Below the pieces are notes generated by a model. It saw nothing but the letters and a program-made list of their open reading frames with translations. It was not told the DNA's origin and did not search any database. 64,000 bases of DNA, taken from the NCBI RefSeq assembly GCF_003605575.1, contig NZ_QKNY01000018.1, positions 372,001 to 436,000 on the forward strand, written 5' to 3'. This document shows, one piece after another, positions 1 through 64,000 of the stretch. Origin of the DNA: Halonotius aquaticus (GTDB lineage: Archaea > Halobacteriota > Halobacteria > Halobacteriales > Haloferacaceae). The position numbers were made by a program, and so were the translations under genes. Within the stretch, counting starts at the first letter, position 1, and each line of letters starts with the position of its first letter.

Positions 1-58
1 CGGGCAAACAACCACTCACCCAAATCGGGGATGTACCGACAACGCACGACGGGCGGTA

Positions 59-66
59 GTATATAC
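59..66 (+). promoter_or_regulatory. TATA box for the DsrE-like gene
   Basis: GTATATAC lies 23-30 bp before the GTG start at 89. That is the usual haloarchaeal distance between TATA box and transcription start, so the message probably starts at or next to the start codon (leaderless). There is no Shine-Dalgarno sequence in front of the GTG. Confidence 0.5.
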
Positions 67-88
67 ACACCGGGAGCCGCCATCCTAT

Positions 89-445
89 GTGGCACACGCA
101 GCAATCATCGTTCTGGCAGGCACCGAATCGCACGCCGATTATGGGCGGCTCGCAAACGCGCTTGAAGCCGCCAAGGAGTTCGCCGAAACCGACGGCGACG
201 ATGTGAAACTGATCTTCGACGGCGCGGGCGTCCAGTGGGTTCCCGAACTCGAAGCCCCCGACAGCGACTATCATGATCTCTTCGAAGCGGTTCGAGAACA
301 CGCCGCCGTCTGTGACTACTGTGCGAGCGCGTTCGATGTCACCGACGCCGTCGACGCCTCCGGGCTGACAACTCTCGCTGAGTACGACGGCCATCCGAGT
401 ATCCGCGACCTCGTTGCCGATGACTACGAGATCATCACGTTCTAA
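89..445 (+). CDS. DsrE/DsrF-like small protein
   Basis: A 118-residue soluble cytoplasmic protein. It begins with a hydrophobic strand (AAIIVLAG) and has the single-domain alpha/beta DsrE pattern, ending in the motif around residues 75-95 with CDYC (Cys75, Cys78) and a conserved-looking GHPSIRDLVADDYEIITF-type tail. DsrE-family proteins handle sulfur or sulfane transfer in some systems, but most haloarchaeal members are uncharacterised. The start is GTG at 89. An overlapping ATG at 87 is in another frame. The gene stands alone, convergent with the lipoprotein gene downstream. Family placement is fairly secure; the actual role is unknown. Confidence 0.8.
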   Translation: MAHAAIIVLAGTESHADYGRLANALEAAKEFAETDGDDVKLIFDGAGVQWVPELEAPDSDYHDLFEAVREHAAVCDYCASAFDVTDAVDASGLTTLAEYDGHPSIRDLVADDYEIITF

Positions 446-491
446 CGCGGCCGAACGCCCGATTTTTACAGACAGCGATAAATCTGGTCGT

Positions 492-1622
492 TCACCCAAC
501 ATAATCGAACTGAACCGCGATATGGCCGTCCGGAACACCCCAGTAGGCAAACCGGCAGCGACCCGGCTGGAGGTCGGGACAGATCGTCAGGTCGTCTTCG
601 TGGGCGTGGCCCGCAAGCAGCCCATCTTCGGTGAGTTCGAACGACCACGTGAACCCCTCGCCGGGGGGTTGGCCGATCCCAATATCAGTGTAGGGGAGGC
701 GGTCGGCATCGCCAGTCGTGCCGCGAACCTCCTCCCAGCCGTTCTCTGTTTGTAGGTGCAGATTGTACTTGTGTTCGTTCCCAGTCGTTAGATACGTACT
801 CGACACGTTGACAAGCCGGAATTCGATCTCATCGCCGCGCTCGAATGTGAGGTCGTCGACAGCGTCGCCAGGGGTGCGAGCGCGAAGCGCGAACGTCGAC
901 GCACCGTCATCATTGGTGAGCGTCCCGTACTCGATGGAGTCGTTGTCGACATACGTGGGGTGACGTTCGAAGCCGTCGGTCGCACAGTCGAGGGCGGTCG
1001 GCACCGCCGGTGGGTTGCCGTCTGGCTGGACACCGCCAGCAAGCGTGTCAGGATCGATCAGCGGCGCGTCGGCGTCAATCTCGGCTGTGACTCCCGAGCC
1101 GTTGGTGAGTGTGACGCGTGTCGCCGCTGGGAGGTCATCGCCGGTAACACGGATGAACGCCGAGGGGTAAGTGAGCGCCTGCGTGCAGAATGTTCCTTCT
1201 TCACTGGTGTCGACCGCGCTGGCGGTGGCAGTGATCGCGTTGTCGTCGATAACGACTTCGTCGACAACGATCTCGCGGTAGCAGCCGGTGGGGCCGACCG
1301 ACTGCAGATAGAGGAGTGTCGCCGACGAAAAATCGGTTTCGTCGACGAACGCCGTGACTGCCTCGGGCGTCGTCTCGCGGTCGTCGACGAGCCAGCGCAG
1401 TTCATCGCGGCTCTCGAAGCGGGCGACAACGCCGGCCGACTCGGTCGGCTGCCCGGCGGTGGCCCACTGCGGTTCGGTGAAGGAATCGCCGAGCTGGTGA
1501 ACAGTATACTCCGTGGCTGATCGGTCAGCAGTCTCGTCGTCGGGGTCGGTCGGCGCGCCGGCACAGCCAGCCAGCAGGAGGGTGCCGAGACTCAGCCCGG
1601 CAAGAGAGGAGCGACGGTGCAT
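492..1622 (-). CDS. Secreted lipoprotein, probably Tat-exported
   Basis: A 376-residue protein with a short signal peptide, an Arg-Arg pair at residues 3-4, a hydrophobic stretch and a lipobox LLAGC that puts the lipidated cysteine at residue 20. Haloarchaea export most lipoproteins by the Tat route, and the twin arginines fit. After the cleavage site comes an acidic linker and then beta-rich sequence with scattered cysteines (GCYREI, FCTQ, DCATDG, ICPD, GRCRF), suggesting two extracellular beta-sandwich modules, roughly residues 35-190 and 205-376. I do not recognise the domain family. It is expected to be anchored outside the membrane. It is transcribed away from the upstream neighbour pspA, which lies on the same strand 88 bp further up. 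Confidence 0.75.
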   Translation of the reverse strand: MHRRSSLAGLSLGTLLLAGCAGAPTDPDDETADRSATEYTVHQLGDSFTEPQWATAGQPTESAGVVARFESRDELRWLVDDRETTPEAVTAFVDETDFSSATLLYLQSVGPTGCYREIVVDEVVIDDNAITATASAVDTSEEGTFCTQALTYPSAFIRVTGDDLPAATRVTLTNGSGVTAEIDADAPLIDPDTLAGGVQPDGNPPAVPTALDCATDGFERHPTYVDNDSIEYGTLTNDDGASTFALRARTPGDAVDDLTFERGDEIEFRLVNVSSTYLTTGNEHKYNLHLQTENGWEEVRGTTGDADRLPYTDIGIGQPPGEGFTWSFELTEDGLLAGHAHEDDLTICPDLQPGRCRFAYWGVPDGHIAVQFDYVG

Positions 1623-1710
1623 ATCCGACAGTCAGCCGAGCGGAGTAAGTGTCTTCGGGCCGGTACAATCGGCGTTGTAGTGGTGAAAAAGGCGGTGTCA
1701 GAGATCCCGG

Positions 1711-2577
1711 TTAGGCGTCATCGTCCCGAAGCTCGTCAAGTTCGGCTTCGACCTCGGCGTCGTCGACGTCAGCCTCAAGATCCGACAGTTCGGCATCCAC
1801 GTCCGCGTCGGTCGTGCTGGCCTCGACATCGGCGTTTTCGTCGCTGTCGGCTGTGTCGGCATCAGTTGTCTCTCCGTCACCGTCGCCCATCTCGGCTTTC
1901 AGCGTATCGAGTTCGGAGTCGACGGCCTTGCCGCTTGACAGTGATTCGAGTTCGCGGTCGATCTCATCGCCATCAGAGAGCGCGTCGTCGAACGTGCCGG
2001 TTTCCTCCAGTTCGTTCATCGCCTCGGCGCGGGCCTCCATCTCCTCGGTGCGCTCCTCGGCGCGCTCGATCGAGCGGGCGACATCGCCCATCTCGTCGCC
2101 AACGCCGCTGAGGGCTTCCGAGACCTGCGATGAGGCCTCGGCGGCCTCGTATTTCGCCTTCATCGTCTCCTTTTTTGTGCGGAACTCCTCGATGCGACCC
2201 TGGAGTTTGTCTTTCTTGTCGACGAGGTCGTCTTGGGTCGCCTGTAGATCGGCGATCTGATCGTTGAGCTCCTCGATCTGGGTCATCTTCGATTGCTTCT
2301 TTTCGAGGGCTTTCCGGGCGAGATCATCCCGATCCTGCCGGACAGCCTCGCGGGCCTGCTCGTTGTGTTTGTCGACGTTTTCCTCCAGGCGGCGTTTCTG
2401 CATCTCTAAGCGTTTCTTTTGGGTCGTCAGATCAGCGATCCCCTGTTTGACATCCTGTAGCTCGTCTCGCATCTTCTCGTAGGAGTAATCCAGCGTCTCG
2501 GTGGGATCTTCCGATCGGTTGAGGAGGGCGTTGAGCTTCGACCGAACAACGTAGGAGGTGCGCGAGAGGATTCCCAT
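1711..2577 (-). CDS. pspA: PspA/IM30 (ESCRT-III-like) membrane stress protein
   Basis: A 288-residue protein. Residues 1-200 are a long charged coiled coil that starts with the family signature MGILSRTSYVVRSKLNALLN and continues with EDPTETLDYSYEKMRDELQD. PspA-type proteins bind stressed membranes from the inside and polymerise to protect them. The last ~90 residues are an acidic low-complexity tail rich in Asp and Ala, as in other haloarchaeal paralogues. On the minus strand TTTTAAG (2600-2607) lies about 23-30 bp before the ATG, so the mRNA is probably leaderless. The family assignment is secure. The stress that induces it cannot be read from the sequence. Confidence 0.9.
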   Translation of the reverse strand: MGILSRTSYVVRSKLNALLNRSEDPTETLDYSYEKMRDELQDVKQGIADLTTQKKRLEMQKRRLEENVDKHNEQAREAVRQDRDDLARKALEKKQSKMTQIEELNDQIADLQATQDDLVDKKDKLQGRIEEFRTKKETMKAKYEAAEASSQVSEALSGVGDEMGDVARSIERAEERTEEMEARAEAMNELEETGTFDDALSDGDEIDRELESLSSGKAVDSELDTLKAEMGDGDGETTDADTADSDENADVEASTTDADVDAELSDLEADVDDAEVEAELDELRDDDA

Positions 2578-2626
2578 AGGCTGTGTTGGGCCACGGCGTG
2601 CTTAAAACCTGAGATGTGGGCCCTCG

Positions 2627-2709
2627 GGGGCTCGACGGCCCGTTCGGCCCGTCATCGTGAGGCTGGTCACCGCCCGCAGGCTGGCGGTGTCGATACCGAC
2701 GTGAGCCCC
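2627..2709. ncRNA. Candidate structured RNA or structured UTR, strand unknown
   Basis: GGGGCTC (2627-2633) pairs perfectly with GAGCCCC (2703-2709), closing a domain that contains a hairpin GACGG/CCGTC (2634-2653), a 7-bp hairpin CACCGCC/GGCGGTG (2668-2689, 8-nt loop) and GTCG-ATAC-CGAC (2689-2700). The shape is a multi-branched fold of about 80 nt. A TATA-like sequence exists for either orientation (plus: 2600-2608, shared with the pspA promoter; minus: AGTATAGG at 2725-2732). It matches no RNA family I know (not SRP RNA, RNase P RNA or tRNA). G+C-rich DNA folds easily, so this is only a candidate. Confidence 0.3.
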
Positions 2710-2757
2710 GAACCAACAGGGTACCCTATACTATGAGGCCCACTGCTCGTGTGGAGC

Positions 2758-2784
2758 CCTATTCACATAGTGGATAGCATTAGG
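2758..2784. promoter_or_regulatory. Bipartite motif, copy 1
   Basis: CCTATTCACATAG, nine bases, then TTAGG. The same layout with one difference in the fixed positions occurs at 7070-7096. It is a loose dyad (CCTA ... TAGG). It lies 127 bp before the ATG of the PAS-GAF kinase. It could be a regulator site shared by the signalling genes, but a chance match cannot be excluded. Confidence 0.3.
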
Positions 2785-2911
2785 GTAGGACAGAGAGTAT
2801 TTCCATTCAACGCGTGAGCCATCAAGGCACCCACAAAAATCGCCACTGGCACGGTCGGCCGAGAGCCGCAACCGGCGGCCGCGCCGACAGGACGGAACGG
2901 GGCGTGGTGTG

Positions 2912-4489
2912 ATGAGCGACGCCCAGGAACAGCACCGCGATCGGGAACTACTGGCGACCGCCCAGCGGCTCGCCGCCGTCGGCGGCTGGGAGTACGACAT
3001 CCAGCGGGAAACGCTGTCCTGTACCGACGAGGTCACACGACTTTGTGGCCAGCCAGCCAGCGACGAGTTGACGCTGTCGACGACGATCGAGCAGTTTCAT
3101 CCGTCGGATCAGCCGGCGGTGCGGGCCGCCATCGACGGGGCGATCAACGCCGGGGAGGGCTTCGAAGGCGAGTGGCGACTTCAGCCCGAAGACGACGACC
3201 AGCGGTGGGTTCGGGTCTACGGCGAGCCCGAAGAACAAAATGGCGCGGTTGTTCGGGTTCGCGGCGCAATCGAGGACATCACGGCGGAGAAACAGCACAA
3301 ACAGCGGCTCAACCGGCTCTTCGAGACGAACCGCAAGCTCTTCGGGCAAGACACCACCGACGCGGTCGCCAGCGTCGCTGTCGACGCCGCCCGCGGGGTG
3401 CTCGGCTTGTCGCTCTGTGGGATTCATCTGTACGACGCCGGCGACAACGTGCTCGCGCCGGTCGCCACGACCGACGCCACCGTGGAAGCGTTCGGCGAGC
3501 CGCCAGCGTTCGGTCCCGGCGACAGCATCGCCTGGGAGACCTTTGAGACCGGCGAGCCACACGTCTACGATGATGTACAGGCCGCTGACACCGTTCACAA
3601 TCCCGACACCGCCATCCGAAGCGAGTTGCTGCTGCCGCTTGGCGACCACGGCGTCTTTATTGCCAGCTCGCCGCAGGCGGGTGCCTTCGACGACCGCACC
3701 GTCTCGATGGGGAAGATTCTCGCTGCCGATGTTGAGGCGGCCCTCGATCAACTCGACCAGAAACAGCAGCTTCGCGAAACAAACGAGCGCTTAGCGGAGT
3801 TCGCCAACATCGTCTCCCATGATCTCCGCAATCCGCTGTCGGTCGCAAAGGCCGGCGTCGAAGTCGCCCAACGCGGTGCCGGCGACGGCGACAGTCTCGA
3901 GCGTGTCGAGCGCGCTCACGACCGGATGGCAACGCTGATCGATGATCTGCTGACCCTGGCACAGGATGGCGAGGATCTCGATGAGGACGCCCTCGAATCG
4001 GTGTCGCTGCCGGCGGTTGCCGCAGACGCATGGGATGGAGTGGCAACCGACGACGCCGCGTTGGCGGTGCCCGCCACCGACAGCATCGTCGCCGACCGAT
4101 CACGGCTCCGACAACTGCTTGAAAACCTCTTTCGCAACAGCATAGAGCACGGGTCACCGGACGATCGATCGCAGGCTGTCGATACGGAGCCAGCAGTCGA
4201 CGATGCGGAGTCAGCAGTCGACGATGTCGACCACGACGCGGCGGTCACGGTTCGTGTCGGCGACCTGCCTGACGGCTTCTACGTCGAGGACGATGGCCCC
4301 GGAATCGACCCGGACGACCGAGAGACCGTCTTTGAGCCCGGCTATACCACCCACGACGAGGGGACGGGATTTGGGCTGCGGATCGTGCGCACTGTCGCGG
4401 CAGCCCACGACTGGGACGTTTCGGTAACCGATGGGACGGCCGGCGGCGCGCGGTTTGTGTTCACCGATGTCGAAACCCGGCTGAACTGA
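2912..4489 (+). CDS. PAS-GAF sensor histidine kinase
   Basis: About 525 residues, no membrane segment, so cytoplasmic. Order: PAS with PAC (about 15-130, including GGWEYDIQRETLSC and VRGAIEDITAEKQ), GAF (about 145-285), HisKA with H-box FANIVSHDLRNPLSVAKAG (about 300-360), then a catalytic domain with N-box LLENLFRNSIEHG, G1 DDGPGI and G2 GTGFGL. The phosphorylated histidine is in VSHDLR. An acidic insert of three 7-residue repeats sits between N-box and G1. ATG 2912 is preferred over an adjacent in-frame GTG at 2909. It is the first gene of a same-strand signalling block; the nearest receiver protein is the Bat-type regulator two genes on, a plausible but unproved partner. Confidence 0.9.
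   Translation: MSDAQEQHRDRELLATAQRLAAVGGWEYDIQRETLSCTDEVTRLCGQPASDELTLSTTIEQFHPSDQPAVRAAIDGAINAGEGFEGEWRLQPEDDDQRWVRVYGEPEEQNGAVVRVRGAIEDITAEKQHKQRLNRLFETNRKLFGQDTTDAVASVAVDAARGVLGLSLCGIHLYDAGDNVLAPVATTDATVEAFGEPPAFGPGDSIAWETFETGEPHVYDDVQAADTVHNPDTAIRSELLLPLGDHGVFIASSPQAGAFDDRTVSMGKILAADVEAALDQLDQKQQLRETNERLAEFANIVSHDLRNPLSVAKAGVEVAQRGAGDGDSLERVERAHDRMATLIDDLLTLAQDGEDLDEDALESVSLPAVAADAWDGVATDDAALAVPATDSIVADRSRLRQLLENLFRNSIEHGSPDDRSQAVDTEPAVDDAESAVDDVDHDAAVTVRVGDLPDGFYVEDDGPGIDPDDRETVFEPGYTTHDEGTGFGLRIVRTVAAAHDWDVSVTDGTAGGARFVFTDVETRLN
4172..4234 (+). repeat. Three 21-bp tandem repeats inside the kinase gene
   Basis: Three in-frame copies (4172-4192, 4193-4213, 4214-4234) encode QAVDTEP, AVDDAES and AVDDVDH. 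Copies 2 and 3 share an exact core starting GCAGTCGACGATG, while copy 1 is more diverged. They add 21 acidic residues to the catalytic domain between N-box and G1. The length is a multiple of three, so the frame is kept. Confidence 0.75.
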
Positions 4490-4540
4490 TCGTGGGAGAG
4501 ACGCGCACAGTTAAACCGCCTGCCCGTCTACGATTCAGGT

Positions 4541-5299
4541 GTGATCGAGCGGCCATTCACGCAGTTGCCGGCGACCACGGTGACCGTCCAGGTCGATCCC
4601 GACGCCTCAGTCGCACCCGTCAGATCCCGGCTCAGTCAGCTCTTTGGCACCGAGCAGGTCACCGTCACCGAAGGCGACGCCGACCAGGCCGCCGAGGTCG
4701 TTGCCAGCCGAGACGGCCGCGTCGTCGCCACCTCTTCAGTGGACGCATTGCTGCAATCGCTGTTGCTCATCAACTCCGATGTGTATATCACCGGCAGTCG
4801 CCCGGTCACCGAGGCGACGCTGCCGGATGTGTTGGCCGCGCTCTCCGACATCCCGTTTCAGCTGCGGGGGTATCCCGACTCGGATAGCGAGAAGCTGTTG
4901 TTGATCGCCGTCTCCCGACGGATCGAACGGCGAGCCATCGAGGCCGGCGCGGGAACCTTCCGAGTTGGCTTCCAGCAACTCTCCCGGCTGGTCGACGAAC
5001 CCGGCACCACCGAGGTCTACGAGCAACTGGCCGCCACCGATGTCGACGTCCATGCCTACGGTGTCGGCGATGTCGCCGTCCCCGACGAACTGGGGGTGAC
5101 CGCCCACACCGGCGACTCCGCGCTCCACCGGCGAGGGTGGTTTGTCATCTTCGAGCCGGCGACGGCGACCGTCGAGCCGATGGCGTTGTACGCTCTCGCC
5201 CGTGGTGCAAACCACTGGGAGGGGTTTTGGACATATACGCCCGAGCGGATCGCGGCGATCAGCGATGTCGTCACCCAGACGGCCGTGACCCGATCGTAA
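4541..5299 (+). CDS. DICT sensory-domain protein
   Basis: A 252-residue soluble protein. The C-terminal half matches the haloarchaeal DICT pattern: RVGFQQLSRLVDEPGTTEVYEQLA, then DVDVHAYGVGDV, then RRGWFVIFEPATATVEPMALYALARG and a GFWTYTPERI ending. DICT domains are predicted ligand- or light-linked sensors found with two-component and cyclase proteins. There is no output domain here, so it may act as a detached sensor module. The start is GTG 4541, with TTAAAC at 4509-4514 about 27-32 bp upstream (leaderless layout). It lies 51 bp after the kinase gene and 76 bp before the Bat-type regulator on the same strand. Its ligand is unknown. Confidence 0.8.
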   Translation: MIERPFTQLPATTVTVQVDPDASVAPVRSRLSQLFGTEQVTVTEGDADQAAEVVASRDGRVVATSSVDALLQSLLLINSDVYITGSRPVTEATLPDVLAALSDIPFQLRGYPDSDSEKLLLIAVSRRIERRAIEAGAGTFRVGFQQLSRLVDEPGTTEVYEQLAATDVDVHAYGVGDVAVPDELGVTAHTGDSALHRRGWFVIFEPATATVEPMALYALARGANHWEGFWTYTPERIAAISDVVTQTAVTRS

Positions 5300-5375
5300 G
5301 CCGACAGGAGGGGAACGACGCAGTGGGCGGCGGAAGTGGGTTTTAAGCGACCCGGGAGCGAGTGCACTAGCGAGC

Positions 5376-6995
5376 GTGACGGACGCAGACACAGCCGCGG
5401 GGTCGACGCCCCCGCCGGCCGAGACGGACAGCGAGTCGATACGGGTGCTGTTGGTCGACGACGACGAGGATTTCGTCGCGTTGGCCTCGACACTCCTGGA
5501 GGCCGAAAGCGACCGGATCGACACAACCACTGAGACCAATCCACAGCACGCCCTCGAAGCGACGGAGTTCGAAACCATCGACTGTGTTGTCTCCGATTTT
5601 CGGATGCCGGAGTTAGACGGCATCGAATTCCTCGAAACCATCCGCGAGACGTATCCGGAACTCCCCTTTATTCTCTTTACCGGCAAAGGCGACGAGGAGG
5701 TCGCCAAACGCGCGATCGCCGCCGACGTGAGCGACTACATTGTCAAGGACGGCTCGGCCGAACAGTATGCCATCTCGGCGAACCGGATCGAAAATCTCGT
5801 CGCCCAGTATCACACCCGCCAGCAGGCCCGTCGGCAACGGCGGCTGGACACCCTCAGCCAGCAGGCCCTCGACACGGCGTTGAGCGAGCCAACGCGAGCG
5901 GCCATCGAGACGGGGATCTGTGCGCACCTCGTCGACACCGACCTGTATGCGGCGGCCTGGATCGTCGAATCCGATCCCCACAGCGAGGCGATCACCGCCC
6001 GAACCCGCGCCGGCGAGACAGCCCTGCTGGATGAGCTCGCGGCTGTAGCCGCCCGCGAGGACAGCGTCGAAGCCCAGGCGATGGCAACCGGCGACCACCA
6101 CGTCGCCAGCGACCTCGCCGGACGGGATGACGCGTGGGCGGTCGCGGCCGCCGACAACGGGATGGCCGCCGCGATCGGCGTCCCGATCACCAGAGCGGGC
6201 GTCCCCTATGGCGTGCTTGGGGTCTACACCACCCGAAGCGACCTCGGCGACGACGAGGTGGCGACGCTGAGGACGATCGCCGATCTCACCGCGTTTGCGA
6301 TCGGGGCCAGCGAACGCCGGCAGGGCGACACCAGCCAAGAAGTCACCGAGGTCACCTTCGACGCCAGCACAACCGACCTGCCGTTTGTTCGGGTGGCCGA
6401 CGCCGTCGGCTGTGCGGTCGAAATCAGCCAGACGAGCCACCGCAGCGACGGGACGACCCGAACGGTCTACCGGCTTGCTGATCCGCCAGCGGACGCCGCC
6501 GAAACGGCAGAGACAGTGCTGTCGGCAGACGTTGAGCAGGTCGACGGCGCGGCCGACACACTGTCGATCGCCAGCGACGAGCCGTGGTGGGTCGCACTCA
6601 CCGAGAGCTACGGCGCGAATATCGCCGCCGCGAGCGCCGACGATGACGGCGCGACGATCACCGTTGAACTCCCACCGAACGTGACAGTGCGGGCGGTCGT
6701 CGACACGCTGACAGCCCACGCACCGGGGATCGAACCAGTCGCCCGCCAACAGCGCGCCCGCCGGGAGCGATCGCTCACCGAGCTTGAGGCCACCGTCGCC
6801 GAGCGACTCACCGACCGCCAACAGGAGGTCGTCGAGACGGCCTACGAGGCGGGCTACTACGAGTGGCCCCATGCGGTTTCAAGTGAGGCCGTCGCCGACC
6901 TGCTGGGGATCGCCCAGCCGACCTTCGCCGAACACTTCTGGGCCGCTCAACGCCGGATCGTCGAATCGCTGTTCGATCCTGACAACCCAGAATAG
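5376..6995 (+). CDS. Receiver-GAF-Bat-type HTH transcription regulator
   Basis: A 539-residue protein starting at GTG 5376. Residues 20-140 are a CheY-like receiver with acidic pair VDDDED, phosphoacceptor Asp74 (CVVSDFRMPELDGI) and a VKDG lysine. Residues about 165-310 are GAF. Residues about 320-460 are the bacterio-opsin-activator linker domain. The end is an HTH_10 motif (LTDRQQEVVETAYEAGYYEWPH ... SEAVADLLGIAQPTFAEH). Such proteins act as phosphorylation- and signal-responsive DNA-binding regulators in haloarchaea. The placement after an orphan kinase and a DICT protein suggests a local circuit. The kinase that phosphorylates Asp74 and the target promoters are not known. Confidence 0.9.
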   Translation: MTDADTAAGSTPPPAETDSESIRVLLVDDDEDFVALASTLLEAESDRIDTTTETNPQHALEATEFETIDCVVSDFRMPELDGIEFLETIRETYPELPFILFTGKGDEEVAKRAIAADVSDYIVKDGSAEQYAISANRIENLVAQYHTRQQARRQRRLDTLSQQALDTALSEPTRAAIETGICAHLVDTDLYAAAWIVESDPHSEAITARTRAGETALLDELAAVAAREDSVEAQAMATGDHHVASDLAGRDDAWAVAAADNGMAAAIGVPITRAGVPYGVLGVYTTRSDLGDDEVATLRTIADLTAFAIGASERRQGDTSQEVTEVTFDASTTDLPFVRVADAVGCAVEISQTSHRSDGTTRTVYRLADPPADAAETAETVLSADVEQVDGAADTLSIASDEPWWVALTESYGANIAAASADDDGATITVELPPNVTVRAVVDTLTAHAPGIEPVARQQRARRERSLTELEATVAERLTDRQQEVVETAYEAGYYEWPHAVSSEAVADLLGIAQPTFAEHFWAAQRRIVESLFDPDNPE

Positions 6996-7069
6996 AGCCC
7001 CACCACCGCCGCCGTCTCACGCCACCCCAGCGACCCTTTATTGATAGGACGTGGGATGGTGTGATCGCT

Positions 7070-7098
7070 CCTATTCACCTAGCACGTACTGTTAGGTG
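7070..7098. promoter_or_regulatory. Bipartite motif copy 2 with a 6-bp inverted repeat
   Basis: CCTATTCACCTAG, nine bases, then TTAGG (7070-7096) matches the layout at 2758-2784. Within it CACCTA (7076-7081) and TAGGTG (7093-7098) form a perfect inverted repeat. The repeat runs into the proposed GTG start of the transducer gene, so a bound regulator would cover the translation start or a very short leader. Confidence 0.35.
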
Positions 7099-8486
7099 TG
7101 TTTCACCCGTTGTACCAAGTGATGCTTGACTCAATCGCCGGACTGCTGTCGACGGACGAGGGGTCGACACCGGGCACTGATTCGACAGACCAGACGAGCG
7201 ATGAGGAGGCAGTTGATGCTGCATCGGCGGGCGATAGGGCACCGAGTGAGACAACTGCCGACAAGGGCGCAGTCGACATTAACGCGAGCACGGTCGACGA
7301 CAGCGCGACAGAGACGAACGCCATCGGCAACGACGCCGCAGACACAATCGAGGGCAACGATGCGACCGCTGTCGACACCACCGATGCGACCGCCGTCGAC
7401 AGCACTCCACCCGCACCCGACGACGGGGGGCAAACAGTCGAGCATCCAGAAGCATCCGCAGAGGCCACCACCCAACTCGCCGCCGACGGTGGGGTAGACG
7501 CACAGACGGCACCCCAACAGTCCGCCGGGCAGGGAGCGGCGACCACACAACAGGCCAGCGGCACGGTCACGACCGACGCCGACGCCGAGACAGTCGTCAT
7601 CGAGCGCGATCGGCTTGAAGAGCTCCAGACCGCAACCCAGGAACTCGCCTCGGCGGCAACCCAGGTCGCCGAAAGCACCGAGGAAGTCAACGGCGTCGCC
7701 AGCGAGCAGGCCGAGAATATGGCCCAAGTCACCAGCGAGGCCTCCGATCTTTCGGCGACCATCGAGGAGATCGCCTCCAGCGCGGATCAGGTGCGTGCCG
7801 AAAGCGACAACGCCCGCGAGCTGGCCGAGGAGAGCCAAGCCGCCGCCAACGACGCCATCGACGCGATGGACACCGTCGACGAGGCGGCCACCGAGGTCGC
7901 CGACGACATCGCCGCGCTCCGGGATCGGGTCGAAAACATCGACGAGATCGTCGCCGTGATCCAGGATATCGCCGAGCAGACGAACCTGCTCGCGCTCAAC
8001 GCTTCGATCGAGGCCGCCCGCGCGGGCGACGCCGGTGACGGGTTCGCGGTCGTCGCCGACGAGATCAAAACGCTCGCCGAGGAGACCCAAGAGCAGGCCG
8101 TGGACATCGAGGAGATGGCCACCCGGATCAAGAACAACACCGACGAGACCGTCGACAGCATCGAGCGCGCCAACGACCGCATCGACGACGGCCTCGGCCG
8201 GGTCGACACCGCCATCGAGAGCCTCGATCAGATCGGCGACGCGGTCGGTGAGATCAACGACGGCATCAAAGAGGTCGCCGACGCGACCGACGAGCAGGCC
8301 GCCAGCACCGAGGAGATCGCCGCGATGACCGACGACGCAAACGACAACGCGCGTCTGTTAGCCCAAGAGATGGACGAACTCGCGGCGGCCAATCAAGAAC
8401 AGACCAGCATGGTTACCGAGATCGCCGATCTTGTCGAGACGTTCAGCGAGAACAGCGAGATCGAGTTCGAGGCCAGCCGCAACTAA
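7098..8486 (+). CDS. Soluble taxis signal transducer (Htr/MCP)
   Basis: A 462-residue protein without membrane segments. The C-terminal ~290 residues are the methyl-accepting coiled coil, with the hairpin-tip signature [20 protein letters not shown] followed by [14 protein letters not shown]. The N-terminal ~150 residues are acidic Thr/Ala-rich low complexity with no recognisable ligand-binding, PAS, GAF or haem domain. It should couple to CheW and CheA and steer the archaellum motor, but its input is unclear. GTG 7098 is the furthest start; in-frame GTG 7119 and ATG 7122 are possible and would drop eight residues. cheW follows after 9 bp with its own Shine-Dalgarno, so the pair is co-transcribed. 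Confidence 0.9.
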
Positions 8487-8491
8487 GGAGG
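8487..8491 (+). promoter_or_regulatory. Shine-Dalgarno of cheW
   Basis: GGAGG four bases before ATG 8496, directly after the transducer stop codon. A clear Shine-Dalgarno is unusual among these mostly leaderless genes and marks cheW as an internal gene of a transducer-cheW transcript. Confidence 0.75.
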
Positions 8492-8495
8492 AACA

Positions 8496-8939
8496 ATGAG
8501 CGACACCACACAGGTACTCACGTTTACGCTGGGCGACGAGGAGTACTGCGTTCCCATCGAGTACGTCGCCGAGATCGTTGGCGGCGACACGGTGCGATCG
8601 GTGCCGAACACCGAACCCCACGTCGAGGGCGTCACCGACCTTCGCGGGGAGACGACCACCATCGTCGATCCGAGCACACTGCTGGAGGTCGACACCGGGC
8701 AACTGCTGACCGACGGCGGCGAGGCGACCGAGCGGATCATCGTCCTCGATGCCGACGCGTTGGGGACGGAGTCGCCGGTCGGCTGGCTTGTCGAGGAGGT
8801 ACGAGCGGTCAACGAGGTGGCCAGCGACGCCCTCGATACCGGCAGCGTCACCGAGAGCCCGTTCCTCCGGGGATTCCTGAAAGACGACGCGGATGACAAC
8901 TTCACGCTGTGGCTTGATCCACACGAACTGACCGCCTGA
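8496..8939 (+). CDS. cheW: CheW-type chemotaxis coupling protein
   Basis: A 147-residue single-domain protein: VLTFTLGDEEYCVPIEYVAEIVG, then VPNTEPHVEGVTDLRGETTTIVDP, then GWLVEEVRAV. This is the CheW fold that links receptors to the CheA kinase, and the length is normal. It lies 9 bp after the soluble transducer gene, so this may be a receptor-specific adaptor. No cheA, cheY, cheB, cheR or archaellum genes are in the window, so it must connect to a taxis system encoded elsewhere, like the lone CheF at 30.6 kb. Confidence 0.93.
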   Translation: MSDTTQVLTFTLGDEEYCVPIEYVAEIVGGDTVRSVPNTEPHVEGVTDLRGETTTIVDPSTLLEVDTGQLLTDGGEATERIIVLDADALGTESPVGWLVEEVRAVNEVASDALDTGSVTESPFLRGFLKDDADDNFTLWLDPHELTA

Positions 8940-8995
8940 CAGCATCGAGCAGTAGCTCCCACCGCGATTCACCACACTCCCTTTCATTCATACGC

Positions 8996-9565
8996 ATGAA
9001 CGCGACCACACGCCAGACAACCGAGAACTGGGCCGGCACGACGACCAACGCCACCGCGAACACGACCTCGCTTGCGGACTCGTTGGCAACCGCTGAGCGA
9101 GCGAAAAACACCGACCCGTCGACGACGGACGAGGACTCGACGATCGACTCGCTGACCAACAGATCGACAACGGGCACGTCGGCAACGGCCGAGAGACCAC
9201 CCGGCGAGCTGTCGATCCCGACGCGGCTCCCCGAGCCGGAGACGACGATCTACCGGGATTCGGCAACCGTGATCCGGCTGTTACAGACTGAGACGATGGC
9301 CGACACAGCCGAGATCCGACTGTATCGCGCTGCCGACGCCAACATCGACGAGGGATCGACCGCGGTCGCGACCGACGGCGGCCAGCGACGGGGCGATCTC
9401 GACGCGCTGCCGGCAGCAACGCGGCGACGATTCGAGGCCGCCGTCGACGCCGTCGCCGAGCAGTTCGATCTCACTGTCGATGACGATGGCCGACTCCGGG
9501 CACGACGCGACGACCACGGGCGGGCTGGCATCCTCGAATTCGCCGCCACGCTCGGCGACCGCTAG
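8996..9565 (+). CDS. Hypothetical protein, Thr-rich N-terminus
   Basis: A 189-residue protein with no family I recognise. Residues 1-65 are Thr/Ser/Ala/Asn-rich low complexity. The rest looks folded: a segment around TIYRDSATVIRLLQTETMADTAEIRLYRA, then a helix-rich C-terminus ending ILEFAATLGDR. No membrane segment, signal peptide or cysteine is present. It follows cheW by 56 bp on the same strand and may belong to the same taxis unit. Its codon use and acidity are typical of the neighbours, so I take it as a real gene of unknown role. Confidence 0.65.
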   Translation: MNATTRQTTENWAGTTTNATANTTSLADSLATAERAKNTDPSTTDEDSTIDSLTNRSTTGTSATAERPPGELSIPTRLPEPETTIYRDSATVIRLLQTETMADTAEIRLYRAADANIDEGSTAVATDGGQRRGDLDALPAATRRRFEAAVDAVAEQFDLTVDDDGRLRARRDDHGRAGILEFAATLGDR

Positions 9566-9592
9566 GAAATTAACTCGATTTGTACTCGCAGT

Positions 9593-9602
9593 AAATTTAT
9601 AC
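9593..9602 (+). promoter_or_regulatory. TATA-like element before the 45-residue gene
   Basis: An A/T-rich stretch, TAAATTTATA at 9591-9600 continuing CAC, lies 25-35 bp before ATG 9627. It stands out against G+C-rich surroundings and fits a leaderless promoter for the small gene. Confidence 0.5.
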
Positions 9603-9626
9603 ACCTGTCGCCGCAATGTGCTGGTG

Positions 9627-9764
9627 ATGCCCCAGATCACCGTCTCCGACGACCTGTACCGACAGCTCGAAGCCGAATCGCTTGACACAGACATCAGCGA
9701 GACGCTCTGGAAGATGGTTGGTTCCTACCGACGCGCCAATAATCCTGAGTCGGATACGGCCTGA
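9627..9764 (+). CDS. Small DNA-binding-like protein (antitoxin-type N-terminus)
   Basis: A 45-residue protein: MPQITVSDDLYRQLEAES followed by an amphipathic helix ISETLWKMVGSYRRA. The strand-plus-helix opening resembles ribbon-helix-helix or VapB-like proteins and many small haloarchaeal proteins of the same style. No toxin partner is adjacent. ATG 9627 was chosen because of the TATA element at the right distance; the open frame extends upstream only into the end of the preceding gene. A run of six T (9779-9784) follows. DNA binding is an inference from a short pattern. Confidence 0.6.
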   Translation: MPQITVSDDLYRQLEAESLDTDISETLWKMVGSYRRANNPESDTA

Positions 9765-9778
9765 TCAGTTCGGTTCCA

Positions 9779-9784
9779 TTTTTT
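9779..9784 (+). terminator. T-run after the 45-residue gene
   Basis: TTTTTT starts 15 bp after the stop codon at 9764. In archaea a U-rich tract alone can end transcription. It separates the small gene from the NhaP-type antiporter gene that starts at 9842. Confidence 0.4.
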
Positions 9785-9841
9785 GCCGAGTAGCACCCGC
9801 TGACCGCGAACAGTTTTGCTGCCGCAGCCGAACTGAGTAGT

Positions 9842-11698
9842 GTGGCCGAGAGTCTGCTGCTGACAGTCGTTGCCATCTTTGCGGTCGGAATCGCCGGCCA
9901 GCTGCTCGGGGGTCGGCTGCGCGTGCCGAGTGTCATCTTCTATCTGGGTGGCGGGCTGCTTCTCGGCGAGGTCGGGATCGGCCTCATTAGCCTTGAGACG
10001 TTCGGGGCCGGGCTGACGACGGTCGTCGGCCTCAGCGTGGCGGTTATCGTCTTCGACGGGGCACTCGCGCTCCGACTCGACCGCATCCGCGCCGCCGAAA
10101 CCGCCTCCCTCCGCTTGGTAACTATTGGCGCGCTCATCACGTTTGTCGGCACGGCCGTCCCCGTCCGCCTGTTGACCGGCACAGACTGGGAGCTGGCCGC
10201 GCTCATCGGCGCGTTACTCGTCGCAACCGGCCCGACGGTCATCACGCCGATTGTCAACGTTGTCCAACTCCGACCGCACGTCTCGGCGGCCCTCGAAACC
10301 GAGGGGATCGTCAACGACGTGACCGCGGCGATCGCAGCCGTGGTGATCTTCGAGGAGGTGCTGTTGCTGGAAGCATTCGGGCCGAATACGGCAGTTGCGT
10401 TTGTCGAACGGCTCGGAGTCGGCGTGGCAACCGGGGTCGTGGCTGCTGGGGTAACCTACTATCTGCTCCGCGAGGAGTTGCTGCCGGGCGAAGGGACACG
10501 ATCAGCGCGGTTCACTGTGCTGCTGGCGGCCATCGGCTCCTACGGCGTCGCCGATACGGTCTCCGCGGAGGCAGGGGTCGCAGCGGCCGCAACCGCCGGG
10601 ATGGTGCTCGCCAACGTCGACATCCCCCATCGGGAGACCATCGAGGAGTTCAGCGAGGACATGACGCTGCTGTTGCTCGCCTTCGTGTTTGTCTCGCTGG
10701 CGGCACTCGTCGACGTCGAGGCAGTGCTCGGGCTGGGGCTGGCCGGCGTCGCCCTCGTGGCGGTGCTCATGTTGGTGCTTCGGCCGCTGGTCGCACTCAT
10801 TTCCACGACCGGCATCGAGCAGTTCACCTGGTCGGAACGGCTGTTTCTGTCCGCGGTCGGCCCACGGGGGATCATCCCGGCAAGCGTGGCGACGCTGTTT
10901 GCGATCGAGCTGGCCGCCGGCGGTGATGATGCCGCGGCGGCGACGCTGCTCGGGGCCGTCTTCATCGTCATCTTTGCGACCGATGCGATCGAGGCGGGCT
11001 TTGCCCGACAGATCGGTGATGCACTCGGAGTGACACCAATGCGCATGATAATCGTCGGCGGCGGCCGGGTCGGCCGGTCGCTCGCCACCCAACTGGAGAG
11101 TCGAAACGAGTTCGTCGTCCTCGTCGACGACGACGAAGACCACTGTGAGACAGCCCGCGAGGAAGGATTCCAGGTCGTCGCCGGCGACGGCACCGACGCC
11201 GCCACCCTTCAGACGGCCGGCATCGACGAGGCGAAGGGCCTCGTTGCGGTCACCGGCGACGACGACATCAACTTGCTCGTCTGCCAGACGGCGATGACGA
11301 AGTTCGGCCTCGACGACGTATATGCCCGGGTCAACAACCCCGACAACGTCGAGCAGTTCGAAGCCCTCGGCGTCGGCGCGGTTGACGAACCGCAGGCGGC
11401 CGCCTACGCATTGGACAACCAGATCGAGCGGCCAGCCTTGGCCCGCTGGATGAACGACCTCGGCGACAGCCACGACATCATCGAAATCGAGATGACCGCC
11501 GAACACATCGCCGGGAAATCGATCCGAGAGCTCACCGACGAGATCCCGGGCGGCTGTCTCATCGCCGAGATCGGCCGCGGCGACGACGCCCACGTCCCTG
11601 ATGCCGACGAAACCATCGAGTACGGCGATCAGATCACGTTCCTCGGGGATTCCGCCGCGGTGAAGAAAGCAGTTGGGCGGTTTCATCCGCACGACTGA
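9842..11698 (+). CDS. NhaP-type cation/proton antiporter with RCK (TrkA) domain
   Basis: A 618-residue membrane protein. Residues 1-390 hold about a dozen hydrophobic segments of the CPA1 antiporter type, including GALLVATGPTVITPIV and ALETEGIVNDVTAAIAA. Residues about 400-520 are a Rossmann TrkA-N/RCK domain with the nucleotide-binding start MIIVGGGRVGRSLATQLES, followed by a TrkA-C domain. Such proteins exchange Na+ or K+ for protons, and the RCK domain gates them by nucleotide or ions. In a salt-in haloarchaeon it fits sodium extrusion or potassium balance. The start is GTG 9842. Substrate ion and regulator cannot be told from sequence. Confidence 0.88.
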   Translation: MAESLLLTVVAIFAVGIAGQLLGGRLRVPSVIFYLGGGLLLGEVGIGLISLETFGAGLTTVVGLSVAVIVFDGALALRLDRIRAAETASLRLVTIGALITFVGTAVPVRLLTGTDWELAALIGALLVATGPTVITPIVNVVQLRPHVSAALETEGIVNDVTAAIAAVVIFEEVLLLEAFGPNTAVAFVERLGVGVATGVVAAGVTYYLLREELLPGEGTRSARFTVLLAAIGSYGVADTVSAEAGVAAAATAGMVLANVDIPHRETIEEFSEDMTLLLLAFVFVSLAALVDVEAVLGLGLAGVALVAVLMLVLRPLVALISTTGIEQFTWSERLFLSAVGPRGIIPASVATLFAIELAAGGDDAAAATLLGAVFIVIFATDAIEAGFARQIGDALGVTPMRMIIVGGGRVGRSLATQLESRNEFVVLVDDDEDHCETAREEGFQVVAGDGTDAATLQTAGIDEAKGLVAVTGDDDINLLVCQTAMTKFGLDDVYARVNNPDNVEQFEALGVGAVDEPQAAAYALDNQIERPALARWMNDLGDSHDIIEIEMTAEHIAGKSIRELTDEIPGGCLIAEIGRGDDAHVPDADETIEYGDQITFLGDSAAVKKAVGRFHPHD

Positions 11699-11752
11699 TG
11701 GTAGGAGTAATACCGGTATGACGAGCGGACAAAAGGTGTGGTCAACTGTTGT

Positions 11753-12082
11753 TCAGTTGTAGTCCCGCCAGCGATACCCACATTCCTTGCACTTAAAAAA
11801 GCGCGTCGGCGGTTCGTCGGCCGCGCCGGTCTGTTTGATCGTATACCACGCTTCACCGTGGCCGCACTCCTCGCATGTCACATCGTCAGCGGTCGGTTTC
11901 CCCTCGAACTGATCGTTTTCCTCGGTTTCGATGAGTTCGTCGCCACTCTGCTCAGTCGTTGAGACGAAGGCGTCGGCGCGGTCAGCGTCGCGGTCGGCGG
12001 TCGCCCCACAGTCATCGTTGGTACAGACCATCTCACCGTCTTGGGAGACCATCATTGTCCCACACTCGTCGCAGAACTGCAT
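11753..12082 (-). CDS. tfs: Transcription factor S (TFS), RNA-cleavage factor
   Basis: A 109-residue protein with two zinc ribbons: N-terminal Cys4-x2-Cys7 and Cys20-x4-Cys25, and C-terminal VTCEECGHGEAWY ... FFKCKECGYRWRDYN. The C-terminal ribbon carries the acidic DE pair (AADEPPT) that TFIIS/TFS insert into the RNA polymerase active site to trigger transcript cleavage, so it should be active. Length and layout match archaeal TFS (RpoM-like). A TTTAA element on the minus strand at 12104-12108 gives a leaderless promoter about 22-26 bp upstream. It transcribes toward the antiporter gene. Confidence 0.92.
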   Translation of the reverse strand: MQFCDECGTMMVSQDGEMVCTNDDCGATADRDADRADAFVSTTEQSGDELIETEENDQFEGKPTADDVTCEECGHGEAWYTIKQTGAADEPPTRFFKCKECGYRWRDYN

Positions 12083-12106
12083 ACCCGCGGTACTGGCCGG
12101 GACGGT

Positions 12107-12469
12107 TTAATCTCGTTGTCCGCGGTCGAAGGCCGGCCCGTCGGCGGTGACGACCGGGCAGTCAGCGACGTGGAACCGCCCGTCGTGAAGCGTTTCGAGA
12201 ATATCGGTGTCGGCGTTGGTACACTCACCCGCCGACTCATCGAACTGTGAACACTGCTGGCAGTAGGCAGTCGGTTCGATGAAGGCTGTCGTCCCGGCGA
12301 TCACCTGTGTTGGTGTGGTATCGCCCGACGGCGACGGTACCGTCTCACTCGCCGCGCTGTCGGTGACATCCCGCCACGGCACCTCGCTGTCGGTCGTCGA
12401 CGCCGCGTCGCCGTCACCCCCATTCGGGCTGGCAGCCGCCGGCTCGTCGGCTGGCTTGTGATCCGTCAT
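12107..12469 (-). CDS. Hypothetical protein with C-terminal cysteine motif
   Basis: About 120 residues. The first ~55 are disordered-looking (Ala/Ser/Asp-rich). The C-terminal part has CQQCSQFDESAGECTNADTD followed by GRFHVADCPVV, i.e. Cys-x2-Cys ... Cys ... His ... Cys, a likely small zinc site. I do not recognise the function. ATG 12469 is preferred over an in-frame start at 12484 because of GTTAAC (minus strand) about 25-30 bp upstream. It lies 24 bp before tfs on the same strand, so the two may be co-transcribed. It is acidic and typical of the host. Confidence 0.65.
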   Translation of the reverse strand: MTDHKPADEPAAASPNGGDGDAASTTDSEVPWRDVTDSAASETVPSPSGDTTPTQVIAGTTAFIEPTAYCQQCSQFDESAGECTNADTDILETLHDGRFHVADCPVVTADGPAFDRGQRD

Positions 12470-12542
12470 ATGGTACCGCAACACACCTAGTAGTTAACAT
12501 TTCGGACATACTAGCGCGTTGACTACTCCCAAAACGCGGGGG

Positions 12543-13598
12543 TCAGCGGATCTTCCGAACGTTGCTCAGATCGTAGCCCCGATCGTGAAGCTCGCTTTCG
12601 AAGGCGGCGATCTCGTCTCGATCCAGCCGGTCGAGCGCGCCGGGGAGTTCCCGGATCGACAGCAGGCGGGCGCGTTGGGAGCCGCCGGTCTCCCAGGCAA
12701 ACGACAGCGTCCCGGTCGTCGCCGCCGAGAGACTGCCCAGTTGGGCGTCGGTCACCGCCTCCGCGTCGGCGACGACGAGCACCAACCCACCCCGGGCGGT
12801 GACCATCCGTGTCAGCCCGCGAAGCAGGCGGACGACAGCCGCCCACGATACCACATCGTCCGAGAGGTCGTCGAGATCGGTAATCGCGTCGATCACGACG
12901 AGGTTCCCGCCGACGGCGTCGTCCAGCGACGCCCGCAACGCCGACAGAATCGCCGGGGTGTCAGTCACCCCCGGAGCGTCGCGACCGGCACCCGTTGTCG
13001 ACGATGCGTCACTGGCCACGGTGTCGCCGGCGTCGGTGCCGTCGCCAGCGGTGGTGCTGTCACCGGCGTCGTCGCTGGGGATCGTTGCAGTGGTCTCACC
13101 GTAGTCAAAGGGATCAGCTGCTTTGTCGTTCTCGACAGCGTCGTCGGAGTCGCCATCAGAGACGGTGTCACCGTCAGCAGCCGGCTCCGGCGGCAGCGAT
13201 GGCGGCTCGTCGCTGTCCTGGTACCACGCCGCCGGCACGTCAGTCGCATCGAAATACGTCGCCGAGAGATCGTGGTAGGTGATCCCCGCAGCCGCCCGGT
13301 CGGCGATCTCGGTGGAGACTGTCTCGGTCAGAGCAGCTTCCAGCGAATCGGTCGTTGCCGCCACCGAGAGGTAGTGAACACTCGCGGGGACGATCACCCC
13401 TTCGTGGTCGATCCCCCGATAGTGACGCTCGAAGGCCTCGTTGTCGGTCGTCGCCAGCGCGTTCATCGCCGCGCTGGTCTGGGCGAACTTCCGGCCGCCG
13501 GCTCCGGGTTCGGTCGCCAACAACACGACGCTGCCCGTGGGGACGCCCCCGTCGAGCATCGAATCCAGCCGGGAGACGCCGAACGGCATATCGACCAT
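12543..13598 (-). CDS. KaiC/RadA-like ATPase-fold protein with degenerate P-loop
   Basis: A 351-residue protein that opens like KaiC/RecA-superfamily ATPases: FGVSRLDSMLDGGVPTGSVVLL. The Walker A position reads TEPGAGGRKFA, so the usual GKT/GKS is lost (Gly and Arg replace Lys and Thr). A Walker-B-like strand NLVVIDAITDLDDL appears near residue 235. Between them, residues about 130-215 form a long acidic low-complexity insert. It is probably a non-hydrolysing or altered nucleotide-binding relative, of the kind annotated as KaiC/GvpD-like in haloarchaea. In-frame ATG 13589 is an alternative start. It lies directly downstream of beta-RFAP synthase on the same strand (14-bp gap), so they are likely one operon. 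Confidence 0.7.
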   Translation of the reverse strand: MVDMPFGVSRLDSMLDGGVPTGSVVLLATEPGAGGRKFAQTSAAMNALATTDNEAFERHYRGIDHEGVIVPASVHYLSVAATTDSLEAALTETVSTEIADRAAAGITYHDLSATYFDATDVPAAWYQDSDEPPSLPPEPAADGDTVSDGDSDDAVENDKAADPFDYGETTATIPSDDAGDSTTAGDGTDAGDTVASDASSTTGAGRDAPGVTDTPAILSALRASLDDAVGGNLVVIDAITDLDDLSDDVVSWAAVVRLLRGLTRMVTARGGLVLVVADAEAVTDAQLGSLSAATTGTLSFAWETGGSQRARLLSIRELPGALDRLDRDEIAAFESELHDRGYDLSNVRKIR

Positions 13599-13612
13599 AG
13601 GTGGCGATACGG

Positions 13613-14605
13613 CTACGCCCGTTTAGCCGTTACGTCGAGCGGGTCGCCGCCAACCCGCGCGCCGTGGTTACGACCAGCCACAAGATCGACCGTGCCGTCG
13701 ATCCCAGCCGCATCGAGTGCTGCCCGACCAGCATCGCGAGCCCCGTCGGCGTGGGCGGCGTCGGTGACGCCGTAAACGGTTGGCCCCCACGAGGATTGCC
13801 CCGCCCCGTAGATCGCCGGCGACCCCGACAGCGAGTCGACGAGTTCGCCGACCGGGGGCCGGTAGACCCCACCCTGTTCGTCGGTGTACCACGCGCCGTT
13901 GAGCCGGCCGATCTCGGCGACAGCCGCGCCAAAGCGGTCGGCGTCGCCGGCGGCGATCGCCGGCAACACCCGCCGGGTGAGCAGCCCCGAGATGCGATCG
14001 GCGATCGCCGGCTCGGCGCGCTCGATCGCCGCGCGAATGCTGTCGTCCTCCACGTCGCCGCTGCGGCCTGGCTCGCTGTCGGGGATCACCAACAGAAATC
14101 GCCAGTGGTCAGGGATCCGGTGGCGGGCGGCGATCGGCGGCACCGTCCAGTCGCCGTCCTGTGGGCGAGCAGTCGTGAACCGCGCGGTCGGGTGGCCGCC
14201 ATCAAGCACAAACCCGCCAGCCTCGAAGGTGCCAACACCGATCCCCGATCGCCCGCCGCGGCCGAGGGCAGGGGCGATCTCTCGGACGGCGATTCCCTTG
14301 TCGTAGGCGTCAGCGACCGCTGTTGCCACCGTCAGCATCGTTTGGGTGCCGCTGCCGAGCCCGACGTGTGTCGGGAGCTGCTGGTCGACCTGCAGTGAGA
14401 CACCATCGACACCGAGTTGCGCACAGACCGTGGCGGCAACCGATTCGATCGCCGGCGGCGCGTTGATCGATGCAGCCGGGGTTGCCGACAGCGACACCTG
14501 TGGCGCATCGAGCGCCACGCCAAGCGCGCCATACAGTCGGCTGTGGGACAGCGAGAGATTGCTAAAGCCGAAATGCAGCCGCCCGCCGACGGCGACCTGC
14601 GTCAT
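13613..14605 (-). CDS. Beta-ribofuranosylaminobenzene 5'-phosphate synthase homologue
   Basis: A 330-residue GHMP-superfamily protein. The start VGGRLHFGFSNLSLSHSRLYGALGVALD is typical of beta-RFAP synthase, followed by the glycine-rich loop LPTHVGLGSGTQTML and RGGRSGIGVGTFEAGGFVLDGGH. In methanogens and Archaeoglobus this enzyme joins PRPP and 4-hydroxybenzoate or pABA at the first committed step of methanopterin synthesis. Haloarchaea use folates, so the reaction here may feed a folate/pterin hybrid or another aryl-ribotide. It is soluble and of normal length. It sits just downstream of the potassium channel gene on the same strand. Confidence 0.85.
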   Translation of the reverse strand: MTQVAVGGRLHFGFSNLSLSHSRLYGALGVALDAPQVSLSATPAASINAPPAIESVAATVCAQLGVDGVSLQVDQQLPTHVGLGSGTQTMLTVATAVADAYDKGIAVREIAPALGRGGRSGIGVGTFEAGGFVLDGGHPTARFTTARPQDGDWTVPPIAARHRIPDHWRFLLVIPDSEPGRSGDVEDDSIRAAIERAEPAIADRISGLLTRRVLPAIAAGDADRFGAAVAEIGRLNGAWYTDEQGGVYRPPVGELVDSLSGSPAIYGAGQSSWGPTVYGVTDAAHADGARDAGRAALDAAGIDGTVDLVAGRNHGARVGGDPLDVTAKRA

Positions 14606-14674
14606 ACCTGTGGTTGGGCATGCGGTGGTATTCGGGTTTCGACAGCGGCAGCGATCGGGGGTAGAGCCGCTCGC

Positions 14675-16336
14675 TCAACAGAACCGGTCGAGGAATGTGT
14701 TGACATCCGCGTCGCTGCCGGCGACGACGAGCCGATCGCGCCGTTCCAGCTGAAATGTCGCCGCCAGTTCCGTCAGCGTGCGACCGTCGCGTTCGACGGC
14801 CACGACCGTACAGCCGGTTTCCTCTCGGATCGCCGCGCTGGCCAGCGTCTCACCGGCCAGCCCCGGCGCGGTCGTTTTCACGATCTCGACGTTGGTCTCG
14901 ATGCCGAGAATCTCCTCGTCGGCAAGCACCAACGACGCGATCGACCGCCCGCTGACCGTCGCCAACGAGAGAACATAGTCCGCGCCCGCGCGGTATGTTT
15001 TCGGCACCGCAGCCCCGGTTTCGGCGCGGGCGATGAGCTCCGTCTCCGGGTCGAGTTCGCGGACGATCAGTGTCGCAAACTCGGTGGCGGTCTCATCGGG
15101 GATCGCCAGCACAACTGACTCGGCGGTTTCGACATCGGCGGCGGTAAGCGTCTCAGTGACCGTTGCGTCGCCGACGACATCGACCCCTTCTTTCGATTCA
15201 ATATCGACGACGGTGTGTGTGATATTGGCCGCCGACAGCAGCTCCGAGACCGTTTGGCCGACCTGTCCATAGCCGACGACGACAACTCGCCCGCGACCGA
15301 ACTGTCGAATCCGCGAGCCGGTTGCGGTGCGGAGTCGGTCAAGGGCGGCCCGGTCGCCGGTCACCAACAGCGTCATCCCGCGTTCCAGCGGGGTGTCCAA
15401 CGGCGGCGGCGTCTCGAAGTCGCCCTTGTGCCACGCGCCGACGACGTTGACGTTGTACCGATCACGAATGTCGCTGTCGGCCAACGTCTGACCGGCCAGT
15501 TCGCTGTCAGCCCGGACGGAGATCTCGGCGATCTCAAAGTCCTCGCCCAACTGGATTGAGTCCCCGAGATCGGTTTCGATAGCGGTTGTCACCTTCCGGG
15601 CCAACCCCTCCCCGAGCAGTTGTCGGGGCGTGACAACATGGTCGGCCCCGGCAAGGTCGTGGTAGGCGGTAAGCGATGGATCTTCGACGACGCTGACGAC
15701 GGTCACGTCCTCAGTGACCTCGCGGGCCGCAAGGACGATGCTGGCATCGACCCGATCCGAGACATCGGCGACGAGAGCGCGGGCCGCGCCGAGATTGGCG
15801 TCCCGAAGGTCGGCCGCCGACTGTGGATCGGCGTGGATGACGGTGTAGTCCTCCGCATAGAGGTCGGCCGCCCGCTCGTGGTCTGGTTCGACGAGTACGT
15901 AGTCAACGTCCTTCGAGTCAAGTTCGTCGATCAACTCCCGGGCTCGCGGTGTATAGGTGCAGATGACGACGTGATCGCTGTGGTCGTCGTCGACGGCGGT
16001 CGGCACCGAGACCGAAAACTGTTCGCGGAACCACGGCAGCAGGATCGCCGGCAACGCGAGAAAGAACAGCCCGACGCCGGTGAGATCCAACAGGATCACA
16101 AGCAGGTTCATCGGTGTGCTCTTCCAGGGCGCGTCGGAGCCATAGCCCGTCGCGGTGATCGTCTCGACGACAACCTGCATGGAGTGTACCAGTGATATCT
16201 CTGTGCCCGGCGGCGGGTAGGGGCCGGGCTCAAGGTTGTGCATCCCAAAATCGTAGACAGCGGCGGTCACCACGACGAAGCCGATAATGAATACGAGGAA
16301 GTAGCCGACACGCTTCCGGAGGCTTCGCATACCCAT
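14675..16336 (-). CDS. Two-TM potassium channel with two RCK (TrkA) modules
   Basis: A 553-residue protein. Residues about 10-32 and 75-100 are membrane helices flanking a pore loop with the K+ selectivity filter TATGYG (in [14 protein letters not shown]). After them come two TrkA-N/TrkA-C units: the first begins [19 protein letters not shown], the second [20 protein letters not shown]. Two RCK units on one chain recall MthK-like gating rings built from tandem domains. It should allow regulated K+ flow across the cytoplasmic membrane. ATG 16336 or in-frame ATG 16330 both work. Together with the NhaP-RCK protein at 9.8 kb this gives two nucleotide-gated cation proteins within 7 kb. Confidence 0.9.
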
Positions 16337-16482
16337 CCACTACCGGCCGGTGTAGAAAACCCCTAGGTCTCCGCCCGGTCGGCGACACAGTCATGCGAAG
16401 CATTCACAACACAGAATTCAACGATCCGACAGTCAGTCAGCCCCATCGAAACCGTTTTCATGAAACCTGCCGCACAGTCGGT

Positions 16483-18171
16483 ATGCCACCCGAACCGACC
16501 ACCGAATACGACCCCACGCTAGGGGAGAAGTTTATTTTCGTTACCGGAGGTGTCATGTCCGGGCTCGGGAAGGGGATCACCGCCGCGAGCACGGGCCGCC
16601 TGCTGGCGAATGCCGGCTTCGACGTGACCGCGGTCAAGGTCGACCCCTATCTCAACGTCGACGCCGGGACGATGAACCCCTACGAGCACGGCGAGGTCTA
16701 CGTCCTCAAAGACGGCGGCGAGGTCGACCTCGATCTCGGTAACTACGAACGCTTCCTCGGGATCGATATGACCTCCGATCACAACGTGACGACGGGCAAG
16801 ACCTACCAGAGTGTCATTGAGGCCGAGCGCGCCGGCGACTACCTCGGCAAAACCGTCCAGATCATCCCCCACGTGACGGATGACATCAAACGCCGCATCC
16901 GGGAGGCCGCCGAAGGCACCGACGTCTGTATCGTCGAGATCGGCGGCACCGTCGGCGACATCGAGTCGATGCCATTCCTCGAATCCCTCCGACAGTTCGC
17001 CAGCGAGGAAAGCGACGATGACCTGCTGTTCATGCACGTCACGCTCGTCCCCAACTCGATGAACGGCGAGCAGAAGACCAAGCCGACCCAACACAGCGTC
17101 AAGGAACTGCGCTCGATCGGCCTGCAGCCCGATATCCTGGTCGGCCGCAACGAGGAGCGACTCAACGAGAAGACAAAAACAAAGATCGCCCGCTTCTGCG
17201 ATGTGTCGACCGATGCCGTCTTCTCGAATCCCGATGTCGACGACATCTACAAGGTGCCGTTGATGGTCGAAGACGAGGGCCTCGACGAGTACGTGATGGA
17301 ACGGCTCGGCATCGCCGACAACGCCGTCCCGAAGGCCGACCGCTCTCAACGCTGGCGGGATCTCGTCACCCGTGAACGCGATGGCAGCGTCAAGATCGCG
17401 CTGGTCGGCAAGTACGGGCTAGAAGACGCCTACATGTCGATCCACGAGGCCCTGAAACACGCCGGGATCGAACAGCGAACCGATGTCGAGGTATTGTGGG
17501 TCAACGCCGATGAAATGGAGGAGAAACACGCCGAGCGCATGGAGTCGGCCGACGGGATCATCGTCCCCGGCGGCTTCGGCTCCCGTGGCGCGGAAGGCAA
17601 GATCGACGCCGTCCGCTACGCCCGCGAAAACGACGTGCCGTTCCTCGGCCTCTGTCTGGGCTTCCAGATGGCGGTCATCGAACAGGCGCGCAACGTCCTT
17701 GACTTGGAGGGTGCCCACTCCGCCGAGATTGACGAGGAGACGCCCCATCCCGTCATCGACATCCTGCCCGAACAGAAGGAGATCGACGACATGGGCGGGA
17801 CGATGCGGCTCGGTGCCCACGAAACCCAGATCGAACCCGACACGCTGGCCGCCGAGATCTACGAGGCCGATGCCTGTACCGAACGCCACCGCCACCGGTA
17901 TGAGGTCAACCCCGAGTATATCGACGAACTGGAGTCCGGGAACATGGTGTTCTCCGGTGTCTCTGGCCGCCGGATGGAGATGCTCGAACTCGACGACCAC
18001 CCGTTCTTCCTCGGGACGCAGTTCCACCCCGAGTTCCGGTCACGACCCGATCGCGCCAGCCCGCCGTTCGTGAGCTTTCTTGAAGCGGTCACAGAACACA
18101 GCGACGAAGAGACAGCCGAAACGACGAGCGAACCAACCGACGATGACACCGAAACCGAGGCGACCATCTAA
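16483..18171 (+). CDS. pyrG: CTP synthase
   Basis: A 562-residue protein making CTP from UTP, ATP and glutamine. The N-terminal synthetase domain has the P-loop [18 protein letters not shown] and the metal/UTP motifs [22 protein letters not shown]. The C-terminal class I glutaminase has the nucleophile in [12 protein letters not shown] and the His-Glu pair in [12 protein letters not shown]. An acidic Glu/Thr tail of about 25 residues ends the protein. ATG 16483 gives the expected family N-terminus; an upstream in-frame ATG at 16393 would add 30 unconserved residues. guaA follows with no gap (stop TAA, then ATG), so the purine and pyrimidine amination genes share one transcript. Confidence 0.95.
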
Positions 18172-19089
18172 ATGGTAAACGCACCCGACTTTATCGACGA
18201 CGCAGTCGAATCGATCAGCGAGCAGATCGGCGACGACAACGCGATTATCGCGCTGTCGGGCGGTGTCGACTCCTCCGTAGCGGCGACACTGGCCTACCGC
18301 GCGGTCGGCGAACAGTTGACACCCGTCTACGTCGACACCGGCCTGATGCGGAAGGGCGAAACCGAGCAGATCCGCGAGACGTTCTCCTTCATGGATAGCC
18401 TCCAGATTGTTGACGCCCACGAGCGGTTTCTCGGTGCGCTGGAAGGCGTGACCGACCCCGAAGAGAAACGCAAGGTCATCGGCGAGCAGTTCATCCGCGA
18501 GTTCGAACGCGAAGCCAAAGAGACCGACGCCAAACAGCTCGTTCAGGGAACGATCTATCCCGACCGCATCGAGAGCGAGGGCAACATCAAATCCCACCAC
18601 AACGTCGGTGGGCTGCCCGACGTAGTCGATTTCGAGGGGATCGTCGAACCCGTTCGTGACCTCTACAAGGACGAAGTCCGGGAGGTCGCCCGCGAACTCG
18701 ACCTCGAAGCGATTATTTCCGAGCGGATGCCGTTCCCCGGCCCCGGCCTCGCGGTACGGATTATCGGCGAAGTAACACCCGAGAAGGTCGAAGTCGCCCG
18801 TGAGTCTTGCCACGTCGTCGAGGAAGAACTCGAAGAGTACGAGCCGTGGCAGGCATTCGCCGCCGTGATCGGCAAGGCGACGGGCGTCAAGGGTGACAAC
18901 CGCGTTCACGGCTGGGTCGTCGCCGTTCGGTCAGTCGAGAGCCGCGATGGGATGACCGCCCGCGCACAGGAGATCGACTGGGATACGCTGCAGCGCATTC
19001 AGAGCCGCATTACGGGTGAAAACGACAACGTCGCCCGCGTCGTCTACGACGTGACCCACAAACCGCCGGCGACCATCGAGTACGAATGA
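18172..19089 (+). CDS. guaAB: GMP synthase, ATP-pyrophosphatase subunit
   Basis: A 305-residue separate synthetase subunit, as usual in archaea where the glutaminase subunit is a different gene. The PP-loop [16 protein letters not shown] is at residues about 24-38, followed by [14 protein letters not shown], and the C-terminal dimerisation domain with [18 protein letters not shown] and a KPPATIEYE end. It converts XMP to GMP using ammonia from the partner glutaminase, which is not in this window. It begins on the base after the pyrG stop and overlaps the next gene by ATGA. Confidence 0.95.
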
Positions 19090-19415
19090 GCGAGACCGCA
19101 ATCGTCGCCGGCCCCGATCCCGACGGGCTGGGCGACGCCCTGACCGACGAGGGGTTCAGCGTCACCCGAATCGAGGATGTGGTGTCGTCGTCAACGCTGG
19201 AAGCCGCCGGCATCGACGACGCCGCGATGTTGGTACTGACTGACGTAGGCGAGGCCAGCGGGATTCCGGTTGCGAAGGAACTGAACCCGGATGTGCGCGT
19301 GGTCGTCTACAGCGAGCAGTCGCTGCCGGAGGTCGCAACACGGCAGACGGACTTGGCTGTCGATCCCGCGCTATTGGATGTGAGTGTCGTCGCCGAAGAG
19401 TTGGCTGCGGACTAG
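19086..19415 (+). CDS. Small Rossmann-like protein in the pyrG-guaA operon
   Basis: A 109-residue acidic protein: [21 protein letters not shown], then [37 protein letters not shown], then [18 protein letters not shown]. It looks like a degenerate nucleotide-binding domain of the kind found in haloarchaeal DUF7126-type proteins (family number from memory). The start overlaps the guaA stop (ATGA), so translation is probably coupled. Constant linkage to GMP synthase would point to a role in nucleotide synthesis or regulation, but none is shown here. Its last three bases overlap the end of the convergent 52-residue gene. Confidence 0.75.
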
Positions 19416-19570
19416 CTTTCGTCGTCGAACGCTTCACGAACCGACGCAAAAACGAGACTGTCGTGATCGAACGGTTCAGCGTGGCCGAAGGTCGCCGCTC
19501 CAGTATCGCGGAACGCCTCTTCGTCCCACTCATCGCCGTAGGTCACTGTCTCCAGTTCAGTTTGACTCAT
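19412..19570 (-). CDS. 52-residue acidic protein, convergent with the guaA operon
   Basis: A short open frame: start ATG at 19570, stop TAG at 19412-19414. The product begins MSQTELETVTYGDEWDEE and ends [10 protein letters not shown]. It has haloarchaeal acidity, G/C-ending codons and no extension possible upstream without new context. It overlaps the stop of the preceding plus-strand gene by four bases. An A/T-rich stretch on the minus strand (19606-19613) is a possible TATA box about 36-43 bp upstream, so a short leader may exist. I know no function; the codon pattern makes it a likely real microprotein. Confidence 0.6.
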   Translation of the reverse strand: MSQTELETVTYGDEWDEEAFRDTGAATFGHAEPFDHDSLVFASVREAFDDES

Positions 19571-19802
19571 GGGACATCACCTGTCTACTCAAACACCGTC
19601 TATCAGCATAATTCTTCTTGCGCAGGTCAAACGGTGTCGTTGAGAATTTGCTGGCAGCGGTTCAGTAACTCTTATAAAAATCTTTTGACGCTTTTTCTGA
19701 GTTGTAATCCGGCGAAAACGGGCGCAACTGTGGCTAAAACGCGGTAATTCGAGGCTACTGCTATCCGGGTTGAAGTAGGTACCGCCAGTAGGCCGAATTG
19801 CA

Positions 19803-20798
19803 ATGAACCGAACCACGATCATGGCTGTAATCATGGCCGTCTGCCTGCTGGCCGTCCCGATCGCCGCGGGTGCGGTCGCAGCCCAGACTGCCGACGAGCC
19901 GACCAACGAGACGGATACGAACGAAACGGACGACAGCGACGACACGTCCGATGACGACGCGTCAGATGCTGACGGGTCAGAGGACACTGACGAGAGCGAC
20001 GATATCAACGAGACTGATGATGCCGACAACGAGACCGATGTCGCGTTCGCCTACAACGCGACACTCGACAACGGCACGGTTACCGTCACGGTGACCGAAA
20101 ACGACTCGCCCATTGAGAACGCGACTGTCGCGGTCAACGAGACCACGGTGGGTGCGACCGATGAGAACGGCACCGTTGCCTTCGACCTCGGGAACCGCTC
20201 GGCGGTCGAAATCGCGGTGACGGTTGACAACGTCACCCAGACGACGGTCTACGCGGTCGAAGACGGCTCGCTTGTGGCCCAAGACGATGACGAGGGCCCG
20301 CCAACAGCGATGCCGGAGCCGGTGCCTGATCAGGTCTCGACGATTCACGAGCTCATCACCGCGTTCCAGAACGGCGAGTACGACAAACTCGGCCCGATCG
20401 TCTCCTCGGCAGCCGGCAACGGCAACGCGCCTGAGGAACCGGGCAACGGCGCAGGGAACGCCCCTGACCAACCGGGCAACAACTCAGGCAACGCGCCCCC
20501 ACAGGCCGGCAACGCTGGCAACGCACCCGGGCAAGCCGATCGGGGTGCTGAGAACGCATCCAGCAACGCCGGCAACGCGCCGGATGATGCGGGTGCCAGC
20601 AACGGGCCGGATCGGCCGGGCAACGCAGGTGAAGCCGACAATGACGATGCCGACAATAGTGCTGCCGACGACGACAGTGACGCGGTCGACAGTCCACGCA
20701 GCAATGGCAACGGTAACGGGAACGGCCCGAGCAACGCCGGGAACGCACCCGGCAACAACGGTAACGGAAACGCCGGCAACGGAGGTGGGACAGCGTAA
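19803..20798 (+). CDS. Secreted Gly/Asn/Pro-repeat surface protein
   Basis: A 331-residue protein with a Sec signal peptide (hydrophobic residues 5-27, cleavage probably near AAGAVAA-Q). Residues 28-80 are acidic Asp/Thr/Asn low complexity. Residues about 85-165 form one Ig-like beta-domain (NGTVTVTVTENDSPIENATVAV...) with many N-x-T sequons. The C-terminal half is built of irregular repeats of the type PGN-xx-GNAP, ending in GNGNGNG-rich sequence. There is no C-terminal membrane anchor or PGF-CTERM, so it is either released or held by other means. The 230-bp upstream region is unusually A/T-rich. Confidence 0.75.
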   Translation: MNRTTIMAVIMAVCLLAVPIAAGAVAAQTADEPTNETDTNETDDSDDTSDDDASDADGSEDTDESDDINETDDADNETDVAFAYNATLDNGTVTVTVTENDSPIENATVAVNETTVGATDENGTVAFDLGNRSAVEIAVTVDNVTQTTVYAVEDGSLVAQDDDEGPPTAMPEPVPDQVSTIHELITAFQNGEYDKLGPIVSSAAGNGNAPEEPGNGAGNAPDQPGNNSGNAPPQAGNAGNAPGQADRGAENASSNAGNAPDDAGASNGPDRPGNAGEADNDDADNSAADDDSDAVDSPRSNGNGNGNGPSNAGNAPGNNGNGNAGNGGGTA

Positions 20799-20862
20799 TC
20801 GGTAACAGCACCATCACCACACCCAGTATGCGGTGTCACTCCACTGCGATTTTCCGGGCACG

Positions 20863-20898
20863 CCCACACGCCACCTGCGGCACTCCGCGGCGTGTGGG
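20863..20898. terminator. Strong hairpin between convergent genes
   Basis: CCCACACGCC (20863-20872) pairs perfectly with GGCGTGTGGG (20889-20898). Inside it GCGG/CCGC adds four more pairs with a CACT loop, leaving a 4-nt bulge. It lies 65 bp after the surface-protein stop and 147 bp from the ppc stop, which face each other. It may protect or end the two 3' ends. No T-run follows on either strand, so a classical terminator is not certain. Confidence 0.4.
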
Positions 20899-21044
20899 TA
20901 CCATCTCCCGCTGACGACTCCCCCTCCACGATATCGCTGCAGATACGATTCTGAGACAGACTCGACTGCTAACCCATAGAAAGCGGCGAGAACGACAAAC
21001 CGACAAGACGTAGCGAACAGCGCGCTAACCGCCGAATCGACGCG

Positions 21045-23738
21045 TTATCCGGTGTTTTTCATTCCGGCAGCGATCCCATTGACCGTCAGCCGCAGGGTTC
21101 GCTCCTCGGCATCGGTGAGGTGAGTCTGGCTCAACAGGTGTGTCTGCAGCAAGTTCAGCGGGTCGACGTAGGGGTTGCGGCGTTCGAGACTCTCTTCGAG
21201 CCAGTCGCGGCGGAGCAGCGAGTTGCGCCCGGTGATCTCCAGCATGTAGTCGACGGCTTGCTCGTATTCGGCTTCAAGTCGGGGCTGGAACTCCTCGCGC
21301 AGTTCGCTGTCGGCGAGAGCGGCGTACTCGTCGGCGATTTCGAGATCGGTTCGCGCAAGCGCGATCGTCGCGCGATCGAACGTCGTCCGGAAGAACGGCC
21401 ACTCCTCATACATCTCGACGAGGGTATCGAGGTCGCCGCCATCGTCGAGATAGGCGTCGATGCCGGCGGCCAGCGAGAACCAGCCCGGCAGAATACACCG
21501 CGATTGCGTCCAGGAGAACACCCACGGGATCGCCCGGAGATCCTCGACGGAACGCTCCTCGGAACGGGAGGCCGGCCGGGAGCCAAGGTTGAGGTTCTCG
21601 ATAACGGTGATCGGCGTCGCCTGCTCGAAGTAGGAGACGAAGCCATCGGTTTCCAGCAGGTCGCGGTACTCCTCGCGTGCGGCCGCGGCCATCGTGTTCA
21701 TCGCCGCCGTCCACTCGTCGGGCACCTGCTCGACGGGTTCCTGCAGGGCGTTGTTGCGGGCGCGAATCTGGGCGTCGAGCATCTGTTCAAGATTGCGCTC
21801 GGCGATCCGCGGAGTGCCGTACTTTTCGGCGATGGCTTCGCCCTGCTCGGTGAATTTGACCTGGCCGGTGACGGTCTCGTTGGGCAGCGCGAGCAGCGCG
21901 CGGTTCATCGGGCCGCCGCCACGAGAGATCGAGCCGCCGCGACCGTGGAACAGCCGCATCGTGATATCGTAGTCGGCGGTGATCTCCGCGAGGCGTCGCT
22001 GGTTCTTGTAGAGATCCCAGTTGGCCGCCATGAACCCGTTTTCCTTGTTGGAGTCGGAGTACCCCAGCAGGATCTCTTGGGTGTCGTTGCGGGCCTCGAG
22101 GGCCTGGCCGTAGGCCTCGTTTTCGAACAGCGTGCCCATGATCCGGTCGGCCCCGTTGAGCGCGTACTCGGTTTCGAGCAGCGGGACGATGTCGAGGCCG
22201 ACGTGATCGGGCAGCGAGACGACATCGACCTGATCGGCAAGGAAGAGGACTTCGAGGACATGGCTCGGCTCCTCGGCCATCGAGATGCAGTAGGTGTCGA
22301 TGGCCTCGGTGCCGTACTCCGTCTGCCAGTCGCCGAGAGCGACAAACCGGTCGAGTACCTTCTGGGATTCCTCGGTGAGGTCGCCCGGCGACTCCATGTC
22401 GATCAGCGGCTCGTCTTGAAGAATCGCCTCCGTCAGGAGTTCGGCGCGGGCTTCCTCGTCGAGCTCACGGTAGTCGATCCCCTCGTTGGCGAGGGCTTCA
22501 TCGACCGCTTTCGTGTGTTGGATACGGTGATCGCGAAGATCGAGGCTGGCCAGCGAAAAGCCGAAGGTGTCGACCTGGCGGATCAGCGGCTCGATGAACG
22601 CATCGGCGATGTCGACGCCGCCGTAGCTCCGCAGGCTGGCGTCGACGGTTTCGAGATCGGCCAGAAGCTCTTCTTCGTCCTCATAGCCGCCGGGGCGAAC
22701 GTCGCCGACGCGGGCGAGTCGCTCCCGCATGAGGCCGAACTTCTGGCGGTAGGGCTCCTCGGGGTAGCGTTCCTTGGCGACCTCGGAAACAGAGGGGAAC
22801 CGTTCCATGTCAGCCTCAAGCGAGGCTTGGAACGCGCCGGTTGTCGCATACCGGTTGCCGTCCTGGCTCAGCACAGCCGAAAGCCGCTTGAGCTGAGTTT
22901 TGTAGCGATCGAGCACGATCTCACGTTGGGTGTCCAGCGTTTCGTCGGTCACGTCGACGGTGACGAAGGGGTTGCCGTCGCGGTCGCTGCCGGCCCACGA
23001 CCGGAACTCGAAGAGTTTTGGCACGTCGATATCTGGGTACTCGTCGGCGATGACCTCCTCAAACTCGCTGTAGACCTCGCCGACGACATCGAACAGCGTG
23101 TTTTCAAGATACCACTGGACGTTGCGGGCCTCATCCTGTGGCTCGGGCTGTCGCTGCCGCACCTGTCGGGTCTGCCAAAGACTGGTCACCTCGGCGTTGA
23201 TGTCCTGCCAGACATCGTCGGCCTCGTGATCGGTGAGATTGTGTTCGTCAAGCGTTTTGAGGTGGTCGGCGATCGAGCGAAGCTTGGCTTTGACCGTGCT
23301 GCGGCGGGCCTCTGTCGGGTGGGCGGTAAACGTCGGCTCGATGAGCACATCGTTGAGGATGCCTTCGACAGTCTCGCTGTCGGCCCCGTCGTCGGCAAGC
23401 GTGGAGATCGTCTTATCGAGGCTGTCATCGAGGGTGCCTTCCTGTGAGCCTTCTCGAACCGCGCGGACGCGTTCGCGCTCCTCGGCGAGGTTGATCAACT
23501 CGAAGTAGGTCGTGAAGGCGCGTGCGACGTCACCCTCTTCGTCGGGGGACAATCCTTCGATCGTGGTACGGAGTTCATCGCGGGAGCTGATCTCGCCGTC
23601 GCGGTAGGCGATCGCGGCCTGGCGGAGGGATTCGACGGTTTCGAAGGCACCGGTCGAGGTCTGTTCTTTCAGTACGTCACCAAGTAGGGCACCGAGTTCA
23701 CGGACATCTTGCCGCACACCTCGGTTGTGCAAAGACAT
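21045..23738 (-). CDS. ppc: Phosphoenolpyruvate carboxylase
   Basis: An 897-residue enzyme of the long bacterial type, not the short archaeal PpcA type. Catalytic signatures are all present: TFTAHPTEARR near residue 138, GYSDSNKENGF near residue 560, FHGRGGSISRGGGP near residue 600, and the C-terminal LTVNGIAAGMKNTG ending in the invariant NTG. It carboxylates PEP to oxaloacetate to refill the TCA cycle. It is cytoplasmic and monocistronic. The length and motifs leave little doubt about function. Confidence 0.96.
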   Translation of the reverse strand: MSLHNRGVRQDVRELGALLGDVLKEQTSTGAFETVESLRQAAIAYRDGEISSRDELRTTIEGLSPDEEGDVARAFTTYFELINLAEERERVRAVREGSQEGTLDDSLDKTISTLADDGADSETVEGILNDVLIEPTFTAHPTEARRSTVKAKLRSIADHLKTLDEHNLTDHEADDVWQDINAEVTSLWQTRQVRQRQPEPQDEARNVQWYLENTLFDVVGEVYSEFEEVIADEYPDIDVPKLFEFRSWAGSDRDGNPFVTVDVTDETLDTQREIVLDRYKTQLKRLSAVLSQDGNRYATTGAFQASLEADMERFPSVSEVAKERYPEEPYRQKFGLMRERLARVGDVRPGGYEDEEELLADLETVDASLRSYGGVDIADAFIEPLIRQVDTFGFSLASLDLRDHRIQHTKAVDEALANEGIDYRELDEEARAELLTEAILQDEPLIDMESPGDLTEESQKVLDRFVALGDWQTEYGTEAIDTYCISMAEEPSHVLEVLFLADQVDVVSLPDHVGLDIVPLLETEYALNGADRIMGTLFENEAYGQALEARNDTQEILLGYSDSNKENGFMAANWDLYKNQRRLAEITADYDITMRLFHGRGGSISRGGGPMNRALLALPNETVTGQVKFTEQGEAIAEKYGTPRIAERNLEQMLDAQIRARNNALQEPVEQVPDEWTAAMNTMAAAAREEYRDLLETDGFVSYFEQATPITVIENLNLGSRPASRSEERSVEDLRAIPWVFSWTQSRCILPGWFSLAAGIDAYLDDGGDLDTLVEMYEEWPFFRTTFDRATIALARTDLEIADEYAALADSELREEFQPRLEAEYEQAVDYMLEITGRNSLLRRDWLEESLERRNPYVDPLNLLQTHLLSQTHLTDAEERTLRLTVNGIAAGMKNTG

Positions 23739-23899
23739 ACCGTATGGTAGAACAACCCACTCCTAAAAGTCTCACCACATCGGCTATCCAGGCGTTTTCG
23801 ACAGATATACTACGCGAGAGCCGACAAACGGGCTGATTTCGGTCAGTTCAGGGTCACGATATTCGTCATGCTTTTCACGCCCGCGACCAACTTTCGGCC

Positions 23900-24748
23900 A
23901 TGAGCGAAGACGACAAGTATCCCCCGGAGTCCGGGCGACGGCGGTTCGTTAAAGGCGTCGTCGGCGGTGGCGCGTTGGCCGGCGTTGGCGCAACCGGTGC
24001 GGTCTCGGTCAACACCCTGACAACCGCCTCAGGTGCGGGTGGCGGGACGGTCGAAGCCCGTGTTGTCGAGAATACGGGTGGCCCAGCCCCACGTGGGATG
24101 CCACAGATCCCTATCGAGATCGACGACGATGGCTTCATCAAGGGCGTCTGGCCGGAAGTAACAACGGAGAAGCAACAGGGGGTCGAGTTCGAGGTCGCCA
24201 AAGCGGAGGATTTCAAAGGTTCTGGGGTAACCTACTCCCAGGAGTGGTTCCAGTACTGCGGGCTCGAATCGAACAACGCACTCGTCCCCAGCTACGAGTC
24301 GGACAACTACTTTGTCGCCACCGAAGCCCCCGATTACGCGTGGCAACAGGAGGCAAAATCGGAGGGCGATCGGTTCAACATCAGCGACTTCGATGATTAC
24401 ACCGAGTGGGGCAACGGGATCGGCAAGGCCGGCCTCGGCAAGCCAGCACAGGCAAAGTGGCGATCAGCCGACTCCGAGAATCTTGTGCCGGTGGCGATCA
24501 TCCGCTCGGAGGCGATCGAAGAAGCCGCCCAAGACGATCCGTGGCTGCAAGCCAGCACCGATCAGGGCGTCATGGCGTACCTGAACAAGTGTACGCACTT
24601 CTGCTGTGTGCCGGGCTACAAGACGCTTGGTGGCTCTGCAAACTACGATGCTGAGGACAAGATCTACTGCCAGTGCCACCAGTCGGTGTACGACCCGTTC
24701 TCGATCGTCAGTGCGATCTACGTCGGCCGGCCGCGACCCGACGACTAA
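23900..24748 (+). CDS. Rieske iron-sulfur protein, Tat-exported
   Basis: A 282-residue protein. The N-terminus has a Tat motif (RRRFVKG, residues 13-19) followed by a hydrophobic Gly/Ala stretch that probably stays as a membrane anchor. The C-terminal Rieske domain has Cys231-x-His233 and Cys257-x2-His260 as cluster ligands, plus Cys236 and Cys259 placed for the disulfide of bc1-type Rieske proteins (CTHFCC, CQCH). It is likely the high-potential electron carrier of a cytochrome bc-like complex on the outer face. Unusually, no cytochrome b or halocyanin gene follows; the next gene encodes a small acidic hypothetical. Confidence 0.9.
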   Translation: MSEDDKYPPESGRRRFVKGVVGGGALAGVGATGAVSVNTLTTASGAGGGTVEARVVENTGGPAPRGMPQIPIEIDDDGFIKGVWPEVTTEKQQGVEFEVAKAEDFKGSGVTYSQEWFQYCGLESNNALVPSYESDNYFVATEAPDYAWQQEAKSEGDRFNISDFDDYTEWGNGIGKAGLGKPAQAKWRSADSENLVPVAIIRSEAIEEAAQDDPWLQASTDQGVMAYLNKCTHFCCVPGYKTLGGSANYDAEDKIYCQCHQSVYDPFSIVSAIYVGRPRPDD

Positions 24749-24815
24749 CGACCCAGCATCACACCCACGGTCGCCCGACCCGCGTCTTTTTCAGCGTTCT
24801 CCGTCGAAAGTGCCT

Positions 24816-25193
24816 ATGAGCGACCGTTCTGCGTTTGCGTCCGACCGCGACCGTGCCCGAACGCTGCTGAACAACGACGACATCACCGGCCTGCATCTCG
24901 GTGTCATCCGCGACGATCAGACCGTCGACACCGTTATCGCCAGAGATCCGGCCAGCGACTACGACCCGAGCATCCACACGCTCTCGTTGTTGGCGACCCA
25001 TATCCGGGCGGTCGCCGCCGAAGCCGGTGCCGACTACGAGGCTGTCGCCGCCGATGCGGCAGCGATCGCCGGCCAGCTTGATGAACTCCCGATCGAAGGG
25101 GCGGCCGACGAGATCGACGAGGCGACAGCCGATTCCGGAGACGCAGCCGACACTGGCGACGAGTCGACAGCAGATGATGGCGACAAGGCGTAG
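24816..25193 (+). CDS. Hypothetical acidic protein
   Basis: A 125-residue protein: MSDRSAFASDRDRARTLLNN, then LHLGVIRDDQTVDTVIARDPASDYDPSIHTLSLLATHIRAVAAEAGADYEAV, then a ~40-residue acidic Asp/Ala/Thr tail. The middle looks like a small alpha/beta domain; I do not recognise it. It has no cysteines, signal or membrane segment. It follows the Rieske gene by 67 bp on the same strand, so co-expression is possible. ATG 24816 is the first plausible start; upstream frame overlaps the Rieske gene. Confidence 0.65.
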   Translation: MSDRSAFASDRDRARTLLNNDDITGLHLGVIRDDQTVDTVIARDPASDYDPSIHTLSLLATHIRAVAAEAGADYEAVAADAAAIAGQLDELPIEGAADEIDEATADSGDAADTGDESTADDGDKA

Positions 25194-25248
25194 GCGACAC
25201 AAAAGCACTTGAGTACTGCATCAGCGAGTCAAGACAAACAGCATCGCG

Positions 25249-27201
25249 TCACTCAAAGTGGTAGCCCGCAAGCGACGAGCAGGCCGCCGGCAGCGTTTCG
25301 AGTGCGTCCCCAACCGCGTCGACTGCGGGTTTCTCATCCCGATCTGGATTACCGAGCAGCCGGACGGATTGGGTTCCGATCGACACGAACCCGAGATCGT
25401 GGCGGTCGGCGGTCGCTCGCAGGCCGAGCCCGACGGCCGCTCGGTCGTCGGCGACGCGGCGGGCGGGACTTTCGACCCCGCTCACAGTCGCTTCGTAGCC
25501 GTTGATCGCCGCCGTCAGATCGTGGCGGTCGACGCCGCGAGACGCCGCCAGCGCGTCGAGTTCGGCGTCGAAGCTGGCCCGCAGCCCGGAGTCGCGGTTG
25601 CGGTTGACGAAGTCGATATCGTCGTCAATGAGATCGGCAAGCCCGTCGATGCCGTCAGGGTTCCCCTCAGGAACGAGCAGCCCCCACTCCCGTGACCACT
25701 CGCCAACGTCGACCGCGTCGACCTCGCGGTCGGTTGGGCCGGCAACGACCGCGAGATCAGGGATTCCATCCCGAAGGCGGCGTAGCCCCTCGCGGCTTCC
25801 CACCGGGAGAAATCGGGGGCGGTCGAGCTGATCCAGCAGCTCGGTAAGCGCCGGATCAGCCTCACCGACCGCGAGTAGGCTTGGCGGGCGCACGTCAGGA
25901 TCGAACAGCTGTACCGTCACCGACTCGCCGGCTGCGAGATAGTCGGTATCAGGATCGATCGCAACGACGCCGTCGGCATCGACGAGACTCGTCGTCGCGC
26001 CCGAGCCCTTATCCACGGGATACACCAGCGGCTCGCCGTCAGCGTCCTCGATCAGCGCGACCGAGGTCAGACGAAGCCGGCCCTCGTCGTGTCGCTGCTG
26101 GGCAATCAGTTCGCCGTCAACGGTCGCAGTCGTCGGCTCGGGTTGGCCCGCAGCGGCCCGGATCGCCGGCGCGACGAAGATTCGAAAGATCGTTAGCGCG
26201 GAGACGGGGTACCCCGGCAACCCGATGTAGGCTGATTGGGCCGTCTCGCCGGTTGCTGACGGCTCGGTCGCGTCGTTGTGCTGGTCAATCCGACCGACCA
26301 ACATCGGCTTGCCTGGTTTGACCGCGACGCCGTGCAACAGGAGTTCGCCGCGCTCCTCGATGACACGGTAGATCACGTCGACCGCGCTGGCGGAGGTCGA
26401 CCCTGAGGAGAGTACAAGATCACACTCGTCGGCGGCCTGTCGGAGGAGGTTCTCCATCGCCTCGAAGTCGTCGCCAGCGTGGGGATAGACGACGGGTTCG
26501 CCGCCAGCGGCCTCGACGCCGGCGGCGATCGTGGTCGTGTTGACATCGTAGATCTCCCCGCGCTCGCTGTCGAGGGGTTCACCCGGCGGAACAAGCTCGT
26601 CGCCCGTCGAGATGATGCCGACGCGTGGGCGCGCCCGAACCGGCACCTCGTCGACGCCGAGTGCTGACAACAAGCCAATCTCACGGGGCGTTAGGCGGGT
26701 GCCGGAGCCAAGTGCGCGCGCGCCAGCGGCGATATCCGCGCCCGCGAGCATGACGTTCTCACTTGGGGCGACCGCGGTGCGGATCTCGATGGCCGTATCG
26801 TCGTTGTCGGCGTCGCCGTCACCGTTGATCTCATTGGTTCGCTCGACGACGACGACCGCGTCGGCACCGGGCGGCATGACCGCGCCGGTCGAAATCTCGA
26901 CGCAGGTGCCGGGGTCGACTGTCACGTCCGGCGTCTCACCGGCGTGAACCGTGCCGGCACGGTCGAGGACGGCTGGATCGACCTCGCCCGCGCCGACGGT
27001 GTCGCTGGCATGCACGGCGTAGCCGTCCATCGCCGCCCGATCGAACCCCGGCACGTCGATGGCGGCGTCGACGCGCTCGGCCAGCACCCGACCCCTGGCC
27101 TCGCGAAGAGCGACCTGCTCAGTGCCGCCGCCAAGATCGAGATCGGCGATCGTTTCGCGGACGGTTTCGGGATCGGCCAGTGTGCGGAACTCCTTGGTCA
27201 T
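25249..27201 (-). CDS. MoeA-like molybdenum-insertion protein fused to a binding-protein-like domain
   Basis: A 650-residue fusion. Residues 1-405 are a MoeA module: FDRAAMDGYAVHASDT, then VEISTGAVMPPGADAVVVVE, then VGIISTGDELVPPGE and LVLSSGSTSASAVDVIY, and GLPGYPVSALTIF. Residues about 425-650 form a periplasmic-binding-protein-like domain (RRLRDGIPDLAVVAGPTDRE ... VNRNRDSGLRASFDAELDAL), here cytoplasmic. Such fusions are thought to combine molybdate insertion into molybdopterin with substrate or molybdate sensing. The start ATG 27201 overlaps the stop of the first MoeA gene (ATGA). Two MoeA-type proteins in one operon suggest separate roles, e.g. Mo versus W or different cofactor forms. 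Confidence 0.88.
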   Translation of the reverse strand: MTKEFRTLADPETVRETIADLDLGGGTEQVALREARGRVLAERVDAAIDVPGFDRAAMDGYAVHASDTVGAGEVDPAVLDRAGTVHAGETPDVTVDPGTCVEISTGAVMPPGADAVVVVERTNEINGDGDADNDDTAIEIRTAVAPSENVMLAGADIAAGARALGSGTRLTPREIGLLSALGVDEVPVRARPRVGIISTGDELVPPGEPLDSERGEIYDVNTTTIAAGVEAAGGEPVVYPHAGDDFEAMENLLRQAADECDLVLSSGSTSASAVDVIYRVIEERGELLLHGVAVKPGKPMLVGRIDQHNDATEPSATGETAQSAYIGLPGYPVSALTIFRIFVAPAIRAAAGQPEPTTATVDGELIAQQRHDEGRLRLTSVALIEDADGEPLVYPVDKGSGATTSLVDADGVVAIDPDTDYLAAGESVTVQLFDPDVRPPSLLAVGEADPALTELLDQLDRPRFLPVGSREGLRRLRDGIPDLAVVAGPTDREVDAVDVGEWSREWGLLVPEGNPDGIDGLADLIDDDIDFVNRNRDSGLRASFDAELDALAASRGVDRHDLTAAINGYEATVSGVESPARRVADDRAAVGLGLRATADRHDLGFVSIGTQSVRLLGNPDRDEKPAVDAVGDALETLPAACSSLAGYHFE

Positions 27202-28457
27202 GGCAACGCCTCCCAGTGTTCGACCGCGACCGTCTCGCCCGCGCTGTAGCCCTCCCGCTCCTCGGGGATGACGACCCACCCGTCAGCCAGCGCGACGCTG
27301 GAGAGGATACCCGCGCCGCCGGTGCGGATCGGCGTTGCGGTGAGCCTGTTCTCCTCGTCGCCAGCGTCGGTCTCGCTGTCGCCGTCGCCCGCGCTCGTTT
27401 TGACACGAGCGAACGTTCGAGTACCGGGCTCGCTGGGGAGTTTGCGATCCAGCGTCGCCGACTGCATCGGCACCGGCTCAACTGACATGTGACCCGCCTG
27501 CTTGAGCGCGGGGCGGAGGAACTGCTGGGCGGTGATGATACAAGCGACCGGATTGCCGGGCAGCATGAGCACCGGCGTCTCTTCGACGACGCCGAGGGCG
27601 ACGGGGTAGCCGGGTTTGATCGCCACACCGTGAACAAGCACCTCACCGAGTTCGTCGACGACCTCCGGCAGGAGGTCGCGCTCGCCGACCGAGGAGCCAC
27701 CCGTCGTGACGATCACGTCCTTCGTAAGATCGCGCTGGATCGCCGCCCGGAGCGCGGATTCGTCGTCGGTGACGGTGTTGCGATAGGTTGCGACGCCACC
27801 CCAGCGGTCGACCAACTGTGAGACGGTCAGCCCGTTGGTTTCGATATGTTCGCCTGGTTCGGGATCGGCTTCGACGAGTTCCTCACCGGTCGGGACGACG
27901 CCGACGGTGGGGGTCTGGTAGACCTCGACCTCGTAGCAGCCGACCGATTTCAGCAAGCCGAGATCCGAGGGTCGAAGGCGGTGACCCGGCTCGTAGAGCA
28001 ACTGACCCTCGGTGACATCTTCGCCGACCGGGCCGACGTTGGTGCCCGCAGCGAGGGCCGCAAAGACCTCGATCTCGTCGCCGACGGGGTCGGCTTCCTC
28101 GATTTTGACGACGGCGTCGGCTCCGCGTGGGATTTCACTGCCGGTGTGGACGGGAACGGCTCCGTCGGGTCGACAGTCGGCCTCGCGGTCGAGTGCGTCC
28201 AAAACGACTGGGCTGCGATCCGACGCGCCGACGGTATCGCCTGCGCGAACGGCGTAGCCGTCCATCGCGGCGCGTTCGTAGTTCGGCACCGGAGCGGGGG
28301 CTGTGAGTTCTGTCGCCACCACACGGCCGTCGGCCAGTGATAGCCGCAGGCGTTCGGTGCGGTCGTGGGGCGTGATCGCCGACAGCAACTGCTCGCGGGC
28401 GGCCGCAAGGCGGGTTCGATCCTTGAACCCGGCACGGCGTCGATCCTCGGGTGGCAT
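27198..28457 (-). CDS. moeA: Molybdopterin molybdenumtransferase
   Basis: A 419-residue MoeA of normal size: NYERAAMDGYAVRAGDT, then VPVHTGSEIPRGADAVVKIEEA, VGVVPTGEELVEAD, VIVTTGGSSVGERDLLPEV and LPGNPVACIITAQQF. It inserts metal into adenylylated molybdopterin in the cytoplasm. A short acidic Asp/Glu insert lies in domain IV. It is the first gene of a two-gene minus-strand operon with the fused MoeA paralogue. No other Moco genes are in the window. Confidence 0.93.
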   Translation of the reverse strand: MPPEDRRRAGFKDRTRLAAAREQLLSAITPHDRTERLRLSLADGRVVATELTAPAPVPNYERAAMDGYAVRAGDTVGASDRSPVVLDALDREADCRPDGAVPVHTGSEIPRGADAVVKIEEADPVGDEIEVFAALAAGTNVGPVGEDVTEGQLLYEPGHRLRPSDLGLLKSVGCYEVEVYQTPTVGVVPTGEELVEADPEPGEHIETNGLTVSQLVDRWGGVATYRNTVTDDESALRAAIQRDLTKDVIVTTGGSSVGERDLLPEVVDELGEVLVHGVAIKPGYPVALGVVEETPVLMLPGNPVACIITAQQFLRPALKQAGHMSVEPVPMQSATLDRKLPSEPGTRTFARVKTSAGDGDSETDAGDEENRLTATPIRTGGAGILSSVALADGWVVIPEEREGYSAGETVAVEHWEALP

Positions 28458-28552
28458 AGCCTCGCTTACGGGGCCGTCCTCTTAAGCCGCGGCCTCGCGG
28501 CAGAACGGCACCGACCGCGGGGTTTTTCGACCTCCCGACCCTACAAGAGCGT

Positions 28553-28912
28553 ATGTCACCATTGCGCGATGCGTTGCAGGAGTTGCCGGATGCGGTGTTC
28601 GCTGATCTCTTGGAGTCCGACGACGCCTACCTGCTGGTGCTCGATGTTCCGGGGGTGACCGCCGAGACCGCCGACATCCACACCGAAGGCGGACGGCTGG
28701 TCGTCGAGGCCCGCCGCGGGAAGTCGGTGCCCCCGGAGTTTGAGTATCTCCGGGAGGATCGGCCGCTGTTTCTCGACGCCGAGTTGCCGCTGCCACGCGA
28801 GGCAGACGGGAGCGCGGCGAGCGCCGAGATCGACCGCGGCGTCTTAGAGATCCGGCTGCCGAAAGCCGACGCCGACGGGGAGCCGATCCCGATCGACGAC
28901 GCCTCGGCGTAG
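28553..28912 (+). CDS. Hsp20/alpha-crystallin small heat-shock protein
   Basis: A 119-residue protein with an alpha-crystallin domain: YLLVLDVPGVTAETADIHTEGGRLVVEARR, then LPLPREADGSAASAEIDRGVLEIRLPKA (the GVLxIxLPK signature). The N-terminal arm is only ~20 residues and the C-terminal extension is short, ending EPIPIDDASA with an I-P-I contact motif. It should act as an ATP-independent holdase in the cytoplasm. The UbiB-type kinase gene starts on the very next base after its stop, so the two are translated from one message. Confidence 0.88.
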   Translation: MSPLRDALQELPDAVFADLLESDDAYLLVLDVPGVTAETADIHTEGGRLVVEARRGKSVPPEFEYLREDRPLFLDAELPLPREADGSAASAEIDRGVLEIRLPKADADGEPIPIDDASA

Positions 28913-30598
28913 GTGGTCGCTCTGGTCTCTTTGCGTGCCTACTGGCGGTTCGTCGTCGTCGCCTACCGGTTTCTGCCCCTGATCGTCGCCTACCTGCGGG
29001 ATCGACGGCGGTTCCTCATCGTCGGCGGGAGCCGGCAGGTCAGCCGCGAGATGCAACGCGAGCGCGCAGCGGTACTCTTAGACACGCTGTTGATGCTGGG
29101 GCCGACGTTCATCAAGCTCGGCCAGCTGCTGTCGACACGGCCCGACATCCTCCCGAAGGCCTACATCGAGGTGCTGTCGAGTCTGCAGGATGACGTGCCG
29201 CCCGCGCCGTGGGCGGAATCGAAGCTCGTCATCGAAGAGGAGTTGGGTGATGTCAACGAGGTCTACGACGACTTCGACACCGAGCCGATCAGCGGCGCGA
29301 GTCTCGGCCAGGTGTATCTCGCCGAATACGAGGGCGAGCAGGTCGCCGTCAAGATCCGACGACCGGGGATCGAATCGCTTGTCGAAGCCGATCTGAAGGT
29401 GTTGCGGTGGTCGATTCCGATCCTCGTGCGGTTCATCGGCGAGGGCCGTGCCTTCTCGCTTGACAGCCTCGCCGACGAGTTCAGCAAAACGATCCGCCAA
29501 GAAATGGATTACAGCCGCGAACGCGACATCTTAGAGGAGATCCGCGGCAACTTCGACGGCAACGACGCCATCGACATCCCCGAGCCGATCGATCCGGTCT
29601 GTAGCCCGCGGGTGCTCACGATGGAGTACATCCCCGGAACGAAGATCAACGATATCGAGACCCTCGACGGGAAAGATCTCGATCGAACCGAGTTGGCGAC
29701 GACGCTCCAAGAGGTCTACCTCCAGATGATCATCGAGGACGGTGTCTTCCACGCCGACCCCCACCCGGGCAATCTGGCGGTGAAAGACGACGGGACGATC
29801 ATCTTCTACGATTTCGGGATGTCGAGTACAGTCGACCCCTTCATCCAAGAGAAGATCGTCGAGTTCTATATCGCCGTCGCCAACCAGGATATCGACGCGA
29901 TCCTCGATACGCTGATCGACATGGGGACGCTCAGCCCGACGGCCGATCGGGAGGTCATGGGCAACGTCTTAGAGCTCGCTATCGCCGATGCTCGCGGCGA
30001 AGACATCGAGCAGTACCGCGTCAACCAGATCATCGAACAGGTCGAGTCGACGATCTATGAGTTCCCGCTGCGACTCCCCCGCAATCTCGCGCTCGTCCTC
30101 CGGGTGGCGACCGTCGTCGAGGGAGTCTGTGTCACCCTCGATGAGGACTTCGATTTCATCTCGGTGGCGACCGACTACCTCACCGAGCAGGGCTACCGCG
30201 AAGAGACGGTCAAGCGGCTGGCCACGGAGGCCGGCGAACAGGTACAAGACACCGCCGAGGCGCTGTTTACCGTCCCGCCGAAGCTGAACCGGGTGTTGGA
30301 TACAGTCGAACGCGACAACCTCACGGTCAACGTCCAGATCGACGACGAAAACCACGTGCTGGATAAGCTGGCCAAGCGCATCTCTTACTCGATTATCGTC
30401 GCCGTCGGGCTGCTGTCGGCGTCGATCATCTACTCCTTTACCGGCCAGTGGCGCATCTCGGTGGCGATTCTGGCGTTGACAGTGCCGATGGTGTTCTTCC
30501 TCTATCGGTCGTTCAAACAACCGACCGGGCTGCGGGCGCGCCCGCAGTTCACCCGCCAGAGCATGCGCCAACAGCGGCAGCGTGACGAGGAGCGATAG
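28913..30598 (+). CDS. ABC1/UbiB/ADCK-family atypical kinase
   Basis: A 561-residue protein starting at GTG 28913, immediately after the Hsp20 stop codon. It has the family KxGQ motif (FIKLGQLLSTRPDILP), the Ala-rich loop replacement GASLGQVYLAEYEGEQVAVKIRRPG, ExD-type helix, catalytic HADPHPGNLAVKDDG and the metal-binding YDFGMSS. Two hydrophobic helices near residues 490-535 anchor the C-terminus in the membrane. UbiB proteins support quinone synthesis or membrane lipid handling; in haloarchaea the likely beneficiary is menaquinone, but that is inferred. Confidence 0.92.
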   Translation: MVALVSLRAYWRFVVVAYRFLPLIVAYLRDRRRFLIVGGSRQVSREMQRERAAVLLDTLLMLGPTFIKLGQLLSTRPDILPKAYIEVLSSLQDDVPPAPWAESKLVIEEELGDVNEVYDDFDTEPISGASLGQVYLAEYEGEQVAVKIRRPGIESLVEADLKVLRWSIPILVRFIGEGRAFSLDSLADEFSKTIRQEMDYSRERDILEEIRGNFDGNDAIDIPEPIDPVCSPRVLTMEYIPGTKINDIETLDGKDLDRTELATTLQEVYLQMIIEDGVFHADPHPGNLAVKDDGTIIFYDFGMSSTVDPFIQEKIVEFYIAVANQDIDAILDTLIDMGTLSPTADREVMGNVLELAIADARGEDIEQYRVNQIIEQVESTIYEFPLRLPRNLALVLRVATVVEGVCVTLDEDFDFISVATDYLTEQGYREETVKRLATEAGEQVQDTAEALFTVPPKLNRVLDTVERDNLTVNVQIDDENHVLDKLAKRISYSIIVAVGLLSASIIYSFTGQWRISVAILALTVPMVFFLYRSFKQPTGLRARPQFTRQSMRQQRQRDEER

Positions 30599-30629
30599 CC
30601 CCCGTGACGCGGCCACACGCTATGGCAGG

Positions 30630-31520
30630 TTAGGTGTTGACCGTGTCAAGTTCTGTATTCGCCAGCATCTTGCCCTTCTGTGTCAGGCCGACGCCGTCAT
30701 CGGGATGTGTCACCAATCCATGATCAAGTGCTTGCTCATAGAGAGACTCAAATTCGCTTGTATTCCCGTCAGTGAGGGCGTGCATGGTCTGTGTGAGATC
30801 ATGCGTGGTGTAGTAGCCGACGACTAACTGGGTTTCAGCCTCACTCACGTTCGTCTCCTCGATCTCCGCTTGGAGTTGGGCGTATTCCGTCCGGAGATAG
30901 CGGTTGAACAGGCGTTGCAGGCGGGTCTGCATAAGCGAGAGGTAGCTGGTGGTTCGGGTGTGGGATTTCATGTGATCGACCTTGATCACATCCCGTTTGC
31001 CTCCGCCGATCGTCCGTTTGCCGAACTGAATATTTACGATCTCACCAAGGGCGATCGATTTGGTGCCCCCTGTCTCCGGTGTGAACACCACCCGATCCGG
31101 TTTGATCGCGACCTCCATCTGTTGGGCGGCTGTGTCCGTCTGTTGGCCACCCTTCTGGGCACCAAATTCAACGAGGCCCGTAGCGCCGTTGATGGGCTTC
31201 GCAAACAGGTGATACTCAAAGACATCGGCGTACTCCGGGTCGTACTCGATAAAACAGACGTGTGAGGTGTCTGCAGGAGAGAATTTGATGCCGACGACCT
31301 CTGTAAACGCATCCTCGAATCGCTCGGGTGGGGTGCCGATCGTGAGGTTCGTGACCGTATCGACGGCGATGTCAACCGATTGGGTGCCGGCCCGGAGTGA
31401 GATGCTGTCGCCATCGAGTTCACAGACGCCGTTCTGGATATCGGAGCGCCTGATGGCGGTGGAGTAAAATCGGGTCTGGAACTGTGTTGTAAAGCCAGCC
31501 GGATCGTCGCCGCCGCGCAT
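30630..31520 (-). CDS. CheF-family archaeal taxis adaptor (orphan)
   Basis: A 296-residue protein. The N-terminal ~190 residues are two beta-rich modules (SISLRAGTQSVDIAVDTVTNLTIGTPP; VVFTPETGGTKSIALGEIVNIQFG). Then comes LQRLFNRYLRTEYAQLQAEIEETNVSEAETQLVVGYY and a winged-helix-like C-terminus ending GLTQKGKMLANTELDTVNT. This matches CheF, the archaeal protein that links CheY to the archaellum motor. It differs from canonical CheF in several stretches and no che or arl genes are adjacent, so it may be a second CheF-like adaptor. It is convergent with the UbiB gene and divergent from the oxidoreductase gene. Confidence 0.72.
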   Translation of the reverse strand: MRGGDDPAGFTTQFQTRFYSTAIRRSDIQNGVCELDGDSISLRAGTQSVDIAVDTVTNLTIGTPPERFEDAFTEVVGIKFSPADTSHVCFIEYDPEYADVFEYHLFAKPINGATGLVEFGAQKGGQQTDTAAQQMEVAIKPDRVVFTPETGGTKSIALGEIVNIQFGKRTIGGGKRDVIKVDHMKSHTRTTSYLSLMQTRLQRLFNRYLRTEYAQLQAEIEETNVSEAETQLVVGYYTTHDLTQTMHALTDGNTSEFESLYEQALDHGLVTHPDDGVGLTQKGKMLANTELDTVNT

Positions 31521-31587
31521 AGTTGTGTAGTAGGTGTGTTCGATCGTACTATTGAATATATCCTCGGTCTGCCCTGCTGGTCAGTGA

Positions 31588-31615
31588 CACGGGTAGTGCC
31601 AAGAGCACCCCCGTG
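31588..31615. other. Two-step hairpin in the CheF-oxidoreductase intergenic region
   Basis: CACGGG (31588-31593) pairs with CCCGTG (31610-31615), and inside it GTGC (31596-31599) pairs with GCAC (31605-31608) around a CAAGA loop. Only TA on one side and a single C on the other are unpaired. It lies about midway in the 213-bp region between divergent genes, 68 bp from cheF and 119 bp before the oxidoreductase ATG. It may be an operator, a small-RNA element or chance. Confidence 0.3.
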
Positions 31616-31733
31616 GTGGTGTCAGTGGGCAGTGGCGAGACGACTGAAACAACGCCCAGTGGTGACCGCCGTGGCCGACAGTCGTGAAACCATTCGAGCC
31701 AACAGTTATTCGCGTCCCGACCGTACAGCACAT

Positions 31734-32675
31734 ATGCGAATACTCGTCACCGGCGCGACCGGGTTCGTCGGCGGCAACCTCGTCGACGCCCTTCTCGCTG
31801 CTGACCATGAGGTGACGATCCTCACCCGAAGCCGCGAGCGCTACGACGGCCCCGAGGAAGTTCGGGTCGTCGAGGGCAACGTCTTGGAGCCGGGCAGCTT
31901 CGATGACGCCCTCGATGTCGACCTCGCGTACTATCTGATCCACTCGATGGGTGCCGGCGGCGACTACGCCGAACGCGACCGCCGGGCCGCCCGCAACTTC
32001 TCGGAAGCCGCCAGCGACGCCGACCTCGACCGCGTCGTCTACCTCGGCGGGCTTGGGGCCGACCGCGACAACCTCTCGCCGCACCTGCGCTCACGCCGGG
32101 AGGTCGAGCGCATCCTCGGCCGTGGCAAGTACGACCTCACCGTCCTCCGGGCGGCGATCATCATCGGCGCGGGCTCGATCAGTTTTCAGTTAATTCGGCA
32201 ACTCGCGGGGCGGCTGCCGGTAATGATCACACCGAAATGGGTACACACCGAGTGCCAGCCGATCGCCATCGACGATGTGATCAGCTATCTCGTCGGCGTC
32301 GCCGAAACGCCCGAGACCGCCGGCGAAACCTACGAGATCGGCGGCCCAGACGTGTTGACCTACGCGGAGATTCTCAAGGAAACCCGCCGCCAGCTCGGCG
32401 GTCGGCTCCGGATCGTCCCCGTCCCGGTGTTGACCCCGCGGCTGTCCTCGTGGTGGATCCGCTTTGTGACCGATGTCGACCCCGCGGTCGCCCGCCCGCT
32501 GATCGACGGCGTCAAAAACTCCGTTGTCGTCACCGACACCCGAATCCAGGATATCCTCCCCCGCGATCGGCTCCGCTTCGAGGCAGCGGTCGCCGACGCG
32601 CTTGCTGACGAGCCGGCAGCAACACCGACCCCGAAAGCTCGCCTCGGGCGATTGCTTCGCGGGAGCAAGCCATGA
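31734..32675 (+). CDS. NAD(P)-binding atypical short-chain oxidoreductase
   Basis: A 313-residue protein with the Rossmann opening MRILVTGATGFVGGNLVDALL (GxxGxxG) and RDNLSPHLRSRREVERIL further on. It lacks the YxxxK of classical SDRs, and looks like the NmrA/complex-I-NDUFA9-like atypical SDR group. The substrate is unknown; haloarchaeal relatives are annotated as nucleoside-diphosphate-sugar epimerase-like. ATG 31734 gives the proper N-terminus; an upstream extension in frame to 31536 is not protein-like. TATA candidate GTTATTC at 31706-31712 is 22-28 bp upstream. Confidence 0.82.
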   Translation: MRILVTGATGFVGGNLVDALLAADHEVTILTRSRERYDGPEEVRVVEGNVLEPGSFDDALDVDLAYYLIHSMGAGGDYAERDRRAARNFSEAASDADLDRVVYLGGLGADRDNLSPHLRSRREVERILGRGKYDLTVLRAAIIIGAGSISFQLIRQLAGRLPVMITPKWVHTECQPIAIDDVISYLVGVAETPETAGETYEIGGPDVLTYAEILKETRRQLGGRLRIVPVPVLTPRLSSWWIRFVTDVDPAVARPLIDGVKNSVVVTDTRIQDILPRDRLRFEAAVADALADEPAATPTPKARLGRLLRGSKP

Positions 32676-32742
32676 GCGGCGTCGGCGAGCCGACACCGAA
32701 ACCGATAGCTCCGAGTAGCTGGCGGTCAATCGGGAGACACTG

Positions 32743-33465
32743 ATGGCCAAGGAGTACGGCGACACGTGGGTCTATGAAGGGATTGTCGGCGGACTCCCGG
32801 GGATCGAGCTTTCGAACACCCACGCCGTCGCCATCCAGTTTGGGCTGTTTCAGGTCGGGATCTTCGTGTTTGCGGCGATCTATGATCTCTGGTCGGCCGC
32901 CCTGGCCGGCACGGCCGCCGTCGTCGTCGCGACGGTTGGCAGCGTCGCCATGCACCGCCTAGGTACACGAAACCGGGCGATCGACGCGCCAGCAAAATAC
33001 TACCGGCTGTTGTTTGGCTCCAGCATCGAGGTCGTGCTGTCGGTGCTGGCGTTTATCGCGCTTATTACGCATCTATTCGTGTTTGACGTGCAGTCGCCCG
33101 GCGAACCGCTGATCGCCACACTGTTCGGCGCCGAGCCGCCGGTGGTCGTCGTCTACCTCGTGTTGTTGGTCGCCTGGGATCTCTGCTACCGGATTGGCAC
33201 CTCGTGGTGGGCTGCTGTCGTCTCGCTGTGGCGCGCGCTCACCATCGCCTGTGAGCCGGGCGTTGCGAACCAATTCGTTCGAACCGATCTGGAAAACGTC
33301 GGGTTTGCGTTCTCACAGGTCATCCTGCTGCCGTTTCTGCTCGACCAGCCGGTGTTGCTCGTCGCGGTCAGCGGCCACATCGTTGCCGTTGGTGTCGTCT
33401 CGGCGGCGTCGATCTGGCTCACGCGGACAGCCGCCGACCCGCTTTTAGCGACGACACGCGACTGA
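32743..33465 (+). CDS. Multi-pass membrane protein, haloarchaeal unknown
   Basis: A 240-residue protein with about six hydrophobic helices (approximate residues 30-50, 50-70, 95-115, 128-148, 183-203, 208-228). The first ~20 residues are polar (KEYGDTWVYEGIVGGLPGIE) and probably cytoplasmic. It resembles conserved haloarchaeal integral membrane proteins without known function (DUF7530-like from memory). Few charged residues lie within the helices, so a transporter role is not evident. It follows the oxidoreductase gene by 67 bp on the same strand and may be co-transcribed. Confidence 0.75.
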   Translation: MAKEYGDTWVYEGIVGGLPGIELSNTHAVAIQFGLFQVGIFVFAAIYDLWSAALAGTAAVVVATVGSVAMHRLGTRNRAIDAPAKYYRLLFGSSIEVVLSVLAFIALITHLFVFDVQSPGEPLIATLFGAEPPVVVVYLVLLVAWDLCYRIGTSWWAAVVSLWRALTIACEPGVANQFVRTDLENVGFAFSQVILLPFLLDQPVLLVAVSGHIVAVGVVSAASIWLTRTAADPLLATTRD

Positions 33466-33562
33466 GGACAACTGTCGACGCCGATGACAACGATGGGTCG
33501 ATAGCAGCGGTGCTACGCGAATGAAAGCCCGACAGACGGTGTCACCGCGGCGACCCGGCAGG

Positions 33563-33736
33563 TCACTCGGTTTGGAGCTGTTCGAACTGCGCCAACAGCT
33601 CGTCGGCGGACTCGCCGGTGTCGTACTCCATCGACCCCTCGTACTCGGAGCGGGCCTGCTCGAAATCGGCATCGACCGTCGCGTTCTTTCGCTCCCGGCG
33701 TTCGTGTTCAGCTTCGTCGTAGTCGCCAAGTGACAT
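33563..33736 (-). CDS. DUF5786-type small acidic protein
   Basis: A 57-residue protein: MSLGDYDEAEHERRERKNAT, then a middle with EYEGSMEYDTGESADELLAQFEQLQ. This matches the haloarchaea-specific DUF5786 pattern (GxYDExE start, ExEYD-x-G-x-S-x-xELL end). Function is unknown; relatives are conserved across the class. ATG 33736 is preferred to an in-frame ATG 27 bp upstream that lies within the A/T-rich promoter region (AAATAAATAGATAT, 33762-33775). Confidence 0.8.
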   Translation of the reverse strand: MSLGDYDEAEHERRERKNATVDADFEQARSEYEGSMEYDTGESADELLAQFEQLQTE

Positions 33737-33852
33737 GGTATACCATACCTTGGAAGCTGCCAAATAAATAGATATCGGTCAGCGGCATCGCTGCGCACAG
33801 CCAACCTGCCGAAGCCAGAACACGTAACTACCCCGCAGGCGACTATGTGTGC

Positions 33853-34923
33853 GTGGCGCGACCGCTTCGCTTCCGGTATGCCCCCGGCAGGTGGTCGAGA
33901 GACCGACTCCGGTCGGAGGTGCTCCAGCCGCTGGACGACAACCTCGGCGCGACGATGGACGGGCCGTGGTACCGACCGCCAAGTGGCTACGACGCGGTTC
34001 GCTTTGCGATGGACAACGGCGACACTGCCCTCTTCATCTGGACTGACGGCGACGACGGCCCCGATGGCGTCGACGGTGGCCCCGGCGGTTACTGGCTCGG
34101 TAACACCGAAACGCCGAGCAGCCTCTGGCGAACGGAAAAATACGGGTTCAGCGAGGTACCCTACCCGGTCTCACGGTGGGCCGAACGCGAGTTGTTGGCG
34201 CAGTTACGGATGGAATCGCCGTGGCTTGCGCCCTACGACCACCTCGCGTGGTTCTTTCTGCCCGTGTTCCTCTCGAAGGATGGCCGCGAGAGCACCCGGT
34301 CGTTTTTCATCGATCACGCCGCCGGCTTCCCGGACGCGACCGCCGAGGAAGCCCTCCAGCACTACGAGGACGTCCTCCACACCGGCGCACTCGACGAGTA
34401 CCGCGAGGAGATGGCCGGCAAGCTCGGTACCTCCGAACAGCTTGATCTCACGCGGATGACCGCCGCGATGGGCGAGTTCAACGTCGCGAAGCTGTTGGTC
34501 GAGGCGGGCTATGAGATCACCCCGGAGATCGAGGTCACGACCGGCCACTCGATCGACTTCCGGGCGGATCTGCCGGACAACGACGGGAGAGACGCGATCC
34601 TTGTCGAGGTGACCCGCCCGCTGCCGCCGGATCGACGGGCGGCAAACGCCGCAACGACCGCGATCCGAGAGACGGTCAAAACGAAGACCGATGGCCAACT
34701 CGACGCCCACGCCGGCGGCGTCGTGCTGTTGGTCGACTGTTCATCGTTTCCCGACGCAGACTGGCAGCCCATCGTCGCCGAGCAGCCGGAGGTCGGCCAC
34801 CGACCGGCAGTTGTCTTCCGGCGTCGACCGGACGGAACCACAACTGGCTACCGAACGGGGCGGCTCCCGCTGTCGCTCGACGATGCCATCGAGTTCATCG
34901 CCGACAACGAGCCGGCAGTGTAG
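33853..34923 (+). CDS. DUF5784-type protein with a PD-(D/E)xK-like C-terminal region
   Basis: A 356-residue haloarchaeal protein beginning MARPLRFRYAPGRW. GTG 33853 gives the family-like start; GTG 33847 would add two residues. The N-terminal ~200 residues are a domain with DNGDTALFIWTDGD and many aromatics. Residues about 205-300 read GEFNVAKLLVEAGYEITPEIEV, HSIDFRADL, and ILVEVTRP. The Glu-helix, IDF and VEVT layout resembles PD-(D/E)xK nucleases, with Thr where Lys usually sits. Family recognition is moderate; nuclease activity is inference. It stands alone, downstream of and divergent from the DUF5786 gene. Confidence 0.75.
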   Translation: MARPLRFRYAPGRWSRDRLRSEVLQPLDDNLGATMDGPWYRPPSGYDAVRFAMDNGDTALFIWTDGDDGPDGVDGGPGGYWLGNTETPSSLWRTEKYGFSEVPYPVSRWAERELLAQLRMESPWLAPYDHLAWFFLPVFLSKDGRESTRSFFIDHAAGFPDATAEEALQHYEDVLHTGALDEYREEMAGKLGTSEQLDLTRMTAAMGEFNVAKLLVEAGYEITPEIEVTTGHSIDFRADLPDNDGRDAILVEVTRPLPPDRRAANAATTAIRETVKTKTDGQLDAHAGGVVLLVDCSSFPDADWQPIVAEQPEVGHRPAVVFRRRPDGTTTGYRTGRLPLSLDDAIEFIADNEPAV

Positions 34924-34985
34924 CCGCTAGCTGCTGTCGTCGCGGGGGCCGACAGCCTCTTTTCACAGCGGCGGTGACGAGGGGT

Positions 34986-35774
34986 ATGGCGCAGCCGGCC
35001 GCTGATCTCCACGTTCACACGACGGCCTCTGACGGGACACTGACCATCGAGGAGGTGCCGGCGGCGGCCGACGCCGCAAATATCGATCTCGTTGCGGTCA
35101 CCGACCATGATCGAATCCATCCCGAACTTGACGCGCCGATCACTGACCACAACGGGGTGACCGTGATCCGCGGGATCGAGCTTCGGGTCGACACCGACCG
35201 CCAGCGACTCGACCTGCTGGGCTACGGCGTCAGATCCACCGACGAGCTGACGGCTGAGCTTGATCGCCTCCAGCAAGATCGCATCGAGCGCGCTCAGCAG
35301 CTCATCGACTGCGTCGAAACGCGGCTCGGTGTGGCTCTCGATCTCGACCCACAGCCCGGTATCGGCCGTCCACACATCGCGCGGGCGATCGCCGACAGCG
35401 ACGCCGCCGACGATTTTCAGGGAGCCTTCGACGAGCTCATCGGAAACGGCTGCCCCTGTTATGTCCCCCGAGAGATCACACCAGTTGACCGCGGGATCAA
35501 CCTCCTTACCGAGGCCTGTCCGGTCGTCGGCCTCGCCCATCCGCTTCGGTACGACGATCCCAGCGCGGCCCTCGATCACGCCGCCGAGCTTGATGCGGTC
35601 GAACGCTACTACCCCTACGACCACGCGGTCGACACCGACCTCGTCGACGCCGCCATCGACCGCCATTCGCTGCTGGCGACCGGCGGCAGCGATGCCCACG
35701 AAACGACGCTGGGACAGGCCGGGCCACCGCCGTCGGCCGTCGAAGCATTTCGCCGCCGGCTCGAAAAGCGGTGA
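34986..35774 (+). CDS. PHP-domain phosphoesterase
   Basis: A 262-residue protein with PHP metal-binding motifs: ADLHVHTTASDGTL (residues about 6-19), VAVTDHDRI, RGIELRVD, LAHPLRYDD, and TGGSDAHETTLG near the end. These supply the three-metal site of YciV/polymerase-and-histidinol-phosphatase-like phosphoesterases. Substrate unknown: 5'-nucleotide, oligonucleotide or histidinol phosphate are all possible. ATG 34986 directly precedes the motif-bearing domain. The tiny zinc-protein gene follows after 30 bp and hemB after that, all on the same strand. Confidence 0.85.
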   Translation: MAQPAADLHVHTTASDGTLTIEEVPAAADAANIDLVAVTDHDRIHPELDAPITDHNGVTVIRGIELRVDTDRQRLDLLGYGVRSTDELTAELDRLQQDRIERAQQLIDCVETRLGVALDLDPQPGIGRPHIARAIADSDAADDFQGAFDELIGNGCPCYVPREITPVDRGINLLTEACPVVGLAHPLRYDDPSAALDHAAELDAVERYYPYDHAVDTDLVDAAIDRHSLLATGGSDAHETTLGQAGPPPSAVEAFRRRLEKR

Positions 35775-35804
35775 GTTAAACAGGTTCCACACCTACAGTG
35801 AGGT

Positions 35805-35969
35805 ATGCGCTGTCATTACTGTGAGGAGGAGGCGGCGTTTGCGGCGGAGAAAGACGGGCTGAAAGTCGGCCTCTGTACGGAGCACTTCCGAGAGCGCATG
35901 GAGGAGCTCACCGACTCCGCCGAACTCGCCGATCTTGAGGATCAACTCGATGTCAACCGAACCGAGTAG
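35805..35969 (+). CDS. 54-residue zinc-binding microprotein
   Basis: An ORF shorter than 60 codons: start ATG 35805, stop TAG at 35967-35969. The product starts MRCHYCEEEAAFAAEKDG, continues LKVGLCTEHFRERMEEL and ends DQLDVNRTE. Cys3-x2-Cys6 and Cys24-x2-His27 form a likely zinc site, and the pattern matches a small haloarchaeal family (DUF6757-like, from memory). GTTAAAC (35775-35781) sits 24-30 bp before the ATG, so the mRNA is probably leaderless. Function unknown. Confidence 0.8.
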   Translation: MRCHYCEEEAAFAAEKDGLKVGLCTEHFRERMEELTDSAELADLEDQLDVNRTE

Positions 35970-36047
35970 CTGACGGGCAGCGGGGCAGGTGTGGTTCGGC
36001 TGTTTTCGGAGCGATACGTCTATGGGCGGTGCGGCCGACGATCCGGT

Positions 36048-37034
36048 ATGTCATTTACGCCGACTGACCGGCCACGCCGTCTCCGTACCGACGGCATTCA
36101 CCCACTGGTGCGGGAGACAACCGTGGATGCACAGGATCTCATCGCGCCCGTCTTCGTCGACGAGACGACCGACGAGCGCGTCCCGATCAGCTCGATGCCG
36201 GGCCACGAGCGCGTCCCCGTCGACGAGGCTGCCGCCCGCGTCGAAGAGATCCAAGAAACCGGTGTCGAGGCCGTCATCGTCTTCGGTGTCCCCGACACGA
36301 AAGACGAGGTCGGCAGCGAGGCCTACGCCGAGGATGGCGTTGTGCAACGCGGTATCCGTGAAATCACCGCCAACACCGATGCCTACGTCATCGGCGACGT
36401 CTGTCTCTGTGAGTACACCGACCACGGCCACTGCGGCGTCCTCGAACCGCATGCCCACGACGATCCGACGCTAACGGTCAAAAATGACGACACCCTGGAG
36501 CTGCTGGCCGATATCGCCGTCTCACAGGCTGAGGCCGGCGCGGATATGGTCGCCCCATCCAGTATGACCGACGGGATGGTCGGGGCGATCAGAACGGCTC
36601 TCGACGATGCTGGCTTCGAGCATATCCCGATCATGAGCTACGCCGCAAAGTACGAATCCTCCTTCTATGGGCCGTTCCGCGAAGCCGCCGACGGCGCGCC
36701 GGCCTTCGGCGATCGGCGGCACTACCAGATGGATCCCGCAAACCGGCGGGAAGCCCACCGCGAAGTCGCCCTCGACGCCGAGGAAGGCGCGGACGTGCTG
36801 ATGGTGAAACCGGCACTACCGTATCTCGATATCGTCCGTGACGTGCGCGAACAGTCCGATAAGCCGGTCGCCGCCTACAACGTCTCCGGGGAGTATGCGA
36901 TGATTCATGCGGCCGCCGAGAAGGGCTGGCTGGATCTCGAAGCGACAGCATATGAATCGCTATTGAGTATCAAGCGTGCAGGTGCTGATCTGATCTTGAC
37001 CTATTTCGCCGAGGATATTGCCGAGCAGTTGTAA
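36048..37034 (+). CDS. hemB: Delta-aminolevulinic acid dehydratase (porphobilinogen synthase)
   Basis: A 328-residue enzyme joining two 5-aminolevulinates into porphobilinogen for haem, sirohaem and cobamide synthesis. Both active-site lysines are seen: [17 protein letters not shown] and [12 protein letters not shown]. The metal site is the Zn type, [14 protein letters not shown] with three cysteines. ATG 36048 gives the family start ([15 protein letters not shown]); an upstream in-frame GTG at 35991 would add 19 residues. No other haem genes are in the window. Confidence 0.95.
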
Positions 37035-37100
37035 CCGATTGCCTTCGCAGATCCAACCTAATTTCGGGGTGTGCGCTCGCATAGCACAGCCGCAGCAGCA

Positions 37101-37106
37101 CTATAT
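37101..37106 (+). promoter_or_regulatory. TATA box of the 54-residue four-cysteine gene
   Basis: CTATAT 26-31 bp before ATG 37132 with no Shine-Dalgarno, a leaderless layout. It supports choosing the short gene over the longer frame that runs back into hemB. Confidence 0.5.
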
Positions 37107-37131
37107 GTTCACCCAGTATTCATCTGCCTGT

Positions 37132-37296
37132 ATGAGCGACACAACAATCGCCGAGGAAAACGCGCCAAACTGTGCCGTGTGTGACGAATCAATCGTTGAT
37201 CTGCCGACTGACCGTGTGATCGCAACCACGGCCGACGGCGAGGTCAGCTACAAACACTTCTGCTCGGCGAGCTGTGAGTCGTCGTATCACACCTAA
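37132..37296 (+). CDS. 54-residue four-cysteine zinc-ribbon protein
   Basis: The product starts MSDTTIAEENAPNCAVCDES and ends KHFCSASCESSYHT. Cys14-x2-Cys17 and Cys44-x3-Cys48 form a probable zinc site, resembling small haloarchaeal zinc proteins (DUF7576-like, from memory) and TRASH-type metallochaperone motifs. It is cytoplasmic and function is unknown. It converges with the SufU/IscU gene, with 56 bp between the stops. Confidence 0.78.
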   Translation: MSDTTIAEENAPNCAVCDESIVDLPTDRVIATTADGEVSYKHFCSASCESSYHT

Positions 37297-37352
37297 TCGC
37301 TGGGTGAGTAGATTTTTTGACCCGGTCGACTGATCGATGAGCGACGCCGCCG

Positions 37353-37781
37353 TTACTCCTCGGTGATCGTCTCGCCGTAGTCCTCGGGATCAAGCTCGCC
37401 CTGATAGATCTTTGCGCCGTCCTTGGCAACTTGGTTACCTAACACGGCACAGGGGATCCGCATCGGCGAGATTGTCACGCCGAGCATGTCGGTGATATCG
37501 TCGGTTTCGAGATCCTCTAGCTCTGCTAAGGTCATCCCAACAAGTCGTTCCGAGAGCATGCTCGCCGAGGCTTGTGAGATGGCACAGCCGTCGCCGGTGA
37601 AGCTGACGTATTCGATCTCCTCGTTGTCCTCGTCGAGTTTCACGTCCATCTGGATCGTATCGCCACAGGAGGGGTTTTCGCCGGTATGGCTGAAATCCGG
37701 ATCCTCGAGTTCCCCGTAGTTTCGGGGGCTCTTGTAGTGATCGAGGATCTGCTGTCGATACATGTCAGAGCCTGTTCCCAT
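37353..37781 (-). CDS. sufU: SufU/IscU-type Fe-S cluster scaffold
   Basis: A 142-residue protein: MYRQQILDHYKSPRNYGELEDP, then NPSCGDTIQMDVKL, FTGDGCAISQASASMLSERLVG, and MRIPCAVLGNQ. The three scaffold cysteines and the Asp after SCGD are present. It assembles or transfers clusters in Fe-S biogenesis together with SufS-type desulfurase, which is not nearby. ATG 37781 (MGTGSDMYRQQ) is the family-like start; the longer frame upstream is not. It lacks the long insertion seen in some SufU, so IscU-like naming is also possible. Confidence 0.9.
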   Translation of the reverse strand: MGTGSDMYRQQILDHYKSPRNYGELEDPDFSHTGENPSCGDTIQMDVKLDEDNEEIEYVSFTGDGCAISQASASMLSERLVGMTLAELEDLETDDITDMLGVTISPMRIPCAVLGNQVAKDGAKIYQGELDPEDYGETITEE

Positions 37782-37950
37782 GTTGTACGCCGATAAGCCA
37801 GTCGGCCGCAAAAGGGTTCCGGGGGCGACAACGGAGCCGCACAGCTGGATTGATCCGGTCGATAGCACACCGAACAAATCGGGAGGGATCGACAGCAAGC
37901 ATCACGCTGCTAACCAGTAGCGTGATGTGCTCTCGACGCTAGTAGATGCC

Positions 37951-39381
37951 ATGGATGAGCGGACGCCACGGACGGAGGAAACCACGGATGGGCCACCGAT
38001 CCCGGATCTGGAGACGCTACCGACGCACTCGACGGATCTCCTGACGTTGCTCGATGCCGACGGAACGATTCGCTATGAGAGCCCGGCGATCGAAGCGTTG
38101 TACGGCTACGACCAACACGCACTGGTCGGCGAACAAGTCGCTGAATACATTCACCCATCGGATCGACAGCGGGTACTCGAAGCGTTTGAGACGCTGCAGG
38201 CGGCGACAACCCACCAGGTCGAAACCGTCGAATACCGGCATCGCGTGGCCGACGACGACTATCTCTGGGTCGAATCAGTCGCCTCGTCAACGCCGACGCC
38301 GGAGAGCCACTACGTCATCAACTCCCGGGATATCTCGACGCGGAAGGCGCGAGATCATCGGTTTCGCGCCCTTGCTGAGGAGTACCGAACGCTGCTGTCG
38401 ACGATCGATGACGGGCTGTTTTTTCTCGACGTCGACACCGCGGGAGCCGAGCCGACATTTCAGTTCATCCGCGTCAACGACGCCTTCGAGACGGTCACGG
38501 GGATCGCGGCCAGCGAGATCCGCGGGCGGTCGCCGACAGCCGTCTTTGGCGACGAACTCGGCGGCGAGATGGCGGCCAACTACCGGCAGTGTGTCGACCA
38601 GCGTGAGTCACGGCAGTACCAAGAGGAGGTGCCCGTCGACACCGGCGCGCGCCACTGGCAGACAAGCCTGACACCCGTCATCACCGGCGACGAGGTCAGC
38701 CAGATCATCGGGGTGACCCGCAACATCACCGACCGCGTCGGCCGTGAACGACAGCTCCGAAGCCAGAAGGAACAGCTCGATGCCTTCGCCGGCATCGTCG
38801 CCCACGACATCCGCAACCCGCTTGGCGTGGCACAGGGACGAGTAGACTTGCTTGCCGATGACTGCGACAGCGACCACCTGCCGCCGATCACCCGCGCCTT
38901 GGATCGGATCGAAACGCTCGTCTCGGAGACGCTGACCCTCGCCAGACAGGGCCAAGTGGTCGCAGCACCGACACCGGTCGACCTCGGGGCGGTCGTCGCC
39001 ACCTGCTGGGGCAACGTCTCGACAGCCGACGCCGACCTCGAATTCGATGGCGAAACGACGATCATGGGTGATCGAAGTCGCCTCGAACACATCTTCGAGA
39101 ACCTGTTTCGGAACGCGATCGAACACGGCGGGGCTGCTGTGACCGTTCGTGTCGAACAGTGTGGAGCCGACGCGTTTGTTGTCGAAAACACCGGGCCACC
39201 CATCCCCGAGGACGACCGCGAGACGGTCTTCGAGCCCGGCCACAGCTCGACACGCGATGGCACCGGCTTCGGGCTCACAATCGTCAAGCGGATCGCCGAG
39301 GCCCACGGCTGGCAGGTGGCGATCACCGAGGGCAACGACGGCGGCCCGCGGTTTGTGTTCTCCGGCGTCGACATCCAGTAG
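37951..39381 (+). CDS. Double-PAS sensor histidine kinase
   Basis: About 476 residues, soluble. First PAS about 20-120 (LLDADGTIRYESPAIEALYGYD), second PAS about 130-260 (LLSTIDDGLFFLDVD, GVTRNITDRVG). H-box FAGIVAHDIRNPLGVAQG about 275-292, N-box FENLFRNAIEHG, G1 ENTGPPI and G2 GTGFGL. The G1 region has Asn where Asp is common (VVENTGPPIPEDD), as in several haloarchaeal kinases. ATG 37951 is preferred to GTG 37927. There is no receiver gene nearby, so the output partner is unknown. Confidence 0.88.
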   Translation: MDERTPRTEETTDGPPIPDLETLPTHSTDLLTLLDADGTIRYESPAIEALYGYDQHALVGEQVAEYIHPSDRQRVLEAFETLQAATTHQVETVEYRHRVADDDYLWVESVASSTPTPESHYVINSRDISTRKARDHRFRALAEEYRTLLSTIDDGLFFLDVDTAGAEPTFQFIRVNDAFETVTGIAASEIRGRSPTAVFGDELGGEMAANYRQCVDQRESRQYQEEVPVDTGARHWQTSLTPVITGDEVSQIIGVTRNITDRVGRERQLRSQKEQLDAFAGIVAHDIRNPLGVAQGRVDLLADDCDSDHLPPITRALDRIETLVSETLTLARQGQVVAAPTPVDLGAVVATCWGNVSTADADLEFDGETTIMGDRSRLEHIFENLFRNAIEHGGAAVTVRVEQCGADAFVVENTGPPIPEDDRETVFEPGHSSTRDGTGFGLTIVKRIAEAHGWQVAITEGNDGGPRFVFSGVDIQ

Positions 39382-39419
39382 GAACCACAGCGGCGATCAA
39401 ACTCCCCTACCGCAGCCGA

Positions 39420-39980
39420 TCACAGCGGGATCTCACTGACGGTCTCGTAGACCGGCCCGTCGTCGGTCAGCGTGCTCTTCGTGAGGCGAATGCACTCAAC
39501 CTGAAACGTCCCGACTGTCGGATCCGTCTCGTCGACGAGCCGCTGGACGCGCTGTTTGTCGTGGGCAGCATCCATCCGGGCGAGGGTGATATGTGGGGTG
39601 AACTCGTGGTCGGCAGGATCGAAGCCGATCGCCGTCAGTTCGTCTTCGACAGCCGCAGCCAAGGCGGTGAGTTCGGCGTCGCCGGCACCCTCACGGACGC
39701 CAGCCCAGATGACGCTGATGTACGCCATGGAGGGAAACACGCCCAGCCCGCCGACCGTACAGTCAAACGGGCCGACACCGGCGTCGGCGACGGCCGTTTC
39801 GAGGGCGGCCTCGATTTCGTCGACGCGGTCAGGATCGGTGTCGCCGAGGAAGGTGAGCGTGCAGTGGGCCTGGGTTGGATCGGTCAGCCGGAGGCCGGCA
39901 CAGGCTTCGAAGGGGGCCTGTGCGTCGGCGACCGCCTCAACAAGCGACGACGGAAGGTCGACGCTGACGAAAAGCCGCAT
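39420..39980 (-). CDS. thpR: RNA 2',3'-cyclic phosphodiesterase
   Basis: A 186-residue two-histidine (2H) phosphoesterase: MRLFVSVDLPSSLVEAV, first HxT motif AHCTLTFLGDTD and second HITLARMDAAHD. ThpR/LigT proteins open 2',3'-cyclic phosphates on RNA ends and can act in reverse as 2'-5' ligases. It starts four bases after the stop of the upstream PAS-GAF kinase on the same strand, so both are on one transcript. ATG 39980 removes 15 unconserved residues found in the longer frame. Confidence 0.9.
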   Translation of the reverse strand: MRLFVSVDLPSSLVEAVADAQAPFEACAGLRLTDPTQAHCTLTFLGDTDPDRVDEIEAALETAVADAGVGPFDCTVGGLGVFPSMAYISVIWAGVREGAGDAELTALAAAVEDELTAIGFDPADHEFTPHITLARMDAAHDKQRVQRLVDETDPTVGTFQVECIRLTKSTLTDDGPVYETVSEIPL

Positions 39981-39984
39981 CGGC

Positions 39985-41838
39985 TCACACCCCCGTACAC
40001 TCGAATCGCGCACCGCCATCAGCACCCTCGGTCACCGTTACCTCCCAGCCGTGGGCGTCGGCGACCTCAGCGACGATCGCGAGGCCGAAGCCGGTGCCAT
40101 CGTCGCTCGTGGTGTACCCACTTTCGAGAACAGCCTCACGGTCAGCCGCCGGAATTCCTGGGCCGTCGTCTTCGACATAGAACCCGTGGTCGTCAAGCGA
40201 GCCGATCCGGATCGTCACGTCGCGTCCCCCGTGTTCGATCGCATTCCGAAACAGATTCGCAAAGAGCTGTTGCAGCCGCGTTTCGTCGGCCCTGATGGTG
40301 CGGTCAGTCTCGACGACAAGCGTCGAGTCGGGCGTTTCGACGGTCTCCCAGGCTGCCTGGGCGACGACCGCGATATCGAGGGGCGTCCGCTCGTCGATGA
40401 CAGAGCCGGCCTGTGCCAGCGTGAGGATATCGTCGATGAGGGTATTCATCCGATCGAGGGCGTTGAAACAGCGATCGAAGGCGTCCTCACTGCCGGTTTC
40501 CTTGGCGTTTTCGAGCCAGCCAGTGAGGACTTCTAGGGGATTTCGGAGGTCATGGGAGACCATCTCGGCGAACTGCTCCAGTTGCTCGTTTTTCGCTTCC
40601 AGTCGCTCGGTTTTGGCTTCGAGCTGTTCGGTCGCCCGCTGGCGTTGGAGTTCATAGCTCACCCACCGACTCATCAGATCGACGATCGTCTGTTCCCACG
40701 TCGAAAACTCGCCATCCCGTGGGTCGGTGTCGTAGAAACAGAACGTCCCATAGACACCGTCGGCAACGTAGACCGGCGCGCCGATATAACAGCTGATCCC
40801 CCAGTCGGTGAAGCCAGCGCGGTCAGTTTGGTCGGGGGCGTCGCGTGCGACATCACCGAGGACGACCGTCTCTTCGGTGCTGGCGACACGTTCGCAGTTC
40901 GTCGCCGACAGCGCGCCGACATCGCCGGACTGAATCGAATCGTCGTCGCTGGCGACGATCTCGAAGTGATACTCCTCGCCGTCGATCCGCGAGAGTGTGC
41001 CGTACGTCGTCTCAAGGACGTTCCGGCCAAGTTCGAGGATGGATTCGACCTGATCCTGAAAGCCACGGTCGTGATCAGCGATGATCTCGTGCATCTCCCG
41101 GAGGATGCGCTCGCGGCGCTCGACAGCTGCCTGGTTGCGGTAGCGTTCGGTGATATCGTACAGATACACCGACAGCCCGGTCTCGGAGGGGTACGCCCGC
41201 ACGTCAAACCAGATGTCCAGCGGCTCGTAGTACTCCTCGAAGGTCACCGGCTCCTGAGTCGCCATCGCTTCGTGGTAGTTGTCGTAGAAGACGGTGTCGA
41301 CGGCTTCGGGGATCTCCTCCCAGAGGTGGCAGCCCTCGATCTCGTCGGGGGTTAGCTCCCTGCCCATCGCCTCAGACAGCACGGTCGCCCCAAAGGCGTT
41401 GGCGTAGGTAATGTGCCACCCGGTGTCGACAGCGAAGACGCCATCGGACATGCGATCAAAGATCGCTTCCCGTTCCTGTTGGGCGCGTTTGCGCTCGGTG
41501 ATATCCCGGCCGATCGCCCCATAGGTCGGCTCGCCATCCGCTTCGGTGAGTTGCTGTAAGGTGAACTCGTAGTGGCGTCGCGCGCCGGCATCGGTCACCA
41601 AGACGGTCTCAACGGTGGTACGCTCGGTCTCGTCGAGTGCCTCGATGGCGTCCTGCATGGTGTCGGCATCCTCGTCGGCGACGATATCGCCGGGAGTCAT
41701 CGTCGACAGCGATTCGGGATCGGCCGCTGTCCGCTCGACGACCGTCTGGTTCCAATCGCAAAGCTCCCCGGACTCGTCGAACACGAGAAACAATCCATCG
41801 CTGACGGCAAGCAGGGAGTTGACAGTGGGATCACTCAT
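39985..41838 (-). CDS. PAS-PAS-GAF sensor histidine kinase
   Basis: A 617-residue soluble kinase. Two PAS domains (about 8-120 with GRDITERKRAQ; about 130-245 with VYLYDITERYRNQ), a GAF domain (about 255-415, with FCFYDTDPRDGEFSTWEQ), a coiled coil, the H-box FAEMVSHDLRNPLEVLTG and a catalytic domain (FANLFRNAIEHGG, DDGPGI, GTGFGL). It is the first gene of a two-gene unit with thpR. ATG 41838 is the family-like start. No receiver protein adjacent. Confidence 0.9.
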   Translation of the reverse strand: MSDPTVNSLLAVSDGLFLVFDESGELCDWNQTVVERTAADPESLSTMTPGDIVADEDADTMQDAIEALDETERTTVETVLVTDAGARRHYEFTLQQLTEADGEPTYGAIGRDITERKRAQQEREAIFDRMSDGVFAVDTGWHITYANAFGATVLSEAMGRELTPDEIEGCHLWEEIPEAVDTVFYDNYHEAMATQEPVTFEEYYEPLDIWFDVRAYPSETGLSVYLYDITERYRNQAAVERRERILREMHEIIADHDRGFQDQVESILELGRNVLETTYGTLSRIDGEEYHFEIVASDDDSIQSGDVGALSATNCERVASTEETVVLGDVARDAPDQTDRAGFTDWGISCYIGAPVYVADGVYGTFCFYDTDPRDGEFSTWEQTIVDLMSRWVSYELQRQRATEQLEAKTERLEAKNEQLEQFAEMVSHDLRNPLEVLTGWLENAKETGSEDAFDRCFNALDRMNTLIDDILTLAQAGSVIDERTPLDIAVVAQAAWETVETPDSTLVVETDRTIRADETRLQQLFANLFRNAIEHGGRDVTIRIGSLDDHGFYVEDDGPGIPAADREAVLESGYTTSDDGTGFGLAIVAEVADAHGWEVTVTEGADGGARFECTGV

Positions 41839-41958
41839 CGCAGGCGATGGTACTACTATTAGCAAGTCCGGAGTTAATTGTTAGTATTACGCTAAGGAGA
41901 ACAACAGCTGATCCCACCCGGCGTGTCACGGGATGCTCACACCGGGTGTCGGCACGAT

Positions 41959-42993
41959 TCACTCCGGTCGCAGGCCGCCGGTTTCGACGCGCATGATCGC
42001 CTCGCCGTCAGCGAGGTTCGGCGCGTCGACCAGCCGAACGACGCGTTTCGTTCCCTTCGAGTTCTTGAGATAGATCCGAATCGTCGAGGCATGGCCGAGG
42101 ATGTTGCCCCCGACGGGTTTTGTCGGGTCGCCAAAGTAGGAATCAGGGTTGCTCTGGACTTGGTTCATCACGAGAATCGCGGTATTGTGGAGGGTGCCGA
42201 GCCGCAATAGATCGTGGATGTGCCGATTGAGTTTCTGCTGGCGGGCGGCGAGTTCGCCACGCCCGACGTACTCCGCGCGGAAATGCGCCGTCAGGGAGTC
42301 GAAGATGACGAGTCGCACCGGGCGGTCGCTGTCGGCGTGTTCGCTGGCGATATCGGCTGCGGTCTCGGCCAGCAGCATCTGGTGATCGGAATTGAACGCC
42401 CGGGCGACGTGGATATGCTCCAGAAAATCAGCCACAAGCGCGTCCATCGTCGCCGGATCGTCGGGTGAATCCTCGATCCCACGGCGGTCGAGTTCGGCGG
42501 CGACGATCTCGCCGTCAAGTCCACGAACCATATCGTCGATCCGCTCGGGCCGAAAGGCGTCCTCGGTGTCGACAAGCACGGCTCGCCCGGCAAGACCACC
42601 GTATTCTGCTGGCAGTTGTACCAGCACCGCTAACTGGTGGCTGAACTGGGATTTGCCGACGCCGAAGCCGCCGTAGATCTCGGTCATCGACTGGGTTTCG
42701 ATGCCGCCGCCGAGGAGGTCGTCGACAGCCGGGACGCCCGTCGAGAGTTTCCCGATCTGGGTGCGGTGTTCACGGATCGCGGTTCCGCTTTCGAAGCCAC
42801 CAACGTCGGCGGCCTCCCGGGCCGCAGCGATGATGTCGGTAGCGGTGCCGTCGCCGATATCGGTGGCGGCAACGACCTCTCGTGGGCTAGCGATTGCCAG
42901 CCCGCCGTAGGACTCATAGCCGGCGTCGGTGAGTTTCGTCGCGGTTGCCGGCCCGACGCCGGGCAACGCTTCCATGTCGGTATGCGTGGCCAT
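41959..42993 (-). CDS. radA: RadA recombinase
   Basis: A 344-residue RecA/Rad51-family protein. Residues 1-65 carry the helix-hairpin-helix DNA-binding domain (LPGVGPATATKLTDAGY). Walker A is GGFGVGKSQF (Lys114), Walker B LVIFDSLTAHFRAEYVGRGELAARQQKLN, and the L2-adjacent motif is VMNQVQSNPDSYFGD. It forms helical filaments on ssDNA for homologous recombination. Length is normal for haloarchaeal RadA without an intein. It is monocistronic and divergent from the Pit gene. Confidence 0.97.
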   Translation of the reverse strand: MATHTDMEALPGVGPATATKLTDAGYESYGGLAIASPREVVAATDIGDGTATDIIAAAREAADVGGFESGTAIREHRTQIGKLSTGVPAVDDLLGGGIETQSMTEIYGGFGVGKSQFSHQLAVLVQLPAEYGGLAGRAVLVDTEDAFRPERIDDMVRGLDGEIVAAELDRRGIEDSPDDPATMDALVADFLEHIHVARAFNSDHQMLLAETAADIASEHADSDRPVRLVIFDSLTAHFRAEYVGRGELAARQQKLNRHIHDLLRLGTLHNTAILVMNQVQSNPDSYFGDPTKPVGGNILGHASTIRIYLKNSKGTKRVVRLVDAPNLADGEAIMRVETGGLRPE

Positions 42994-43131
42994 CCCGGTG
43001 GTAGTCGCCGTGGTGGCATAAGGGATCGCTCCGCGACCGTGAGCGGCTGACGGCTGGCCATCGGTTGGGTCGCAGGTGAGTGGTCACCGGATATCCGACG
43101 AGTTAACCCACCCGAGAGCAAAACGGGAGGC

Positions 43132-44319
43132 GTGATAGAGGGATTATTACTCATCGGTGTGCTCGTTGCGATGTTTGTCGGCTACAACATCGGTGGGTCG
43201 ACCACCGGACCCGCCTTCGGGCCGGCGGTCGGGGCGGGAACGATCTCGAAGACGGTTGCCGCCGCGCTGATGAGCCTCTTCTTTTTCCTCGGTGCATGGA
43301 CGATCGGCCGCCGCGTCGTCGACACGCTGGGTCGGGAGCTCGTCACCAACCCCGGCGTCTTCACGCTGCCGGCCAGCATCACGGTGCTGTTTTTCATCGG
43401 CCTCGCGCTGTTTGTCGGCAATGTCTTCGGCGTCCCGGCCTCGACGTCGATGACCGCCGTCGGCGCGATCGCCGGCCTTGGGCTCGCCAGCAACTCGCTG
43501 AACTGGGCCGTCATGGGCGAAATCGTCACCTGGTGGCTTGTCGCGCCCGTCGTCGGGTTTTGGGTCTCAGCGGTCATCGGGCGGTACTTCTATGCCGCGC
43601 TCAACAAGCGGGTCGCCCTCGTCCAAAGCGATGGCCCGCTGGTGACCGTCGATCGCTCCGGAACGCTCCCGAAAATCGCGCTTGGGCCGGGGACGACCAG
43701 ACGGGAGATGGTCGGCACCACGGTCGTCGTTGCGATCGGCTGTATCATGGCGTTTAGCTCCGGCACCAGCAACGTTGCCAACGCCATCGCGCCGCTGGTC
43801 GGCAGCGGGGCCCTTGAGATGAACCCCGGGATTATCCTCGCCTGTGTCGCCGTCGCGCTTGGAGCGTTCACGATCGCCCGCCGAACACTGGACACCCTCG
43901 GCAGCGACATCACCTCGCTCCCGCTGACAGCGGCGATCGTCGTCGCCACCGTCAGCTCGTTGCTTGTGATCGGCCTCTCGGCGATCAAGATCCCCGCCAG
44001 TTTCGTCGTCATCGCTACGATGTCGATCATCGGCCTCGGCTGGGGGCGGGCGACCCGGACGATGCGGGCCTCCAGAGAATCGATCAGCGATCAAGCCAGC
44101 GACGCCCGCGTCACCGTTGGCTCGCTGGCCGCCGACACCGAGGGTGAGGAACTGCCCGACATCGGCGAGGAAGATCCCGAGGATATCCCCGCGGCGGCCG
44201 ATCTGTTCAACCCCTCAACGACCGCCCGGGTGATCTTGATGCAGAACGTCGTCCCGCTGATCTCGACGATCGGGGCATATCTCGTCTTCCGGTTTCTTCC
44301 CGTCTTCGGCTTCTCATAA
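43132..44319 (+). CDS. pit: PiT-family inorganic phosphate transporter
   Basis: A 395-residue membrane protein with about ten hydrophobic segments in two halves. Each half carries the PiT signature: GYNIGGSTTGPAFGPAVGAGTIS near the start and SSGTSNVANAIAPLVG near residue 205; GVPASTSMTAVGAIAGLGL is also typical. It takes up phosphate with a proton or sodium ion. An acidic cytoplasmic loop of ~60 residues follows residue 310. Starts at GTG 43132. The universal-stress gene follows after 51 bp, a pairing seen often in haloarchaea. Confidence 0.92.
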   Translation: MIEGLLLIGVLVAMFVGYNIGGSTTGPAFGPAVGAGTISKTVAAALMSLFFFLGAWTIGRRVVDTLGRELVTNPGVFTLPASITVLFFIGLALFVGNVFGVPASTSMTAVGAIAGLGLASNSLNWAVMGEIVTWWLVAPVVGFWVSAVIGRYFYAALNKRVALVQSDGPLVTVDRSGTLPKIALGPGTTRREMVGTTVVVAIGCIMAFSSGTSNVANAIAPLVGSGALEMNPGIILACVAVALGAFTIARRTLDTLGSDITSLPLTAAIVVATVSSLLVIGLSAIKIPASFVVIATMSIIGLGWGRATRTMRASRESISDQASDARVTVGSLAADTEGEELPDIGEEDPEDIPAAADLFNPSTTARVILMQNVVPLISTIGAYLVFRFLPVFGFS

Positions 44320-44370
44320 CGACGGCACCGACGGGGGCGGGTTTATCCCCCATGGCCTCGTTTATGTGAT

Positions 44371-44790
44371 ATGGTATCACGTGTGCTCGTCCCGATGGAT
44401 GACTCCGAGATGGCCGATGCTGCTCTTGAATTTGCACTGTCGGCGTTTCCCTCGGCGGCGGTGACCGTACTCCATGTCGCTGGCGGGCCGACATCCTACA
44501 TGGGTGAGGCGATGAGTCTCGCTGTCGCCGACGATGTCGATGCAGCGGTCGCCGACCGCGCCGAACCCGTCTTCGAGCGCGCCAGAGCGATCGCCGACGA
44601 CGCCGACCGCGAAATCACTACCGAGATCGAGCTCGGCTCGCCGGCGAAAACGATCATCAACCACGCTGAGGGGTTCGATCTGGTCGTGATCGGCAGTCAC
44701 AGCAGCAATCTCGCCTCGCGGCTCCTGCTCGGCAACGTCGCCGAGACCGTCGCCCGCAACGCGCCGGTTCCGGTAACGATCGTTCGATGA
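44371..44790 (+). CDS. Universal stress protein (UspA family)
   Basis: A 139-residue single UspA domain: RVLVPMDDSEMADAALEFAL, TVLHVAG, and VVIGSHSSNLASRLLLGNVAETVARNAPVPVTIVR. The ATP-binding signature G-x2-G-x9-G-S/T is altered: Ser replaces the second Gly and Asn follows the last Gly, so it may bind nucleotide weakly or not at all. It is co-directional with the phosphate transporter and may regulate it or simply share its promoter. Confidence 0.88.
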   Translation: MVSRVLVPMDDSEMADAALEFALSAFPSAAVTVLHVAGGPTSYMGEAMSLAVADDVDAAVADRAEPVFERARAIADDADREITTEIELGSPAKTIINHAEGFDLVVIGSHSSNLASRLLLGNVAETVARNAPVPVTIVR

Positions 44791-44832
44791 CGCGACACGC
44801 CGACGCACCGCCCCGCGTTTCCGAGGTGAGTC

Positions 44833-45426
44833 CTACTCGCCGTTGTCGATGGCGTAGCTGACACCGTCGCCGTCGATGGTCGCGGCGGCCGCACAGATCG
44901 CGTGCTCGTAGTCGGCATCGTAGACGGCCCCGGCGGCGTCGGCCGCGCTGGCCGCGTCGAAGTCGTAGGCTCGCGGGCTATCCTCCTCGTAGGTCGCCAC
45001 CAACGTTGGCTCGTCAACGGCTTTGACTAACAGTGCGTCGTCGCGGACGGTGCCGATGTGGGCCGTATCGTCGGTGACGACGCCCGCGATTCGCGGGGTG
45101 TTGTAGTCGTCCTTTTCGTAATCAAGCGCGAGCAGTGGCTCGGCGAGTGCGTCCCGTGCTGGGTAGCCGAGTTCGATCTTCTCCGCAATTGGATCGACGT
45201 GAGAGCCGTTGCCGACGACGACCCACTCGTCGTCGCTGGCTGGTGGCGAGACCACCTGGAGGCAGTTGTACGAGACGTAGGGGTTGTCCGTCTCGGGAGC
45301 ATCCGGTGTCGGTTCGACGGTGAGCAGGCCATCGCGGTCGGCGATCCGGCGGTTCGGGAACGACCGCGAGGAGACGCGGTAGGCACCGACGCCCGGCCCG
45401 ACGACGATGAAACGGCCGATGTACAT
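44833..45426 (-). CDS. purO: Archaeal IMP cyclohydrolase
   Basis: A 197-residue enzyme that closes FAICAR to IMP at the last step of purine synthesis. It begins [20 protein letters not shown], with RSFPNRRI and a [17 protein letters not shown] motif. PurO is the archaeal replacement for the bacterial PurH cyclohydrolase domain. ATG 45426 gives the family start and ~200-residue length; the longer frame reaching 45603 runs through the tRNA region and is not credible. It is divergent from the tRNA-Gln gene. Confidence 0.93.
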
Positions 45427-45548
45427 ATTCGTTGGAGCGTTGCTACCGAACAAATAGCTGCTGATACGGCCGCGGGAGACGGGAGAAACACTTCCGACTG
45501 ACAGCGATACGTGTGGCAGAATCACCCACAGGCGGGGAACCGACACGG

Positions 45549-45558
45549 TTTTGTAAAC
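45549..45558 (+). promoter_or_regulatory. TATA-like box of the tRNA-Gln gene
   Basis: TTTTGTAAAC lies 24-33 bp before the first base of the mature tRNA (45582), on the plus strand. Confidence 0.45.
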
Positions 45559-45581
45559 ACATCCACTTCCATCGAGTGCGC

Positions 45582-45654
45582 AGTTCCATGGGGTAGTGGC
45601 CAATCCTGTTGCCTTCTGGGGGCAACGACCCAGGTTCGAATCCTGGTGGAACTA
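45582..45654 (+). tRNA. tRNA-Gln (anticodon CTG)
   Basis: A 73-nt cloverleaf. Acceptor AGTTCCA pairs with TGGAACT, discriminator A. The D-arm contains GGGTAGTGGCCA. The anticodon arm TTGCC-TTCTGGG-GGCAA gives loop bases TT-CTG-GG, so the anticodon is CTG reading CAG (glutamine). The T-arm is CCAGG-TTCGAAT-CCTGG, a perfect B-box. CCA is not encoded and there is no intron. The anticodon stem could extend by one pair (G/C), which makes the D-arm register slightly ambiguous, but the loop position fixes the anticodon. Confidence 0.88.
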
Positions 45655-45767
45655 TTCAGCTGTTTGATCTTTTCCGACGGTTCGCCACGATACGAACGCG
45701 CGTCGGCCGTGCGTCAGACACACGTCAGCTGATCTCCAGTTGAAACGAAGGGGATCAGCCAGAATCG

Positions 45768-46265
45768 CTACGTTTCGACATCGAGCAGCGCAACGCGTTC
45801 GAGAACGATCGCTTCCAGATCGCCGTCAACGACGGCCATCTCGGCGTCGCCGATATCGAAGAACGTCTTGATCGTGTCCGCGTCACCGGAAGGGACTCCC
45901 TCGTCAGCGTCGGTCGCACCGAGCAGTTCCCGAACGCGCTGTTCGGCTGCTGCTTCGTCGCCACCGCTGACGACGGCGACGACGCCAGCTTTCCCCTCGC
46001 TGACGCCCATTTCGAGTGCTTGGTTGATCTGGCGTCGCCCAGCCGCATACAGCAGGATTTCAACCGCCGGCTCGCGGGCGACGGCCGTGCCCTGCTCGCG
46101 GGCGCGGGCGGCGAGTTCAACCGCCCGCCGAAGATGGCGGTCGCCGGCAACGTAGTCAGCGTCGACACACTGGATCGCCGCACCGGTCGCCTCGCTGATC
46201 GCCTCAATCTCAGCGAGAAAATCATCGAGGTCGTCGATGGTTGTCGTCGCGGTGACGGTTTTCAT
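45768..46265 (-). CDS. cgi121: KEOPS complex subunit Cgi121
   Basis: A 165-residue protein: [49 protein letters not shown], then [20 protein letters not shown] and LLDVET at the end. Cgi121 binds the CCA end of tRNAs and feeds them to Kae1 for the t6A modification next to the anticodon. The start ATG overlaps the stop of hel308 (ATGA), so translation is coupled; that linkage of KEOPS with the repair helicase recurs in haloarchaea. The other KEOPS genes are not in the window. Confidence 0.9.
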
Positions 46266-48754
46266 CCGAAATCACCCAAGCTGGACTGGTCGTCGCTGTC
46301 ATCGCCGGTGGTGCGGACGGTGTCGCTACTGCTGTCGCCGCCTGCGCCATCATCACCTGTGGCGACCGCGGCAGTTGCCGTTTCAGCCGCGTTCACGTCG
46401 TCCATCGATGGATCTTGTCGCCCGACGTTTTCGAGGATCGTTTCGGCTGTTTTCTCGCGGCCCCGCAACGCGCCCAACACGACGCTTTTGTCGGCCTCAC
46501 GCAGGTCGGCGCGGCTCTCGACGCCGGCCTCGTAGAGCCGGCGGGCCCGTTTTCGGCCGACGTTGCGGACGCCCGCGAGATCGAGCAGTTCCTCGCGGAC
46601 GCCGTACTCGATCCGTTTTTTCGCCTCGCGGATTCCAACGCGGGAGGAGAGACCGAGTTCGCCGGCCAGCTGCTCGGCCGCGCCGAGCAGCCACTCGGCG
46701 GTGTCGACCTTCCCGCGGATGTCGCCGGGGCCAACGCCGTACCGTTCCGTGATTCGATCCTCGTCAACCTCGCTGGCCCAGTCGTCCAGCAGCTTCGCCG
46801 TTTTGAGGGCGGCCAACCAGTCCTCGAAGGCGACATCCTCGTACTCCGAGGGGACGCGGCCAAGGAACTCCGATTCGTGTTCGTAGCAGAGCTCAGTGTA
46901 GGTCTCTCGATCCCCGGATTTCAGATAGAGTTCGTACATATCCGGCGTCCGGCTGACGAGATGGTAGAGGCCGAGCGGCGTGGGTTGCGCTGGCTCCTTG
47001 TCGGTGTCGTCGTCCTCGCCGTCGGTTTCGTCGCTCTCACTGTCGCTTTCGGCGGCGACATCGTCGTCAGCCCCGTTCGACTGGAGTTCGCTCGCTGAGA
47101 CAAACCCATCACCGTCGTCGGCAGCCGGTCGCTCCAAGTCGCCGTCCTGTCGATTCACAGGCGATGTATCCGCCGTCTTCCCGCGGTTCTCCTCGGCGTA
47201 CCGCAGCCCATCGATGATTTCGGCGGCGCTCATCGGATCAAGATAGAGCCGCGAGACGGTGTGGCCGATGTTCGTCGCGCGGAGCGTGTCGTCCTCGCGT
47301 TCGATGAACTCGTTGCGCTCCAGGTAGGCGAGGACGGTGTCGGTCACAGTTGCGAGCCGGCCCTCGTCGCCGGTTTGGGTTGCATACAGCGTCGCGTCGA
47401 GGAACTCCAGTAGGGCCTCGCGGCTGTTGGCGAACCCAGAGGAAATCGTCGCCAGCAGATGCGTTCGCAGGGCTGGTTCGGCGGCCAGTTTCGACTGGAC
47501 AGGGTCGGGGTCAGCCCAGACGTACCGCTCGAAGAGTTCGTCCATCGTCTCGGTGTCCTTGGCCAGCAGGACGGCCTCGCCGTAAGGATCGAGGCCGGGA
47601 CGGCCCGCCCGGCCGCACATCTGGTGGATCTCCAAGGTGTCGAGCGGCTGCATCCCGCCGAACTCGCCGTCGTAGCGTCGCCAGTCGCGGACGATGACGC
47701 GGCGGCTCGGCGTGTTGACGCCCGCCGCAAGCGTGGGCGTCGCACAGATCACTTTCAGGAGTCGATCCCGAAAGGCATCCTCGACGAGGCTGCGATGCTC
47801 GGCGGCGAGGCCAGCGTGGTGGAACGCCGCACCGCCTTCGACGCAGTTGGCGAGGTCGTCGCTGGTGTCGGTATCGGAGACCTGTCGGATCTCGCTTGCG
47901 AGCTCGCGGAGATCGGCGCGCTCCTCGCCCGTGAGGTGGGATTCGACGACGCCAGCTTGTCGCTCGGCGGCGCTTTCGGCGTTGCGCCGAGAGTTGACGA
48001 ACACAAGCGTCGAGCCGCCCTCGCTCAGCGTGTCGTCGACGAGGGCTTCGGTCTGTCGCTGGCCGCCCGCAACCGGCACCTCCCGTTGGCTGCCGTCGTC
48101 GAAGTTGATCGCGTTGCCGTAGTGGACACCCATCCGGAGGTCGATGGGCCGCCAGTCGGACTGCACCAGTTCGGCATCAAGCCAGTCGGCGATTTCGTTG
48201 GCGTTGCCGACGGTCGCCGACAGCGCGACAGCTTGGATCTCAGCGTTGATGCGGCGGAGCTTGGCGAGGGTGACCTCCAGCGTCGGCCCGCGGTTTCTGT
48301 CGTCGACGAGGTGGACTTCGTCGGCGACGACACAGGAGAGGTCGTCGATCCACGGCGCGTTGTTCCGGATGAGCGAGTCGACCTTCTCGCTGGTGGCGAC
48401 GATGATATCGCGGCTGGCCAGCCACTCGCCGCTGGCCTCGTAGTTGCCGGTCGAGACGCCGACCGAGAACCCCTCGTCCTCCCAGCGTTCGAACTCGGTT
48501 TTCTTCTCGCTGGCGAGGGCACGAAGCGGGACGATGTAGAGGGCGGTGCCGCCGCGCTGGATCGCCGACAGCATGGCGAGTTCGGCGATCAGCGTCTTGC
48601 CGCTGGCGGTCGGCACCGAGGCGACGAGGCTTTCGCCCTCGGTGAGGCCGGCCTCGACGGCCTTGGCTTGGGGCGGGTACAGCTCCTCGATCCCCTCGCC
48701 GGCGAGGTGGTCGGCGACACCTGGCAGCAGATTAGGGATCTCGGCTGGCTTCAT
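46262..48754 (-). CDS. hel308: Hel308-type ATP-dependent DNA helicase
   Basis: An 830-residue Ski2-like superfamily 2 helicase. Q-motif region [13 protein letters not shown], motif I TASGKT (Lys53), motif Ia PLRALASEK, motif II DEVH, motif [18 protein letters not shown], motif [14 protein letters not shown]-terminal ratchet and HhH region ([17 protein letters not shown]) precedes an acidic tail. An acidic Asp/Glu/Ser insert lies at about residues 555-620. It unwinds lagging-strand forks at stalled replication. It is the first gene of the cgi121 unit. Confidence 0.95.
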
Positions 48755-48869
48755 TAGCGTTCCTTGGCTGGTGGTGGGGTTTAAATTTCCGGACAGCGGG
48801 CCATCGGTCGCAACGCCGCCAGCGCAGTATCAAAACTACCATGCCCCCTCGCTGACGACCTACTGCTAC

Positions 48870-48876
48870 AAGGTGG
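48870..48876 (+). promoter_or_regulatory. Shine-Dalgarno fixing the start of the class V aminotransferase
   Basis: AAGGTGG five bases before GTG 48882. It decides for a GTG start rather than longer frames that run back into hel308. Confidence 0.65.
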
Positions 48877-48881
48877 ATTCC

Positions 48882-49991
48882 GTGAGCAAAAAACAAGAGT
48901 ACACCGGCGACTATCCCGAGAAGACGCTGTATCTCCCCGGCCCGACAGAAGTCCGCGACGACGTGATCGAGGAGATGGCTCAGCCGATGTTCGGCCATCG
49001 GATGGATCGGATGACCGACCTCTACACCACGATCGTCGAGGACACCAAGGAGTTCCTCGGCACCGACAACGAGGTCATCATCCTCACGGCCTCAGGCACC
49101 GAGTTCTGGGAGTCGACGACGCTCAGCCTCGTCGAGGATCGGATGCTCGTGCCGACCTCCGGCGCGTTCAGCGAGCGACAGGCCAACGTCGCCGAACGCC
49201 TCGGCAAGGAGGTCGACCGCATCGAGTACGAGTGGGGCCAAGCCGTCAAACCCGACGACATCCGCGACGCACTCGAAGCCAGCGACGAGGGCTATGACGT
49301 CGTCGGCATGGTGATGAACGAAACCTCGACCGGCGTGCGCAACCCGGTTGAGGAAATCGGTGACCTGCTCGGCGACTACCCGGATACCTACTTCGTCGTC
49401 GACGCGATCTCCTGTCTCGGCGGCGACGAGATCGATGTCGAGGAACACAACATCGACTGCATCTTCACCTCCGTCCAGAAGGCCTTCGCCATGCCGCCCG
49501 GCCTCGCCGTCTGTACCGTCAGCGATGCCGCCTACGAGCGCGAACTGGAGAAAGATTCCGCGTCGTGGTACGGTGGCTTCCAGCGGTGTCTCGACTACTA
49601 CGACCGGAAGGGCCAGACTCACTCGACGCCTGCGATCTCGCTCATGCTGGCGTACCGCAAGCAGATGAAACACATGCTCGATGAGGGCCACACGGCCCGC
49701 GACCAACGCCATCAGGAGATGGCCGAGTACACCCGCGAGTGGGCCCGCGAGCACTTCGGCCTCTTCCCCGAGGAGGGCTACGAGTCACAGACCGTGACCT
49801 GCATCGAGAACACCCGCAACATCGATGTCGCCGCCACCGTCGAACAGGTCTCCGAGGAGTACGACATGGTCTTTTCGAGCGGCTACGGCGATCTCAGCGA
49901 GGAGTCGTTCCGGATCGGCCACATGGGCGAACACACCCTTGAGTCGATCACGGAACTCACCGACGCGATCGAAGACGTCGCTGACCTGTAG
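48882..49991 (+). CDS. Class V aminotransferase (serine-pyruvate/alanine-glyoxylate type)
   Basis: A 369-residue PLP enzyme. It starts GTG 48882 (MSKKQEYTGDYPEKTLYLPGPTEV). The family LPGPTEVRDDVIEEMAQPMFGHR opening, TASGTEFWESTTLSL, DAISCLGGDEIDVEEHNIDC, and the Schiff-base lysine in FTSVQKAFAMPPGLA are all present. It moves amino groups among alanine, glyoxylate, serine and pyruvate; the exact pair is not decidable, and soluble-hydrogenase-like or phosphonate enzymes of this family also exist. It is cytoplasmic. The small ferredoxin gene follows after 72 bp on the same strand. Confidence 0.9.
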   Translation: MSKKQEYTGDYPEKTLYLPGPTEVRDDVIEEMAQPMFGHRMDRMTDLYTTIVEDTKEFLGTDNEVIILTASGTEFWESTTLSLVEDRMLVPTSGAFSERQANVAERLGKEVDRIEYEWGQAVKPDDIRDALEASDEGYDVVGMVMNETSTGVRNPVEEIGDLLGDYPDTYFVVDAISCLGGDEIDVEEHNIDCIFTSVQKAFAMPPGLAVCTVSDAAYERELEKDSASWYGGFQRCLDYYDRKGQTHSTPAISLMLAYRKQMKHMLDEGHTARDQRHQEMAEYTREWAREHFGLFPEEGYESQTVTCIENTRNIDVAATVEQVSEEYDMVFSSGYGDLSEESFRIGHMGEHTLESITELTDAIEDVADL

Positions 49992-50063
49992 ACGACATCA
50001 CCGTTTCTCTGCAAATCTTCCGCGTGCAACACGGCTATGTAGCCCACCTCCCAACACCGACGC

Positions 50064-50306
50064 ATGCAGATCGAATTCGACCGCGATACCTGTATCGGGA
50101 TGTTCCAGTGCGTTGCCGAGTGGGACGGTTTCGAGAAGGATATGGACGCCGGCAAGGCTGTGCTGAAAGGTGGCGAAGAAACCGAGGAAGATGTCTTTGT
50201 TGCCGAGATTCCGGAGGGCAAGGAACTCGACGCGAAGTTTTCGGCCCGCTCGTGCCCGGTCGACGCCATTGCCGTCTACGATGACGACGGCGAGCAGATC
50301 ATCTAA
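50064..50306 (+). CDS. Single-cluster ferredoxin with three cysteines
   Basis: An 80-residue acidic ferredoxin of the 3Fe-4S/4Fe-4S type: DRDTCIGMFQCVAEWDGFEKD at the start and SARSCPVDAIAVYDDDG near the end. The cluster loop reads Cys10-x2-Met13-x2-Cys16 with Cys64 as the third ligand; the usual second cysteine is methionine. That suggests a [3Fe-4S] centre or a labile [4Fe-4S] as in Pyrococcus ferredoxin, which has Asp there. It is soluble and may serve an unknown oxidoreductase. Confidence 0.88.
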   Translation: MQIEFDRDTCIGMFQCVAEWDGFEKDMDAGKAVLKGGEETEEDVFVAEIPEGKELDAKFSARSCPVDAIAVYDDDGEQII

Positions 50307-50320
50307 CCTGCCGACGTATC

Positions 50321-51610
50321 CTAACTCGACCCCGTGATCGCCTGATCGAGATCGTCGATGATATCCTGCGGATCCTCGATCCCAACCGACAGCCGCACGA
50401 GGTCGTCGGTGACGCCCGCCGACAATTTCTCCTCGTCGCTCAACTGCTGGTGGGTCGTCGATGCCGGGTGAATAATCAGCGTTTTCGCGTCGCCGACGTT
50501 CGCCAGCAGCGAGGCCAACTCGGTGGATTCGACGGTGCCGCGAGCGGCGTCGTAGCCGCCTTCCAGCCCGAAGGTGATCATCCCGCCGTAGCCGCCGTCG
50601 AGGTATTTCGAGGCCATCTCGTGAGTTTCGTGGCTTTCGAGCCCCGGATAGGTCACCCACGACACGTCCGAGTGGTCGTCGAGGAATTCGGCGACGGCCA
50701 TGGCGTTCTCGCAGTGTCGTTCCATCCGCATCGGCAGCGTTTCGAGTTTCTGCATCGTCACCCACGCGTCGAAGGGACTCTGTTGATTGCCGAGATCCCG
50801 CAGCCCGCGGGCGATGGCAGCGTAGGTAAAGCCGGCGTCGCCGAACGTTTCGGCGAAGTTGACGCCGTGGTAGGCGGGGTTGGGCGCGCCGATCTCGGGG
50901 TAGTCGTCGGCGTGGGCCAGCCAGTCGAAGGAGCCGCCGTCGATCAGCGCGCCGCCGACCGTCGAGCCCGCGCCGTGAATCCACTTCGTCGTCGACTCCC
51001 AGACCAGATCCGCGCCGTGTTCCAGCGGGCGACAGAGCGCGGGGGAGGCGAAGGTGTTGTCGACGAACAGCGGCGTGTCGTGCTCGTGGGCGATGTCGGC
51101 GATGCGTTCGATGTCGGGCGTCACGAGGGCGGGGTTGCCGATGGTTTCGAGATGGACGTAGGCGGTGTCGTCGTCGATTGCCTCGGCGTAGGCGTCGTAA
51201 TCGAGGGTATCGACGAAGCGGGTCGTGATCCCGCGGCGTTCAACGCTGTGGGTGAAGTAGGTGTAGGTGCCGCCGTACAGCGACGACGAGGAGACGATGT
51301 TGTCGCCGGCTTCCGCCAGTAGGAACGTCGCCACGTCGAGGGCGGCCATCCCCGAGGCGGTGGCGACCGCGCCGACGCCGCCCTCAAGGGAGGCCAGCCG
51401 CTCTTGGAGGCTGCCGACCGTCGGGTTCATCAGCCGCGAGTAGATGTGCCCCGGCTTTTCGAGGGCGAACTGTTTGGCGGCGTCCTCGGCGTCGTCGAAG
51501 ACGTAGGAGGTGGTCTGGTAGATCGGCGGTGCGCGCGAGCCGGTCGCGGGGTCGGGATCGGTGCCGGCATGGAGGCTTCGGGTCTCGAAGCCGTCTGTGT
51601 CGTCGGACAT
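50321..51610 (-). CDS. metY: O-acetylhomoserine sulfhydrylase-like PLP enzyme, copy 1
   Basis: A 429-residue Cys/Met-metabolism PLP enzyme: [72 protein letters not shown] (Schiff-base Lys in TTKW) and HPASTTHQQLSDEE. It likely makes homocysteine from O-acetylhomoserine and sulfide, or acts as a cystathionine-type enzyme. It is the third gene of a metY-metX-metY run on the minus strand, 91 bp after metX. The two MetY copies are clearly homologous but not identical. Confidence 0.9.
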   Translation of the reverse strand: MSDDTDGFETRSLHAGTDPDPATGSRAPPIYQTTSYVFDDAEDAAKQFALEKPGHIYSRLMNPTVGSLQERLASLEGGVGAVATASGMAALDVATFLLAEAGDNIVSSSSLYGGTYTYFTHSVERRGITTRFVDTLDYDAYAEAIDDDTAYVHLETIGNPALVTPDIERIADIAHEHDTPLFVDNTFASPALCRPLEHGADLVWESTTKWIHGAGSTVGGALIDGGSFDWLAHADDYPEIGAPNPAYHGVNFAETFGDAGFTYAAIARGLRDLGNQQSPFDAWVTMQKLETLPMRMERHCENAMAVAEFLDDHSDVSWVTYPGLESHETHEMASKYLDGGYGGMITFGLEGGYDAARGTVESTELASLLANVGDAKTLIIHPASTTHQQLSDEEKLSAGVTDDLVRLSVGIEDPQDIIDDLDQAITGSS

Positions 51611-51701
51611 ACAGGCGGGTAGACGCCGAGTGGGCACCTAAAACTGCCTGCTATCCGCGCAACTGCCGGTATCTCCGACAGCGTCCGTTCGCAACTCCGT
51701 C

Positions 51702-52958
51702 TCAGCCCGAAAACAGACTGCTGTGAACCGGCGCGAAATCCTCGTCGCCGTCCTCGATGGGTTCCTCGTCGTCAGCCGCCGTATCAGTGATCGCCCGGCC
51801 GTCGAGTCCGTTGGTGAGGAAGTCCCGCACCGGCGGGCCGACGTTCTCGGGCTCGACGAGGAAGGCGTCGTGGCCGTGGTCGGAGTCGACGACGTGGTGG
51901 GCGACGGGCACGTCGGCCGCGCGGAACGCCTCCGCCAGCGTCTCTGACTGGGCGACGGTGAAATGCCAGTCCGACGTGAACGACAGCAGCAGGGCCTCGC
52001 CCTCGAACGCGGAGATCGCCCGCTCGATGGTTCCGTGGCCCTCCGCGAGGTCGTAGTCGTCCATCGCCCGCGTGAGGTAGAGGTAGCTGTTGGCGTCGTA
52101 TCGCTCGGTGAATTTTTCGGCGTTGTAGTCGAGATACGACTCGACTTCCCGGTAGGGGAAGAACGCCGCGGCCTTATCGGGCGGGAACAGGGCGTCGCTG
52201 CCCTCGATACCGCTGTCCCGGCCCGCCGAGCGGCGGCCGAACTTGCGCTCCATCGAGGCCTTCGAGAGATACATGATGTGGCCGAGTTGGCGGGCGATAG
52301 CGAGGCCCTGCTGTGGCGGGCTGGCGTCCGCGTCGTCGCCGCCGTAGTAGTCGCCGCCGTTCCAGTTGGGGTCGCTGCGGATCGCCCGCCGGGCGACGGC
52401 GTCGATGGCGAGACACTGCGGATCGAGTGTGGCCGCCGCCGCGACCGGCGCGATCAACTCCGCGTCGTCGGGGAACTGTTTGGCCCACTCCAGGACGTTC
52501 ATCCCGCCGACGCTGCCGCCGATGATGAGTCGGAGGCGACCGACGCCGAGATGGTCGAGCAGGCGACGCTGCGCGCGCGTCCAGTCGCTGATGGTGACGG
52601 GTGGGAAGTCGGTGCCGTAGGGCTCGCCCGTCTCGGGATTCGTCGACGATGGCCCCGAGGAGCCGTAACAGGAGCCGGGGACGTTGGCGCAGACGACGTA
52701 GTAGTCGGTGGTGTCGATAGCCTTCCCGGGGCCGACGATGTCGCCCCACCACGCGCGGGCCTGGCCCGCGGTGCCGGGGGTGTTGTAGCTGGCGACGTTC
52801 TGGCTGCCGGTCAGGGCGTGGCAGACGAGAACGGCGTTGTCGCCGGTGAACTCGCCGTAGGCTTCGTAGGCGATCTCTAAGTTGGGGATCGACTCGCCGC
52901 ACTCGAAGCGGAACTCGCCGAGTTCGACGACCCCGCGGTCGACTTCGGTCGCACTCAT
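51702..52958 (-). CDS. metX: Homoserine O-acetyltransferase
   Basis: A 418-residue alpha/beta hydrolase-fold acyltransferase: [14 protein letters not shown], nucleophile Ser in [30 protein letters not shown] and the catalytic His in [12 protein letters not shown]. It activates homoserine for sulfhydrylation. ATG 52958 is fixed by a strong Shine-Dalgarno AGGAGGG (52966-52972, minus strand) seven bases upstream; longer frames into the upstream metY are not credible. It is the middle gene of the methionine block, so it makes the substrate for the enzymes on both sides. Confidence 0.93.
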
Positions 52959-52965
52959 TGGTTGT

Positions 52966-52972
52966 CCCTCCT
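52966..52972 (-). promoter_or_regulatory. Shine-Dalgarno of metX
   Basis: Minus-strand AGGAGGG seven bases before the metX ATG, within the 64-bp gap after the upstream metY. It marks metX as an internal operon gene. Confidence 0.65.
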
Positions 52973-53022
52973 GTGTCGCCGTCGCGCATAGTCTGTTCGA
53001 CTCGGCGTTCGAACGTGTCGGC

Positions 53023-54303
53023 TCATTGGTCGGCGGCCACCTCCAAGCCGGTGTCGAGGTCGGCGAAGATGTCTTCGCTGTTCTCGATGCCGACCGACAG
53101 CCGGAGCATATCGGGGGCGACACCAGCCGCGCGCTGTTCGTCCTCGCTCAACTGGGCGTGCGTCGTCGACGCCGGGTGAATGACCAGCGTTTTCGCGTCG
53201 CCGATATTAGCCAGAAAGCTCGTCAACTCGACGGCCTCACAGAACGCCTTCGCCGCTTCGAAGCCCCCCTCGACGCCGAAGGTGACCATGCCGCCGTACC
53301 CCGCCAAGTATTCGCTGGCATTGTCGTGGGTCGCGTGGTCATCGAAGCCGGGATACGTCACCCACGCGACGCGGGGGTCGTCCCGGAGGAACGCCGCTAC
53401 CTCGTGGGCGTTCTCGCAGTGGCGATCCATCCGCAGCGGTAGGGTTTCGATCCCCTGCATCGTCTGCCAGGCGTCGAAGGGTGACTGCTGATTGCCGATT
53501 GCCCGAACCGCACGATGGCGGGCCGCCAGCGTGAACGCGCGGTCGCCGAACCGGTCGCTGAAATCGAAGCCGAAGCCGGGGTTTTCGCCCGACAGCTCGG
53601 GGTAGTCCGCGTCGGGATGATCCCACGGGAACGTCCCGCCGTCGACGAGGACGCCACCGACGGTCGTCCCCGACCCGTGAATCCATTTGGTTGTCGACTC
53701 CCAGACGATGTCCGCGCCGTGTTCCAGCGGGCGGCAGAGCGCGGGCGTCCCGAAGGTGTTGTCGACGACCAGCGGGACGGCGTGGTCGTGGGCGATGTCG
53801 GCGAGTCGTTCGAAATCCGGGGTGACCAGCGAGGGGTTGGCGATGGTCTCGACGTGGACGTAGGCGGTGTCGTCGTCGATCGCGTCGGCGTAGGCGTCAT
53901 ACTCAAGCGTCGGCACTGTGCGGGCCTCGATCCCGCGGCGCGGCGCGAGCGTCGAGAGGTAGCTGCCGGTGCCGCCGTACATGTCGCGGCTGGCGACGAC
54001 GTTGTCGCCGCTCTGGGCCAGCACCGTTGTCAGCGAGTCCAGCGATGCCATCCCCGAGGCGGTGGCGACCGCGCCGACGCCACCCTCCAGATCCGCCAAG
54101 CGGGCTTCGAGCTGGCGAACGGTTGGATTTGAGACCCGCGAGTACACGTCGCCTTCCTCGCGGAGGGCGTACAGATCCGCAGCGGTGTCGGCATCATCGA
54201 ACACGTAGGAGGAGGTCTGATAGATCGGCGTCGCCCGCGCGCCGGTGTCAGGATCAGGCTCCGTCCCGGCGTGCAGACTCCGCGTGTTGAAGCCCGTGGT
54301 CAT
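53023..54303 (-). CDS. metY: O-acetylhomoserine sulfhydrylase-like PLP enzyme, copy 2
   Basis: A 426-residue paralogue of the enzyme at the other side of met[82 protein letters not shown] (Lys in TTKW) and [16 protein letters not shown]. It leads the three-gene block and has a TATA-like GATATATGC (minus strand, about 54316-54324) 15-25 bp before the start. The two copies may divide labour between homocysteine synthesis and transsulfuration. Confidence 0.9.
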
Positions 54304-54391
54304 GTATAGTGTGCATATATCTCTACGTGTTTATGCGTGAGAGTTACGGCAAAAGCGGCTGGTATGCGGTGTGGTGTCACTGAACGATAGC

Positions 54392-56089
54392 TTAGGTCGA
54401 AACGCCGGTAATCTCGAAGCATGTCCCGCCATCGTCGCGCTCGTCGACTCTGATCTGCCAGCCGTGGGCCTCGATGATCCGTTTGACCACCGCAAGGCCG
54501 ATCCCGGTTCCGTCCTCGTCGGTGCTGTAGCCGAACTCGAAGAGCTCCTCGTGGTCGTCGGGGTCGATGCCGGCTCCGTCGTCTTCAACAGCAAAGCCGT
54601 CGGGCGTTGGTGTGACCGTCACCGTCGATGCCGCGCCGTGATCGTTGGCGTTCCGAAAGAGGTTCTCGAAGGCCTGCCGGAGGCGGGCTGGGTCTGCGGC
54701 GACAGTTCGGTCGCCCTCGACAGCGAGTTCCATCCCACCAGTATCAGCGGTCACCCACGCGTCGGTCGCACAGTCCTCGATGGAGACGGGTTCGGGATCG
54801 GCAACCGTCTGGCCTTGCCGGGCCATCGTCAACAACACCTCGATCAGTTCGTCCATCCGGTCGTGGGAGTGTGCGATGTGCTCAAGCCCCATCTGGGCGG
54901 TTTCGATATCCGGCTCCTCGCCATCGAGGGCGTCGCCGACAGCGGCTGTCCACCCCTCAGCTGTTGACAGCGGATTGCGGAGATCATGCGAGACGACATC
55001 GGCGAACTCTTCGAGACGGTCGTTTTGCTCCTCAAGCTGTCGCTCCCGCTGTTTGCGGTCGGTGATATCGCGGAGGACGACAACATAGCCACGGGTGATA
55101 TCGAACTGGTCGGTGGCCTCGGTTACCTCGATATCATACGTTCGTTGCGAGCCGGTTGCAGCCGATGCCGTCGTGAACTCGCCGGGGGCGTCAGGGTCGG
55201 CAACAGCGGCCGTGAGCGTCTCGCTGAATGCGGAGTCAGCAAGCGCGTCGATTGAGACCTGCGTGCGAAGGCCATCGACTAAGTCGTCGGCAGCCGCGTT
55301 GAAATCGGCGACGACACGCTCGCCGTTGATCAGCAAAACCGGATCGCCCATCTCCCGGAAAAATCGGGTGACAATCACCGGGGCGACACGCAGGAAATCA
55401 TACCGGTAGAGTGCCCACCCGACACCAAGTGCTTGGAGATTAAACAGGAGTGGCGTCGGGTCAACCAGCGGATGCGGGCGGTAATCGCCGATAAACAGCG
55501 TTGTCGAAACGAGGACGATCGCGCCGATCACGAAGATGATCAACGCCTGATACCGATAGATGCCCTGTGTCTGAACAAAAAACCGGCCCAGCAAAAACAG
55601 CGAGAGGCCGACCAACGCCGCCCCGATCAGCAGTTGGAGGAAGGCACCAAGCCCAGCAACCTCGATGGCGGCCGTAACCACACCAAACTGACCGACATCG
55701 ACGCCCGCCAGCATGAGGCCGCCAGGGTTGCTCACGACAAGAATCGACCACACAACGGATTCGACCGCCCCGACCCACCAGAGCCACCCTGGAAGCCACT
55801 CGCTGTCGCCGGTGTACTCGCTGACAAACCGGAGCCACGCGAAGGCGGCCAACGCCGAGGACAGGGCCTTAATAAACAGCCCGACCTCCGCGAACAGTGT
55901 GCCCCCCGCGACAAGCATCAAAAAGTAGCCGGCAGCCCAAAAGCTATCCACAGCCATCAATACGCCGTAGGATTCCGACAATGGGTGGTCAATCCGGCCG
56001 AATGAGTAGACGGCAAGCAGCCCACTGACAATCGTCGCAAGGAAGACGAGTCCAATGACGACAAGGCTCAGGACGACGTCATCGGCCAT
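54392..56089 (-). CDS. Seven-TM sensor histidine kinase
   Basis: A 565-residue membrane kinase. Residues 1-225 hold about seven hydrophobic helices of the 7TM histidine-kinase N-terminal type (LSLVVIGLVFLATIVSGLLAVYSFGRIDHPLSES at the start). Then a PAS domain (about 235-345, ending VVLRDITDRKQRE), H-box FADVVSHDLRNPLSTAEG, and catalytic domain (FENLFRNANDHG, DDGAGI, GTGIGL). The membrane part probably senses a ligand or membrane state. No receiver gene is adjacent. It lies upstream of, and on the same strand as, the metY-metX-metY genes, with an 88-bp gap. Confidence 0.9.
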   Translation of the reverse strand: MADDVVLSLVVIGLVFLATIVSGLLAVYSFGRIDHPLSESYGVLMAVDSFWAAGYFLMLVAGGTLFAEVGLFIKALSSALAAFAWLRFVSEYTGDSEWLPGWLWWVGAVESVVWSILVVSNPGGLMLAGVDVGQFGVVTAAIEVAGLGAFLQLLIGAALVGLSLFLLGRFFVQTQGIYRYQALIIFVIGAIVLVSTTLFIGDYRPHPLVDPTPLLFNLQALGVGWALYRYDFLRVAPVIVTRFFREMGDPVLLINGERVVADFNAAADDLVDGLRTQVSIDALADSAFSETLTAAVADPDAPGEFTTASAATGSQRTYDIEVTEATDQFDITRGYVVVLRDITDRKQRERQLEEQNDRLEEFADVVSHDLRNPLSTAEGWTAAVGDALDGEEPDIETAQMGLEHIAHSHDRMDELIEVLLTMARQGQTVADPEPVSIEDCATDAWVTADTGGMELAVEGDRTVAADPARLRQAFENLFRNANDHGAASTVTVTPTPDGFAVEDDGAGIDPDDHEELFEFGYSTDEDGTGIGLAVVKRIIEAHGWQIRVDERDDGGTCFEITGVST

Positions 56090-56236
56090 TGCGGAGATCG
56101 CTCACTATCAATTCTACTACTCGCGTGTCATAAATAGGCTAGTGATTCCAGTACCGGGAAATTCTGCGGTTTTGAGCCTTCATACGAAGTTATGACACTC
56201 TGCCTCGTATGCCGTCTCGTGGCCATCGCTGGCTGA

Positions 56237-58411
<2,175 letters not shown>

Positions 58412-58451
58412 GTCGCTGGCAGTCCATCGCGCAGTCGTAGGTTTCCCGAAT

Positions 58452-58469
58452 TATAAAATATGTTTTATA
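58452..58469. terminator. A/T-rich inverted repeat between convergent genes
   Basis: TATAAAA (58452-58458) and TTTTATA (58463-58469) around TATG, 40 bp after the ligA stop and overlapping the hydrolase stop codon. It is very A/T-rich in a G+C-rich genome and could end transcription from both sides. Confidence 0.45.
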
Positions 58470-59238
58470 TGTTGGATTTTATAATTGAAGCGAGTTTGTC
58501 CGGGGTTGATTCCGTGACGACATGCCCTACGTCCTCCATTTCGATCAGCCGGCTCTTGGTGAGGTGATTGTTCAGCCTAGTGATTCCTGCCCGGAGGTGA
58601 TCAGGGCTCTGCTCACCAGTCAGAAGTGTTGTCGGAACAGCAAGGTCTGGCACATCTGATAGATCAAACGCTTCGACTTCGTAGCTCTCCCGAATCACTG
58701 TCTCGGTGAGGTGGAGATTTGCCTCTTCGGGCCACCACGGCAACCGAGCAACATCAGAAACCGATCCGTTCTCTTCGATGAACAGTCGCATTGCATCCTG
58801 CCGCTGTCCGGCCTCAAGTCGTGCTTCCATTCGGGCAGCTAAATTGTCATCACTGTGTTCGCCCACCAGCACGGGTGGTTCGTACAGCACGAGATGGTCA
58901 ATGGTGATTTCCGCTGCTGCTGTGAGCGCAACGAGTCCGCCGAAGGAGTGTCCGAACACTGTTGGTGTTCCGTTAACGGCTTCAACGAGGGCTCGGAGAT
59001 CAGCTGCCTCGCGGGCAAGGCTGTACTCCTCACCATCACTGCTGTCGCCTCGTCCTCTCCGATCCGGGACGTACAGGCTAAAGCTGTCTGCGAGATACGG
59101 TCTGAGCGTGTCCCACGCTCGCCGGGTACCGGAGCTACCATGAAGCAGGATCAGCGGCTGGCCATCCCCTTCGTGTTCGTATGCTATGGTCGTCTCATCG
59201 GCCGACTGAACAGTATGGACTGTCGATTCGGAGGGCAT
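58465..59238 (-). CDS. Alpha/beta hydrolase
   Basis: A 257-residue hydrolase: PLILLHGSSGTRRAW (oxyanion loop), nucleophile elbow VFGHSFGGLVAL, acid in LAVPTTLLTGEQSPDHL, and His in EMEDVGHVVTE. Substrate unknown (esterase, lipase or lactonase are all possible). Its codons are less G+C-rich than the neighbours, it ends KLASIIKSNI in A/T-rich sequence, and its promoter contains a long A/T run (minus strand TTAAAAAATT, about 59262-59271). This looks like a recently acquired gene and opens the accessory patch between ligA and the helicase. Confidence 0.8.
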   Translation of the reverse strand: MPSESTVHTVQSADETTIAYEHEGDGQPLILLHGSSGTRRAWDTLRPYLADSFSLYVPDRRGRGDSSDGEEYSLAREAADLRALVEAVNGTPTVFGHSFGGLVALTAAAEITIDHLVLYEPPVLVGEHSDDNLAARMEARLEAGQRQDAMRLFIEENGSVSDVARLPWWPEEANLHLTETVIRESYEVEAFDLSDVPDLAVPTTLLTGEQSPDHLRAGITRLNNHLTKSRLIEMEDVGHVVTESTPDKLASIIKSNI

Positions 59239-59354
59239 CGCTCTTCAGCATTCCCGAGAGCAATTTTTTAATATTTTGCTACAGTGCCTCGCTACGCTGA
59301 TTGAGTAGTGTGCACACCTCGTGTTACAGCCGTACTCTGTAGTGCTCTCGTTTC

Positions 59355-59375
59355 TCACGGCTCCGGCGGCGCGCC
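59355..59375 (+). repeat. Direct repeat, copy 1 (helicase 3' end)
   Basis: TCACGGCTCCGGCGGCGCGCC, identical to 60546-60566. On the minus strand both encode GAPPEP followed by TGA. Homology continues with changes for about 24 more bases, so it is a relic of the helicase gene's C-terminal coding end. Confidence 0.75.
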
Positions 59376-59438
59376 ATCGTCGGTCTCGTGGTCGGCGTAC
59401 TGAACGAGTCCGTCGTCGGCTCGGTAAAACAGGTCGCC
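59355..59438 (-). pseudogene. Relic of a helicase C-terminus
   Basis: An open stretch directly after the UGA stop of the DUF2703 gene and in the same frame. It reads GDLFYRADDGLVQYADHETD and then DGAPPEP and a stop. The neighbouring XPD/DinG helicase ends with NFYTDHDAYDGAPPEP. The last seven residues and stop are identical and the preceding D-H/Y pattern is similar. There is no good start codon. It is best explained as a duplicated and diverged helicase 3' end, but a very small read-through extension is not excluded. Confidence 0.45.
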
Positions 59439-59996
59439 TCAACAGTCACACCCGCTCGCTTCGCTGGCGTCCGCGTCGTCGAAAAACGACGCAATATTCG
59501 CTGGGACCCCTTCAAAAGCTTTCTTGCGGGTGGTGTCCGATGGCGACTGCTCAGGAACCGCAGCCCGCACTAGTGCTGCAACAAGGAACTCGACCGGCGG
59601 AGTCGTATACTCGTCACCTCGGTAGTGCCAGAGCCGACAGTCGATTTCGCCCGGACACGCACAGAGTTCGCCACACGATTCGCAGTTGTTTTCGCGGTAG
59701 TCCGGTTGAATATCGCGCCCGTTGATACGGATCGTCGGCGATACGGCCAACTGCGTCGCTTTCGCTGCCGCCAGCGTATCGACATGGATATCGCGCACAA
59801 CAACGCTGACAGCCAGTGGTTCGAGGATCGGTTCAATCCGTGTGAGTGCTGTTTCGAGTGCCTGTTCGGTTCCAACACATCGCTCGCAGGCCTCGTTGTC
59901 GAGGTAGAGGAAATCGACGGTGACTGTCCGCTGTGTATACTCCGTTGCCGGCGTTTCGACAACTGAAACAGCCGTGCTGTCTGGGAAGGTTTGCAT
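59439..59996 (-). CDS. Cysteine-rich DUF2703-type protein
   Basis: A 185-residue protein with thioredoxin-fold layout: VTVDFLYLDNEACERCVGTEQ (Cys37-x2-Cys40), a long helix, then AVSPTIRINGRDIQP (cis-Pro-like SPT). A second cluster follows at residues 105-120 (Cys105, 108, 112, 114, 120 in NNCESCGELCACPGEIDC) and the end is GCDC (Cys183, Cys185). Nine cysteines in all suggest metal or metalloid binding or thiol chemistry. It is divergent from an HxlR regulator that also has clustered cysteines. ATG 59996 with TATA-like GTATATGC (minus, about 60023-60030). Function unknown. Confidence 0.75.
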   Translation of the reverse strand: MQTFPDSTAVSVVETPATEYTQRTVTVDFLYLDNEACERCVGTEQALETALTRIEPILEPLAVSVVVRDIHVDTLAAAKATQLAVSPTIRINGRDIQPDYRENNCESCGELCACPGEIDCRLWHYRGDEYTTPPVEFLVAALVRAAVPEQSPSDTTRKKAFEGVPANIASFFDDADASEASGCDC

Positions 59997-60022
59997 TGTA
60001 GTGGCCACTACGACCGCCCGGC

Positions 60023-60030
60023 GCATATAC
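60023..60030 (-). promoter_or_regulatory. TATA-like box of the DUF2703 gene
   Basis: Minus-strand GTATATGC 27-34 bp before the ATG at 59996. The imperfect dyad TGTTCAGTTAGTAAACA (60031-60047) abuts it on the upstream side. Confidence 0.45.
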
Positions 60031-60054
60031 TGTTCAGTTAGTAAACACGAACCG

Positions 60055-60072
60055 GGTTTCCGTACCGAAACC
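60055..60072. promoter_or_regulatory. 18-bp palindrome, candidate HxlR operator
   Basis: GGTTTCCGTACCGAAACC is symmetric around its GTAC centre with a single mismatched pair (C/C). It lies midway in the 137-bp region between the divergent DUF2703 and HxlR genes, 25-29 bp beyond each TATA box. Dimeric winged-helix regulators of the HxlR family bind such sites. Confidence 0.55.
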
Positions 60073-60102
60073 GCCCGCCCGGCCGCACGGGGACGACGAA
60101 CG

Positions 60103-60108
60103 TATATA
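60103..60108 (+). promoter_or_regulatory. TATA box of the HxlR gene
   Basis: TATATA 26-31 bp before ATG 60134 and no Shine-Dalgarno, so the transcript is probably leaderless. Confidence 0.5.
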
Positions 60109-60133
60109 TCGCTACAGCGGCTACGCGTGGTGT

Positions 60134-60532
60134 ATGAGTGAGCACGACGAATGGCAAGCCACGTGGCACGGCTTGCACGATATCCTGGGGCCGAAGTGGA
60201 CGTTTCACATCCTTCGCGTCCTCTCCGAGGAGCCCCACGGGTTCAACGCCATTCGGGACAGTCTGAATGGTCTGACCGCGCCGATCCTCTCCCAGCGGCT
60301 CAAAGAGCTTCGCTGCCATGGCCTCGTTGAGCGAACGGTCGAAGCGACGACACCGCCGACCACGATCTATTCGCTCACCCGAACGGGCACTGAAATCGCT
60401 ACGCGGCTCCAGGAACTGGAGTCGCTTGTCGAAATCAACGAGCAGCCGACGCGAGACTGCTCGGCCGAGACGACTGACTGCCGGTCGGAAGCACTTGCCG
60501 ACGGCTGCGTTACGGCAGCGAATCAGTGTTGA
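60134..60532 (+). CDS. HxlR-family winged-helix regulator with cysteine tail
   Basis: A 132-residue protein. Residues 12-95 are the HxlR winged helix: LGPKWTFHILRVLSEEPHGFNAIRDSLNGLTAPILSQRLKELRCHGLVERTV ... TIYSLTRTGTEI. Cys61 lies in the recognition region. The C-terminal ~25 residues hold four more cysteines (109, 116, 125, 132), an unusual tail that could sense oxidants, reactive electrophiles or metals. Divergent from the DUF2703 gene, with shared palindrome between. It lies 13 bp from the convergent helicase stop. Confidence 0.85.
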   Translation: MSEHDEWQATWHGLHDILGPKWTFHILRVLSEEPHGFNAIRDSLNGLTAPILSQRLKELRCHGLVERTVEATTPPTTIYSLTRTGTEIATRLQELESLVEINEQPTRDCSAETTDCRSEALADGCVTAANQC

Positions 60533-60545
60533 GACTCACCGCCGT

Positions 60546-60566
60546 TCACGGCTCCGGCGGCGCGCC
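60546..60566 (+). repeat. Direct repeat, copy 2 (true helicase 3' end)
   Basis: TCACGGCTCCGGCGGCGCGCC, the stop codon and last six codons of the helicase gene (minus strand), identical to 59355-59375. Confidence 0.75.
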
Positions 60567-62735
60567 GTCGTAGGCGTCGTGATCGGTGTAGAAGTTCAGC
60601 ATCGCAAACTTCAGTTTCTCGGGGGTGATGTCGACCAACTCCTCGCGTTCCTCGACCGGGAAGCTCCGACGGACACTGTATTTCCCCATGTCAGCGTTGG
60701 TGTAGCGTTTGTCGGCAAGAATCCGGACGCCGAAATCCTCCGGCGAGCGGATCACGCGGCCGAGGGCCTGCCGGGTCTTGCGGATCGTCGGAATCTCGAC
60801 GGCGTAGGCCCAGCCGGCGTCGCGTTTCTGGTGTTTGCCCTTGTAGGCGCGCTCGTAGGCGTCCTGGACGGCCTCCATCCGCTCGGAGAGTTGCGGGTAC
60901 GGGACGCCGATGACGGCGACCGTGCGGGCCTGGTCGCCGTCGAAACTCACGCCCTCCGCGAGGGTACCCCACAGCGACGTGAACAGCGCCGCGTCGTCGC
61001 TGGCGACGAACCGCTGGCGGAGGTCTTCGGTCGATTTTCCCGATTCGTCGAGGATGAGCGTGCCGAGCGGCTCGTCGGCGCGGTTCTCGACGCTGAGCCG
61101 GCCGTGGTAGCGTTCGGCCTCCGAATACGAGGGGAAGAAGAGGAGGGTGTTACCGGGCGTAAACCGGATCACGTCCCGGAGGAGGTTCGTGATCGTCTCC
61201 TGTGTCTCGGGGTCGTCGCGCTCGCTGGAGAAGAGGGCGGGCACTTCCGCGGCGTACGTCCGGCGGTTTTCCTCGGGATAGGCCAGCCCGTAGGCCATCG
61301 TCGCCGGCGAATCCAGGCCGAGTACGTCTTCGGTCACCTCGAAGGGCCGCAGCGTCGCGCTCATCAACACACTAGCGTACACGTCGTCGAAGAGATCGCG
61401 GGTGACCTCTCGCGGAATGCAGGTGTAGAGCTCGGCGCGGCCATAGACCTCGTCGGTCTGGTCGTTTCGCCGGACGCCGGCCATCGGGTGTTGGCCGAGT
61501 TCGCCGCCCTCCGACATCCAGGTGCTGATGAACTGGGCGGCCTGGAGGGTCTGACACTCCGCGCGGCTCGTCGCCTCGCCCTCCTTGTAGGCGCGTTCGT
61601 ACTCCTCGTCGAGCGTGCGGCCCAGCTGTACCGCGAGTTCGGTTTCGGTGTCGATGCCACGGCCCTCGTAGAGCCGCAGGAATGCGAGGGTGATCTCGTC
61701 GCGGGCGTCGGGGTTGGCGACCGACACGTCCTCCCAGTGCTCGTCGACGTTGTCGCGTTCGTACTCGCTGAGTTCGTCCTCGTAGGTGACGATGAGCGCG
61801 TCGCGGAACGCCTCGATGACGTTGCGCGCGGGCTCGGCGCGGGAGTCTTCGACGCCGGCGAGTTCTTCGAGCGCGGAATCGAGCGTGTTCTCGGTGAGTG
61901 TTTTGGTCGCGTGATCGCGGGCCGCGCCCTCGATGTTGTGGGCCTCGTCGAAGACGGTGATCACGTCGCTGGCGTCGCAGTCGAGCCAGCGGAAGAACTG
62001 CTCGCGGATCATCGGATCCAGCAGGTGGTGGTAGTTGCAGACGACGAGGTCGATGTCTTCCATCCCCTCTTTCAAGAGTTCGTACCCACAGAGGTTCTGC
62101 TGGTCGGCGTACTCGTAGATCTCTTCGGGCGTTCGTACGTCCTCAAAGAGCCAGCCGAAGAACTCGTCGGTGTCGGCGGTGAGATTGTTGTAGTAGTAGT
62201 CGCAGACGTTGCCGTCCTGTAGCTCGTCGAGCTCGTCCTCCAGGTCGTCGAGTTCGTCCATGACGGCACTGCGGGCTTCGGCCGCGCCGGCCTCGCCGTC
62301 TTGGCTCGCTTCGAGGAGTTCCTCCTGTCTGGCGGCCAGTTCCTCGTGGTCGGTTTCGGTATCGACGAGTTCGCGGGTGGTATCCCGGAGCGTCTGGCAC
62401 TCCTGATAGCCCACGTCGATGTGGCACATCTCGGCTTTGCCCTTGAAGACGACCGCCCGGATCGGCTTCGTGCGGGTGATCGCGCGGGCGTCGTCAACGA
62501 ACTGCCGCATCTGCTGGTGGACGTTGGTGGTGATAACGACCGTTTTGTCGTTGTCGCGCGCGTAGGCGAGGGCGGGCACGAGCGCCGAGAGAGTCTTCCC
62601 GGTGCCTGGCGCGCCCTCGAAGAGCACGTCGCGGGCCTGGCCCAGCGAGTTGGCGATCCGGTCGATAGCCTCGCGCTGGTTCGGATACGGCGTCTCGTAA
62701 GGGAAGAACCGGAGGTCGTCGTCCGCGGCTGTCAC
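60546..62735 (-). CDS. XPD/DinG-type Fe-S DNA helicase
   Basis: A 729-residue superfamily 2 helicase. Walker A is EGAPGTGKTLS (Lys47), Walker B FDEAHN, and motif VI QALGRVIRSPEDFG. Four cysteines placed for the [4Fe-4S] domain are Cys104, Cys113, Cys178 and Cys216 (EMCHID, QECQT, NVCDY, NLCGY), with an acidic coiled insert between the second and third. It unwinds DNA 5' to 3' in repair (Rad3/XPD/DinG group). ATG 62735 is the start. Its 3' end is duplicated 1.2 kb downstream (see the repeat entries). Confidence 0.92.
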   Translation of the reverse strand: MTAADDDLRFFPYETPYPNQREAIDRIANSLGQARDVLFEGAPGTGKTLSALVPALAYARDNDKTVVITTNVHQQMRQFVDDARAITRTKPIRAVVFKGKAEMCHIDVGYQECQTLRDTTRELVDTETDHEELAARQEELLEASQDGEAGAAEARSAVMDELDDLEDELDELQDGNVCDYYYNNLTADTDEFFGWLFEDVRTPEEIYEYADQQNLCGYELLKEGMEDIDLVVCNYHHLLDPMIREQFFRWLDCDASDVITVFDEAHNIEGAARDHATKTLTENTLDSALEELAGVEDSRAEPARNVIEAFRDALIVTYEDELSEYERDNVDEHWEDVSVANPDARDEITLAFLRLYEGRGIDTETELAVQLGRTLDEEYERAYKEGEATSRAECQTLQAAQFISTWMSEGGELGQHPMAGVRRNDQTDEVYGRAELYTCIPREVTRDLFDDVYASVLMSATLRPFEVTEDVLGLDSPATMAYGLAYPEENRRTYAAEVPALFSSERDDPETQETITNLLRDVIRFTPGNTLLFFPSYSEAERYHGRLSVENRADEPLGTLILDESGKSTEDLRQRFVASDDAALFTSLWGTLAEGVSFDGDQARTVAVIGVPYPQLSERMEAVQDAYERAYKGKHQKRDAGWAYAVEIPTIRKTRQALGRVIRSPEDFGVRILADKRYTNADMGKYSVRRSFPVEEREELVDITPEKLKFAMLNFYTDHDAYDGAPPEP

Positions 62736-62826
62736 ACCGGCCCTTTGGCGGCAACTGATTAAAACATGGGGGCGAACCGTGTTTTCACCTTGCTGGAGCG
62801 GCTACTTTCTTCGGCAGCATCAATTC

Positions 62827-62853
62827 ATATATTTGCCCACTCACAAAATATAT
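62827..62853. promoter_or_regulatory. A/T-rich inverted repeat overlapping the TATA box
   Basis: ATATATTTG (62827-62835) and CAAAATATAT (62844-62853) are near-perfect inverted arms (one extra A). The right arm contains the TATA element 26-31 bp before ATG 62879. A regulator bound here would block transcription, which suits autorepression by the HTH protein that follows. Confidence 0.45.
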
Positions 62854-62878
62854 TGCAACACGCTCCGTAGCGATAGGC

Positions 62879-63415
62879 ATGGACGAGTTCGATCCGGCTC
62901 CAGCCATTGACGACACGACCGAGCCACGCCAGCAGTGGCTTGACGACACCGACACCTTTGGCCGGGTCTACGACGTTGTGCTCGGCATCACGACACCGGC
63001 ACCTGCAGCCGAGATCGCCGAGATCGCCGACTGCTCGCCCAACGCCGCGACCAAACACCTCTCCCGACTGGCGGAGATGGGCGTCGTCAACGCCGACCGC
63101 GAAAGCCGCCCAGCACGCTATAGCCGCAACGACGGCTACCTCGAATGGCAGGAGGCCAGCCGGATCGGCCGCGATCTATCGGTCGCTGAGATCATCGACC
63201 GCGTCGAATCGCTGGAAGCCGAGCGCGACGAGTACGAGGAGCGGTTCGGGACGACCGACCCCGCTGAGGTCTCCGTCTTCGATTACGACGACCACGACAC
63301 GATCCACGAGCGCATGGCCGCAGTCAGCGAGTGGCAAGGGCTGATCCGGGATCTACGACTCTACGAACTAGCCCGCCAACTCGCGCAAAACGATGGGCAC
63401 CTGATCCCAGCATGA
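62879..63415 (+). CDS. Winged-helix regulator of a two-gene module
   Basis: A 178-residue protein. Residues about 25-90 are an ArsR/TrmB-like winged helix (VLGITTPAPAAEIAEIADCSPNAATKHLSRLAEMGVV). A helical region with EIIDRVESLEAERDEYEERFG follows, and the C-terminus reads LRLYELARQLAQNDGHLIPA. It resembles haloarchaeal DUF7342-like HTH proteins that are common on mobile and accessory regions. The next gene overlaps it by ATGA, so the two are translated together, an antitoxin-toxin style layout. The ligand and target are unknown. Confidence 0.75.
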   Translation: MDEFDPAPAIDDTTEPRQQWLDDTDTFGRVYDVVLGITTPAPAAEIAEIADCSPNAATKHLSRLAEMGVVNADRESRPARYSRNDGYLEWQEASRIGRDLSVAEIIDRVESLEAERDEYEERFGTTDPAEVSVFDYDDHDTIHERMAAVSEWQGLIRDLRLYELARQLAQNDGHLIPA

Positions 63416-63858
63416 CGCCAGCGGAGCCGCCAAGCGGTTCGACGGGGGCGCCGGATCGCCAAACGTTGCGACTGCTCGAACGCCAGTGTGCGACCACGCC
63501 GCTGGTCACCAATACTGAATTCCAGCCGAGCGCGATGGAGCCGCGCCGCCTGGTGGCGACACTCGATACCGACGCGTTTCCCGAGACAGTTGCGACCGCT
63601 CGGCTTGACATCCGATGGTTCACGACCGGCGATTTCTCGCTGCACTACATCGAAACGACGACCGATGGCAAGCAATGGGAGTGCCGCTGGGATCGCCATC
63701 CCAACAGCCACAACACTCGACTGCATTTTCATCAGCCGCCCGACGCGGAAGCGGTTCGAGATCTTTCCTTAGACTCACAACACCCGCTTGATGTGTACGC
63801 AACAGTGTTTTCGGCAATTCAGCAACGACTCGGTGACCGCTGGGCAGACAGCTCATAA
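63412..63858 (+). CDS. Partner protein of the HTH gene (toxin-like candidate)
   Basis: A 148-residue protein whose start overlaps the HTH stop by ATGA. It contains RLDIRWFTTGDFSLHYIETT followed by ECRWDRHPNSHNTRLHFHQPP and a helical C-terminus. The basic His/Arg-rich WDRHPNSHNTRLHFH stretch recalls the TumE-like partner (DUF6516) proteins paired with HTH genes in archaea and bacteria. I recognise the pairing, not a tested activity. Thr/Pro/Ser-rich first 20 residues are probably disordered. Confidence 0.65.
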   Translation: MTPAEPPSGSTGAPDRQTLRLLERQCATTPLVTNTEFQPSAMEPRRLVATLDTDAFPETVATARLDIRWFTTGDFSLHYIETTTDGKQWECRWDRHPNSHNTRLHFHQPPDAEAVRDLSLDSQHPLDVYATVFSAIQQRLGDRWADSS

Positions 63859-63960
63859 CCGGTGAGGCCACAGTAATCCAGTGTCGACGTGAGACGATAC
63901 CATCCGCCGTCGGCGACTGCGCGGGAATCGTTTTAGTACGCACCGACCCTTGGAGAGCGC

Positions 63961-64000
63961 ATGGAACGCACCGCTCGACGACAGCGGGTGAGCCCGCTGC
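63961..64000 (+). CDS. Start of a gene cut by the window end
   Basis: ATG 63961 begins MERTARRQRVSPL and runs off the window. GTTTTAGTAC (63930-63939) is a TATA-like box 22-31 bp upstream, which supports a real leaderless start. Nothing can be said about the product from 13 codons, apart from a basic N-terminus. Confidence 0.4.
   Translation, partial: MERTARRQRVSPL

Follow-up and report, generated by a model that had tools for sequence, protein, structure and literature searches.

The divergent DUF2703–HxlR gene pair of Halonotius aquaticus probably constitutes a two-gene response module for soft metals or metalloids, made up of a predicted thiol-based HxlR sensor and a predicted thiol-rich effector. 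The pair is one version of a wider and seemingly undescribed module. We propose that this module combines a common sensor type with interchangeable thiol-rich effectors.

The gene pair and its cysteines

A DUF2703 thioredoxin-like gene and an HxlR regulator gene lie divergently in the window, the whole stretch of 64 000 nt analysed here. The pair is real, and the coordinates, cysteine counts and cysteine positions given for it in a preliminary description of this DNA all match. The features of the locus are as follows.

59439–60026, minus strand: DUF2703 ORF in its longest form, 195 aa (Pfam PF10865)
59439–59996, minus strand: DUF2703 thioredoxin-like effector gene with the corrected, most likely start, 185 aa, beginning at Met11 of the 195 aa ORF
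60024–60029, minus strand: TATA-like element TATATG of the putative DUF2703 promoter, ~31 nt upstream of the Met11 codon
60055–60072, no strand: candidate operator GGTTTC-CGTACC-GAAACC, intergenic, between the DUF2703 and HxlR genes
60103–60109, plus strand: TATA-like element TATATAT of the putative HxlR promoter, ~28 nt upstream of the HxlR ATG
60134–60532, plus strand: gene of the HxlR-family winged-helix regulator, 132 aa (PF01638)

The window genes around the pair encode LigA, an alpha/beta hydrolase and a helicase, and are unrelated to it; a search of phage records for a phage origin of the locus gave no match. Homologues of the effector are found in Halonotius terrestris and H. roseus at 86–88 % identity.

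The effector matches PF10865 with 87.8 bits (E 7.6e-25; gathering cut-off 23.6) and has the family's CxxC and CR cysteines. Its nine cysteines, numbered on the 195 aa ORF, form the CxxC motif (C47xxC50), a cluster of five (C115, C118, C122, C124 and C130) and the C-terminal CDC (C193-D-C195), all of which had been described beforehand. Homologues begin at a methionine equivalent to Met11, and the upstream-most ATG (60026) sits inside the TATATG of the TATA-like element; both points make 59996 the most likely start of the gene, in place of 60026. An ATATA or TTATA element is kept at the DUF2703 promoter position in most relatives, and the HxlR-promoter element is conserved as ACGTATAT in close relatives. 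We infer that TATATG and TATATAT function as promoter elements.

The effector is predicted to adopt a thioredoxin-like fold, with modest structure-match scores. The core of the AlphaFold2 model is thioredoxin-like, with low confidence in the cysteine-bearing loop and the tail. The top Foldseek matches were thioredoxins and PDI domains, with a probability of about 1 but E values of 0.01–0.05, and VIA gave Z scores of up to 8.2 for Trx/PDI domains over 83–91 residues. This is the fold that had been proposed from the sequence, in line with the published classification of DUF2703 as thioredoxin-like, which also reports fusions with ArsD (PMC3091736). A search for sequence relatives of DUF2703 in the PDB found none that were meaningful. 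KaiB, which stood high in the fold list, shares only the common thioredoxin-like arrangement and has no functional meaning here.

The regulator scores 67.7 bits against PF01638, above the Pfam gathering score, and has the wHTH fold. As previously noted, it has one cysteine at the recognition helix (C61) and four in the tail (C109, C116, C125 and C132). In the structural model the recognition helix spans residues 49–61, with Cys61 as its last residue, and no structure is predicted for the tail in the monomer. The nearest solved structures are QsrR, YodB, HypR and HxlR, the first three of which are the top folds.

Cysteine makes up 9 of 185 residues in the effector (binomial P 2.4e-5) and 5 of 132 in the regulator (P 0.005) relative to a rate of 0.81 %, a background drawn solely from the 53 called genes of the window with a simple home-made gene caller whose score slightly penalises cysteine. 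The two proteins rank second and third in the window for cysteine content. The richest called gene (11753–12082, minus strand) encodes an ordinary TFS/RPB9-type zinc ribbon protein.

Conservation is a stronger argument than enrichment. Lack of cysteine conservation had been named beforehand as one outcome that would count against a shared role, and this is not what the alignments show: cysteines are conserved in both partners across distant haloarchaea. In the effector, C47, C50 and C130 occur in 13 of 13 haloarchaeal homologues and the remaining cysteine columns in 10–12 of 13; the same three are invariant in all 15 aligned sequences when two further archaeal homologues from the phylum are added. 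For the regulator, all 15 homologues have C61, C109 and C116, and 14 of the 15 have C125 and C132, whilst the spacing of the tail cysteines is variable outside the DUF2703-linked subgroup.

Recurrence of the pairing and a candidate operator

We surveyed 391 Halobacteria genomes for DUF2703 matches over the Pfam cut-off and found the family in 17. The divergent neighbour was a C61-type homologue of the window HxlR in 14 of these 17 genomes, which belong to several families. The three unpaired copies comprise a truncated one near a contig end that adjoins a transposon-like gene (G148), one that adjoins ArsR and ArsP genes (G103) and one that adjoins ABC-transporter and, as read by eye, copper-type genes (G286). 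The HxlR protein as query gave matches in 48 genomes, about 30 of them without DUF2703. Additionally, a 62 aa DUF2703 remnant, probably a decayed copy, lies near a bile acid:sodium symporter family gene on Haloarcula marismortui pNG700 (locus L144, 5959–6147).

The candidate operator GGTTTC-N6-GAAACC (60055–60072) is positioned between the two TATA-like elements, ~26 bp upstream of that of the DUF2703 gene. The perfect palindrome is the sole copy in its own genome, which has 12 further sites with one mismatch. With up to one mismatch, the palindrome was found at 17 loci, no more than 250 bp upstream of a C61-type HxlR gene, an enrichment of about 220-fold compared with elsewhere in the same loci. 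The DUF2703-linked relatives outside Halonotius mostly have variants with 1–3 mismatches, and the Rdx operons described below have a two-mismatch palindrome upstream of the Rdx gene. Another candidate operator, the 14 bp palindrome GTAGTGGCCACTAC just upstream of Met11, was rejected as it is unconserved in relatives, unlike GGTTTC-N6-GAAACC.

Other cysteine-rich partners of the same regulator type

About 25 other haloarchaea have the same type of HxlR with a different cysteine-rich partner, either a mini-protein or an Rdx protein. Cys61 is present in 39 of 44 HxlR sequences compared, all 39 of which have 3–6 tail cysteines, and the remaining five relatives have neither Cys61 nor the cysteine tail. 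A cysteine-rich partner is encoded beside 39/39 of the former and 0/5 of the latter, although these counts are not independent, the HxlR sequences being related by descent. The 39 partners comprise 15 DUF2703 proteins, 20 mini-proteins and four Rdx proteins. A soft metal, metalloid or reactive thiol stimulus shared by both partners, as originally suggested for the H. aquaticus pair, is supported both by the conservation of the cysteines and by this co-occurrence of Cys61 and the tail with a cysteine-rich neighbour. The loci with other partners are listed below.

L102–L105, L108–L112, L114, L116–L122, L124, L126 and L130: mini-ORFs upstream of HxlR (for example, L104 at 6519, plus strand; L108 at 5650, minus strand; L126 at 5693, minus strand)
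L106, 5156–5749: Rdx locus
L107, 5191–5784: Rdx locus
L113, 5273–5875: Rdx locus
L115, 5155–5748: Rdx locus

The mini-protein partners are encoded at 20 loci by unannotated, divergent mini-ORFs of 27–78 aa with 8–17 cysteines, such as MSDDCCVTDTDCCIDTDQIVVCCCGSGCC at L104. A blind scan for cysteine-rich mini-ORFs over 345 kb of these loci gave 20 matches, 19 of which fall in the ~300 bp that precede a C61-type HxlR gene. The mini-ORFs of L102 and L108 differ at 2, 1 and 10 sites at codon positions 1, 2 and 3, respectively, and all cysteines are kept in the compared pairs whilst other residues change. This concentration of differences at the third position, together with the retention of cysteines, supports the view that the mini-ORFs are coding. 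None of the mini-proteins scanned had a Pfam or NCBIfam match; a weak hit of one mini-protein to a TOMM peptide-toxin family (NCBIfam, 16.8 bits against a cut-off of 35) was dismissed as an artefact of cysteine runs. Several mini-protein loci adjoin a cation diffusion facilitator (CDF) gene, and several are situated between genes for a flavin oxidoreductase (FMN, old-yellow-enzyme type) and a thiolase.

At the Rdx loci, the gene order is Rdx (SelW-like, with a cysteine-rich end), a cysteine-containing protein of 90–93 aa that belongs to no known family, and HxlR. Three of the four are within ars clusters, and L115 stands alone near a CDF-like gene. In Halorubrum lacusprofundi and Halorussus limi, the ars clusters that contain Rdx–HxlR genes also encode ACR3, ArsR, ArsD, ArsA and ‘halo-CC-star’ proteins, with ArsM too in H. 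limi.

Partner types cluster in the HxlR tree, which has many open forks, and the number of effector swaps is consequently unsure. One DUF2703-linked regulator (G322) falls within the mini-protein group on a long, unsure branch. HIT and cation-efflux genes adjoin its locus just as they do the mini-protein locus L104, which suggests that the effector may have been swapped at one site.

Candidate ligand, mechanism and related systems

The genomic context of DUF2703 repeatedly involves arsenic. In bacteria, the family occurs in plasmid ars operons of Peptoclostridium (ArsR-DUF2703-ACR3-ArsC) and Bacillaceae (DUF2703-ArsR-ArsI-ArsR-transporter-ArsC), and the DUF2703 protein of Rhodococcus aetherivorans BCP1 has a CxxC motif, an ars context and arsenate [As(V)]-induced expression (PMC6514093). 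Other archaea of the same phylum have DUF2703 in ArsP/ACR3/ArsR-type clusters. Five of the 17 haloarchaeal DUF2703 genes (G094, G103, G106, G111 and G279) are within about 5 kb of ArsP_1, several of them also with genes for ArsR, Thioredoxin_3, an SBF-family transporter or an ArsC-type phosphatase. The ars genes around several copies suggest a switch for arsenic-like or other soft metals, and the likeliest ligand of the DUF2703 version would be As(III) or an organoarsenical (or Sb(III)). Against an arsenic ligand, we count that ars adjacency is seen in only 5/17 haloarchaeal loci and that no ars transporter, reductase or ArsR gene adjoins the pair in the window. The H. aquaticus genome has one ArsP, away from the locus, and only weak ACR3-like matches, none above the cut-off. 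Across genomes, ArsP is present in 13/17 DUF2703 carriers and 10/20 controls, which is unconvincing as support; only proximity is convincing. The ligand may differ between versions, or be something other than arsenic, since the mini-protein loci adjoin CDF or flavin oxidoreductase and thiolase genes.

We hypothesize that an HxlR-type dimer binds GGTTTC-N6-GAAACC between the divergent promoters, as its conservation suggests, and that Cys61 and tail cysteines, possibly those of the partner subunit, make a thiolate site for a soft ligand. Ligand binding would alter DNA binding by HxlR and raise expression of the cysteine-rich partner. As regards the presumed direction of control, activation fits better than simple occlusion because the operator lies upstream of the DUF2703 TATA element. 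Given its thioredoxin fold with CxxC, cysteine cluster and cysteine tail, the likely task of the DUF2703 protein is to bind the ion, to reduce the ion's disulfide adducts, or both, much as an ArsD-like chaperone or a thioredoxin that serves ArsC would do. Elsewhere in haloarchaea, this type of regulator would control metallothionein-like mini-proteins or the Rdx protein.

Three other explanations were weighed. Sensing of a transition or heavy metal (Zn, Cd, Cu, Ag or Hg), with the mini-proteins as metallothioneins and DUF2703 as a metal buffer, seems unlikely. The mini-proteins, with up to 17 cysteines, are metallothionein-like in size and cysteine content, a CDF gene lies next to several of their loci and to the DUF2703 locus of G322, and the G286 copy is near a copper-type P-ATPase-like gene as read by eye; however, the CDF neighbour is accompanied by a conserved HIT gene and could owe its position to synteny alone, and the DUF2703 context is of the arsenic type in bacteria, in other archaea of the phylum and in five haloarchaea. 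It is rather improbable that the regulator is a DUF24/HxlR-type redox or electrophile switch (for quinone, aldehyde, hypochlorite or polysulfide) acting over a thioredoxin-like repair protein. An FMN oxidoreductase of the old-yellow-enzyme type adjoins several mini-protein loci, and the nearest solved relatives of the regulator, QsrR, YodB, HypR and HxlR, do sense electrophiles or oxidants, through a conserved N-terminal sensing cysteine (Cys11 in HxlR; PMC7835342). This cysteine is missing from the window HxlR, which has none before C61, and C61 is the single cysteine of the DNA-binding domain in most or nearly all of the 39 homologues; moreover, a tail of 3–6 cysteines and metallothionein-like partners suit ion binding over a two-thiol switch.

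The already disfavoured idea that a cysteine-rich DUF2703 gene and an HxlR gene are adjacent by chance, without a functional link, is very improbable: some genomes have HxlR without DUF2703 or the reverse, and the window neighbours are unrelated, but the divergent pairing recurs in 14/17 genomes from several families, with a conserved intergenic palindrome and co-conserved cysteines. Returning to the metal(loid) response module, we give an even chance to the broader proposition that the Cys61/Cys-tail HxlR proteins are a new archaeal class of metal(loid) sensor that falls in none of the known metalloregulator families, with GGTTTC-N6-GAAACC as operator and swappable thiol-rich effectors that include a previously unannotated haloarchaeal metallothionein family. 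If this is true, HxlR would join the families that sense soft metals, DUF2703 would acquire a role in metal(loid) handling that can be put to the test, and metallothionein-like haloarchaeal mini-proteins outside known families, easily overlooked by annotation at only 27–78 aa, would come to light. The operator, regulator and effector are compact, making the hypothesis testable in a laboratory haloarchaeon. A literature search with limited coverage of subscription journals gave nothing on HxlR proteins that sense metals, nor on the mini-proteins, and their novelty is accordingly provisional.

ArsR/SmtB metalloregulators of the CmtR type have thiolate sites at the recognition helix and the C-terminus. 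The window regulator would work similarly, with soft-metal thiolates near the helix and in the tail, yet it has an HxlR fold and belongs to a different family. It shares fold and sequence family with the thiol sensors YodB, QsrR, HypR and HxlR, and differs from them in having Cys61 at the recognition helix and a cysteine-rich tail instead. The mini-proteins of the sister loci resemble metallothioneins in size and cysteine content and may bind metal, whereas their genes are divergent from an HxlR gene and those scanned match no family. DUF2703 with CxxC is common to the H. aquaticus locus and the ars operons of R. aetherivorans BCP1 and the Peptoclostridium plasmid; in those operons the regulator is ArsR/SmtB, whilst Halonotius has a Cys-tailed HxlR and no adjacent transporter or reductase.

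Finally, the As(III) metallochaperone/repressor ArsD (PF06953), like DUF2703, has a thioredoxin-like fold, vicinal and C-terminal cysteines and an ars context. The families and cysteine arrangements differ, and the H. aquaticus locus has no ArsA partner. ArsD is fused to DUF2703 at L139 (5410–6198, minus strand), whose ars cluster, from an archaeon of the same phylum, also has genes for ArsR, an ArsC-like protein and ArsP. At L134 (5855–7258), from the same phylum but outside Halobacteria, DUF2703 is fused in-frame to a long membrane-like domain at its C-terminal side, and the cluster also has an ArsP permease and an ACR3-like gene.
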